DNA of 64,000 bases. It comes from Dillenia suffruticosa (taxonomy: Eukaryota > Streptophyta > Magnoliopsida > Dilleniales > Dilleniaceae). How positions within the stretch are numbered: position 1 is the stretch's first letter; each line of letters starts with the position of its first letter. This document shows, piece by piece, positions 1 through 64,000 of this stretch. Location of the stretch: positions 6,215,001 through 6,279,000 of the forward strand of contig JAVTVX010000027.1 in the NCBI GenBank assembly GCA_033439265.1, written 5' to 3'. The notes under the pieces were generated by a model. It saw nothing but the letters and a program-made list of their open reading frames with translations, had not been told where the DNA came from and did no database searches. A program made the position numbers and the translations under genes.

Positions 1-384
1 TGTCAGATCTCACTAAGAACTTTATCCATGAATTGGACGAGGCCATTTCTAGAATTATCATTGCAACATAGCTTTTGACACTTTCATACAGTAAAAGGTT
101 TATTTGAAATTTTGAGTTAAGGGCAACATTTTATAAGTATATAACTACATCTGTCAACTTAGATACGTTGATAAAATACTAAACAGATTGCTTTTTCCAA
201 ATTCTAGCTATGAATCCTATTTTTATAAATGAGGTGCAATTCCAACTCCAGTCCCCAGTTCCACCCAATAATATTCTTATAACACCTACAGATTGGATTA
301 AGGGGTCAATCAGGTGTTTCGATGCTGAGATTCTATACCCGTGTCAAAGCTTCACAGTAGAGATCAAAGAAGAACGAGAATAAT

Positions 385-470
385 ATCACCTGCCTAGCCT
401 AATGATAACCAGTTTTCCCCCAACCAACAGGTTGGAGGTCCAAATCTCCCTTTCCCCTTGTGTAAACACC
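385..470 (+). repeat. possible tRNA-derived SINE head
   Basis: The segment has a B-box-like stretch (GGTTGGAGGTCCAAATC, about 430-446) preceded by an A-box-like TAGCCTAATGAT (about 396-407) at roughly the spacing of a Pol III internal promoter. An AT-rich tail follows. It does not fold as a full tRNA by eye. This is pattern resemblance only. Confidence 0.2.
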
Positions 471-1612
471 CAAAGAAATAAAATGAAAATGTCATCTATT
501 TACCATGAAGATTCAAAAACAGCTACTCCAGGGTATAAAACCTAGAAGTATGCTTCCATGCATTGTTTTTCTTCACTTTGTTGCGCTTTTTTCACAGCAT
601 ATCATTTTTCATAAAATTTACACACGCATGGTTAATTTTGCCCTTTTAATCAACTCTTCATCTTTCACCAAGTCTTTCCTTCTTTGTTCTCTTTGGTAGT
701 TGACTTTGTAGGCACTATCTAAGCACCGGCACTATTAGCCAAGTATAGAAAATTGTCTACAAGTATTTGGCTGCAGCATTTCCTAGCATGATTTCAAGCT
801 CTTCCGCTAAATGTGAGAGTGCTGCACAACATTTTGGCTTGAACTGGTGTTGATCAACGGGCATACAGCAAGCATTTGTGACCTTTTATCTTACCAAGTC
901 AACGAGGATAGGCCCAACTTGAACCAATCAATTGGTCGACAGGAACTAAAACGGCCCAGTTGAGGCTGGATTAAATTGAAAAGTTCAACTTGGAAACCCT
1001 TCTGAATTGTTGTGTATGTCACTTCAAGTTGAACCCGGTAAAAAAAAATAAAAAATTGCAGATCCATCTGCCCCAGGTGCATTATAATGATGAGGATAAG
1101 AAAAAGAACAGGAAGTATAAGAGCATTGGAGCACAGGGGAATCAGCATGCTTTATTTGAGATCTCATCCAGAAAGAGGAAAGGCTTGTAGAATTCATGGA
1201 GTTAAGATTGTAACAAAATTTGTGGCTGGATCTCCAATCTCCATCATCAACCACAAAGTCTATACTATTAATTTTTTTTTTCCTTCTTTTCTGGGATCAG
1301 GATAACGACAACTTCATTGAGGGCAACGACATAGAAGGTGAACGAGCCGTAAGGAAGTGCAACCCCAACCAACTACAATGACAGAGAATGCACACCATCA
1401 ACCAACTCTATGTAGGTCTAGAAAGACTTCGATCAACACAAAAGGAAAGCACCGAAGGAACTTAACAAGCAAGGGTTTTCCACACCCCCTTCCCAAAAAA
1501 CCAAAAAAAAAAAAAAAAAGAATCATTGCAATTGATTCCCTCCAAACCACCCAAAACAAGGCGGACGGGTCATAGAAAAAATCGCCTCCATACAAACTCG
1601 TAACGCACTCCT

Positions 1613-1628
1613 CCCCCCCCCCCCCCCC
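1613..1628. repeat. poly-C homopolymer, 16 bases
   Basis: An unbroken run of sixteen C on the plus strand in otherwise AT-rich DNA. Such runs are prone to length error in sequencing and assembly. Confidence 0.9.
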
Positions 1629-4424
1629 AACACCCTAGCTTTCATTACACTATATCATCATTATAAAATGAGAATGCAAAGTTTTGGCCGATCAAAAGTG
1701 GGATCCATGTCTCATTTTTTAAGAGAATCATTAGTGAAAATTTAATCATTTAGTATCAAGAATCCCAATAACTGGCCATTCCTCATCCATTGCAAACATT
1801 TTTTCTTCCTCTCTCGGCAAAGCACCAAAGCAATCCAGTCACTTTTATGCTATCAAATATCACAATAACTAGCCATTCCTTGCTTATTGGCCAAGCATTC
1901 TCTCTCCATCTCTTTTGCACACAATTATGAGTTTTCCACCAATCCAGTTATGTAACTGTGGTAGTATTAGCAAACATTTCATTCCATGACTCACATCTCC
2001 AGAGAGACAGCTAACGAGTAGCAGAGGAAATGACCAAAAAAGTTGGGAGTAATTTGCTAAAATACCATGCAAAATTTTCTCAAAGGTTGAAGCCTGTCAG
2101 TGCCTGACCAGATGTACTATCATCCAAAAAAGGGAGACAACTGCATGCGTGGACTATTCTTTCCCTTAACAAAATTTGCAGAAAGTAGTTAGTTTCAACG
2201 TAAGCTTTCGGGACGTACCAAAGAGGCCAGGCGGTGACGGTGTGACATAGGAACACAGTTTTGTGCACAGCCTATTTTTCCTTCTACCCAGTGGGTCTCA
2301 TTTTTTCCTATAAGTTCCCTCCAAAGCTTTGCTCAGTCAACAATTCCTTTGCTCTTACAATAATTTTGTTTCTCTTGCTAAATGCCTCACAACATCCCCA
2401 CCCCCCAAATAAATAAATAAAGAAATAAAAGAACAAAAAGACCATGGGCGTGCTACTTTTCCTTGGTAAGCTATAAAATCCTTCTTCCCCTTCTAATAGT
2501 GCCTCATCCTTTTCTCCCTCCCACCTAAGATTGCCCCATCCTCTAAACTCTTCCAGCAAAACCTCACTAACATTTTCAAAGACCGTACCTCTTGTTCTCT
2601 TTACAAGTGGGCACCAACACTTCATCCTACCCAGCCCTACAATCCTTTGTTCTTTTAGCTAAATGTCCATCTCAGATCTCCCTTACCATTAGGCTTCTTG
2701 AGATTAAAATCTTAATCTTGAAATGGTAAATCAAATATCTGATGTAGTCTTCAGATCGGAAACAATACTAGAATCTTCGAAATCATTTCTTCATCCACCA
2801 TTGAATTGGAAATTGCTTAATTACCCATGATGGCCATTTAAGTTCTTGATTCCGTTGGAACCGCTCGCTCAAGCTCCTCAATTGTTTCATTGTACACTTC
2901 TTTCTGTGTAACAGGATAGTATTCCTTCTTTATTTTTTATTTTATTTTTTTAATGGCGCCTAGGCTCTAGTGCTTCCAGTTCTTGTAAAAAACAATGGAT
3001 CTCCGGGGAGTTTCCAACACATTACCTTCTCATGAACTTTTTTATTTTATCTTTTCAGGAAAAATGCCCCTTTCTCATTAGTTCTATCCTTTCTCATTGG
3101 GTTACTTCGCACATTTAATTTCACTATCGTGTGAGATTGCAAGAATGGCCCCTGCTTGGCATTTTCCATGTTAATTCATTGTTTTTTAAGCACATTTGCT
3201 GCTTATGAGATTCTTATGTTGCAATATGACATCCAGTTTCCCACCCTGATAATTCACTTCAAGTAGTACTTCCAATTTCTTTTCATTGTTCCTTTCTTAT
3301 GTTTGATAAATGTACAAATAGAGTCCATATATCAATTCTAGAAGCATATTCAAATGAGAACACTATGCTAGATACACAGTACATAGCACATTAATTTTCC
3401 AACGCTGCATGCAATATATAACTGCACATGTCAAATCGCATTTCCCCTAAACATGCATCCAATATGAATGGATACTTCTCCCTTTTTCTAAGCAAATGCA
3501 GACCCCCCCCTTTTAACCTAACAACCCTACAAGTGATAACTCTATTAGATAAAAATTTCCCTTTGTTCCTCTTTTAGCCAATGGAACCGGTAAACTTGAA
3601 TATTTAACCATCCTTCTATGCGTGTCAAAGAGTCTTCACAGAGCAGATATTTATAAGCTCGACATAAAGTATTTAGAGTAACAAGGCTACTGATATAAAA
3701 TGGACAGAGAAAAGATGAGACTTCTAACAATCACGTTAAATTTCACACTTCTGATTTATGTTTCTTTAAGTTCTCGAACTCAACCCTCTTCCACTACCAA
3801 TTTTTCTCTTCAATAAATTTTTTCAGATTGGCAGAAAGTTTCACTTTGTTTTCATTAGTCAATTGTTAGTTCGATAAGAATTAAGATTTTTAAGTCAATT
3901 CTCTATCCTTACTTAGTAGTTATTAAGTACAAGTTCGCTAGTGAAGGATAACCTTATTTCTTTCAAAAAGACACAAGTTCCAATTTTACAAAACTTAGAA
4001 ACCAAATATGAGCAAATTGCATAAACAATGGGCAAGCAATTTATTCCAGGTCAGATAGCTACACAAGAAAAATAGCAAACTGTTGAGTATTGAGAAAGAT
4101 TTTACATTGGAATAAAGTTCCAATCATTCCTTTGTCAAAATATAACAATCACTTTTAGTTCAACCTGATGCATGTAGTATACATAGAAGCCAGAGCAACC
4201 ATGGAAATAGACATCCCCTGCAAATTTTATTAAGTATCCTAAATACTGAAGTTCTGAGGGCATTTACAGGAAAAGAGTCGAGCAAAACCTGAGAGTAAGC
4301 TGATAACAGTCTAGGTGATCATGAAGCTTCTTCTCACAACTTCATCTTGTGCTTTCCTGCATTCCATATATTCTGCTTCCTCTGATGCTAAACATACCAG
4401 AAGCGAAGTTTGTCCATGCATTCA

Positions 4425-5771
4425 TCAATGCTGTGCCCATTGTATACTCTTGAGATCAATCCCTTCCTTCACCATTTCATAAAGCGGGCTCATTTCCCTC
4501 AGCTTCTCCACCTGACGAACAGTAAGCTCAACTGCCCTATCAATTTCCTCCTCAGTTGTGAACCTTCCAATCCCAAACCTAATCGAAGTATGAGCCATAT
4601 CCTCTTCCACTCCCAAAGCCCTCAACACATAAGATGGCTCCAAGCTAGCACTAGTGCATGCACTCCCACTTGAAACAGCCACCTCCTTCAACCCCATCAG
4701 CAAGCTCTCTCCTTCAACGTATGCAAATGACAAATTCAAATTCCCTGGATACCTCTTCTCCACACTGCCGTTCACAACAACCCCATCAAGTTTTGCCCTA
4801 ATTCCATTCAGCAATCTCTCCTGCAAACCCATAATCCTCTTCTCATCATACGCCATTTCCTTAGCCGCCAACTCACACGCAGCACCAAACCCAACAACCA
4901 ATGGAGTCGGCACCGTCCCGCTCCTAATCCCCCTTTCTTGCCCACCCCCATTCATCTGCGGCTCAACCCTAACCCTAGGCCGCCTCCGCATATACAAAGC
5001 CCCAACCCCTTTCGGTCCATAAACCTTATGCCCACTCAAGGACATCAAGCTTATATTCATCTTCTCCACATCAATAGGCACTTTCCCTAAAGCCTGCGCT
5101 GCATCAGTATGAAAAAACACACCCTTTTCCTTACAAATCCTCCCAATCTCCTCCACCGGTTGCACAACCCCAATCTCATTATTCACCGCCATAACCGAAA
5201 CTAACCCAGTATCAGCCCTGATTGCATCCCTAAGCTTATCTAAGTTCACTAATCCATCACTCTCAACAGCTAAATAAGTTACATCAAAAGCTTCTTGCTG
5301 TAAATGTCTACATGAATCAAGCACACACTTATGCTCAGTCTGCGTAGTGATTACATGCTTTTTCTTATCCCTATAAAAATGCATAAGACCTTTTATTGAA
5401 ATGTTATTAGATTCAGTGGCACCTGAAGTAAAGATGATCTCTTTGGGAGAAGCGTTAATGAGAGAAGCGACTTGTTCGCGAGCTTTTTCGACGGCGAGAT
5501 CAGACTCCCATCCGTAGAGGTGAGTGCGAGAGTGAGGGTTTCCGAAGCGTGAGAGGTAATAGGGAAGCATTGCGTCAAGGACCCTAGGATCGACGGGAGA
5601 GGTCGCTTGCATGTCTAGATAGAGCGGTCGGCCAGAGATTTTGACGCCTTTCATGGAAATTTCTTCGCCTGAATCGTATGTGGGAATGTCGGCGGCCGCG
5701 GTGGCCGTGGAAAGACGGCGGAGGTTGGAGGTATTTTGGTGGAGTTTGCGGAGGAGGAGTTTCGACGCCAT
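4425..5771 (-). CDS. NFS1: mitochondrial cysteine desulfurase
   Basis: Cysteine desulfurase is a PLP enzyme that takes sulfur from L-cysteine as a persulfide and hands it to the ISCU scaffold for Fe-S cluster assembly in the mitochondrial matrix. The frame is a single exon of 448 residues, the family's usual length. Visible motifs: a basic Ser/Thr-rich presequence (about 1-35), TEHK with the PLP-stacking His147, SGHK with Schiff-base Lys249, and SSGSAC with the catalytic Cys372. The conserved C-terminal end SIQWAQH contacts the scaffold in the family. I chose the ATG at 5771 because [12 protein letters not shown] begins a typical targeting peptide. The frame stays open upstream only from a non-ATG codon through low-complexity Ala/Leu sequence. 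No lesions are seen. The plastid paralogue (NFS2/SufS type) is more distant. Family assignment is secure. Confidence 0.97.
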
Positions 5772-5899
5772 TGTTGGGGAATTTTTGAGTTCGAGTGCGA
5801 GAGCGAGAGCGAGAGCGAAAAAGAGAGATGAAGCTGGAGGTTCGCTACTGGGCTCTGTTTGGTTCAAGAAAAAAACTTGTGGAGAAATTTTGCCTAGTT

Positions 5900-7190
5900 T
5901 CGCTGCCTACACTAACTAATACAACATTTTTTAACACTAATATTATCTATTTTTGAAATATTTTAATTAATTAATATTTATATAAAAATTCTTAGATTTT
6001 TTATAGTTATATATTTTTTTCATATTTAATAAATTATTTATTTATTTATTTATAATTATAAATTTTATATTATTCGTATTATGATTAATAATTATATATC
6101 TAATCATTTTTATATTTTTATTATAAAAACAACCATTTTATTATTTTTATAAAATAATTAATATTTACATAAAAATATTTATATTTTTTATATTTAAGTG
6201 TTTTCTCACATTTCTATTTCATATACTTTTACAAAATGTTATATCTTTTTCTATTTTTCCATTTTCGATTCGATGTAACCTAAGTGACTAATCTTAGTTT
6301 GTTTCCCGCAAACTATTTTCTAAAAATATATTTTGGAGAAAAGCTTAAATTTATATAAACCATATAATTTTAGTTTTATATCATTGGTGGATTATTATTT
6401 TTCATTTAGGTAGGGTTTGGTTTGATTTCATGTCAAAAGGGTGGGGATGAAATTTTAAAATGCATAAAGTTAAAGCCATAAAAATATATATATATATATA
6501 TATATATATCAAATTTATCCCTTCAAAAAGAAGATACAAAATTTAACTTATTTTTATTCCTATAGAAAATTTTTTTCCTTTGATCTCTGTTTTCATAGCC
6601 CAACATCATTTTTTAAGTCATTAGTTATAAATATTACAATTAATTTTTTTTGACTAAAATCTAGCATAATTATCCTATATATTTTTACGGTGTAAAAATG
6701 GGTTTATTAGAATAATGACACTTTATACTTGGACATATTTTGTAATTATGACAAATATTATGTCACCATATATAAAATATTAATTTTAATTAAGAAGGGT
6801 TATAAATAAAATTATACAAAATATTTAGATGCCCATGATAAGGGCAAGAAAGAGGAAGAATCTTTCCCAAGGGCACAACTCATCACTTTCTTATTTTTGG
6901 TTTTACCCTACCAATTGCATTCTAAAAGAATACATATTTTCAATATTTTTTGGCCTTTGACTTCACCCATGAAAAGTTTTTTTCATTGAATTGAAATTTA
7001 TTTAAATTCATAAATTTCAAAGAAATTTTTAAGAAGTTATTTTCTTAATGGTCTACCATTACAATTTTGTAAAAATAAAAAAAAATAATAATTAAGTAAA
7101 ATGAAACATTTGAAAAAAAAGGGAAATGCCTTTTAATTTTTCTTTTTTTTTTTTAATTTAAAAGATCGTGATTTTCTATTACACAAACAG
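5900..7190. other. AT-rich intergenic DNA
   Basis: This stretch upstream of the cysteine desulfurase gene is strongly AT-rich, with poly-A and poly-T runs and a (TA)n tract at about 6486-6510. No coding frame is supported. It must include the desulfurase promoter near 5880-6000, but I see no clear TATA box. Confidence 0.5.
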
Positions 7191-7202
7191 AGCCCTAAGT
7201 GC

Positions 7203-7254
7203 TGACGTGGAGCATATCATCACCGACTTGATAACCCACGTGGCAATCACGTGG
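7203..7254. promoter_or_regulatory. cluster of three ACGT boxes (G-box/ABRE-like)
   Basis: Three ACGT-core boxes lie within about 50 bases: TGACGTGG (7203-7210), CCACGTGG (7236-7243) and TCACGTGG (7247-7254). CACGTG is the plant G-box bound by bZIP and bHLH factors, and paired G-boxes are typical of light- or ABA-responsive promoters. The nearest secure gene starts about 1.4 kb to the left at 5771 and is transcribed leftwards, so the cluster could be a distal element of it. No gene is visible on the right. Confidence 0.45.
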
Positions 7255-7389
7255 CCTTTGACTTCGAATATTTCGTTATTCCTTTTGTGCCCCTACGGCT
7301 GTCTTGCCTCGTCCACATGGTGAAAATGCAACATTCGATTTCCGAAGCTGGTTTCTTCTTCTTTTTCCCCCCAAAGAAACATAGTACCA

Positions 7390-7620
7390 ACAATAAAGGA
7401 GTCACCCGTAACAGCCCACTGTAAACGAGGAAGAAGGAAAGAGGCACAAAACAAAACATGGAATTCTGATGAAACTTCTGCAAGTAAACGAAGGTAGAGA
7501 GAAGGGAGAAAGCGGAGAACCAAATGGAAGGATAGAGAGAGAGAGAGAGAGAGAGAGTGAGGTTTTGAAAAACTAATCCATTGTTATTCTTTTGTTACTA
7601 TCCTTGTACTTACATTTCCC
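7390..7620. repeat. diverged direct repeat, copy 1
   Basis: The segment resembles 8610-8820 in the same orientation. Shared blocks in the same order include GATGAA, CTTCTGCAA, ACGAAGGTA, GAAGGGAGAA, a GAGAGAG run, and a closing TTTTGA-AAACTAAT followed by a T-rich stretch and CCTTG-ACT. Copy 1 carries an expanded (GA)n tract at about 7535-7558. The nature of the repeat is unknown; it could be a transposon arm. Confidence 0.5.
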
Positions 7621-8227
7621 AACAGCAGTCCTTGTTTGCCCACTTCTGTCCATTCCTGCAACATTTTAGAATGCTGAAATGGGTGCTCAAAAATTCTTTC
7701 CCCCGTTATTTACTTCCCCAGCATTCCAATTTCTATTCAGACTTACTCTTTTTTTTTTTTTTCTTATTAGTTCTAAAGATTGTTCTTATAGTACTGTAAT
7801 CTCAAGTACTTGAAACAAATTTGTCGGTTTCGATATTCTTAATATAGATTTAATTTCTTATTTCACTTTACTAATGAATTTGGAAATGAAATAAAATTCA
7901 GTAAGTTTACAATTGCTATAAAGTATAACCAATCATAACTCTTTAAATCTTTTTTGGTACTTAATCAGAGAACAATTTTACTAGAGCTTATTGAATTCGC
8001 GCACTTCATCTTATAGTCCATTGATTTCAAATCTCTAACAAAATAGTTTTGCCTAATCCACTTCTTTCTTTACAATTTCAAACCTTAATACCAAAATTTT
8101 TACTATTCCATCCAGATATATTTCCACTATATCAACACAATAATAACTGGATATCTAATATACAACAAAAATTTTGCTGTATTTCCTTAGCCACATATGA
8201 CAATTTTTTTCGTTGAATGTCGAAAGT

Positions 8228-8533
8228 TCAATCTTTGAAGGGATTTGACAAGAAATTACACGTAACAAAGTCTTTCTTAGATAACTGATATTTTCTATTC
8301 ACCCTTAACCTTTCATCATTTACTGTGAGTAAAAGAGAAAATTTAGAAGTTCTTTCAATATCATATTCTTCATTGTTGTTTTGATTCATCATTTGAAAGA
8401 AGTCAAATCTTACATCCATATTACCCATAAAAGCTTCCATTTCATCCATTTTCCTTATAATTGGAGGTGAGTTTCCTTCATTTTGATGGTCATTCTTGCA
8501 TCCCCACCTCTTGTTTCTTGACTCATTCTTCAA
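8228..8533 (-). other. unrecognised 101-residue open frame between the repeat copies
   Basis: A frame opens with MKNESRNKRWGCKNDH and contains a Met/Asp/Phe-rich stretch with heptad-like spacing (residues about 28-60). It has more protein-like composition than the AT-rich DNA around it, but I recognise no domain. It lies between the two copies of a diverged direct repeat and could be a fragment of a mobile element's coding region. Chance cannot be excluded. Confidence 0.2.
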
Positions 8534-8609
8534 TAACTTTATACTTGATTTTTTCTACCATTTTCTTGCTGTTTTACCAAAAGTCGTGAACTTTAATGCC
8601 AGTTTATAA

Positions 8610-8820
8610 CAACCCAATGCAAGGGAGGAAGAAAGATAAAGATAAGGAAATAGGGAGTTCCGATGAAGTTTGCTTCTGCAATGGAAGAAGTAGACGAAGG
8701 TATGAAGAAGGGAGAAGGCCGAGAAGAAAATAGAAGGAGAGAGAGGTGTTTTGAGAAACTAATTCAATATTTTTCCTTTCTTGCTTTCCTTGCACTAATA
8801 TGTACATAGTTTTTTCCTAA
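8610..8820. repeat. diverged direct repeat, copy 2
   Basis: Partner of 7390-7620, in the same orientation about 1.2 kb away, with small gaps and substitutions throughout. The divergence suggests an old duplication or two copies of one dispersed element. The 3' side continues into GTTACAACACC (about 8846-8856), not seen at the first copy. Confidence 0.5.
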
Positions 8821-8899
8821 CTACTCAATTAACTAATTACTAACTGTTACAACACCGTCCTCAACCAACGAGCTGCCAAAAGGGACTCATTACCATCCC

Positions 8900-11765
8900 T
8901 AGCTACCACTCCAGTCCCATGCCCACGGGTCGTATGAATGAGTCCGTACTTGTTATGTATTTATATAATAGAATTTACCTAAATACATTTAATTTTTAAT
9001 CTTTATATAAACTATTTAAACTATGCAAAAACATTAAGTATGAAAATTATTTCGGAATTCTAATTGTATGAATACAATGCAACACTTAATAACATATTTA
9101 TATAATTTCTTTAGAATTGGAAAAATTAATCAAACTAAAATTACTCCTGTGATATTGAACAATACAATAGTAAAGGTTTTATTCAAGTATTCTTATTTTG
9201 TCTTAATTTATCTTAATTTAATTTATTTTATAAATAAAATTTATATATATATATATGTAAAAACTATAATTTTTAATAGAGAATTAGAACTTTAAAAGTA
9301 AAAATTGAATTTTTCTGTTAAAACAATTATTTACGTAAACTTTTGAATCAAAAGTTTTAACTTAGTTTTATTTGAATCACATATATGTACTTGTGTTTGT
9401 TTGTCAACAAAGTTCCAATAATTTTAATATTTTAACAACATTTTCTTATATTTTGTATATAAATACCATTTTATTAGTTTAAATTAACAGAAAATATATT
9501 ATTAATTTTTGTGTATTTTGAAACAATCTCCCTCACTTGTCGACCAAGAGTTTCCATGTGAAAGGAAGTATTATTGGTTTTTTTTTTTTTTTTCAACACA
9601 CACATACTCTAAAGGGGTTTAACATATTTTGAATTTAAAATATTTGCGTTAATACTATTTTATATTTTATATAACTGGTGAAAAAAGTATTATTAATTAT
9701 TTTATGTGTTAACATAGTTCTCAGTATGTTTCAATAGTGTATCTTCCCAACTTTGTTTTAGAGAGAGAAGCTTCGCGAAGGGGAAAAAAAAAAAAGGATA
9801 CACACCCATTTTGACAAATATATGTAAATATAAAATATGTTAACATATTTTTGCTTTACTAAAACTATGAGAAACTCATGGGTTATCGTATCGGGTCAGA
9901 ATCTGATAATTTTGGCCGATCGATATTAGAAATTAGGAATACATTTTAGAATTCTTTATTGGATATGAATTCCTTCTAATTTTGTTGGTGAGTATTTCTA
10001 TCATGAAATTAAGTGTTTTATAACCAAGTAAATAATCCCAATCAAATAGCTGAGATGAGAGCTGAGATGAGATGTAATAGAAAAATGGTTCAAAAGTATC
10101 ATTCAAAATACAAAAATAAAATAGCTCTTTAATATTGAATTGTGGATTGCAAATAAAATCTTTTCTATACACAAATGAGCAAATCTGTAAAAAGAGTTCT
10201 ATGTTTATCTATACAACTTTCAATACTTTCAAACCCTTTAGTATTCTTACATATTTTTAAAAAGGGCACTTGCCAATACTCTATTTTAGATTATATTTGA
10301 CATCATATTTCTCAATTATTCGTGTATTTAAATGAAAATAGCTTGAAAATATTTGGAAAAAAAAAAGGAGAAAAGACTTTGAATAATTGGTTATTAAGAG
10401 TTTTTATAGAAAGAAATGAATTTTTCTTTTTTTAAACAAAATTCTTTTACATTTTAAACCTTTTGACTAAATTGATGAACATCACTTGATGAGTATGAAA
10501 TTCACCCATCGCCTCTCAAAAAAAAAAAAAAAACCCCTCAACCGGAGAAATACCCACAAGCCTAATAGAAGAATTATTGCATTGGAGATGAACACTATGC
10601 TATCGAAAATCATGCTCGAGACGAAGTTCTTTCATGAAATTAAGTGTTTTGACCCTTTGGACAATGATTTGTGGAGGTTCATTTGACACTTATTTTAGGT
10701 AGTAAACATAAAAGGGATTGCTTTAAGGAAAAATAGCATATTTTCTTGATTACTAACGAATTTATTAGATCACACATCAATTATTTTCGACAAGTTTGAG
10801 CATTAATTTCTTGTTTGATTCTATATTATGTGAAATATCGCATATGCTTACTACATTTATCGGTAAAAACTAAATACCGATGACAAATTTTTTTATTTTA
10901 TTAAAGAAAAATGATAATTATTACTTGAATTAAAATATAATTTTTTTTTCTATTTTCGTTAAAAGGAATAATCAATAACTAAGATACAAATGGGTGTCTT
11001 ATAAATAACTCGAACTCTTAATGTAATATCAAAAATTAGGATTGATTTTCAGTTGCACAATAGATATAGAAGAGTCACCTCAATTTTGAATTCCATAATA
11101 ATTCCCAAAAAAAAATTAAAAAAAAAAAACCATTAGCTTTTACCGTGCTATGGCAAGTCAAATGGCAACACTAAAACAAAGCATGCAAATAAGCAAAAGT
11201 AGGAAAAAAAAAAGAAAAAAGAAAAAAAAAAACAGAGAGATTTATTATTGTGGGTTTTTGCGTTTATAGATACATTGAATTCTTTCACGTTAATTAGATT
11301 TAATCTTATATACACAAAAAATAAATATAAAAAATTGATTTAATTCGAATCGAATTTAGTTAAAACCTAAAATATTAATTAAATATAGATAATTTATTAA
11401 AAAAAATTACTAGATTCTATGCTACATCTATGAGCAGAAAAATGAACAAATTCACTACGGTCGCCAAAAAAAAAAAAAAAAAAAAAGATACTAAGTGTGG
11501 AGATAAATTAAAAGTTCACCCGAATTATAATACACATAAAACTTAATAAAGTTTACCTAAATATTTTGGAATACATATGTACATGTTTAGAAAAAAAAAA
11601 AACTTTAATATATAAAATTTTAGTGACATTTCATAAAAATCTTTAAAAAGTTATTTAAACTAGATTTATTAAATATCATTAAAACTCCCAAAAATATCCA
11701 TAAAAATCTGTAAAAATGCTATTAAAATCTTTTGCAACGACATCTTTTTTTTAAATTATAACCTA

Positions 11766-11798
<33 letters not shown>

Positions 11799-12130
11799 CA
11801 TTTTGTACTTTACCTCCTCTAAAAGAAATTTCTAACTTCTAACATAATATTTATATATATAAAAAAAAAAAAAAAGAAATTTTCACCTTCACTTGAATTG
11901 TAACACAAAAAGCTTACAATGAAAATGGCAAGATATGTAATAATTAGAATAACAAAAGCATACTTCGTGTTTAACTCATCTACACTTCAATTAGCTTAAT
12001 TTATCATTTTAAACTAACTAAATCTGAGGATCCATTTTCACTTGAATTTTAATTATTTTTAAATGCTGCGTAAGGAAGTAATTCGGGCTGAGCTCAATCG
12101 CTTATTACTCGGTGTGGATCGTCTCAAGCT
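8900..12130. other. AT-rich intergenic DNA
   Basis: Long AT-rich stretch with many poly-A/T runs, (TA)n at about 9243-9256 and a (CT)15 tract at about 11769-11798. Open frames here are short, low in complexity and unlike any family I know. Nothing further is supported. Confidence 0.5.
11769..11798. repeat. (CT)n microsatellite
   Basis: About fifteen perfect CT units on the plus strand in intergenic DNA. Confidence 0.9.
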
Positions 12131-12151
12131 CGGCCATTTTCATTTTTTTAT

Positions 12152-12163
12152 ACGACGTCGTTT
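12152..12163. promoter_or_regulatory. palindromic ACGACGTCGT box
   Basis: ACGACGTCGTTT contains a perfect 10-base palindrome around GACGTC, a C-box/ACGT-type bZIP core. It lies just upstream of the presumed transcription start of the acidic-protein gene. The same 12-mer occurs once more in the window, upstream of alpha-tubulin (45710-45721). Confidence 0.4.
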
Positions 12164-12199
12164 AAACAGGGCTGATGTGATACACGCGCTTTCTGCAAA

Positions 12200-13551
12200 C
12201 AGCTTTGAGTAAATGGTGGAATGGTACCGACATCCTCTCTCTCTCTCTCTCTCTCTACTTTGTGGCTTTATTATATGGGTTCTTCAGATCCGATCTTGGG
12301 ACGGTGCTGATTATTTAGGAAAAGGCATTGCGGTGCGTTGTAATACGAACACTTGGGTGTCCGTGTCTTTGTCTGTTTGACGTTGCTAAATTCAACAAAA
12401 AACTTTCATCATTTTTTCTCCCTAAAGTTGTTGGTTTGGAAGAATTCCAAATACCCGCATAATCACAAGTCTCCCCTTTCTTTTTTCCAGGTAAAATTTC
12501 CAATTTTCTTAAGTGGGTTTTGATCAGATTTTGCATTGATGCTGTTATTCAATGCATGTGTTAATGGTTACAGGTTTAGATCTGAGAGGTTCTTCAATGT
12601 AATTGAATTCTGCTCTGCTTCTTCTTCTTTATTTCCTTTAGTCCTTGCTTGATAGGACGATATAGTTTTCAACTCGAAATTATAAATTATTTTTTCTGGG
12701 TTTTCAAATTCTTGCCTTTAGAGCATATTTGGACGAATTGCTTTATTTTTGGGTTTGTTTTGTTCTTACTTGGGTGTTTACGATGTTTGAATGATGTGGT
12801 ATGTGGACTTCATTTGATGGTGCTTTTGATTAGTATTTTCTAACTTTTGTTTCTGGAATGCTGTATTTCATAGAAGAATTTATGGAATTTTAGATGTCTT
12901 CTTTTAGTTTTGGGTCAGATCTTCTGCATTTAGTATCACTTTTCTTTTTCCGAATGTTTATTGAGCCACCCAAACAAAAAACCGGGCACCATCGAAATTC
13001 TATCGGAGGACCTGTTCATTCTAGTTCAATGGAGCTGAACTAGCTTACACCCGTGCATTTTAGTATCAATTTGTTGTTAAATCTTGTCTAAGATCTTCTT
13101 GTCAAATATTATTTGGAACAATAATGAAGATTGATTTTTGGCGGAGTCTCAAAGAGTTGGCAACTGCCATTAAATTAAATTCTTCTTCTCGTTGTTGTTG
13201 GTGTTGTTATTTTATTATCAATTTACCATTAACTTTAATTTAATTTAATTTTTATTATTAATATTATTTTTTCTCTCTTCTCTCTCCTATGTTAGTCTCT
13301 CAAAATCCCAAAATTTGAGATTAAAGTTTAGTTTGTTATTGGTGTTGTTGTCAAATAGTTGGCAATTGCCATTAAATTCTCCTAACCTTTGAAAAGGAAT
13401 TCTCCTGCTGTATTTTCTTTAGATTAATGAGATCAAAGAAAGTGCTTCAATTAGAAGTGGTCTTTCTTTTTCTTGCTTAAGTTTCTCGCTTTTGCAATGT
13501 TTAGGGTTGTGGTTGAAGCATCTGTGGCAGTTGTGGTTTAGGATATCCATC
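12200..13551 (+). promoter_or_regulatory. inferred leader and 5'-UTR intron of the acidic-protein gene
   Basis: A (CT)n tract at 12234-12256, common in plant leaders, is followed by GC-richer sequence to about 12490. There TTTTCCAG is followed by GTAAAATTTC, a plausible 5' splice site. A pyrimidine-rich stretch ending TTGCAATGTTTAG (about 13492-13504) precedes the coding start and offers the 3' site. The roughly 1-kb T-rich interval between looks like a leader intron. Inferred from signals only; there is no transcript evidence. Confidence 0.4.
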
Positions 13552-15606
13552 ATGTTTAGGTTGTCACCTCGTAGAAACCAAAGATCAAAAGGGTTAAGAG
13601 TAAAGCATGCAGTACAAATATGTTTGCTTGTTGGTGTTTGCTTATGGCTGATTTACCAAGTCAAGCACTCCCATGACAAAAAAAGTTCATATGATGGAGC
13701 CTCTGCAAAGGTTTCTGAGAAAACACAGGAAGAAAGTGGGTACATGAAGCTAGGGAGGAAGGATCTCAAGCCTACGGGAGATACAGTGGTTAAAGATATG
13801 AGGCACAAGGAAGAGGATGAAGAAGAAGAGATCAAGCATGACCAAGAAGAAATAAAACCTGTGGAATCTGAGGAGATTGGAAATGGTGCTGGAGATGAGG
13901 AGAGACATGAGCAGGATCAGGAGAAAGCCCTTGAGGAATCTGAAGATACTGGAAATGGAGAGAAGGAAGAGAACAAAGAGAGTCAAAGTGAAAAAAAGAA
14001 GCCGGAGGAGGATAATGGAAAGGAACAAGAAGAGGTGCTTGAACGGAGCAGTGAAAATGAAAGGGAAAATAAGGGAAGTGAAAACAGCAAAGATCAGGAA
14101 AGTGTAGAGGGCAATGAAAAGATTAGTATTGAAGATTCGCATCTGGAGACCACGGGGCATGGAAGTGATGAAAGTTTAAATCAAGAGGGCAAACAAAGTG
14201 ACAATCAAAATGAAAACAAGGGAAGTGAAGAGAGCGAGGTTAAGGAAGGTGAGGAGAGCAATGAGAACAGAAGTTCAGAAAATTCAGGTGAAGAGACTAA
14301 AGAAAGTGCAGAAGTTAAAGAGAGTGAAGAGGGCAAGGAGAATAGAAGTTCAGAAAATTTAGGTGAAGAGACCAAAGAAAGTGCGGAAAATCTGAATCTA
14401 GAGAGTCAACAAAGTGAGACTGTGGAGATCAAACAAATGACAAGTGAAGACAACAAAGAGGAGAGTGACGGAAAGGAGAACGAAGGTGAAATGAGGGAGA
14501 ATGAAGGGAAAGAAGAGAGCCAAGATAACAATAGTGAAAAACAGAAAGATGATGTGGCTCAGCACGAGGGTTCAGGTTCATCAGAAAATCAGGCAGATGA
14601 AAGTGGGAAGACCAAGGAAGCAGAAAAAGAGGCACGCCAAGAGGAGAATAATACTTCTTATGAAGAAGTTAAAGAAACTCAAAGTATGGCTTCCGAAAAT
14701 GATGATGGGAATTCAAGGAACCCAAATGAGGAGGAACATTTGGAAAACAAACAAAGCAAAGAACCTGAGCAGGAAAATGTGGCCAATAGTTCTGGGGAGG
14801 GGATTGCTGAAAATAAATCACACACTAATGAGGGAGGAGCTAGTGAGACTGTTGAAAAGGACAATTCATCTGATGGGACCGCAAATGAAGAGAAGAGGGA
14901 CACCAATGCACCAGAAGTTCAAGATGGTTCTAATCCCAGTTTAGTGACCAGTGCAACAACAGAATCTACAGAACAGTCACAGGAGAACGAAAACTCAAAG
15001 ACCTCCAGTGAGGAAAATTCTTCATCCCAACAGAATGATACTGATACAACTTCAGAATCAACCCAAAACCAAACTGAGAAAAGTTCTGACTCAGGCTCTG
15101 AAGGACATCAATCTGCATTACAAAAGGAGGAGAACAAGCAGACAGAGACAACTCCAAACAGCGAACAGTCCAACGCATCAGAGAATGCAAAGGCAGAAAA
15201 TGAACCCAAAAATTCATCCACTGATGACTCAAGTGTATCAGTTGGACAATCAGGAATGGCTAAGGGTGAGATTCATTTAGCCACAAATGAGAACCATGAT
15301 GCAGATCAGGTCCAGACCTCAAATGGAAGTTCCGGAAATGAAGCAGCAGAACAAGATTCATCCTCTAACAATAGTGTCGAAAACAATTCCGAGGGTTCTT
15401 CTGCTTCTTCAACCCAGCAGGGAGAAAAAATTGCATTCACCGACACAACTAATGACCCAGATGTGAACCAGAAAGATTCAGTTGAAAATTCTGAACCTTC
15501 GATTCCACAAGATGGGAAAGAGCAACAAGATGGGAAAGAGCTACCTGTTGATTTAGAAACTCTTCGAAAAGCAGGTAACAATCAAGAAATAGCAACAGCA
15601 GAATGA
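13552..15606 (+). CDS. acidic Glu/Ser-rich single-pass membrane protein, function unknown
   Basis: The 684-residue frame starts MFRLSPRRNQRSKG at 13552. I prefer this start to the in-frame ATG at 13492, which lies across the likely 3' splice site. The sequence shows a short basic N-terminus and one hydrophobic segment (about residues 20-37, AVQICLLVGVCLWLIYQV). About 630 polar residues follow, dominated by Glu, Ser, Asn, Lys and Gln, with almost no hydrophobic runs. This suggests a type II or signal-anchored protein with a long disordered acidic tail. A 75-nt in-frame duplication near 14263 and 14338 repeats a block around RSSEN-GEETKESAE. Plant proteins of this kind are often annotated as dentin-sialophosphoprotein-like because of composition, which says nothing about function. 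The frame is uninterrupted and purine-rich on the coding strand. Confidence 0.85.
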   Translation: MFRLSPRRNQRSKGLRVKHAVQICLLVGVCLWLIYQVKHSHDKKSSYDGASAKVSEKTQEESGYMKLGRKDLKPTGDTVVKDMRHKEEDEEEEIKHDQEEIKPVESEEIGNGAGDEERHEQDQEKALEESEDTGNGEKEENKESQSEKKKPEEDNGKEQEEVLERSSENERENKGSENSKDQESVEGNEKISIEDSHLETTGHGSDESLNQEGKQSDNQNENKGSEESEVKEGEESNENRSSENSGEETKESAEVKESEEGKENRSSENLGEETKESAENLNLESQQSETVEIKQMTSEDNKEESDGKENEGEMRENEGKEESQDNNSEKQKDDVAQHEGSGSSENQADESGKTKEAEKEARQEENNTSYEEVKETQSMASENDDGNSRNPNEEEHLENKQSKEPEQENVANSSGEGIAENKSHTNEGGASETVEKDNSSDGTANEEKRDTNAPEVQDGSNPSLVTSATTESTEQSQENENSKTSSEENSSSQQNDTDTTSESTQNQTEKSSDSGSEGHQSALQKEENKQTETTPNSEQSNASENAKAENEPKNSSTDDSSVSVGQSGMAKGEIHLATNENHDADQVQTSNGSSGNEAAEQDSSSNNSVENNSEGSSASSTQQGEKIAFTDTTNDPDVNQKDSVENSEPSIPQDGKEQQDGKELPVDLETLRKAGNNQEIATAE

Positions 15607-15905
15607 GGTATCCATTACATTGTACGTTTGCTTCATCAGACACGTTCTTTTGGGTCCTGGTTCCTCACTTACTATTGTTTTCAGTTATTGTTTTCCCACG
15701 AAAGGCCGAAGAATTGCAGTAGCTACATTATAGGGAATGTTAGTGTCTGAAGAATATGGTATCAGCTCTTTGTGAAGGCAAATGTTGAAGTTGTTGAGAG
15801 ATTGTGGTCATGACAAATAATCCATGGAAGACCCTGTAGGGTTCTTAAATAGTTTATATCATTGATGCTGTAAAATGTAACAAAAAATTTAAGAATATAT
15901 TCAGA
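15607..15905 (+). other. 3' UTR of the acidic-protein gene
   Basis: AT-rich sequence follows the TGA-free stop context at 15604-15606 and continues to a T-rich region near 15900. ATGTAACAAAAAATTTAAG at about 15876 could hold a weak poly(A) signal. The end is inferred. Confidence 0.4.
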
Positions 15906-15959
15906 TTTTCTTTCGTTTTTCTTTGTAATCCAGATCTTGCCAAGTGAAATGAGGGAATG

Positions 15960-17738
15960 CTATGGTTCCTTCTGTTGAGATCGGCTTCAAGCCCAATGGA
16001 TTTACCATTTTGATGTTTATACTAATTAATTTGACAAAATAATCAAGTTGGAAAAAAATGGCGCAATTTCATTAAATTATTGAGGTATATACTTCTAAAA
16101 AATTTGCTCAATCATTTATAAATCTTGAGAATTAATTTCTTAATGCATCAGGAAAGCTTTGAAGAATGTCAAACGAGATTTTCTCTAGTTTGGTTCTTCT
16201 CTGTTTCCTTAAAGCATATGAAATGTAAAGTGGCTAGCAACGAAGTCCAAATTTCTAGATTGGAAGTACAGGGTCTTAAATTATTTTTAAATGCAATAAT
16301 TTTGCCAACTCTTAGACTTGCACAATGAGGCAAGTGGAATGTGGTTTTTGTGGACGTTCACACCATCTTTGGCGCACACGAACTCACACCATTCTTTCTA
16401 TATTTTTCTTTTTTTCCTCACCGCCAAAATCCAGAGTCATACTTCCATTATATCGGTTCAAGCATCTTCGGAGACCTTTCTTTCTGTATCTGCTTACACG
16501 TATCTAAAGTGGTCCAGTTATACTTGCAACTACAATTGCACCGTAGAGATTTGTGTCCATTCAAAACAAAATTGAGCATCACTTGACAGCCTCCAACCAC
16601 AAACTAGGAATGAAAATCCTTGAGGACCATACCTGATTTAAATTCCTCCAACCTCCAGGATTGAAAGTGTGGGGGCGTCTGTGGAATGGCTCAAATCTCC
16701 AAATATCGCGGTCACTTGAACGACTTATGATAAACAAAGGTGAGAGCATCCATCCCTATCCAACCTTTCTCTCAAGTAACCTACCATATGACGGATGGTT
16801 CTCCCAGTTCAAGATCCTCGATTCTAAATAGTCACCCTCCCTGTTGCCAAGGAGAAAACAAGAATAGAGAGAACAAGTAAACTAAACTACCACAATGCAC
16901 AGACATCTCAGAAATAAAAACCAAACATGCTCAAATCTAAATACACTTGTCATGCCGATGCCTCTCCTGAACTGAAAGATGCAAATTGCCAAATGCTAGC
17001 ACCATTCAATGCAAATACTCAAACAATTTTCTTGATTTTTAGTAAGGCACAGCGTCACACACATCGCAGGTGGGAGTTGGCAAAATTTTTAAACAAACCC
17101 ACTTCTAGACTGACTCGAAATGGTGCCTGTCCTCTTCCAAGCCCAACTCTTCCATACAATTAGCATATATGATCAAGCGTCTAGCATAGATAGCAACTTG
17201 CCAATATATTGAAAGGAACAGAAAGCACATCAAGAGAAGCAAAGGCTACCAATATCTAGGATGGTCAAAGTTAACACTGGGGAAAAGATATGGAAACCAT
17301 TAGAGACTACATCAGCATGAAGCAGCACTACAAATAACTATAAGTGGTTCATTCCATCTAAAAACACTATTAACGCCATAGCTTCTCTTAGACAGTAACA
17401 CAAGAAAGGAGTTGATAGTTTCAAGTAAACACACAAATAGATCTCAACCAAAAAATTATAACAATAGCTAATCAGCAAAACCAGAAAATTCAGGTATTTG
17501 AATTATTTACATGAAGATAATAAGCTTGAATTCCACTAACTTTATTTGGTGCAAGAAAAGTCTGACAACAGGACGACAAAACACAAAATAAGTGGCTTGC
17601 TACATACTGCATTCAAAGGATCACGCAAAAGTCTCGAGAAATGTTTCAACCTCGATGCTGAGAGAAAGTTTTTCGAGCATCAATGGCAACAATTCAAGAA
17701 GGCTGAAGTCTTCCTACAAACATTTTCAACAGATTCCT
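15960..17738. other. intergenic DNA including the presumed COX6a 3' UTR
   Basis: No gene supported. The right part, next to 17738, should contain the 3' UTR of COX6a on the minus strand. A tRNA-like B-box resemblance (CAGTTCAAGATCC, about 16806-16818) hints at another old SINE but is too weak to call. Confidence 0.4.
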
Positions 17739-20700
17739 TCAGTGGTGCTTCTTTTCAAATAGGCCATCTGGACCTGCATATCACAGGGCAACATCATGCA
17801 TCTAGTCAAAAAGTAAAAAGACCTACCAGTTATAAATTGGCTCAGAAACAGAAATTCCACGAACCCAAACAATACCCTCCCCCGCCAAAAAAAATATATA
17901 TATTAATAATAAAATAAACAAAGAACCTATGTAACAGCAACACTTTCTGCACAGGTTGTAATCCTTTTCCAAGTTAACATATGCTTGATTTCAATAAGTA
18001 AAATTAACATGAATTAGAAAAAAATACATTATAGGGGGGATTTCACATAGTAACATAGGTTCCGAAATTAAACTAGACTATAAGTTGCTTTTGCAAAGAG
18101 TTAGGATCCAAAAGAGAAGTCACTTAACTAAGCGAACAGAACATGTCTGATGACAATTAACCATTTTACCAAGTGAAATGATGGAAAACAAAGAACGTAT
18201 TATGAATTTGCTTTCAGCAAGGTAACTGTATCAATATCGTTGAGTTCTCGTTTATAAGTACCATTTTTTTTAATTAGAGAATGTACCAGCATTAATACCA
18301 AAATCAAGGAGTAATCTATATTATTATATAGAGCAAACTCCACGGCTTGATATATTAATAGCCATATGACATTTTATCTGAACAAAAGCAACCACAGACC
18401 ACCCACTTTATCCATTGTTACCACTCCCACAAAATCTACCATCTTTTTCTTGAGCAGATAACCATTCCCTTCTTTCAAGTCTTTGTTTCATTTAAGGGGG
18501 AAAAAATGAAAACTTAGATATAATGGTATTGCAACAGCAAAGCAGCTGCGAGTGTCCTAAATATCCACAGGAAACCTGTGGTGGGCCCATAACCCACAGG
18601 TCACAGCATCGAAACCTGTCTTTGATACCAATAGAACTATCACGCCCTGAACCGAGGTCATGAGCAGCCGCCCGTTGCCCTGGATGTCGGCTCGATTTTC
18701 TAAAAAATTGGACAGAACCTCCCCATATTTTGGAGGTCTCCCATATATAAATCAACCTGTATATTGAATGATCATCCTGCCACCTGAATAAATAGGCCAA
18801 CCTGGCCTTACAACAATCAACCACATTCATATCATACCGATCAATCCGCACCGTACAAATCAGGACAACGCAAAACTATCACAACTACTAACAGTCCTAA
18901 CCACAGACCTCTTCTATCATGGCCATGCCCAACAAGGGCATGAGTAGCCACCACATCGAGCGGGTCTAAAATTTTACGCATGTGTATAACAAGTTTCCAA
19001 ATATGATGAAATGTGTACTAATTGAATGAATTATAAAGAATATATGATAAGGATGACGAAAAAAAAGATAAAGTATGCCCTAGGATACCCTAACATTGAT
19101 CTTAGAGGAAAGAATTGTTAGAATACAACTTAACCTAGTAAGTTCAAATCATAACACAAATCCTCATATATGTTTTGTGTTGCCATTGTAAACACATGGG
19201 TGGTGACCAAACGAAAGGAAGCACTTTCGACACTTGTGGTACTGGGTAGGAAGTGACTGACCCTCCTATATACAGTGAATGAGACTCTAATCTCATACAT
19301 GAAAAGTGAAACTTGATTTTTGTCAGTGTTTTCAACAAAACATACTTTTGATATGTATGACTCGTCGTGTGACACTAGATTTTGAATTTGTTTTGTGACT
19401 ATTGGAGTGTCGTTAACTCATGTTTTCTATGAATATACATCCATAAATTTGATTCAACTGAAATGATGACATGTTTTATGATTTTCACATGTTAAAATGA
19501 CCTAATATGGCATATTTATTGAGCACTATGGTTTCTATATCACTGATTTGGGACCGTGTGACCGTGGGATGACTGTTATGATATGATTTCGTCCCGAAAG
19601 GACGACCGCAGCTACGGGGGACGTTTGTTATGACGCCGAATATGCGTCTAGGTACACTTCGAGCGGAGGTACCCGCAAGCGTCCGGTATATGGGTATAGA
19701 CGTGGCCGATTGAACCCGCAAGGGAGAGGACGTGTGACGTCACTGTCTAGCACCGAGTGACATTATATACGTAATCTGATCAGTGTATGAATTAGGCTCG
19801 GTGAAACTCATGGCCATCGTCAGGGTAGACAACGACTTTTGAACATTTATGCATAATAAAACCTCTGATGCGCCTGTCATTGGTCACAGTCGATCTTTGC
19901 AAGCATCATATTCGGCTTGCTCTAAAAATACTTGATTTTAAAGGGATGCATATATGTTTGATACCGTAAGATGGATTAAATGATTTCAATTTTACCGAAC
20001 ATACCATGTTTTACTACGAAAAGTGAATTATTGTTTTCGAATAATCATGTTTGATACTCCAATGGTTCACACACACTATTTATGCTTGATATTGATCCCC
20101 TTACTCACTGAGTATCTCCCTTGATACTCACCCCTCCTTTCTTTTCTCAGACAGGGTTACTTTGATAGAGCCACGCATCGGGCTCTAGACGTCTTTTGTC
20201 GTGTATGTGGGAGACTTCCGAAATATGGAAAGGTTTTATCCGATTTTCTAGAAAACTGAGCCGACATCCAGGACAATGAGCGGCTGCTCATGACCCCGGT
20301 TCGAGGCGTGACAGTTCTATAAGTCTCCGCCATCAGCTCTGCGGACTCTATCCGCAATACCCTAAAGCTTCTCATATGTACTCTAGAGCTCTCTGATACG
20401 ATCGAACAAAATCGGCCTGATCTCAAATCTGGCTAGTAAGTCTACTTGATCATCACCAGTCAAACTGACTCCCAAAGCTCGGAGTCCTACTAAACAAGAA
20501 AGGTATGCATCCTCTATCGACTGTGAGGATAATGTTGACTTCCAGCTCAATACATCTGTCACAACATTCGCCTTACCCGGATGATAGTCAATAATGGAGT
20601 CGTAATCCTTGAGGAGTTTTAACCATCTCCTCTGTCTTAAATTCAGCTCCTTTTGGGTAAACAGATACTTCAAAGTTTTGTGATCTGTAAATACTCTGCA

Positions 20701-23700
20701 GGTCATCCCAAATAATATCGACATATCATCAACGCGAAAACTATGGCTGCCAACTCCAAATCATGTATCGGGTAGTTAACATCGTATTTCTTCAGCTGCC
20801 ACGAGGCATATGCAATAACCCGACTATCCTGTATCAGAACACAACCCAACCCCAGTCGGCTAACATCACTGTACACTGTGTATTTCCGACTGCTAGTGGG
20901 AAGGACTAAAATAGGAACAGAAGTCAATCGTTGGTTTGAGCCCTTGAAAGCTTGCTCACAACAGTCATCCCAAACAAGCTTGACCCCTTTCCGGGTCAAT
21001 CTATACAACAGAGCAGCTATCCAGGAAAATCTCTCTACAAATCTGCGATAATATCTAGCTAAACCGAGAAAACTACGGATCTCGATAACTATTTGTGGCT
21101 GCTCCCACTTCAATATAGCCTCAACTTCCGCGGATCAACATAAATACCCTCCGCGGAGACAATGTGCCCCAAAAATCATCTCTTAGCCAAAATTCACATT
21201 TCAATAATTTGGCATATAGCTGCTTCTCACGGAATATCTGCAATACCACCCGAAGGTGCTGAACATGATTTTCATCACTCTGTGAATACACCAAGATAGA
21301 CTTAATCCGATGGTGGTAATGGGATGAGAAAAAGATGAAAATGCATGGGGCCATTGGATCAAGTAGTTGGGGGACAAAACATTTAATAGAAACCTTGGGT
21401 TGTGTGGTGTGAGAAGACAAAAAGCCAAATTGTGTGGCTTGTTTATTCCATTTGCTTGCCAAACCATAAGAGCCAAGGAAGAAACACAAGAAGTTCTCTA
21501 TTATTCTTCCTCATAGCCGTGGACTGCTAAGGTAAGATCTTCAAATCTTTCTACATATTACCCGAATTTTATTTTATAGATCAAAATTGGAATTTCCCAA
21601 TTCCAACCCCGATTGAGGAACTTGTGGTCAATTCTCGAGAATGATACGAGATTTGATTTTAAAAAAAAACCTAGATCGTCCATAACTAGGGTTGCATCAC
21701 ATTTACATCATCGTATGCGCATCATATAACCTCTTAAGTGACACATATTCTATATTATGTTTATAGAGGCTCGTCGATGATATTGAGGAAATCATTTTTA
21801 TGTGCCTCGAGATTCATGCCGGAAGTGACATACCCTCCGGTATACTGTGAGTGAGATCTATTATATTATGTGTCTGATACACAATATCATATTTTAAAAT
21901 GTTTTCTGACGCAAATATGATTTAATGAATATGTGATGTGAAATTTTTAATAAATTATGAAATATTTTTGTGAATTCATGGAGTATCCACAAACATATTT
22001 ATACGTGTTGTATATGCATCCAAACGAGTTTTAAAATACGAAGCCGTGCCATTGCATTTGATTTATACATGTTTTATGAAATCATTCTTGTGGAAATAAT
22101 TGACATTGTTTGAAAAATGTGGCATGACACGTGATTGATTTGATAATGATATTTTACATGGGTCGATGGCCCTAACATGTGATAATAATAACTTTGTGAT
22201 GAATAAATCTCATTCCGTAGCTACGAAGGATGCATGTGTAGGGTGATCTATATTTGCACCCGATACGCTTCTGCAGAAGGTATCCCACGTGACATCGGAA
22301 AATGGTAAATGTATTGTGATTCGACACGGTACTAGTCAAGTTAAACCCATAAGGAGGACGGCTATGGTGCGCCGTAGCCTAGCACCTGATGAGATCCGTT
22401 GCCAACGTCGGGGTAGAGAGCTTTTCTAACCTATTGCATACAAAACCCCCGATGCGCCTGTCATTGGTCGCGGTCGACCCTTGCCAGAACTGATTTTGAC
22501 ACACTCTATTCTAGCATGATTTGATGACATGGATGCATAAATGTTTGAAATGTATGTAAAAAGAATGATTCATGATAAATTGAGTATTATATACGATTTC
22601 TTATAATATGTGAAATTTTTGAGAATTTTAATACTCCATTTTTTACCGACACATTAAACACATGATATATACCCTCTCACTTATTGAATATTTTCCTTGA
22701 TACTCACCCCTCATTTCCCGTTGTGTACAGAGATAGCTATAGTGGGACGCGTTGAGACTTATCAGCGTATGAGGCTTTTGTTGAAGATCGAGGCTATTGA
22801 TTAGGTACTCGATATGATATTGAGAAGAATTTGCCCATGAAATTGTATATTTATGTATTGGGATTGTAGATAGACCATTGTGTATAAAGAGGATGGCTGT
22901 ATGTAAATTTATGTGTATTTTATTGAAACTCTCAATTCTATTCTATTGGATTGAGGCATGATTTGTACTATTGTGTACATTTACTTTGGAAAACATGTCA
23001 TGTTCTAGAAGTGTCCTCTAGATTCGCTCGGTGCCACCTCTAAATCACAGAAGGGGTAACTGGCGACTGTTCATGCCTTTGATGGGAGCATGACAGTAGA
23101 GGTCTGGTATAAGACTGTTGTTAGCCTTACGTTATCCTGCATGGTTGACAAGGATTGGATGATATGAGGAGATTGTTGATTGTGGCTAAGCTAGCCTATG
23201 TATATAGATATGTGGCAAGTCGATATATGGTATTTGAAGACTTCCGACTTATGGGAAGATTCTACTCATTTCGTTATAGAAAGTCAACATCCGCGATAAC
23301 AGGCGGCTGTTCACGGCTCCGGTTCAGGGTTTGTTTATCCATCTATGAATGACACTAACAAAATCACAAGCACAACTTCTACAAACAATTCAATGTTTAT
23401 ACTCCTTAATCTTCCACATGCAAACACCGGACTAAACCTAAGTGGTATAGTTCAGGTATCTTCTCCTACATTACCATCTATACAGTAATGTTTCAATTGC
23501 TAGCAAGAAAACCTAAAAACTAATCTATTTGGCTTTTTGTAACTCCATCCCTGTCTAACTGTTTCCCCTCTTGCGATCTGAACAACATGAGATAACTGAA
23601 TACCACATGGCAACCCCCCCCCCAAAAAAAAGAAACTAACATTTTTTGAGTAAGAAAGATTATATAATTGCACAGATAATAGAAAAACTCAAATAAAAGA

Positions 23701-26014
23701 ACTTAACAGAGTCCATAATGAACTTTGAACAGCATTGTGAGTTTTTTTTTTTTTTTTGGGATTTTATACCAGCTAAAAACAACCCTATTAAGGATTTTAT
23801 CTTTTTCATGTCTGTTTCTAGTTTCAATCACATAAAGTCCAGGTTTTCACACCAAGAAGCCTTCTGTGCTGAGGAAAGTAATCATTGTCTTCACACCATT
23901 TAAACACAAAATACAAAAAAGACCCAAAGAATCTACATCTTGATGCCTGACAAGATACAAGTTTCTTGTGATATCCTACGAGTCAATTGGCTATCCAACT
24001 TTAAGTTGCCAAAATATTCCCACGAGTGTCAACATTGAAGTTTAGCTTATCCCCTTATGGAATTCTTCTGTAAGAGCCAGCCACACCTTCCCCCATCACT
24101 CTTATAAAACAGACACTATCCTCTCACGATGATGTTTCCTTAGCACTTGTCATATTTAACTGCAATCCCATTCCTTACTCAAATTTTTCCCTTTTGGATA
24201 GCGGACACCGTAACTTGCACACAGATTGTCATCCTAGCTTCTTTTGTTTTCAAAATTTTTTCCTCAAATCATCCATAGGTCCACTAGCCACAAGCATATT
24301 CTCCTCAACTGCAAATGGATGTTGTGCCCCACCCTCCAGAAATCCTTACTTCCCCATCAGCAAACTCATCTATCTAAGCCACTTAAATCCACCCACAGGT
24401 GCTAAGATTTATTTGGAAATATATTTCTAAAATCATGTCATAGACAATAATGCAAACTCATACAATGAATAACAAAGGAAGAAAAAAAAAAAGACACAAA
24501 TGGAATAAGATTTACAAATAATAAAAGAATCCAAAATGTCTTCATGCTTGTTCAGTTTACACTAGAATAAAAGTAGAAGCAAGCAGCACAAAAGTATTTG
24601 CTAGCATTCAACATGGAAGGCCACATCTTGCTTACAAGCCAACCAGGGATATTTTATAACCATCTCATAGATCATTTAGATACTGCATAGCTAAATATGT
24701 TGGCAAGAAATGATAACCCTCCAAGAATTAAAAATAGTGTGTCCAGGAGAAGTGTAATTTGTAAGTAAGTTATAAATGCTCCGTTACCACCTGGAGTTCA
24801 CAGATTCAAAATCATGGACCCTAAACCACTTCACTTCAGGAGCGGAAAACATCTAATCCTCCCTATGCTCAAGAATGGCAGGATTCTCTGCCCTAGTGGA
24901 AGATCTTTTCTTGCCTCATCAGTATCAGCTTGCAACAAGCCAACTAAGTGGACAGCCCCAACCAAGACCATCTTTATGATGTCAGCACCCATAGTCTAAT
25001 TCCTATATTATTTCACAAAGGTGATGCTTTCTCCCATTATCATGAAGGAATCCTCTCACTCTTTTATAGCTCTTCAAACCAAGATTCACCACCGCATGAA
25101 CCACATCAGACATCTACAATACTGCTAATACTACCAAGCACAGACACAAGTCACGTGACATAAATATGGTGTCACGTCAAAGTGACCAAAAATTTTTAAA
25201 CCACTGTAAGTTACAATGTGTCATATCACGAAAATAACGACTTTTTACAAGAGTCTATGCAACATAGTGCTATGCCATTTTGAATACTCAACTTTTTCCC
25301 CAATTGAGTCTAGCCCACTCAGAATAAAATCATTGAAAACCAATTTCAGCAATCAACGGGATAACACAATGAACCAAACAAATCCTCTTGCTTCTAATGA
25401 TAAACAGTAGGAAAAACACCCAGAAAAGAATTATGTAAAGCCAATTACAAATAATAAGTCAACACAATCCCAGAAACCCAAAAAAAAAATAGAAAACGTA
25501 ATCATCACATAGAAACACATACCCCATGGAAATTCCTTGTTACGGATGTGCAGGTATGGATACGGCTACAAAAACAATTCACAAATTCATAATCAGAAAT
25601 TCAATTTCATGATATCAAAAAATTAGGGAAAATCAAGAAGAAAAGAAACTCAAATGGATAAGGGTAGTCTCACAGGAGGCTCTTCATTGTGAGGATGACC
25701 TCTTGCCAAGTTGTAAATAGCCAAAACAGTGCAAGTCACAATTCCAGCATACGTAATTTTCTCCCATTTCGCCGCCTCACCTGATTCAGTAAACCAATCA
25801 CAGGATACAATCAGTCGTCCAAGTCGAAAACCCTAATTTAAAAAATCGAAATCGAAAAACGAAAATGATGCGGCATAATTCGATTAATAATCTTACGGAT
25901 CTCCTCTTCGGGATTGGCAGAAGCGGAGAAGTTTCTCTTCTGCTGAGCCTGAGATGCCCTGACGCCGCCGCGAAGCGCCGTTCGAAGACCAGATCTCATC
26001 ATGGCCATCGCCAT
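17739..26014 (-). CDS. COX6A: cytochrome c oxidase subunit 6a, mitochondrial
   Basis: COX6a is a small nuclear-encoded inner-membrane subunit of respiratory complex IV. I assembled the minus-strand gene from splice signals: exon 1 25897-26014, exon 2 25674-25780, exon 3 25523-25565, exon 4 17739-17773. All introns have GT-AG ends and phases fit (1, 0, 1), giving 303 nt, or 100 residues plus stop, the plant family's size. The protein has an Arg/Ala-rich presequence with the cleavage-like KRNFSASA, the conserved [12 protein letters not shown] entering one membrane helix (about residues 45-62), then [26 protein letters not shown] and the ending EKKHH. These blocks match plant COX6a. The first ATG (26014) is followed by in-frame Met3, Met5 and Met6. 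Intron 3 spans 7.7 kb and holds retroelement fossils; intron 2 is about 108 nt. The remote exon 4 completes the conserved FPWGPDGLFE block, so I am confident of it. Confidence 0.9.
18633..18960 (-). repeat. LTR-like fragment of a Ty3/gypsy fossil
   Basis: The minus-strand copy of the shared LTR end (GCGGCTGCTCATGACC-type block) runs directly into a tRNA-Met-like primer-binding site. This marks it as the 3' border of an LTR. It is diverged and incomplete, and the upper boundary is approximate. Confidence 0.6.
19380..20325 (+). repeat. LTR-like block A of a Ty3/gypsy fossil
   Basis: Related over its length to block B (21790-23100) in the same orientation. Shared stretches include GATGCGCCTGTCATTGGTC, CTTGATACTCACCCCTC and the terminal CTGTTCATG/CTGCTCATG block. 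Its end abuts the pol remnant, which reads the other way. Divergence indicates great age. Confidence 0.6.
20326..21500 (-). mobile_element. Ty3/gypsy pol remnant (reverse transcriptase and RNase H)
   Basis: Minus-strand pieces resemble, in order, the end of the reverse transcriptase and the RNase H region of plant Ty3/gypsy elements. Recognisable blocks include [13 protein letters not shown] and the RNase H-type [17 protein letters not shown]. Integrase is not seen. The piece is a broken fossil with several interruptions. Confidence 0.85.
21790..23100 (+). repeat. LTR-like block B of a Ty3/gypsy fossil
   Basis: Partner of block A in the same orientation, with shared landmarks in the same order. 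A further copy of the LTR-end motif (GGCGGCTGTTCACGGC, about 23300) lies just beyond, so more than one copy may be present. Boundaries are approximate and the copy is degraded. Confidence 0.55.
24775..24840 (+). repeat. possible tRNA-derived SINE head
   Basis: GGAGTTCACAGATTCAAAATC (split here as a B-box-like core, GATTCAAAATC) follows a possible A-box region. It resembles the tRNA-related head of plant SINEs and lies within COX6a intron 3. Weak evidence. Confidence 0.2.
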
Positions 26015-26114
26015 CTCTCTCCCTCTGACCTAAGGACGAATGCGGTTCGGTATATGTGCTTAACCATCTCTTTTTTTTTTTTTTTTTGGTATCATTGTCG
26101 CCTCACCAAGTCAG

Positions 26115-26120
26115 TATATA
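26115..26120 (-). promoter_or_regulatory. possible TATA box of COX6a
   Basis: TATATA on the minus strand about 100 bases upstream of the COX6a start codon, at a plausible distance for a short leader. AT-rich surroundings make chance matches likely. Confidence 0.3.
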
Positions 26121-26129
26121 GGATTTCGC

Positions 26130-27392
26130 CTTTATTAATTTAAATTGATTATTTACAGAATTCAATTGAGGTATAATTTTCTCAACGTTAATTTTTTCGT
26201 TTCCATAAAAATTAAACTTCTAACCATAATTAAGAGATATTAATTTTCAAACAAATTGAACTATAATACTTTACGATCTCTACAAATTATATGCTTACGT
26301 GCTCTACGATCTCTACGAATTATATGCTTTGCATATTCTCTCTCTAAAAGCCTTTATATTGTCCCCCGCAAGTTAAAAATTTTAAAAATTTAAAAATTTA
26401 AAAAATTTAAAAATTTAAAAAATTAGAAAAAAATGAAAACATAGCGATTTTGATAATTATTAAAAAATTATGAGATATTTTAAATATGCATGTATTAAAA
26501 ATTTTATCCTTTATATGGAAGTATTTAAAATTCCAAAAAATGAAATAAGGAGTAAATTTTATATACCTACTTCAAATTTAAACAAAAATTATCATTTATA
26601 GAAAATTTTTTCTTTTTCATAAGAATATAGGAATCATGGGTGCTTATTTCGTACTAAGGAAGGAATTGGAATTAAACTTAAAATCAAAAATTTGAAAATA
26701 AGTTTTAAAAATCTATATTTTCACTTGAATTTTAAATTTTTCATTTTTTAAATCAAATTTTCATTCCATTAATATAAATAAATTATATAAATTTTAATTC
26801 AATTTTTTATTTCAATTTATTTCAGCCATACATCCGGGCACCTAACATATGTGAGTTTTCCTTCTCTAACAGCCACCAAACTTGGTCTTTTAGGATCCAT
26901 AAAGAGGGCATAATTCGATAGATGTTCAAATTTAAAATTTTAAGTGCAAAATAATTGTATAATTAAATTCAAGAGTTCTTTATATTTATATATCTTATGC
27001 AGCTATATATAATTTTTTCTAATTATATAAAAATCATAAAAATATATGTATTCATAAATGTTCGAATACTAAATCTTAATTTTAAGGAAGACACTTGAGT
27101 AAGAGTTTTTACCATTAGGATGTTTCTGATATACCTTTCTATATAAATTTTAAAAATATATTTACCCGAATTTTCAATGACAATCAATATTAATAAGATG
27201 AGTATCTGAATTATACCCTATGGCTATATGATGACCAGGCTATATCTAAAAGTAACACGTGCCTCGCAACCATTTAGCAAAAGTAGAAGTTAAATTTAAC
27301 AGGAAATAATTGATACTTTCAATTATAAAATGTTATTAATACGATAATAAGTAATTTTTGTAGAGAAATTTACTTTTTATTTACAGAACCTA

Positions 27393-27428
<36 letters not shown>

Positions 27429-27680
27429 GTAAAACATCTATTTATAACAATCTTTTCCCACCTTCTTGCAAACTATAAATTTTAGAATACTCATCGAATT
27501 TTAGAACATTCGACCGCCATGGATGGTCACCTCCGGCTCAAAAATTACTTTTCAGATTGATATTAGTAAAATAAGAAATTTTTGCACTTATCAAATAAGC
27601 AAAATCTCATCAAACATATCAAACTTCAAAATAGACTAAAACCACAGCAATTATTTTAAGGATAAAAATGATACAATAAT
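26130..27680. other. AT-rich intergenic DNA
   Basis: No gene supported. The stretch contains interrupted AAATTT repeats (about 26380-26425) and a (TA)n tract at about 27397-27426. Confidence 0.5.
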
Positions 27681-27775
27681 GTTCTTTGTTTTTTTTGTTG
27701 CACAACGATTCGAACTCTAGATTTTAAAATTGGGGAAGGAGATTATGACTATCAGACTGTCTTCTAGGGACTATA
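27680..27775 (-). repeat. tRNA-derived SINE-like element
   Basis: On the minus strand a tRNA-like head has a B box, AGAGTTCGAATCGTTG (about 27702-27717), preceded at Pol III spacing by an A-box-like TGATAGTCATAATCTCC. A T-rich side follows after TGTGCAAC. This is the best SINE candidate in the window. Its body and target-site repeats are not resolved. Confidence 0.4.
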
Positions 27776-27904
27776 ATAATGCTCTTGTATCACTTTATAG
27801 AAAGTATTTTTGAAAGAAAAGATCAATAAGGTGCGCAAAGAGACATAACACGACAATTATACAAACATATCCCCTGTACAGCTCACCTCACTTCCCCTCC
27901 CCTT

Positions 27905-28115
27905 TTGATGGTAGTGTGAGGGGATCACAAGCTACTGCCGGACGTGTAATTAGGGACCACGAAGGAAATCGGATTTCAGGGTTTTCTGCTAACCTTGGTT
28001 CCTGTAGTGTCAACTAAGCTGAGCTCTGGGGACTTTTCCATGGTCTATCTCTTGTAAGGAAGCTTAGCATTACAAGTTTAGAGGTGGAAATGGACTCGAG
28101 CGTAATTGGAAAGCG
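27905..28115 (+). mobile_element. LINE RNase H domain fragment
   Basis: The plus strand resembles the C-terminal RNase H domain found in plant L1-type LINEs and related host genes. It shows DGSVRGSQATAGRVIRDHEGN, then a SGFSANLG stretch, AELWGLFHGLSLV and LEVEMDSSV. The spacing matches the first Asp, the helix Glu and the later Asp of the fold. A stop codon interrupts the frame between the last two blocks (around 28015). No RT or poly(A) is seen beside it. It is a short decayed scrap. Confidence 0.65.
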
Positions 28116-28149
28116 CATGCTCAACGAGAAACCCTCTCCCTTGAAAGAA

Positions 28150-31000
28150 GAAAATATTAAATAAATCGTGGCTTATGCTTTCATCAGAATTTTAGAACAA
28201 GTTTTTTATACTTTCGAAAATTCACACAATCTTATTATTAACTGCACTTTAACTGAAAACTCGATGTTTCACAGTTAAGGATATTTTTTTGAAATATCTT
28301 TTAACGGAGAATCCAATTTAGAGGACTTGGTTTTGGTTATCTGATCTAAGCTAAACACTATCTTAGTTGTTTTTAGTTAAGATTATATTCTTAATCTTTA
28401 TTACAATTCACTGTTGCCCTATTTGTCCGGCCCCTGGGGAACAAATTGAACTTGAGATAAATTTTTGTGGTATAAAATATCATATCTGATAATCATGTTA
28501 AACATCACTAGATCCAATTCAAATCAAGTTAGAATCTTCTTATATAAGAGATATTAGTTTTCAATCGGTGAGTCCATTAGACGCTGATATTTCTATTTTT
28601 TTTATATTATATCAACCAATATGTGGAATCATATTCTGATTAATTCGATTTGAAATTTACAATGGTCCATTTAAGAGAATTACTCTCCCATTGTAATTTT
28701 TTTCATATTCAAGTCGCGAGTTAAATTCAGAAACTTGATTAAGTGATCTAACAACACATTTTATTAAGTCAACTTTATCAATAGATATTAATATTTCTGA
28801 ATATGTAAAAGCAAATCTTCGTGATCAAGGGTGGAATATTAGACATTAAATATTCAATATCCCAAACAATTATTGGACTCTTTTAGGAAGAGAGCTCTTG
28901 GCCAGGAGAGGATCATGATTTTCTTAAGTTGTTATTTGTATCACTTGCAACATTTTTTTATTTTTGAATCGTTTTCTCTCTCATAGATTATTCTTTCTCT
29001 TGTCTCTGAGTTTTTAAAGATACAACAAAGACAAAATAAAAGGACACAAAATAGAGAAAAAAGTCAAGAGACAAAACTGAAAGGCATAAAAGGGGGAAAA
29101 GTGGAGAGAGAAAAATGTCTGTATTTTTGTTAAATTATGGAAAATTTTTATTCTAACAAGGCCACAAAGCCCAAATGGGAACATGGGGCCTGAATTTTAT
29201 TGTATTGGACTCTTTGGGTCCAAAACTTTTTGTTTGCGGGAGCCAAACGGTCCAAAAGTTTAAAACTCGTCCATAGTTTCTTCTTACATCTTGGGCCCAA
29301 AAATTATAAACTCATATATTACTTTTTTTCATGAGTCTTTTTTTTTCCATAGATTGGCCCCGGCCCTTATATGCCTCCAACCTTCCAAATAAATAAACTT
29401 TTTTCTTTTTTTTTTTTTCACCAGCCATTATCATATTATGCCGACTAATCCAGTTTGGATACTGTGGGGTCCATTGTGGAGTTGGTTCTCTCCAATCCCA
29501 TTTCTCCATTCATATGCCTTAAACTCGAGAGTTATAATTAAAGAAATATAGTATCCGACTATTACACTCTATAGGAGTTTAATCCAAATAAATAAACTTA
29601 ATGTATATTGTGTTTGGGGAGAGCAATTAAGAGAATAGTTTAATTACTCTAGACCTAAGGAATATAGCTGAGATCATATGTTAATTTTAGTTTGAATAGA
29701 AGGCGGGTGTTTCCTCCAATATCAGTAAGGCCATAGAAATTAAGTCGGCAAAATAAACTATAATCAGTATAATCTGTACGCATACACTTGGCAAATCCCA
29801 AAATAGTTGCATGAGTTTTCTCTAAGTGCGTTGAAGATGTCATTGACGCGGACATCATGGACCCAGTACCCGGTCCACGACAATGAAACACAGGACATAT
29901 GGTCGGTTTTGCTTACCAAAGGTAGTAAGTAAATACAAAACACCACACGAAACATGGAGAAAATGGTCCATAGTTTGACTAAACCTACGCGGAATCTCCG
30001 ACACGAAATAAGAAAAATGATCTTAATTTGAAAAAAAAAAAAAAAAAAATTAAGCGGGCTTACCGGACTACCTGTATGAATGTATTCAGTAATTTTTTAT
30101 TTCAAGCAGACTGAATTTTGGAAATAAATTTGATTTATTTAATAATTATATGTGTGAAAATTATCTTTATGTACGGAATCTTATATTTATAGGACTCCGA
30201 ATGAATGATAAAAAATATTTATACGTTGATAAAAAATTTTACCACAAAATCAAAATTTCTGAATTCAAATATATTATTGCTATTAAAGTTGAGATTTTTA
30301 TTGATAATAAGAGAGATGTTACCCGGTATTACGTAATTAAATATCTACCAAAGAAGCATAAAATTAAGGATATTTACAAAGTCAAAAAGGAAAATAATGT
30401 CATGTTGATCAAACTGAGTATAAATATTGATTTTATGGCTTGAAGTGACGATGGTAGAGACCAAGGTACCTAATTATTCCTAATATGTTTGTAACTTAAT
30501 TTGTCTCGTGATAATCAATAGAACAAATTAAAACACAAATTAGGGTTAAATGAAATTTTTAGATGGGATAATCCAATTTGAACAAAGAAAATGGTAGATT
30601 CACTAGTCAATCGATTCAAATTCAATTCAACCCCCTCCTCTTAAACTTGCATTCCTTTTGGACCCAATTCAATTCACTTAAAACATATAATTAGACTCAT
30701 AATTTTTAAGTTTGTTGAAAATGGAGCACCTTCCGACCTCGCCCCTTGATGAAACCAAATGTCAATGGAAAAAACAACAATTTTGCTCTGAAATTTTATA
30801 TCTTAAATGTTGCCTCTTCACCAAACTCCACGAGTGTAATATTGGAACGTTATATTCTGTTAATTATAGGTTTCAGATTTGAATCATGAAAATAAAAAAA
30901 TAAAATTTAAAAAAATTAATCATTTAATGAACCCTGTGCTAAATTAATCGGACGAAACATGTAATAAAAAAAATGTTGCCTCTTACATTTTTCCGTGACC
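28150..31000. other. AT-rich intergenic DNA
   Basis: No gene supported. A low-complexity plus-strand frame at 30150-30443 is rich in Lys, Ile and Tyr, as expected by chance in AT-rich DNA, and resembles no known family. Confidence 0.5.
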
Positions 31001-31312
31001 TATTTTGTCTTATGTTTGAATAAATACAAAGATATCACAAACAACACTCGTAATACCGAAAAAATCAGCGAAAACCAACTTTAGCTGAGTTTCCTTCTCC
31101 TTAAGCTTCCTCGTGGCTGTCATGGCGTGACATTCTGAATAGCATTGCTCGTGGAGCATTGGACTAATTAGATCAAATCTGAACCGGTCAATGTATCTAT
31201 TTACCTTGAACAAAAGTAATAACCAAGTTAAAAAAGGTTAAAAAGAAACTTTAAAAAATGCCCTAATTCTTCTGGAAATCCTAAGTGGGACCTAGAAATG
31301 AGATCCTAAATT

Positions 31313-32314
31313 TCATGAACAACGTTGAAAATCAGACAGAGGCTCTTCGTATTCGTCGTCTAACAAAAAACCAGTGTGATCATCAACACCGAGAGAGTCG
31401 ACAACCTCGTCTGAACTCCACCCACCGTCAAGGAGCGTGAGAGAGAGGACCCGTACGAGACACGTCAAACCTTTCTCCCCGCCTTTGCTTTTCGCGCCAG
31501 CAGGGCCGTCCATCATCATCATCTCCTTCACCTCATCCTCTCCCCACCCTCCATCACGCAACCGCCAAAACACGTCGTCCAAAAAATGGCCAATCTCGCC
31601 TCCGCTCCACCACCCGCGCGTTATGCCACGAGCCACCCTGAACCCTTCCCCGTCCATCACCTCCGACCAGAAATCTATCCTACGCGCCTCACTTGCCGCC
31701 CAAACCGGCGCCTCGCAAGAAAACGTCGATTCCGCCGAATTGGTCATAGGCACTTTTGCTGGCAGAAACTCGGATTGCTGGAAAAATCTGGTGACGTCAA
31801 AATTGGAGATCCTGATGTCACCACCATTAACATAAAAGACCGGGTTCCCCGCACGATTGGGAAAGCAAGGAATGTAGAAATTACGGTAAATGGGTACGAG
31901 AAGTGGGACATTCTTCAAGAAACGCTTGGCAATCTGGAGGGCCTCTTCGGGATTTGCAGGGAGGGAACCCCAAGATTCACACCAGAAATTCCTTCGAGAA
32001 ACCTCTTTGCAGATTCCAAGGAGAGGGAGAGATACGAGGATGTTGAGCTGTTGAAGAGAGGAGGATCGCCAGTTGGGGAAACCTGGGGATATGGGAAGGC
32101 CTTCGCGGAGAATGGAACGGAGGTCGGGAGGGAAAATGAAGTTCAAGGAGGATTCAAGGTGGGAAAATTCGGAGTCGGAGAGTCCGAGGTCGACGGAAAT
32201 GTCGGAGGATTTGAGGTGGTCTATGACGTTTTTGGAGTAGGCTGCGAAGGAGAAGCAAACTCTGGGTTTTGAGGGTGGGATTACTTTTTTGGTCTCTGTT
32301 GCACTTGGAGCCAT
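31313..32314 (-). CDS. conserved plant protein of unknown function (SMI1/KNR4-like start suspected)
   Basis: An uninterrupted 333-residue single-exon frame starts at an ATG in good context, just downstream of a (CT)n leader tract (about 32316-32332 on this strand). It looks like a soluble protein with no signal peptide or membrane helix. An early block, LSDSEFSHLESSLNFIFP followed by PDLRSILREGLP, recalls the SMI1/KNR4 fold. The middle has aromatic-rich blocks such as FYIPCFPNRAGNPVFYVNGG, and the acidic C-terminus ends DDEYEEPLSDFQRCS. From memory, angiosperms have uncharacterised proteins of this type. Coding is supported by length, codon-like GC and domain-like blocks. The SMI1/KNR4 link is resemblance only, and I assign no function. 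Confidence 0.8.
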   Translation of the reverse strand: MAPSATETKKVIPPSKPRVCFSFAAYSKNVIDHLKSSDISVDLGLSDSEFSHLESSLNFIFPPDLRSILREGLPISPGFPNWRSSSLQQLNILVSLPLLGICKEVSRRNFWCESWGSLPANPEEALQIAKRFLKNVPLLVPIYRNFYIPCFPNRAGNPVFYVNGGDIRISNFDVTRFFQQSEFLPAKVPMTNSAESTFSCEAPVWAASEARRIDFWSEVMDGEGFRVARGITRGWWSGGEIGHFLDDVFWRLRDGGWGEDEVKEMMMMDGPAGAKSKGGEKGLTCLVRVLSLTLLDGGWSSDEVVDSLGVDDHTGFLLDDEYEEPLSDFQRCS

Positions 32315-32399
32315 GAGAGAGAGAGAGAGGATTTGAAACTCGGGCTTTCAATATGAAAGGTGTTGTCTTGATAAACTGGCCAGGCCGAAAAGAGAGGAG

Positions 32400-34880
32400 A
32401 GAGAGAGACGGGTTGCCGTTGTGGTATGGGACGGAATTGAAAATTTGTTTTGAATGTTATTCAGTTAGAAAAAATTGACTAAAGAATAGAATTACCATTT
32501 TATTTAAACAAGAATGCACTGTACCAAGACGGTATACGGCAAAAAGACAATGAAAATAAATTGTATTTATCTTTTAATGACCAATAAAAAATGTCTGATA
32601 AAAAAAATTAAAAGATTTGAAAATACAAAGTATGATAGGGCATGATTTAATAGGCTTAAAATGCATCTAATGAATAACGAATAATGAAAACTTCGCTCCC
32701 ATATTTTTTTGGGGGTAAATATGGCATTTCATAAAGATTATTAAATATTAAAAAAAATAAAATTTATTTGCATTTATTGGAACTTATAATAAAACTGATA
32801 ATTACAATTATTATTTAAAATTCACGCATGGTTAAAGGGGTGACGAAAAGTAATACTTAATGTTTTTTTTTTTTTTAAATGTGACTTAACTTTTATATTG
32901 AGAGCCATAGTCATTATTTATTATAAGAGCGTGGGGTCTGTGCTACGCATGAACAATACTATAAATTAAATTTACCACAAAAATACAAATGGAAGACGAA
33001 TCGGGTATTTGTTTTCTTCATCCTCAAGGCATGGCCAGAATTGGATTCAATTCTAGTGAAGGGTCTGGATTGTTTGGATGGATGAACCGGCGAAGATTAT
33101 AGTGGCTGTTCGGCATTCTCTGTTTGATCTTTAATGTGGTAAGTAGGTGTACAAATGTCAAGTCCTTTCCCTCTATTTAAAAACACTAATTGAATAATTT
33201 ATAGATACACCAACTAAGATTTTTGCAATAAAAATTTATTGATGTAATAATAATTTAAATTATTATTATGTAAAAATCTGATATATACTTGCAAAATTGC
33301 ATACTAAAATATTTTTTGGTTTACTTGAGAAAATATTATAAATAAAATAAAAGTAAATTAAGATTTCTAAGTCCTTAGTATCAATTTACCATTTTACAAT
33401 TGTATGGCGAAAAAACAATACGATGCCATATAACCTCTAAATTCATATTAGCCATTGGATTATTACTCCTAATGAGCTATTTTTGCTATAAATTACAATT
33501 AGGCCAAATTTTGGTGCGCAGCTCACAAGTTCAACAATTTCTCTTTACAGCCATAATAATAAATAATTACTTTTTCAACATCTAGGAACATGCAGAATTC
33601 CAACAATGGAAATAGGATTTGAATTATTCATTTCCTCTTTTGGCTCGTCAATGTGACTTACCATGAAAAAGAAAGAGAAAATGAGAAAGGCATATACCAA
33701 TCCACCAAAATTAGAATGATTTTAGGATACTAAATTACTTGTATGAGACGTAATTCTTTAATTTAGTATTCCCTAAATTAATCTGTTGTGTCTAGCATTG
33801 AGAAAATCGTCGTATCATAATACGTTATTTATAAAAGACTAAATTATCGGTTGAATGATAATAATAATGATCAAAATTAAAGTGTTTAATTGATTAGAAA
33901 ACATGTATAACAATTTAAATTTGTACAAAGTTACGACAATAGTCTTATTTTTAAAATAATAATTATAATTTAAATAAAACTCATATTAAATAAAACTTAT
34001 AGGATTCTTAAAATACCGAATTTCAAAAATAAATAAATAAATGAGTGTGTTAAATTGACTCTTTCTTTAAATTTGTGTATTTTTTTTAGTCATATCTAGT
34101 TAATTGAAATTAAAATATAAGGACAAGAGTAATAGGCAATGCTTGACTCTTTCTTTAACATTTAGCATTCAAAAGACCACCATTAATGAGAACAAAGAAA
34201 TTAATGGGGGAAGATTAATCCACCTACGTAATTAAAACATGTAACACCTGAATGTTGCAGAGCACGTTGTCCATTAATTCTTTTGCGACCTCTTTGGGTC
34301 CCATACACAAATGTTGTCTGTCGGAATATCTTGTGTACAATATGGTAGGAAGTGAACTAAGAGTTCTCCATATGTCCAAAGCAACGGTCAATTGACTCTC
34401 CTAATCATGCACCCGAAGGATAATTTCAGGGGGCAGTCACTTATAGTCAACAACAAGATCAATATCTTGGTATTTGATCGATCAATATTTAGAATCATAT
34501 TCTAACTAATTTAGTTTAAATTACTATCAGATTTTTTATTAAAAAAATCTATTTTTAATATAATTCTTTCTATTCTGAAATTTTAAACTAAATATTAATT
34601 AAAAGATTTAATATAAATCGATTCTTAGGTTTAAAATTATTGTTAAAGGCGAGATAGGTAGCCCAACCATGTTCAAGTGCTCAACCCTAATTAGGTCAAG
34701 GAGACTAGCAAGCAAAGTTAAGAGCAAACCATGTCAAAGAGAAGAACACGACATCTAAAATCTCTCCACTCTTGATTTAACTAAAAAAGGAAAAATCTGG
34801 CTAATAGTATTTTGTTTCTGTCCAACTTCCATACAAAATGATAAGATAAAAGGGGGATTCAGTGGCAGTCTCTAGGACAA
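32400..34880. other. AT-rich intergenic DNA
   Basis: No gene supported; includes the upstream region of the conserved single-exon gene and poly-A/T runs. Confidence 0.5.
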
Positions 34881-34889
34881 CCGGGTACT

Positions 34890-37546
34890 TCATCCTTGGC
34901 TCGTGCAATATTCAGTTTTTGAACTTGCGACATCTTCCATTTCTTCATCTTCGCACTTTGCTTCTGTGCCATCTTCAAGAGTATAAGCATCCTCAGCATA
35001 ATTCCACCTGCACACCATGATTTCTCCTTGTTTCATTCCACTGCTACCGTTCTCATAGTAACCCTGAGAACTTGGGTTGGGCACATTCCCTTCGCAGTCA
35101 CCGGAGGATGTTTCTAGAGGCCAACTAGGAACTCCATTGCAACTAGTTCCTAAACAACTAGGGGAACTATACCCTGTGCTGATATTTGTGTCCTTGTCCT
35201 TGTAAACACTGCTTTCTACTTCCAGCATGTTGGGGCATGTCACCTTGGCATGGACTTCAGGAATGTTGTATTGACCGTGATTCTCTAATGCAGGTAATTT
35301 TGGATTGTCTCCATCATTTTCTAGCTGAATATTTCCTGAAGAATGGCATGATTTTCCATTTTCTACCTTATCAATAGCTTCTTCCTCAAAATTATGTTCT
35401 GAAATCTTGTTTTGTCTCCTATTAGTTGCAGCCTTTTTGCCACGTGAAGGGTGAATGGCTCCGCAGCAACTGATTTCCTTGATCTTCCTCTCTTTGGTGC
35501 CTGTCCGGTTGATACAACTCCGGTGCCTGGTGCTACAAGCACCTCAATGGTTGGTCTCAGAGAACAAACTTGTGCTTCAAGCTTCAGAAATTTGCTCTTG
35601 TATTCAGCTACTTAAGATTGTAATTGACCTATTACATTCCACAGTTGAGCATTCTCTGCTGACTGCATTATAAATGCTACATTTTAGTTCCACAAATCAC
35701 AACTTACACGCATTTAGAAATGAACTGTGTGCGCCATCAGACACATCCTTTAGATATGACACTAGGTAATTTGCAATGGTATAAAACTTCTTAAAATTTT
35801 GTTAAATCGTTGTCCGCGTCATGCTGTATACCATGCTTGGGCTGTGTTCACAATTTATAGGATCTTAGTAAATTCAGAAGCGAGACCTAATGAGAAGTAG
35901 AGATTCTTACCTGAGCTTCCCAAAGCTGCTGGTGCTTGTGAGGAGGTTTGAAATGTGGTCATACGATTCCCTTTTGAGCAGTCTGTCCTAATGCTACAAG
36001 GCAGCTAGGAACTGGCAACACGGGCTGAGGGTGATCGCCACATGCTCCCTGGAAGGTATATAGGTACAGGGAGACTCCGATTGAGGAGCTTGATACCACC
36101 ATGTTGAGGGGTTCCAAGGGCCCATAAGCAGTATAAACCACCACTTTTACCTAAAATGTGAAGATGAGAAATAGAAATAGCAATGTAGGGGATCATACAA
36201 AAAACCAAATGGGAAAAGAAGTACAACTGTGATTTTTATCAACTTCTTCCAGGGTGGTTCAACACGAAAAATTCAGCAGATATATTCCCGTGTTCAATGT
36301 GACAAATTCACATGGCATTCCACAAGGTTGTGGAAAATCCTTGATAGCAACACGGATTGATGGAGTTTTAAGCAGTTCTCTAAAAATGATGCAACAATAA
36401 CAACATGCAAAGAAATAGATTGTTGGTTACCCCATTCGAGAAAATAGGGCATTTATATCCATGTAGCATGAACATCAATTGACAGTAACCTGACACAAGA
36501 CAAGAACACAGTAACACAATAAATTTATGCTTCAATTTATATTATTGTATGGTACAAAGTGTCACATAACATGCCTATCATAGACATGATAGAAGTGTGA
36601 GTAAAACACAAATTTACAGTATAATCTAGCACCAAGCACATGCCAAAAGCACAAGAATGAGCTTAGTAACAATATTTGGACGTTGGTGTCTGTCATTAAT
36701 GAGCTAGGAAAACCAATGCTGAAATTGACGATGCAAGAGAATTGCCTGGGAATCCTGGAAATGGGTATCCAATCTGGTAACAGAAATTTGGGACATGGGT
36801 TTCGATTACTGCCAATTTCTCTCCACAAGTTGTTCCACTTGGTGTAAATAGCTGACAAGACCCTGGATCATTGGTCCCAGAAAAAGGGTATCCGGTCTGA
36901 GGAGGCAACCAAAAGGGTAATGTAGGCGAGGCCAAATTTGGTGGCAACTGAGAATGCTGGACATGATGGATTGCGGTTTTCCAGTGCTGCTGCGGTGATG
37001 AACTAGAAATGGGGGAAATGGGTAGTGTTCCATTGTAGGTTGTTGAGTTGTGGATGGCCTTTGAAGAATTTGTGCATGCTCCTTGTTTGATGAATTGGGA
37101 TAATCCTGTTTAGGCGTATCAGTTGGGGGAACAAGTGGTGGTTCTTGGTCTTCCTTGTTCTGTTTCATAATAATACATAATGTTAATATTAGATAGAGAG
37201 AGAGAGAGATCTATTAAGCATCGGGAACGAGTTGCTTCTGCTGCAGCATTTTGCTTGCAACTGTGAGCGCAAAATACCCGCTGAAAAATCAAAAATTTGA
37301 AAAGTGGATACATGGGGAAAGGGAAAGAGCTGTCCTACGCTGAAGAGTACTTTTACTCCAAAAAACAAGCACAGGAACATGCAGGATTTACAATTAAAAG
37401 AACCCGTTAAAAAAGTCAAAAACATATGGCAGACCAAATGTTGAGATAAAAGCAGGAGAGAGAAAAAAAAATCCATACCAAGTGCCATGGGTGTTAGTTT
37501 CTGGTGAGATAGAAGCAATATCATGATCTTTCTTCTTCTTTTCCAT
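34890..37546 (-). pseudogene. spliced gene of unrecognised family, probably broken
   Basis: Several exon-like pieces lie in order on the minus strand. First is MEKKKKDHDIASISPETN at 37479-37546, with a GT donor. A Pro/Ser-rich stretch follows at about 36750-37160, containing LPFWLPPQTGYPF and CYQIGYPFPGFPG. A piece at about 35960-36140 carries PWNPSTWW in one frame and HPQPVLPVPSC in another. An exon from a TGCAG acceptor at 35662 encodes NAQLWNVIGQLQS, then VAEYKSKFLKLEAQV, then AT-hook-like PKRGRSRK. An acidic C-terminal part ends at 34890. A TAA sits between LQS and VAEY, and the frame shifts by one base near 35455, between the RSRKSVAA and RGKKAATNRR parts. Similar breaks appear in the Pro-rich parts. 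It reads like a DNA-binding or nuclear coiled-coil protein gene that has decayed, but I do not recognise the family. Confidence 0.5.
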
Positions 37547-38124
37547 TCCTTCCTATTATATTCCTGATTTGGGAATGGAAAACGTAGAGTAATTGCTAGG
37601 CGCTAACTTACATTAGAGAGAGAGAGAGGAAGCCATTAAAGACCAGAAAAGGAGCTAGAATGTCTTCAAGCAACAAAGAATGTGAACGAATATTTGTGCA
37701 TATCACATTTATATATAATTTTATTTTCAGTTGCAGTGTCTTCAATGTTCCTTGTTCTTGTGGCAAATTGTCCTTCCTGTCTCTGCAGCAGAGTAAACAA
37801 TCATAATGGGGGCAAAATTACAATATTAATAATACATATGCACAGAGACTATGTGCTCCCATCAAAAGGGTTTTGATTTGGTGTAATTTCATATGGATTT
37901 ATACTTGACCACGTGTTGAACATGGGAGTTGATAGCATACAAGTTACATTGCTTGATCAGTCACTTCAATGAAACGGAAGCATCTGAGTATAATTGGATG
38001 AAAATAGTGTTATAAATTATATAACAACGTAACAGTTATATTCTTTACAATGCTGTAATAATTTTTTTTAAATAGGAAAATTGTAAATTTACTGACAGTT
38101 GGATTATACTTGCTTATGTATCAT

Positions 38125-38157
38125 CTTTCTTCTTCTTCTTCTTCTTCTTCTTCTTCT
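38125..38157. repeat. (TTC)n microsatellite
   Basis: About ten perfect TTC units on the plus strand, in the gap between the broken gene and the hAT element. Confidence 0.9.
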
Positions 38158-38354
38158 CCTGAATTGTGTCTGTGCATCCATGGTGCTTGACTTCTATACT
38201 CAATACTAAACATTACAGTTGATTTAATAGATAAAAGTATTACAATTTATTTTTATCAACTCTCAGTTTAAAATTTAAAATTAAAAAAATAATTTCTTTA
38301 AATTATATATGATAATGTACAAATCGAGTTAATCAGAATGTATATCTGAATACC

Positions 38355-38356
<2 letters not shown>

Positions 38357-38396
<40 letters not shown>
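38357..38396. repeat. (TA)n microsatellite
   Basis: Roughly nineteen perfect TA units; probably length-polymorphic. Confidence 0.9.
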
Positions 38397-38399
<3 letters not shown>

Positions 38400-38681
38400 A
38401 GCCAAGCATTCGTGTTAATCAAACTCCAATGTCGTTTCTTTATTGATTCTTTTGCTCGAAAAGATAAATTTATTTACTCAAGCAAACAAACAATTTAACC
38501 TCCCTCGATGTGCCCATGCGAGGTCACAAGCTATTTGTTACGCATTTCAGAAACTTTTTTACACGGTTTGGGAGAGGCTGCTCTATCCCGTGTGTCCCGT
38601 GTGTCACATGTATTTAAAAAGGAAAATGGTAAACTACATATGATTGAGTTTTTTCAGGGGACATAAGGTAACCAGGTAGAC

Positions 38682-41600
38682 CAGAGATGAGTCCGGGCCT
38701 ATTTAGAACTGAAAATCGGCCCATTCGGCCAGAAAAAACTAGGGCCGTGAACTGAACCGAATCTACAGTAACCCGGGCCGGCCCAAACTGATACTATAGC
38801 GATCCGGGCTGGTTCAACCGATTTTGGAACGGGAAACCGGCCCGGGCACGGAACCAGCCTGACCCCACCGGTTCCAACCACTCCAACAAGCTCCTCTTTT
38901 TTTTTTTTTGATTTTTTTTCAATTTTACCCATCCCAACAGTTATAAAATGGTTAGTTTTGAGATTATTTTAATCTATAAAATAAAAAAATTTTCCTATAA
39001 ATACCTTACACCCCATTTCCAAAATCTCCATAACAAAATATCTCTCTCTCCATCTACATTCTCTCAATATTACTACATTCTCTCAATTTTCATTATTATT
39101 TTTATTATCATTTTATTTTCACAACTTTTACAGTTCTCTATACCATTTTTATTATCATTTTCTATACCATTTCCACCAATTTCTACACCATTTCCATTAT
39201 CATTTCCACAATTACCTACATTTTCACCATTATCTTTATTTCCATCATTTTATTCATTAAATACATTTTCAATAAACACATTCTCAAATTTGTATTTTAA
39301 ACTTTTGTGAAACACATTAATTCAGTACGTAACAGCATAACATGTCTAAAAAAATTCTGTCTGGGGGCAACTAATTATAGAAGGAAAGAGGTAGTTAAGT
39401 GAAAACAGACAAACTCCACCTCTTACTTGGAAATTTTCCTGGTGCTCTTACTATAGAACGGTCTGGATGAAGAAAGGAGGATTACAAATTTTTCACGACT
39501 TTCAACGTTAATCAAAATTTTGCAAGATTTCAAGGTTGAGAACTCAAATTCAAGATTTTGTGAAAAATAATTGCGATATCTGTTAAATCGGTATATTTAA
39601 TTTTTTTGTATCTTTATTTTGTTACATTTGCATTAATTTTTTTTAAAAAAATTAAATCTTAATTTTTTTTTAAAAAAATTGAATTTTAAATTTTCTTTTA
39701 AAAATTTAATCGTATATTTTATTTTAAAAATTTATTCTTAATTTTTTAATAAAATCACCGGAACACACTCTTCCCAATTTTTTCAACAATCTTCTATTCC
39801 TCCATTTTTTTTCAAGATAAAATTTTTGATAATATAGATATTGAAACTCTTTTGGAAGAAACTGAATCTAGTAATACGAATATAACACAATACGAACTAA
39901 AAAAAATGATATTAATATATTGATATTTTTTTTAAAAAAAATGATAAACAAAAAGTAATTTGTAAAATTTGTCATCAAAAATATAAAATTTTGAAGAGTT
40001 TGGGGTAGAGACACTTAGAAAACACTTAATTAATAATCATCTAGATAAATTATCACAAGCAAGATAAACACAAATTGTTACAGGGGGAGTTAATATAACT
40101 GATATATTTAAATATAATTTGCATAAAGAAAAAATTGGATAAATAGAATGGTTAGTAAGAAAAGAATTACCACTTAGTATAATTGCACATCCCGTATTTG
40201 AAAAATATATACAAAAATATTTACAATTCGGTTATAAAAAAAATAATGGAAGATATGGTATGAGAAAATTATTAGATAGATATCAAAAATTAAAAATAGT
40301 ATAATTACACAATTTATGACTAGTGATTGTAAATTTTCATTAATTTCGGATAATTAGAAAAATGAGTATAAAAAAAATATTATATTGTAGTAACATGTTA
40401 TAAGATAAATAATTCTTGGTTTTAAAGAAAAGAATTTTAGGTTTTCAATGTTGAAATTTTTCACATTCCGGTACACATATAGTTAGAATAATTTTAAATG
40501 TTATTTATAACTATGGAATAAGTGAAAGAATTTTTTCTATTTCATTTGATAATGTTTCGGTTAATACTATTGCGGTTAATATTTTAAAAAATTCTTTAAA
40601 AATAATTTTAAATAGAACTTTTTTTCACGTCAGATGTCCATACCATATAATTAATTTATGTATTAAGAATGGTTTAGTAATGAGAGAACTATTTTTAAAA
40701 TTTATTCGCCATTTAATTAATTAAATAAGAAATTTTTCTACAAAAATAAAAAAAAAGAGACAATTATGTATGTTATATAATAAAAAATTTAAAAAATTTA
40801 AAATGGAATGTGACACTAGGTGGAATTCAACATATGATATGTTACAAGATGTATTTTCTTTTCAAAATATTTTAATTGAATTTACAAATTCAAATTACGA
40901 ATATAGTTTTATTAATAATATCGCTTTCGATTTTGTATTTACACTTACTAAATTATTGAAAATTTTTTAGTTATGTATAAATTTATTTTTTGAATATTAT
41001 TATCCAACTACTTATTTAATATTACAAAATTTTTGTAAAATTATTTATATATTTAATGAATTTGAAAATGAAGAAACATTTGGTGAAATTGTTATTTCTA
41101 TCAAAACAAAAATTTTAAAATATTATGAAAAAATTTCAATTTTATATTTAGTTACAAATGTATTAGATCCACGTGTTAATATTGAAGGTGCTGAAATATT
41201 AATAAATTGTTTTACATAAATTTTTCCATAAAAAATGTCTATTAATCCACATTTTTTAAAATAACAAATATTTCATACTTTACAAACAATATTTGAATTA
41301 TATGAAAAGAAAAGTAATAATTTAAATACTAATAATATAGGTAGTAGTAGTAGTAATAGCATTCAATTATTTTCATTTTCATTTAATCCCTTAAATATAT
41401 TAGGAAAAAAACAAAAAATTTCATTATAATCATTTAATGAATTACTTTTATATAAACAAACTCTTAGTTTATAAGGTTTTGATGATACAGATTTATATGA
41501 TATATTAAGTTGGTGAAAAAATAATGTATCATATTATCTAATTTTGACCCAAATGGCTAAAAATGTACTAATCTCTCCGGTATTCACAGTGCCATCGGAG

Positions 41601-42305
41601 AGTGCTTTTTGTATAGGTGGTCGAGTGTTAACCGAAAAACGTACAAATTTAGCGGACGACACTTTAAAAGACTTAATTTGCATTAAAAATAGGAAGAACG
41701 CAGAAAAAAGAATACAATGAATCATCAAGATCTCGGAAGATGATGAACAAGAAATAGAATAATAATAATAATAATATTTTGTATAAAAATCATTGTAAAT
41801 AGAAAAAAAATCAAAATGATATAAAAATAAAAATAATATAACAAAAAAATTAGTAAATTTTACAATCCAAATAATGAGATTGATAGTGGACGTACACCGA
41901 ATTCAGTGGCACCAGTCTAAAATTTTGTATCTCTAATTTTTAATTTATTTTTTTATAAAAAGTGAATTAAAAAAAATAAAATGAAGAAATAAATCATTAT
42001 AAGAGAGTAAAAAAAACAACAAAATTAAAAAAAAACGGAGTTACAAAAATAAAATAAAATTAAAAAATAGAGTTACAAAAAAAAGAGAGTTAAAACAAGG
42101 CAATAGAGAAAAAAAATTTCCGGCCGAACTGGGCCCGGCCCGGTGTGAACCGGCCCGCCGGTTCCGGTTCAACAAAAAAAATTTTGGAACCGGTCCGGCC
42201 CAACCTAGACTGGCCTAGGAATCGCAACCAGCCTGGCCCGTGATTCTGGGAACCGCAGTTGAACCTGACCGGGCCCGGTTCGGTTCGGTTACAACTCTTG
42301 GGAGA
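38682..42305 (+). mobile_element. decayed autonomous-type hAT DNA transposon
   Basis: The ends (38682-38880 and 42118-42305) are GC-rich and related in inverted orientation, dense in CCGGGCC and GAACCGG, while the 3.2-kb interior is very AT-rich. Between them, plus-strand pieces in the right order match a hAT transposase. There is a BED-type zinc finger (about 39955-40050: CKICHQKYKI, then TLRKHLINNH after an interruption), the central DTRWNSTYDML block (about 40812-40845), and the C-terminal dimerisation block (about 41545-41720: SPVFTVPSESAFCIGGRV, then NLADDTLKDLICIKNR). Many stops and some shifts separate these blocks, so it cannot encode its own transposase. A clean 8-bp target duplication was not found. 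Confidence 0.85.
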
Positions 42306-42931
42306 TAAAAAATTTAATAATTTTTTTTTAACTCTACTACACTTGTGCATTTTCAAAATTTAATTTCTTCCCTTTGTCATGTCTTATCCCTTCTATCTCA
42401 TACTTCCATCTATTCCTCTGTCATGTCTTATCCCTTCCATCTGTCCACTCTCATCTCAGTTATCTTGTACTCCAAACCAAATACCATAATACCATTTTAT
42501 TTACAGAGTCGAATGGTAAAATGGTCAAAATAGTATTACCACTTATAATATTTTTATGTAAATGCTTCTATTTAAATTAAGTTCAAATCAACCCATCTAG
42601 AATTATAGGTCGAGCTCTAATAAACATTTGGACAAATCAATGAACGAGATTTGGATGATGCAAATAAGCTTGAACCACTCCAATCATTTCAAAACCCTAG
42701 CAAACTCAAGGTCAATACCATTTAACAACCAAAAAAATTAAAGGCACTTGAAGACTAAAGGAGCACTTCCATATCACGCGAAGTCAAGGACAAAACAAAT
42801 AACTTACAAAGTTTAAGCTGGTTTCAACCAAGTGATTGAATTAAGAGCTCAAACCCACCAGAACTACAAGAAAATAAACTGGAATCTCACAGAATACTCA
42901 ATCACACATTGATTTAAACAAACACACATCC

Positions 42932-45440
<2,509 letters not shown>

Positions 45441-45477
45441 CTAGCGATGATCTCTAAGCAACAAGATTTTACACAGA

Positions 45478-45503
45478 AAGAGAGAGAGAGAGAGAGAGAG
45501 AGA
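45478..45503. repeat. (GA)n tract in the alpha-tubulin leader
   Basis: About thirteen GA units, reading as CT in the minus-strand leader, between the TATA box and the start codon. Such pyrimidine tracts are common in plant leaders of highly expressed genes. Confidence 0.85.
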
Positions 45504-45560
45504 TGTTTATGAAGACACCTCTTCCCTTGAATTGAGTTGTCTGTCTGTGAGGTTTTTTGC

Positions 45561-45567
45561 TTTTATA
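45561..45567 (-). promoter_or_regulatory. TATA box of alpha-tubulin
   Basis: CTATAAAAGC on the minus strand about 130 bases upstream of the ATG. It is a near-perfect TATA box placed for a start near 45530 and a leader of about 100 nt. Confidence 0.7.
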
Positions 45568-45709
45568 GCGGACGAGAGACCTGGTTCATCTAACCATGAT
45601 TAGGTTTTCTGGCTTAGCTGGTACCATGGTTGTGAACCATGAGTAACTCCTCCATTTTAGGAGGGTCGTTTCATTTCAAAATTCAAATTTTAGAAGTTGG
45701 ATAACTGCG

Positions 45710-45721
45710 ACGACGTCGTTT
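45710..45721. promoter_or_regulatory. palindromic ACGACGTCGT box
   Basis: ACGACGTCGTTT, identical to 12152-12163, lies about 280 bases upstream of the alpha-tubulin ATG and some 145 bases beyond its TATA box. GACGTC is a bZIP-type core. Confidence 0.45.
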
Positions 45722-45724
45722 CAA

Positions 45725-46750
45725 ATAAAATGGGAGGCAAGTTGAAAAATTAGAATTGAGCGTTGGGCGTGCTGACCTGTTCTTGTAGGGTGGTGTTGTG
45801 TCCAAAGAAACATGCCCTGCGAGTAACATTAAACTCGCTCGACTTAAAGATTAGGTTTACTTATCTAAAAATATTCAAGGCAGACTAAGTTTAGGTCTGA
45901 ATCATGTAAAGTATATATATATATACATTATGTTAATGATGATATTAATACGGATTTAACAAGTCACTCAACCTATAAATTAATTTAGATGAACCCACTT
46001 CAACCATGCTCTCAAGTTAAATAACCATGCCATCTTCATATTAAATAAAGATTAATCAAAAATATATTTGGTAGATTGCTGCATTTCTTTTTTGAATGTT
46101 GTGTGCATCTTGATTCTTTAAGAAATGACGAAAAAATAATTCGCTCTGGAACGACTACCTACGTGTATTTGGTGCATCTTCATAATTATACTTCTAGTAT
46201 TCATCAATTCCCTCCTTATTACATCACATTACCTATTTCCATCACTTCACCTCATATAAAACAAGCCGAGAGAGAGAGAGAGAGAGAGACTACATTCTTA
46301 ATTTGTCCAATCCTGATTTGCCCCAACGATTCTTTTTTCTAGTTTTCCACCGGTGGAAACATCTGCAATTTTGTGGGCCTTTCTCAATTGGTGCCTTGTC
46401 AGACACAGATGTCAAAATGATGAAATGCAACTTTGATTTCTGACAGCTTATCTTATTTCAGGTGGAGGATCCCCTTAGCTGCACTGCATACATCTAAACA
46501 ACCTTAGCTTACAAGTCAAGCAATTCTGTGTGTTTCAAATCATTGGACACTGCCCAATTCAACCTAGCAATCATGCACCATTTTGATAGAAAGGAGCATT
46601 TTTCTTCATCACATTCACAATTACATTAGTTTCCATACACATCTGGGTTCAGGTGCTATTAGGTACTCGAGACGAATGCCAAAGTGAGAAACATATACAC
46701 TTTCAAAATATTGCAGCAACTTAATGTCGGAGCTGAATTAGATCAGGGGT
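45725..46750. other. intergenic DNA
   Basis: No gene supported. It includes a (GA)n tract at 46268-46289 and the upstream part of the alpha-tubulin promoter. Confidence 0.5.
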
Positions 46751-46752
46751 CC

Positions 46753-49700
46753 TTAGAGAATTTTGACTACCCTTCTCATGGAGGGTCTGTTCATCGGAAA
46801 TGAAGAAGTAAAAAGAAGAGCCAGGTTCAACACCTTCTCAACCTCTTGATAGTTGCAGGTAGATTGGTTCATCCTTGGATCAATAAGCTGGCCAACATCC
46901 ACTTGATTGCACGTGGTAATGTTGCCATTTAATTATGGTGATGATAATGCAACGTCAGTTATCCACTTTACCATGTCCTTGTTCTCGCCAAAAGACGAGT
47001 CATTTGGTCTCTTTCCCGTAACTAGTTCCATTAGGACCACACAAAAGCTATAGACATCACTCGTCTCAGTTACCATGAGCGTGTAGGCTTACTCTGTCAA
47101 ATTCAACACATTCCACATTCCACATGACCAGCCTGATCAGTTAAAGTCGGTGAAAAAGCCAAACCAAATAGCGGAAGGGAAATAGTACAAACAAGGAAAC
47201 AAGGTTCTTGCCGATCTTATATGACCAGGTTCAATAGACAAAACTATCAAACTTGGCCATACATAACACATATGATTAATCAACTACAGCATCTCGACCT
47301 TTATAATGAATATAAAAAGCTGCGGTAGCTAATTTCTTAATCAGAAATACATAGATGTAACATAGTTAACTCCATCAGCAGCCCATTCTAAATGTTGTCC
47401 ACTGTTGCCATTCACCTTTAGGATATAAATGAAATAAGGGTAACAATTTGGATGATAAAATGTCAAAGGGTAATATTTTGTGGATTAAAATTTTACTCCC
47501 TTAGGACTTATGCTTTCTTTCCGTGCATGGATTAGGAGAAATTTTTCCTCCTTGAATTATGAAAAACAGGAAAAAGAAAATTAAAAATTTTTCAAACTCA
47601 CTCCCATTCTCAAGATTGTAGGTGCCAAATCTACCCTCTTGGTTCTCGAGGCTGATGTGAGTAGACATAGATGACGATCGCAGAGTGACTCATAGAGGTG
47701 ATCCGCCAACAAGTTTCACGTGAGTAAAATTAGGTGGTTATTCAAGTATGGCAACAACAATGATGATTCTCGCCAGCAACATTTTTATGGCCTTTTTCCC
47801 TCCCTTCATCCCATCCCTTACTAGGTTAACAATTACCTGCACTTTGGGGGTAAAATATTACTCCACCTTAAATTTTAAGGAGTACAATTATTTATCACAG
47901 TTAATAAAAATTTTTGGGGAGTAATACTTCACCCATTTACCCTCCTACTACACTTCTTAATCAAAAACCAGCAAAGGGTGTCTAGTGGTATACACGGACA
48001 GGCCACCAAGCATGATCACGAAGCTCACTATAGCCCTTATTATTTCTGTTTATCGAAGGTGGTTGTCAAAGGCTATTGCATTTGCAGCCAAATGATTGTT
48101 GTAAGGATGTGGTCAAGCAAAGTACGCATCAGAGGAGCCTTAAACCATCTACGGATGCAGCGCAAATTTGACTGGGTAATGTGACAATACCAACAGCATC
48201 AAGCAAGTGACAATATGATTCTTGGTCGATACACATGATTTTGCAACAAGTGAGAGAATCACATACGAAAAATTAAACTACTTATTAAGGGGGGGGGGGG
48301 AGAAAAAGCCACACGCGCGCGCGCACACGAGCACACGCACGCTCACTCGCAAAAAACGGCTCACCAGGTGCGATGTATCCATAAGAACCAGCGACTCCTG
48401 ACATGAGAACATCAAAGTCAGCAACCTTAAGACAGAAATCCCCAACAAGCAATATATTGTTCGACTTTACATCCCTACGCACAATTGCAGGCACACAATC
48501 ATGATGCAGATAAGCTAATCCTTGTGCTGCTCCAACTGCAATATTGAACCTTCGCTGCCAATCCAACAGAACACCACCCTTCTCTCCATGCCAAACATCA
48601 CCTAAACTCCCATTCTCCATATATTCATAAACCAACACTCTGCAATCCTCGCCACAAATACCCAACAATAACTTCACTATGTTGTAATGTCTAATTGTCC
48701 CCAATGTCTCTACCTCAGAACTAAACGCTGCATCCATTTCTGGATTTTTATTACCTCCCCATAGCCTCTTTGCCGCCCCAATCTGACCTGTCTTGAGATT
48801 CACCTTATAAACCTGACCAGACCCTCCAGACCCTATCAGATTCTCCTCGGTCAACGAATTCCCAATGGCATCTTCATTGAAATCAACCCTTTGAAAACTG
48901 GTTGCCTTCCATGGACCGTTTAGTTTACTCTTGAAAAACTTCGACTTGGCATTGGAGAACCAGATAATTGAGCAACAGATAAGGAAAACAACAGTGCTTG
49001 ATATTGCAATCAAGTAAGTGTTTCTGGATTTAGCTTTTGAACGAGGCTTGAAGGGCTTCAAATCATACACAAATTAGGGTTTCCCATAAGATTAGAGATG
49101 AAGTAGCACCATCAAAACCTGTTGGAACTTTGCCTTCAAGCCTATTATTGGAAACATTGAACTTATTGAGCTTCAACTTCGTTAATTCCACCGGACTTTC
49201 ACGAGAAAATAGATTGTTAGAAAGATCAAGATACATTAAAACCGGTAAATTTCCGAACTCAGCTGGAATTTCACCAGAAAATTGATTGCTTGATAAATTC
49301 AATTCAGTCAAATCACTCCACAAGCTCACATTACTAACAAATTTCCCAGAAAACTTGTTTTCTTGAAGATCAAGTTTCTGCAAATTCTCCGATTCGGAAA
49401 GACATAACGGAATTTCACCAGAAAACTGATTTCTATTCCCATCAAAAACTACAGGATGATACAATTCACAAATCTCTTTGGCAATTTCACCGGAGAAATC
49501 ACAATCAGGGATCAGCAACTGTGATAAATTACGAGCTCCAGAAATTGAGGAAGGAATTGAACCTTCAAATCTATTACCACTCAACTGCAGAAACCAAAGC
49601 TCAGACAAACCCCAAAATCTCAACGGAATTTCACCAGACAATTTATTATTGAAGATTCTAACGTAACTAAGAGAATCACATTCTGCATATGAATTAGGTA

Positions 49701-50400
49701 TAGTAACTGAAAATCTGTTGTTGAAAGTGATTAGTTTCTGAAGCTTCTTCCTAGAACAAAGATGTTCCAGAAATTCACCGGTGAAATTGTTCGTTGAAAC
49801 ATCGAATTCTTCCAAATCCGACCACAAACCTATATTTCCCGGTAATTTACCGGAGAAAATGTTGTTGAAGAGTTTCAATTGAACCAGATTCGGATTCAAA
49901 GCAAGAACATCCGGGATTTCACCTTCAAAGTAATTATCATTTAAGTTAAGCGAAATCAAAGAAAGCCTGGCGAGGCTTTCCAGCAATCCACTGGAGAATC
50001 TGTTCTGCGAAACATCAAATTGACGCAAGTTCGTTAAATTTCCCAAACTCTCCGGTAATTCTCCGGTCAATTTGTTCGAATACAGCTCGATTTGCTCAAC
50101 ACTTATCAATCCACCAACACTGTACAGAATTCTCCGGAGAGAAAGTTGTACGCGAGATCGAGATTCTTCAGACAAATCAATTGTCCAATAGAAATCGGAA
50201 TTTCTCCGATGAGATTCGAATACGAAAGCCAAAGATTCACAAGCTTCGTCAAATTTCCGATTTCTGAAGGTATTTTTACCAGACTTGAACGGATTAAAAG
50301 CGAGTTCGAAATGTGTTAACTCAGTCAAATTCGTCAAGAACTCAGGAATAGGACGGCCAAGAAGATTCGAGTTGAGCTTCAAAACTCTTGGTTCTTGTAA
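46753..50400 (-). pseudogene. HSL2-like: HAESA-LIKE2-type LRR receptor kinase pseudogene
   Basis: HSL2 is a peptide-sensing LRR receptor kinase controlling floral-organ abscission and cell separation. The minus-strand remnant keeps about fifteen leucine-rich repeats (50400-49080; e.g. LYSNKLTGELPESLGNLTNL), a membrane helix (YLIAISSTVVFLICCSIIWF) and most of the kinase. The family's usual intron (48364-47094, GT-AG) after GSYGYIAP is retained, so this is not a processed copy. Exon 2 (47093-46753) holds [20 protein letters not shown] and SSFPMNRPSMRRVVKIL. Lesions: frame shifts near 50272, 50120 and 49075, in-frame stops at about 47089 and 46934, HRD altered to RRD, DFG to DFD followed by a gap in the activation segment, and SFGVV to SFCVV. 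The first LRRs and signal peptide are absent. The AAKRLW Lys is kept. Confidence 0.92.
48311..48329. repeat. alternating CA/CG tract with G10 run nearby
   Basis: An alternating purine-pyrimidine run of about 19 bases inside the pseudogene intron, some 35 bases from its 5' splice site, with ten G at about 48290-48299. Such DNA can adopt the Z form and is mutable. Confidence 0.7.
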
Positions 50401-50409
50401 TCTTTCGAA

Positions 50410-51940
50410 GCTTCCGATTAATGGGGCATAAATTAGATAAAAGATGCTTATGAAAAAAATAAAGAAAAAAGAGATATTTTGAAGTATTTACGTAAAGAAT
50501 GAAAAAATTGGATAATAATATTTTTTTATTAATACGTAAACATATGAATCTCAATAGATATTGTAAAATTTTCTTAAAAATCAAATCAATATGTTCTTCG
50601 TCTAGTTGTACAAAAAATTCAGGAAAAGCATAGACATAAATTGGAAATATTAGAAACTTTAAAGATATTATTTTATACCTAATATTTAGAAATATAAAAT
50701 TTTAAAAGTTTAAATTTATAATTTTTTATTTTAGTTAGGCTATTTTTATTGCAAGTCAAGTATACTATTTGTCATTAGAAACTTTTTTTTTTTATTCTTT
50801 TAATCGTTGTTTAAGATTTGGAAATATCTTCGTTTTAGAAAATAAGAAACTCGTTTATATACGTGGGAGACAATATGCAATTCACGACCAAGCATAAACA
50901 GGGGCCACGGCTCTTGTAGCTTTCCAACACATTACTCTCCAGCAATAGGGCACGTTCGTGCATATCATTATTTCCCGCAAATTTAATCAACTTCTAATAG
51001 CAACATTTATTTAATTTAAATAATATTTTATTTATTTTATGAGATCTCTTTTCTCATATTTTCTCATTAAATTTATCTTATAATCCAAAGATTGTTGCAA
51101 TCTTGATAAATAAAAATTGTGAAATCTAATTGAAGTATTGCCTTTATATTTTGTAAGTATTTATTCAATTTTTATTTTTGAATGTTTATAATTGTTTTTG
51201 ATTTATTGAATAGAGATTTATATTTGATAACTCTAGAATAGTTTACAATTAATTAAAAACAAGTTTTACTTATTTTTAAATAAAGTGGTAATTGGTATGG
51301 TTTTATGATTTTACAAACGGTTTAATTTATATCATGAAAGTAAATAATCTAATTTAAATAAATTTTGATTAGAATTTGTTAAATAAAATTGGATCTCTCT
51401 AAATTTTAAGGTTGTCAAAATACTAAATCCAACAAGAGTTTTTTAGGTTATTTTTCAAATAGGACAGTAATTAATGATGATATTTTAATTACTGAAAAAT
51501 AAGAAGAAATTGCTCATTTCGTGATATTTAACAACTATAATCATTTTATTTATATAATGTTGAATAATTTTTGTATCAATGATCAATCAAATATATCAAA
51601 TTAGATATAATTTTTTTGATTAGAAATTGATTTTCCATTCTTTTAGTTTTAAGTTATTTATTTTCTTAATTTACTAGTTTAGTTAATTTTCAATCCTCTT
51701 ATTTTATTTTTAATTTCTTAAAAGAGATAAATCCATTGCTTCACTAAGAATACAACCCTACTCACTCTAAATTCATTTTTTGTGAAATAGATATTTTTAT
51801 TTTTGTTAGTTTGACACCTATCAAATTTTGGCCATTACTAGAAAACGGTGTTAAATGATTTATTTCTATTTTAAGGGAATTATTAACCTCCGATATTAAT
51901 GAATATTCTTTTTGTTTTGATTTTTTCTAATATTGACACT
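50410..51940. other. AT-rich intergenic DNA
   Basis: No gene supported. The missing first exon part of the HSL2-like pseudogene would lie here but is not recognisable. Confidence 0.5.
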
Positions 51941-51949
51941 TTTTTTAAA

Positions 51950-53345
51950 CTAAATTATACGATTATTGTCTACTTTGCATGGTTTTGTAGGAGAGAATTC
52001 TTACAAGCACCTCAAGGAGTTTCATATCATGTGTTTCATGATGAGATCACAAGGTATAACCAATGAGCAATTGAAGTTATGGTTTTTTCATTCTCTTTAT
52101 TTTATAAAGATAAGGATTGGTTATTTTATTTCCTTTTTGATTCAATTAGTAATTGGAATAGTTTGAAAAGATTGTTTTTTGAGAAATTTTTCCTTACTTC
52201 ATGTGCATTGAAAAGAGATTTGTAAAATAAGATAATTCAGTGGGGAGACTTTGTATGAATATTAGGAAAGATTTAAACAGTTTTGTGCAAATTGTCCACA
52301 ATATCAAATTCTTGACCAACTACTGATCCAATATTTTTATGAATGCCTTTTGTTGACAGAAAGAAATATGATTGATGCAGCCCATGGTAGTGCAAAAATG
52401 AACAAAATACCTGATGAAACATGAAATTTGATCTCCAATATAACAGCAAATGCAAACAGTTTGGGGAACGACAAGATGTCCCAAAAAATATCGATGAGAT
52501 AAGTATTTCTTTCCTTGATCATAAGTGGGATGCTCTAACTTCTATTTTAGAAAGGTTAGTTCTAGGATATATACAACAAGTGAAATCATGCAGAATTTGC
52601 TCGAATATGGGTCACCAAACCGACATGTGTCCTACTCTTGAAAAGGAGTCTAACGAACAATTGAATGTTGTAGGCAGACTTTCAGGATAGTCCGAAAGAA
52701 AATACGATTCTTACTCCAACACTTACAACCAAGATTTGAGAGATCATCCAAATCTAAATTATGAGGCTAGACCACAAGAATTTCTCTAACAATCTTATAG
52801 AGAATCATGTCGAGCCAATGACAATAAACAAATGTGTTTATTGGGAAACAATCTAATATTTTTATGATTTTTACTTCATATTTATTTATATTGATTTAAT
52901 TTAGATTTGATTTTGATTTTTCTTAGGTGAATAAAAGCTAGAAAACTTGATGTCCAAAAGTGTTCTATCGTTAAGGCATGTTCATGCCTTAACAGATTTT
53001 CATTTCTATCCAATTCAGGTTTCCTTCAGAAAATGGACAAGGTGTGCCCACACCTTAAATAACCTTCGTTACTACCCACAATACGAAGTGTTCTAAAAAA
53101 TAAACAGAAGTGGTCACAGTTTAAAACGTGCCCACATGTTAACTCTTTGTTTGACTTCATTTGAATTGATTCTCCATTCTTCACTCCACCTTAGGTGAGT
53201 ATTGTTCTCACCTTCCTTTTTTATTTCTTTGTTCTTTTTCTTTTATTTTTTTGATTAATTTTATGCATTCTTTATCTCCCAACTTAAGCGTACATTGGGG
53301 ATAATAAATGATTTAAGTGTGGGGGATGTTATGTACTTCACTACT
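51950..53345 (+). mobile_element. Ty3/gypsy gag fossil
   Basis: A plus-strand remnant resembles the gag of large plant Ty3/gypsy elements of the Athila/Tat kind. It has a capsid-like block near 51980-52090 (HLKEFHIMC, then QGITNEQLKLW) and further pieces to about 52690 ending in a zinc knuckle, CRICSNMGHQTDMC (CX2CX4HX4C). A polypurine-tract-like AAGTGTGGGGGATG at about 53320 resembles the 3' border region of such elements. Pol is not seen between them. The element is broken, largely deleted and old. Confidence 0.65.
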
Positions 53346-53593
53346 TACATATATTGAATTTGCTTTATAGGTCTTTCTTTTTTCTTGAAAAATTTCAAGT
53401 TTTTTTAGTTGAAGTATGCTATTTGATTAGCCGGAGATTTATGAGAAATGACTTGTATCAAAAGTTTTTTTTGTACTTAAAACGGTTGTTCATGTTTTTA
53501 ATAGTTTTCTTTGAAAGATTAATACGTAAGAATCGATACAAACCCTACTTAAAAGTGAAACTTTGAGCCGAAAATGAGCAATTTTATTCTTTG

Positions 53594-53635
53594 TACTCAA
53601 GATTGTTTTTTTGTACTCAAGATTGTTTTTTTTTT
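53594..53635. repeat. short tandem duplication of about 21 bases
   Basis: TTGTACTCAAGATTGTTTTT occurs twice back to back. A small slippage or double-strand-break repair product. Confidence 0.8.
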
Positions 53636-54239
53636 ATGAGTGATTATCACATATGAAATTCACATTCTAAAACATGCTTTATTATGTATTTCAAGATCAT
53701 ATTTTTAGAATTTCATGTATTAAAATGACAAAAACATTTAAATTTTATCTCTTTTGGCTTTCGAAGAAAAAACAAATTGTTACCTTGATTTCACAAACTC
53801 TTTAGTTAACTAAATTGAGTCTACAACCTCTTTCTTATTTTACAATTATCTCAATACAACACATAACCTTTTATTTTGACTTTCATTTCAAACTCTTGTA
53901 CCAAACGTATATATAGTTAATTATATGGTTTTAGTTATTTATTTATCTCAAAAGAGAGATAATGATTGAAATCTTGATATTGATATTTCATGGTATGATA
54001 TGAAAAATGAATTTTGTGATTGAGCAAGGAAGAAAGAAACTTGATTATCATCTTGTCTACTTTTTGCCGATTATTCGGGTCGGATACCTCGGATTTGACC
54101 CGATTTAGCTCTTGTACATCTTCTAACTAAGAGCTAGAAAGAAAAATGAAGAAGATGATGGAAGAAAATGAAAGCACTTGTGGGTTTTTCATTTTTGATG
54201 TGAAAATGAGACGAGTGAAAACTGAAAACCAAAAGCATG

Positions 54240-55975
54240 CATTTCCCGAATCACGTCCTTGCACCTTTTTTTAGACTCCTTTTCTTTTTTTTCCCGCTTG
54301 AATCCTTCTTTTTTTTTTTTCGCTTGGATCTTTCTTTTTTTTTTCCACTTGCACTTTTTTTAAAACCCATGACCACATTATTTTTTCCTTCAAGTCCTTT
54401 TACTGTTTTTTGACCTGATTTTTTTTCCTTAGCCCCTTCATCTTTTTGGCAACATACTTTTTTTTTAATTCATATCTTTGCGCCTTTTTTTAACCCATGA
54501 CCACACTTGTTTTTTTTTCTATTTAAGTTCTTACACTTTTTTTACCCTTCTTTTGTCGCTTAGGCTTTTTGTCTTTTTTAGACCACACTTTGGTATTTTT
54601 TTTTTTATTTAGGTCATTGCACTTTTTTTTACCTTTTTTTCTGATCAAATTTTTTGTCTTTTTGGACACAAGTTTTTCTTCTTTTGGTTTTTTTGCTTCA
54701 AAGATGATCATCTTTTTGTTTCTACACCTCATTCATTTCAATTACCATAGGTATAAAGCGCCCAAACTATTCATGAGAAAATTCTAATGTCCCTAAGTGG
54801 TCATCCATTGTTGTTTTCACCACAACTTCTTTTTTTTTTTCATTTGCATCCTTTCTTTTCGTGCAGCTACTTCTTTTTTTTTTCATTTGTGTCCTTTTTT
54901 TTTTAATATCTCTACTTGGTCATTCTATTTTTTTTGGATCTTACGGTTTTTTTTTTCATTTAAATCCTTTTACTTTTTAGTTTGACCCTTTTTTCATTTC
55001 GTTAACATTCCTTCATCTCTTCGGAGCCACACTTTTTTTTGGGTTTTGCTTAGTCCTTGCATTTTTTTAACCCTTTTTTACGTCTCTAAGTGGTTATCTG
55101 CTATTTTTTTACCATAGCTTTTTTTTTCATTCGCATCCTTTTTTTTGTATAGTTTTTTTCCTCGTTCGCATCCTTTTTTTTTTAAGACGTCACTGCTTGA
55201 TCGTCCTATATTTTTGGGACCCTATGTTTTTTTTTTTCTATTCAAATCTTTACATTTTTTTTCATTTTGACATGATTTTTTTACTTGAATCTTTCATCTT
55301 TTTGGGACTGTATTTTTTTTTTGGACCCTATTTTTTTCATTCAAGTTCTTGTATTTCTTCATATTGACCCCTTTTTCGCTTAGATTTTTCATCTCTTTGA
55401 GACCATAATTTATTTTTTTATATGTTTCATTCAAGTCCTTATACTTTTTTTTAACCCTTTTTTCACTTGAATCTTTCATCTTTATGAGACCACATTTTGT
55501 TTTTTCATTCAAATCCTTCTACTTTTTTTAACATTTTTTTTACTCAAGTTCTTCATCTTTTTTGAATATAGGTTTTTCCTTTTTTTTTTTGGGTTTTACG
55601 GATGATCGTTTCTTTATTTTTAAACTATGATTTTTTATTTTTTTTCATTCGGGTCCTTGCTCTCTTTTTTTTTGCCCCACTTGTCCATTCAGGTCATTTT
55701 CTACCTTTTTCTTGCTTTAGTCCTTTATCTTTTTTAAATATGGGTTTTCCCCCTTTTTTTTTTGCTCCATGGATAGTCATTCATTTATTTTTAAACCATA
55801 ATTTTTTATTTTATTCCGTTCAGGTACTCCTTGCTTTTTTAACCCTTTTTTCTCTCTTGAGTTCTTCATTTTTTTTAATATAGATTTTTCACTTTTTGTT
55901 TTTTTAAACCCCATAAATAGTTATTCATTTATTTCTATTATCTTTTTACTCCCCTTATTATATTTTTTTTTATCT
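54240..55975. repeat. T-rich degenerate minisatellite
   Basis: About 1.7 kb on the plus strand is built of imperfect units of roughly 75-95 bases. Recurring blocks are CATTCAAGTCCTT, a T run, AACCCTTTTTTC, TTGAATCTTTCATC, TTTTTGGGACCA and again a T run. The strand bias is extreme: T dominates the plus strand and A the minus. The minus-strand Lys/Asn-rich frames, with recurring KKYKDLNE-like peptides, are by-products of the repeat. It follows the gag fossil and could derive from the non-coding part of that element, but this is unproven. Confidence 0.7.
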
Positions 55976-55979
55976 CATT

Positions 55980-58900
55980 TGTTGTTTGTATAGTAAAAAA
56001 TTTATAATCTACATTTTATGGGCACTCCGCGCATTCGCACAAGACAATGACTAGTGTATATATAGATAATGTATCGTTTATCACCGTCTTGTTAAATTCT
56101 TAGAATTTTCGCTTGACTTTTGGGGACAAAAAAACTAAAAGAATCTAAATTTAATCTGCCACAAATTAAGGAGACAATGACGACTCGATTAAACTAACGC
56201 ATATTTAGTCAAATAATTGAATATTAATATTTCTTAACAAATATTCTGAATTTGACTCTTATAAATAGAAAAACAGATATCGAGAGAATTTTATTCCCTT
56301 AAAAACTAAATTTAACTTGAAATAAATTTAGTCAAATTCAACGTTATTATCGAATATCAATAATATATTTAAAAAAAAAAAAAAAAAAAAACAACCCCAA
56401 GAGCAAGTACTTTTGATAAAAACCGAACATGAACGGGAGTTGTCTGCTAGAACTAGGCAATTGACAACACAATGTTATTGAGGCAAACCCCATTAATTTA
56501 GCCTTCTTTGGGTTTTTTAGCTTGAAATGTGTAATTAGGGACAAAAATAAAAAACTGCTACCCGTCACATCAAGAAGCAAATTTCATGGTTTTGTCCAGT
56601 AAGTTGCTATCAAATAATTTGTTTTTTCTCATTAAACTCATATAATAACTAAATAAATAAAAATTATTAAGATTTAAATCTACTCTATATAAAAAAAAGT
56701 ATATTAAGTGCATGTAACGCCTACTCGTCCATCAAACAATTTGCATTCTATATCTCATTTTAATGCTTCTTAGCCACAATTGATCCAAGCTAAAGAAAAT
56801 GCATATCATCCAAAAACTATGCTTTTATAAGAATGCAATTAGAGGAGATATCAAATGAATAATCTATATTCCAATTGAAGAGAAGCTAGAATATCTGGAT
56901 TGGGGAAAATTACAGGAATTACATTACTAGTTTCAGAGTAGGTCCCTGCTTCTTTCAAATGAAGAGAGAAAAGGGCAAAAAAAAAAAAAAAACAAACAGA
57001 GAGAGACTAAAGGCAAACATTGAGAAAAAATTATCACAATAAGATAGAAATTTTTATTTTTTTTAAAAGAAAAGATATTTGGGCTAGATTATTGAATAAG
57101 AAAGTTGTGGTTAGACTATTAGTTTAATATTTTTAATATAAAAATTTATTAATATAATAATAATGTTCTTCTCTTTTATAAAAAGAGAGGATTGTCCAAT
57201 AGGTAATATACCTTAGAAATGCCTGGCTCCATCCTGCCTGCCTTTAGCCTCTACTATATTTTGATTCGTCACATTTGATAGAGAGGAATTCTAATATGCT
57301 TCAGCTTCAGAAAATGGCGACAATGACCTTTGATTTTCAAAGGAAATTCTGTCCATAGGAGGGTGTTACTGTAACTGCATATATGTGGAGAAAAATCCTA
57401 GAACTCTGTACTCTCTATCAGCCGCCTCAACTCCTCCATGGCCAAGCCACGGTCGGCTTCCCAATTGTGCCCTCCCAGAGAGAGAGAGAGAGAGACTCCG
57501 GTCCGTCCGGAGAAGTGTGGGAGAGATCAAAAAGGGATATATAGGAGCCAGAGGGGGTGGGGAGAGAGACAAGTTTGGTATGCACGCGCTTTATACGACA
57601 TAAAGGTGACAGGGTGTTCGTGTGAGGTTGGTAATGATATTAATTAATAATTAACATTTCTGGTCCAACAAGTAACTTCCTAAAAACTCATTAAAAACAG
57701 CCGTGTGGATGTTGTCGTCTCGTCCACACCCACTCGTAGAAAGGAAGAAGGATTCTCATTAAAACCCCGTAATTTCTGGTCGGGCTAATGCTATGTAAAG
57801 TGCATTCCTTTCGCATTGAGGTGCTTTTCGTGTACTTCGTAGAGCTTAGGAAAAACCAAAGCAAAAATTTGTGAAAACACTTGCATGGAGGTCTTGATTT
57901 AATTTAAAAATATTATATATAAAATAAAATAAAATTATAATAAATTTCAAAATTTCAAAACACAACCTCTCAAAGGTGTTAACTAATAAAAATAAGCTTT
58001 CAAATTCGTTTGCCCAAATTTAAATTTTTAAAAACTATGCCGAGTCAATTATAAAAATCGAACCTATAAGGTAATTCTCGATCAAGCCCATGCAAAAGGA
58101 TCCGACCCGACCCTTGTTGGGTTTCCTTTTCCTCTTTCTAATATTTTCCTTAAAATCGCATTCAATCTATCCGTAAAAGTGATTAAAGGTACTGGTTCCT
58201 CTTGAGGTGTTACTTGCATAAAAAGTCTTAAAATATATCCAACGATTACTCTCACACTTGTGAATAATATAATACCACAAAATTAAAAAAGCCCAAGTAA
58301 ATATGCCGTCAGAAAGTAAAAATAATCCCTAAAAAATTGGACAAAGTACAAGAAACAACAAATACAAGAGTTAAACCCTATTATTTTTTGTTTTCACCGC
58401 TGTTATCTGGAATTTATTTGATTAATTCGATTTAAATATTATAGAATTTATTTTTAGAGATTGACTCTCTTAAATTTTTTTTCGTTATTTTCAAAACTTA
58501 ATGCCATTGACCATTCAATCCAAAAAAATTTAGTTAAAAAAGATGAATCTTAGAAATATATATTTTACTTGCTAAACAAATTGTTCTCCGCTATAAAAGG
58601 AAAATATTATGACAGGGTATGGATTCGATTGCGTTAAGAGATTCCTACCCCTCTAGGAAGGATCTAAGTCGGTCAACTCGGATTAATCAGAGAGAAATTC
58701 TGAATACTGAACGGTGGACCAAGTCTAAAGACACTTAAAAAAAAAAAAAAAGTGTGTTGTTTATTGGAGTTTACAGAGCGGAATGGTGACAAGGTAGCCC
58801 ATTCAGAGGCTTACCAAGAGATGACGAGAGTGTTACCAAAAGTGCAGTGTGAATGTAACATAAATTTGAACAATTATGCAATGGGGTTATGAGGTGATTA

Positions 58901-60225
58901 CCGTGAGTGATTGTGAAATCGAATAACAGTAATGGTTGATGGTAATGTTTGAATGGTAATAACACTAGTAAGTAATGATTATGTATGTAGATGTATCATT
59001 TAAATATATTTTATAAATGATTCATTTTCATTGCACAAGCATATTATTTTAGAGGAAGAGCAATTTTCCCTAAGATGCTTGTTCACAATAGAAGGAGCTC
59101 AACACAAAAATCCCTATTTGCCCCGTGATGCTTATGCTGTACTGGGTACAGCTTAGTTGTCTTGGAATTGATTTTTGATTTGTTTTAATCATAAGTAGAC
59201 AAATAGTGACATGCACAACATCCAAGAGTAGATCTTCGAACTATTGTAAGCCAAATATGATATGGTTGTGGGAGGTTGTTACAAAACAAAAGCAAGGACA
59301 TCTTAATTGCTACAAATGTGTTCTGAGGCCAAAATTGAGTAAAGGGAAAATGGTAATGAGAATGGGACGCCTAAAAAAACCTTATTTAGAGCGGAGAACT
59401 TTTAAATCGAACAAATTTAAATATATTTTTTTAATAAAATTATTATCAAAATTTGAGATTAAGTTTTGGATTTTTGTTATTGTCATTATTAATAATAAAT
59501 AAATTATTATTTATCATATTCTTATCGATAGAAAAATTAGATAAAAAGAAGACAAAAAAAAAACAATAGAGAGAAAGTGAAGAAGGAGAGGACACATCCA
59601 TTCTTCTTGAATAATTTTAGTCCTCTTCACTGTATGAAAGTTTTTAAGGGAAAGTTTTAAGGGCGTTCGCTCCCCCGAGAGGCCCTTAATTCAACATCAT
59701 TCAAACATGGCCGACGTTTGGGTAGGCAACACCGCCGCATTATTTGAAGGTTTTGTTTTTAAGGAAACGATGATTATCGAAAGAGCCCCCCTTTTTGACG
59801 AGGAGGCAAGTGGGTGACTTGTTGTGCCTTAAACGTCACTCCAATAATAAGCTAAGAACCAAATCAACAGATCAGCCTCTCCGAATTTGTCATTCAGGAA
59901 AAAAAAAAAGAAAAAGAAAAATAAGCCGCATTTTTGGAACTGTTTTACCATTGTTGTCGGCAATTAGAAATTGAGAATGATTAGAACACAACTCCCAAAA
60001 ATGGATAGGACAAGTTTACTGCGTGTATAAATATGATACCAATACTTGGGGTTTAAAATAAGCAATATTTAAATAATCAAAAAGAAAAAAAAATTATATA
60101 ATCAAATCCGGATGAATTGCTTGAATGAATGGCACGAAAGCAACCATAGCCCGTATGTCATGCACACGATATTTTCTTTTAAAGGAGTAGGTAGGAGTTT
60201 CAGTACTTTTAGTTATAAACGTATA
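55980..60225. other. intergenic DNA
   Basis: No gene supported. It contains a (GA)n tract at 57477-57496 in a GC-richer patch (57360-57600) whose minus strand has a short MEELRRLIESTEF frame, too short to call. A few unrecognised short frames, such as 59206-59502 (+), lack domain character. Confidence 0.5.
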
Positions 60226-60234
60226 CAGGAAGAT

Positions 60235-60414
60235 AGTAGGCACGGGGTGGTTTCGGCCCGGAAATCGGGCCAGTTGCCCCGTGAAAGTCAGGACCGAAAA
60301 CCAGCCCAGGCTACAATAAATTGGAATCGAACCAACCTGACAACAATACGCGGGCCGATTTTGTTCCTATTTTTTTGAACCGGAGCCAGCTTGCTGGTTT
60401 CACGTAAGAAAGAC

Positions 60415-60468
<54 letters not shown>

Positions 60469-61234
60469 AATTTCTTTCCCAGCATGTGCACCTCCTGCGT
60501 TTCCCCTTTCCTTCTTCTTCGACAGATAGTGAGTCCTCTATCTCTCTCTCAAATCAATATCAAAACTCATCTTTTCTCTAAAATTAATGCTCAAAATCAA
60601 ACCTAGCACATCAAGAAATGTAAAAAGGCCATCAATTTTAAGTTTTCTACCCAAAAACTCAAACACGCTGTCATCTGCCATAGTCACCAGCAGTAAGAAA
60701 CAAATCTTTGATAATTGCTTGAATCTTGATCTTTTCGAGCCTTTGTACATGCGTAAAACCTCAGAAGCCAATTTTTAACACCATGATGCTCCAATTTCCA
60801 TTTTTGTTGCCAATCACCACTCTCCACCATAGATTCAGGTAAAGATCGCCATTGATGGTGGTTTGAAACTCCAAAAATTGGTTTTTAAACATCCTTTTGT
60901 GATTTTTGTGCTCCCAATGACCAAAAACTTGAGTTTTAAACATTAATTTTCAAATCCTAGATTTCGGTTCAAGTTTTGGACGGTTTTAGCAAGGCGTGAA
61001 GGAAAAAAAAAAATTATCAACCGATCAAAAAACTGTCAAACGGACTTGGCACAGCAAGCTTGACTCAGTGAGCCTAATTTAGTGGGCCGGGCCAGTTCCG
61101 AGAAAATTTTTTGGAACCGGCCCGACAAGGCCCGAGAAATGCCTCAGAACCGCGACCGAACTGAGCCGTGGTTGCTAGGCCTATCCTGAACCGGATCAGA
61201 ACCGGTCTAACCCGGCCCAGACCCAACTCTATAG
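60235..61234. mobile_element. non-autonomous element with hAT-like GC-rich ends
   Basis: About 1 kb flanked by GC-rich arms (60240-60400 and 61075-61234) dense in GGGCC, CCGG and GAACC. They are strikingly like the arms of the hAT element at 38.7-42.3 kb. The right end, read inwards, TAGAGTTGGGTCTGGGCC, matches the hAT element's left end, CAGAGATGAGTCCGGGCC, at 14 of 18 positions. The interior has no transposase pieces; it carries a (CT)n tract (about 60416-60462) and unrelated sequence. It is likely a deletion or capture derivative mobilised by a related hAT transposase. Confidence 0.6.
60416..60462. repeat. (CT)n microsatellite
   Basis: More than twenty CT units with one early interruption, inside the non-autonomous element. 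Confidence 0.9.
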
Positions 61235-61587
61235 AAAGATTACTCTTATTATATAATTTTAAACTCATAAAATTCTTAATGACGAGAACAAAGGGTTGAG
61301 CGGCGTGGATTGGAAATGTGAAGCCTAACAAAAGAGAATAAGGTTGACACAATGGGCTCATTTCAACGAGGTCCACTGCACAAAGGCGCTTGCTTAAATG
61401 GGCAAAAATGAGCTTGCAAGCAATTTCCATTGAGGTTGTCCATAACAAAGGCGCTTAAATTTTAGATCCAATATTATTAATTTCATTTATGATTAGAAAG
61501 GTAGGAAAGGTGATGGGCATCACAATGTAACGGATTTTCGATCGCTTGTTGGTGCAATTTCTATTCTTGAAAATATTTTAATTTCTT

Positions 61588-62945
61588 TTTTTTTTTTTTG
61601 GTAACGAAAGAAAACAACAGCTTGCACCGCAAACCCAACCCAAAAGGCATACTCGCAGAGGAATTTCTTCCTTGCCTTAGGACTTTGATTCCCTCAGCAT
61701 CCTCCTTCAGAATGGGGATCAAAGCTGGAGGAGGGTGCGGGAAATCTTTGAACCTTTGAATCAGCGAATAACCAAGGGATGCCATGAAATCTGTACAACG
61801 GTTTCCTTCCCTAAATGTGTGGTGCACGACAACAACATTGACCTGTTGAATGAGTAATTTTCACTCTTCCACAATCATGCTAAGAGGATTATCTTTGACC
61901 ACGCCTCTTCTCAACATTTGAGCAACCAGCAAGAGTGGACTTCCAACTTGATGCCACACAAGTTCGTATTTCTAACCATCCTTAAACTCTCTCTCACCCC
62001 CCATAACTCCGCAACAGGAACAGAAAAATCTCCAACATTGACTAAGAAACCAGCAATCCATTCTCCTCTGTCATCCCTAAGGACTGCTCCTGCTGCAGCT
62101 TGACCGATAGTTTTGGACACTGATCCATTAGTGTTGAGTTTCAGAATTCCTCCATCCGGAGGCTTCCATCCAACCCAATTGATGGTTCTATCACTCCTGA
62201 TCTTCTCCTTGATGGTTGCAGAAAACTGCAATGCAGAGCTGCATGCCCATCTAGCAGTCTGTATGGGTGGGAAGTCTCCTTACGGTGAACAAAATTGCAC
62301 CTGCTCTTCCATATAATCCACAAGGTGGCTAAGAATTTGCAATTATCCAAAGCGAAAGAACCAAAAATATAGCCCTTGCTACCAGCTTTAACCCATTCTA
62401 CAATGTTCTCTTCCCAAAAGCCTCTACATCTTTCCACCCCTGGAAAAACTAAACACCAGACTTCCCTGGCCACATAGCAATCTCTCAAACAATGAGCAAT
62501 GGTTTCCTCCAGTCCCTTACAACGAAGGCAGTCAGCGTCTAAGGAAAAGTGTCTTCTCTGTCTCTCGGCATTGGTCATGATCTTGTTGCAAGCCACCAGC
62601 CACAGAAAAAATCTGATTCTTTCATAACAAACAACCTTCCACACCCAACTCCAGTCACTGGCAGAGCTCCTACTTCTGAGCCTCGAAACCTGGATGAGAC
62701 TATAAGCTGAAGCTGCTGAGAAGGTCCCATCCACATTACCCTGCCAATAAAAGTTGTCAGAACTGTTATTAGCCTCTGGGATGATAATGCTTCTGATTTC
62801 CGCCACCTTGCTAAAGGGGAGCATTCTCTCTGGGTCCACAGTTTTCCACTCTTTTTTGGCATCAATGAAGTGCCCCACCTTCAGGTTAGCCTCTTCACTG
62901 TTGACTGTGGCCAAAGCATGATTTAGTAAAGGATCCTTTCCCACC
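61588..62945 (-). mobile_element. 5'-truncated LINE (L1 type) with poly(A)
   Basis: On the minus strand the piece encodes the 3' end of a plant L1-type LINE ORF2. First is the zinc-binding RT-associated region (FFLWLVACNKIMTN, then CLRCKGLEETIAHCLRDC), then an RNase H-like domain (LKLNTNGSVSKTIGQ, AGAVLRDDRGEWIAGF, VAELWGVRESLRMV) and its last block, FREGNRCTDFMASLG. A poly(A) tail at 61600-61588 closes it. The reverse transcriptase proper is missing, as in usual 5' truncation. A frame change lies near 62200, between the zinc and RNase H regions, and another near 61850. The RNase H first Asp is Asn and the later Asp is His (LEVHS), so this domain looks dead. A clean target duplication is not seen. 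Confidence 0.85.
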
Positions 62946-62959
62946 CAAATATCAGTATA

Positions 62960-63540
62960 TTAAAATTTTAACCCATACTTATGAGATGTCTAATTTGTAA
63001 ACTGCCTCCGCCTATGCTCGCAATCAAATAAGCAATAAATTCAGTTCATTTGTAAAGAAATCTCATGTTTAGGAATGCGAAATTCATTAATTAAAATAGA
63101 ATAATATGCTAATTAGAAAATAAATGCATATAGACCCATAAACTCTTGTAAAGTTTATTTATAATTTTTTATTAATTTATGATTTTTATAGAATTAAAAA
63201 TAAATTTCATATTTTTTAAATAAAAAATTGAAATTAGAAATGAATTTTACTAGAACGATATAAATATTTTTAAGCTCACATAAAATGCCCATAACTAATG
63301 ATTTTAATTCAGAAACGAGTAAAGTTGGCCTTCCCTTGGAAATTTAAATCCGAGAGGGAGTGCGTGAATCGAAGCTGCTTGATGACAAAAGCGTCTGTCA
63401 TGCGGTGGGAATTTATAGATAAGGATACATTCAGTTGATCACGCTTCCCAATTCTCTCTCTCCAACGTCACCTCTTCCCTCTTCTTTCTTTATTCTTCAT
63501 CTCCACACCCCTCTCTCATTTGAGTGGTCAATCAAGAGCA
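62960..63540 (+). promoter_or_regulatory. upstream region of the malate dehydrogenase gene
   Basis: AT-rich upstream DNA turns into a C/T-rich leader (63450-63530: TCTCTCTCTCC, CTCTTCCCTCTTC). TTTATAGATAAGG at about 63412 could supply a TATA-like box with an adjacent GATAAG I-box. Weak, signal-only evidence. Confidence 0.35.
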
Positions 63541-63544
63541 AAGA

Positions 63545-63927
63545 ATGATGAATTCGAACAGTGAAGCTCAGCATCAGCGTATTGCGAGAATCTCAGCTCA
63601 TCTCAACCCATCGAATTCCACGGTACCCATCTCTCTTATCTGTTTTCCCAATTTCAGTTTCATTCATCTTTTTTAGGGTTTCTGATTTTGGGATTATAAA
63701 ATTGTTAAAAGATGGAGCAAGGCACATTGTTGGGAAGAACGAATTGCCGATCAAAAGGAGGAGCCTCCGGATTCAAAGTAGCAATACTGGGAGCAGCAGG
63801 AGGAATAGGTCAACCTTTGGCTATGTTGATGAAGATGAATCCTCTTGTCTCTGTTCTTCATCTCTATGATGTTGTCAATACCCCTGGAGTTACTGCTGAT
63901 ATCAGTCACATGGATACTGGTGCTGTG
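63545..63927 (+). CDS. glyoxysomal (peroxisomal) NAD-malate dehydrogenase, first two exons
   Basis: The enzyme interconverts malate and oxaloacetate with NAD in peroxisomes, supporting fatty-acid beta-oxidation and photorespiration. Exon 1 (63545-63622, 26 codons) encodes a short N-terminus with RIARISAHL, a PTS2 signal (R-I-x5-H-L) that directs peroxisomal import. Exon 2 (63712-63927, 72 codons) joins in phase 0 across an 89-nt GT-AG intron. It gives the Rossmann entry [18 protein letters not shown], then [20 protein letters not shown], and ends ...GAV before a GT donor. Blocks and order match plant glyoxysomal MDH. Two start ATGs are adjacent; I took the first. The rest of the gene lies beyond the window. 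No lesion is seen. Confidence 0.92.
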
Positions 63928-64000
63928 GTATATGGCAGTGATATCAAACAACATCTTCCTTGAATTGACTTAAGTCGGTTGTTTGAAACTTCCGTTCTTA

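Follow-up and report, generated by a model that had tools for sequence, protein, structure and literature searches.

Introns expanded by transposable elements are well known. In the available text of three sources, a grapevine survey describes introns enlarged by LTR elements (PMC3058033), small internal exons of 1-15 nt (microexons) are reported to be missing from plant annotations (PMC8831610), and the Arabidopsis COX6a gene is given as AT4G37830 (PMC5877523). Here we describe a COX6a gene in a 64-kb stretch of Dillenia suffruticosa DNA, analysed at its full length and hereafter called the window. Compared with a plant COX6a of known structure (7jro_f), the predicted protein has no notable difference; the window gene has a last intron of 7.7 kb. 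Similarly to the grapevine introns (PMC3058033), this intron appears to have grown by sequence of which LTR-retroelement remains form a part. Unlike the cases in the available text of that survey (PMC3058033), it has a block-free paralogue, from which a base length of about 3 kb seems likely. The locus also resembles the microexons described in the accessible part of PMC8831610 in that a short coding segment is absent from gene models; those microexons are internal, whereas the short coding part in Dillenia lies in a likely longer terminal exon with a 3' UTR. Our high-confidence reading of the locus is a four-exon COX6a gene in which the 7.7-kb last intron includes 4.75 kb of retroelement debris; before this likely insertion, the intron would already have measured about 3 kb.

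Results

A predicted four-exon COX6a gene with a distant last exon

The gene is located on the minus strand and is predicted to encode an ordinary mitochondrial cytochrome c oxidase subunit 6a (COX6a) in four exons (Table 1). Its coding segments add up to 303 nt (118+107+43+35), corresponding to 100 codons and a stop, and the last ten codons lie 7.7 kb away from the remaining coding segments. The predicted protein aligned end to end with PDB chain 7jro_f, which we take to be Vigna radiata COX6a (E 3.8e-44), and the two share the PWGPDGLFE ending; the conserved C-terminal ending of plant COX6a is present in the four-exon product. Pfam COX6A (PF02046) matched residues 38-90 of the predicted protein with 27.7 bits against a cut-off of 25. 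A whole-genome search with the same Pfam family gave no match and detected none of 14 controls, and is uninformative either way. From homology only, we infer that the protein would be imported into mitochondria and assembled into complex IV. The sequence-only reading had proposed a COX6a gene of four coding segments with fitting splice phases and a final segment 7.7 kb downstream. All three points were borne out: the intron borders are GT-AG, phases 1, 0 and 1 give an intact 100-aa frame that matches its homologue from end to end, and intron 3 measures 7749 nt. Splicing would link 25523 to 17773; the conserved GPDGLFE ending and a 3' UTR would both come from the final exon.

Table 1. Positions of the COX6a gene features in the window and of the paralogous exons on contig C12.
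Feature	Position	Strand	Remarks
COX6a coding exon 1	25897..26014	-	118 nt from ATG; 90% identity to C12 paralogue
Intron 1	25781..25896	-	116 nt, phase 1, GT-AG
COX6a coding exon 2	25674..25780	-	107 nt
Intron 2	25566..25673	-	108 nt, phase 0, GT-AG
COX6a coding exon 3	25523..25565	-	43 nt; 3' border within the Gly codon of PWG
Intron 3	17774..25522	-	7749 nt, phase 1, donor GTATGT, acceptor ATATGCAG; predicted from sequence
Last exon, coding part	17739..17773	-	35 nt: remainder of the shared Gly codon, C-terminal residues, stop
Likely 3' UTR and polyadenylation region	17418..17738	-	AATAAA and paralogue identity; transcript end inferred
Retroelement block	18582..23331	.	4750 nt; no counterpart in C12 intron 3; borders to about 30 nt
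Decayed pol fragments in ORFs	20383..21489	-	RNase H domains and weak reverse transcriptase match
LTR-like high-copy piece	19800..20150	.	genome copy search
Intron-3 stretch matching the P0001 tail	24862..25080	-	24938-24862, weak piece 25080-25027; out of frame
C12 COX6a exons (positions on C12)	6145019-6144902, 6144784-6144678, 6144568-6144526, 6141353-6141319	-	phases as in the window copy

The pattern AGGNCCNGAYGGNYTNTTY, comprising the acceptor and the codons for PDGLF, occurs a single time on the two strands of the 64 kb, at 17775-17757 of the minus strand, and was found in 0 of 100 dinucleotide shuffles; the last coding segment is therefore not a chance match. The pattern recurs in the paralogue on contig C12, 3172 nt behind its exon 3. 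Read-through beyond exon 3 yields MCFYVMITF..., which is unrelated to the conserved ending. Between the two copies, 33 of the 35 coding nucleotides of the last exon are identical (94.3%), as are all of the first 35 nt past the stop. The 3' flank is 87% identical to that of the paralogue over 17419-17738 and about 66% below 17418, and an AATAAA is present at 17546-17541, 193 nt past the stop. A terminal microexon is limited to about 51 nt as a whole exon, whereas the conserved flank and the AATAAA predict more than 200 nt here. Thus the "35-nt last exon" of the sequence-only reading has to be corrected: 35 nt is the length of the coding part alone, and the exon as a whole is probably not small, with a likely 3' UTR containing the AATAAA behind that part.

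A paralogue with a shorter last intron

A protein search of the 596-Mb genome (37 contigs) gave seven matches, namely exons 1-3 in the window, exons 1-3 on C12, and a weak match on C30 with two stops and an E value of 5.4. The introns of the C12 gene measure 117, 109 and 3172 nt, and its last exon is intact, ending in GPDGLFETKHH. Outside 18582-23331, intron 3 of the window copy can be aligned to that of C12 with 85% identity (K2P 0.167, 2852 aligned columns); subtracting the block from the window intron leaves 2999 nt. Because the two introns can be aligned outside the block, a long last intron is common to both copies, and retroelements likely enlarged the one in the window, a loss from C12 being less likely. 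The intron was likely about 3 kb long before the insertion, judging from this comparison. We also considered whether intron 3 contains a conserved functional element and rejected this: identity is 75-89% per 100 aligned columns throughout, with no stretch clearly above the exons or the 3' flank. An Rfam scan of the window returned no family at the gathering score, and hence no match to a described RNA family in intron 3. The reading frame is unbroken in both copies, which differ at 14 residue-changing codons (15 nt) versus 11 synonymous nucleotide changes; because of this ratio, constraint may be relaxed on one of them.

The gene for the cysteine desulfurase NFS1 is found on both COX6a-bearing contigs. 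The NFS1 in the window shares 98% and 96% identity with two Dillenia turbinata proteins, and a copy of 94% identity is found some 15 kb away from COX6a on C12. The two D. turbinata NFS1 records are on contigs of 21,980,876 and 23,501,000 nt, equal in size to those of two D. turbinata COX6a records discussed below (P0001 and P0005). The species of the window is, on this evidence, likely closely related to D. turbinata. The two COX6a copies likely arose, as the shared neighbour suggests, by duplication of a block that also held NFS1. Near-neighbour locus tags of COX6a and NFS1, on contigs of equal size, were also seen in Cinchona (ACH5RR_013928/013930), Reevesia (Repub10bG0123500/0123700) and Lonicera (LguiA_014220/014222), which suggests an old COX6a-NFS1 microsynteny in distant plants; in the window this neighbourhood covers 4425-26014.

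Besides these genes, the window contains a 704-aa ORF between NFS1 and COX6a (13492-15606, plus strand) that is very rich in Glu, Ser and Asn and has no Pfam match. On the minus strand, two ORFs at 42932-44011 match the tubulin C-terminal and GTPase domains and are probably exons of one tubulin gene; overlapping ORFs in different frames at 48285-50382, with a kinase domain and leucine-rich repeats, are possibly a broken receptor kinase gene; and an ORF at 62141-62944 has the zinc-binding reverse-transcriptase domain PF13966.

Retroelement remains in intron 3

A repeat block lies inside intron 3 and is missing from the paralogous intron, as expected of an intron expanded by transposable elements; apart from some 21 columns of stray alignment, MAFFT found no C12 counterpart to it. 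RNase H domains PF17919 and PF17917 scored above their cut-offs in ORFs of 21489-20383 (minus), and the reverse transcriptase domain PF00078 scored 18.2 bits, below its cut-off of 29.6. These pol fragments appear to derive from a Ty3-like element. The search with the 19800-20150 piece gave 3133 first-look candidates, and the 40 that were scored comprise the window itself and 39 others at 88-90% identity. The retroelement remains expected in the intron by the sequence-only reading are confirmed by the RNase H domains and this high-copy LTR-like piece. Its description of the intron as retroelement-filled holds for 4750 of the 7749 nt, the other part being a roughly 3-kb intron in common with the paralogue.

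Repeat pieces within the block are just 71-83% identical to one another and no convincing target-site duplication was found at the block borders, both of which argue against a single intact LTR retrotransposon; the scanned ORFs, which hold only RNase H pieces and the weak reverse transcriptase match, argue against an intact LTR element. The relatives of the 19800-20150 piece (88-90%) are closer to it than is the piece within the block taken as its partner, and several old insertions of related elements would fit this pattern better than one element, as these comparisons suggest.

The block might instead have been lost from the C12 copy, the long intron being the older state. Divergence among the block repeats exceeds that between the two introns, no convincing target-site duplication marks a gain in the window copy, and the C12 site opposite the block holds 23 unmatched nt, all of which favour such a loss. 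A near-precise loss of 4.7 kb would be an unusual event and counts against it, and the relatives of the LTR-like piece elsewhere in the genome point to separate insertions, not one very old one. We consider the loss unlikely and prefer insertion into the window copy.

The retroelement block could also have disabled the window copy, with transcripts stopping short within the intron and COX6a being supplied by the C12 copy only. The size of the repeat block (4750 nt within a 7.7-kb intron) and the second intact copy on C12 would be in line with this, but the reading frame, the splice-site dinucleotides and the last exon of the window copy are all intact, and the coding part of that exon is almost the same as in the paralogue. 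LTR-enlarged plant introns are moreover described in the available text of the grapevine survey (PMC3058033). We consider this possibility very unlikely.

C-terminal endings in database records

The homologue search found 358 proteins; our counts cover the 120 listed. The canonical PWGxxGLF ending is present in 118 of these 120, and the two records lacking it are both from D. turbinata. P0005, labelled partial, stops at FPW, which is the end of exon 3 in the window copy, and P0001 carries 40 foreign residues after PWG. Up to PWG, P0001 is identical to the window copy at 83 of 90 residues and to the C12 copy at 78 of 90; P0005 matches the C12 copy at 84 of 89 and the window copy at 75 of 89. 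Since P0001 is nearest to the window copy and P0005 to the C12 copy, the duplication is likely older than the split of the window species and D. turbinata. Gene prediction most likely missed the distant last exon in both D. turbinata copies. The wrong endings do not need retroelements, because the record closest to the block-free C12 copy is affected too. A wrong C-terminus in databases, anticipated from the sequence alone, was seen in both listed D. turbinata records; the annotation risk does not depend on the insertion, given the wrong ending of P0005.

The P0001 tail can be aligned to intron 3 of both copies, in two reading frames in each, and within the genome the region 24850-25200 has no match beyond itself and the paralogue. 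That this tail represents a genuine alternative last exon within intron 3, giving a COX6a isoform without GPDGLFE, is barely credible despite the alignment of its 40 residues to both introns: the frame is broken in both copies, with the window 11 nt shorter than C12 at the break; the tail is in no other protein at E values up to 1, among proteins of 0.55-1.75 times the length of P0001 that share short words with it; and the stretch is conserved no better than the remaining intron (82-89% per 100 columns). A last exon missed by gene prediction remains our preferred explanation of both records. Elsewhere among the homologues, P0046 (Juglans) and P0082 (Ziziphus) carry additional residues close to the exon 1/2 junction and P0006 (Fraxinus) has a repeated KITYLGIATCTILAVVNLS segment; these odd inserts are likely gene-model errors. 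Among the papers listed by a literature search, none dealt with a D. turbinata nuclear genome or with plant COX6a intron structure.

Discussion

The biology of this gene is ordinary, and the point is a modest and practical one of annotation. A fuller reading, which we regard as a long shot and quite unlikely, is that of a natural COX6a pair, one copy with a retroelement-filled and the other with a block-free last intron, in which the block-bearing copy may differ in expression, owing to heterochromatin or early polyadenylation within its intron 3, and in which both D. turbinata C-termini are mis-stated publicly. The locus offers a concrete case: both listed copies of a gene in a public plant annotation lack a conserved protein ending, the length of the last intron being the likely cause, and the duplicated copy in a related genome allows the missing ending to be recovered.
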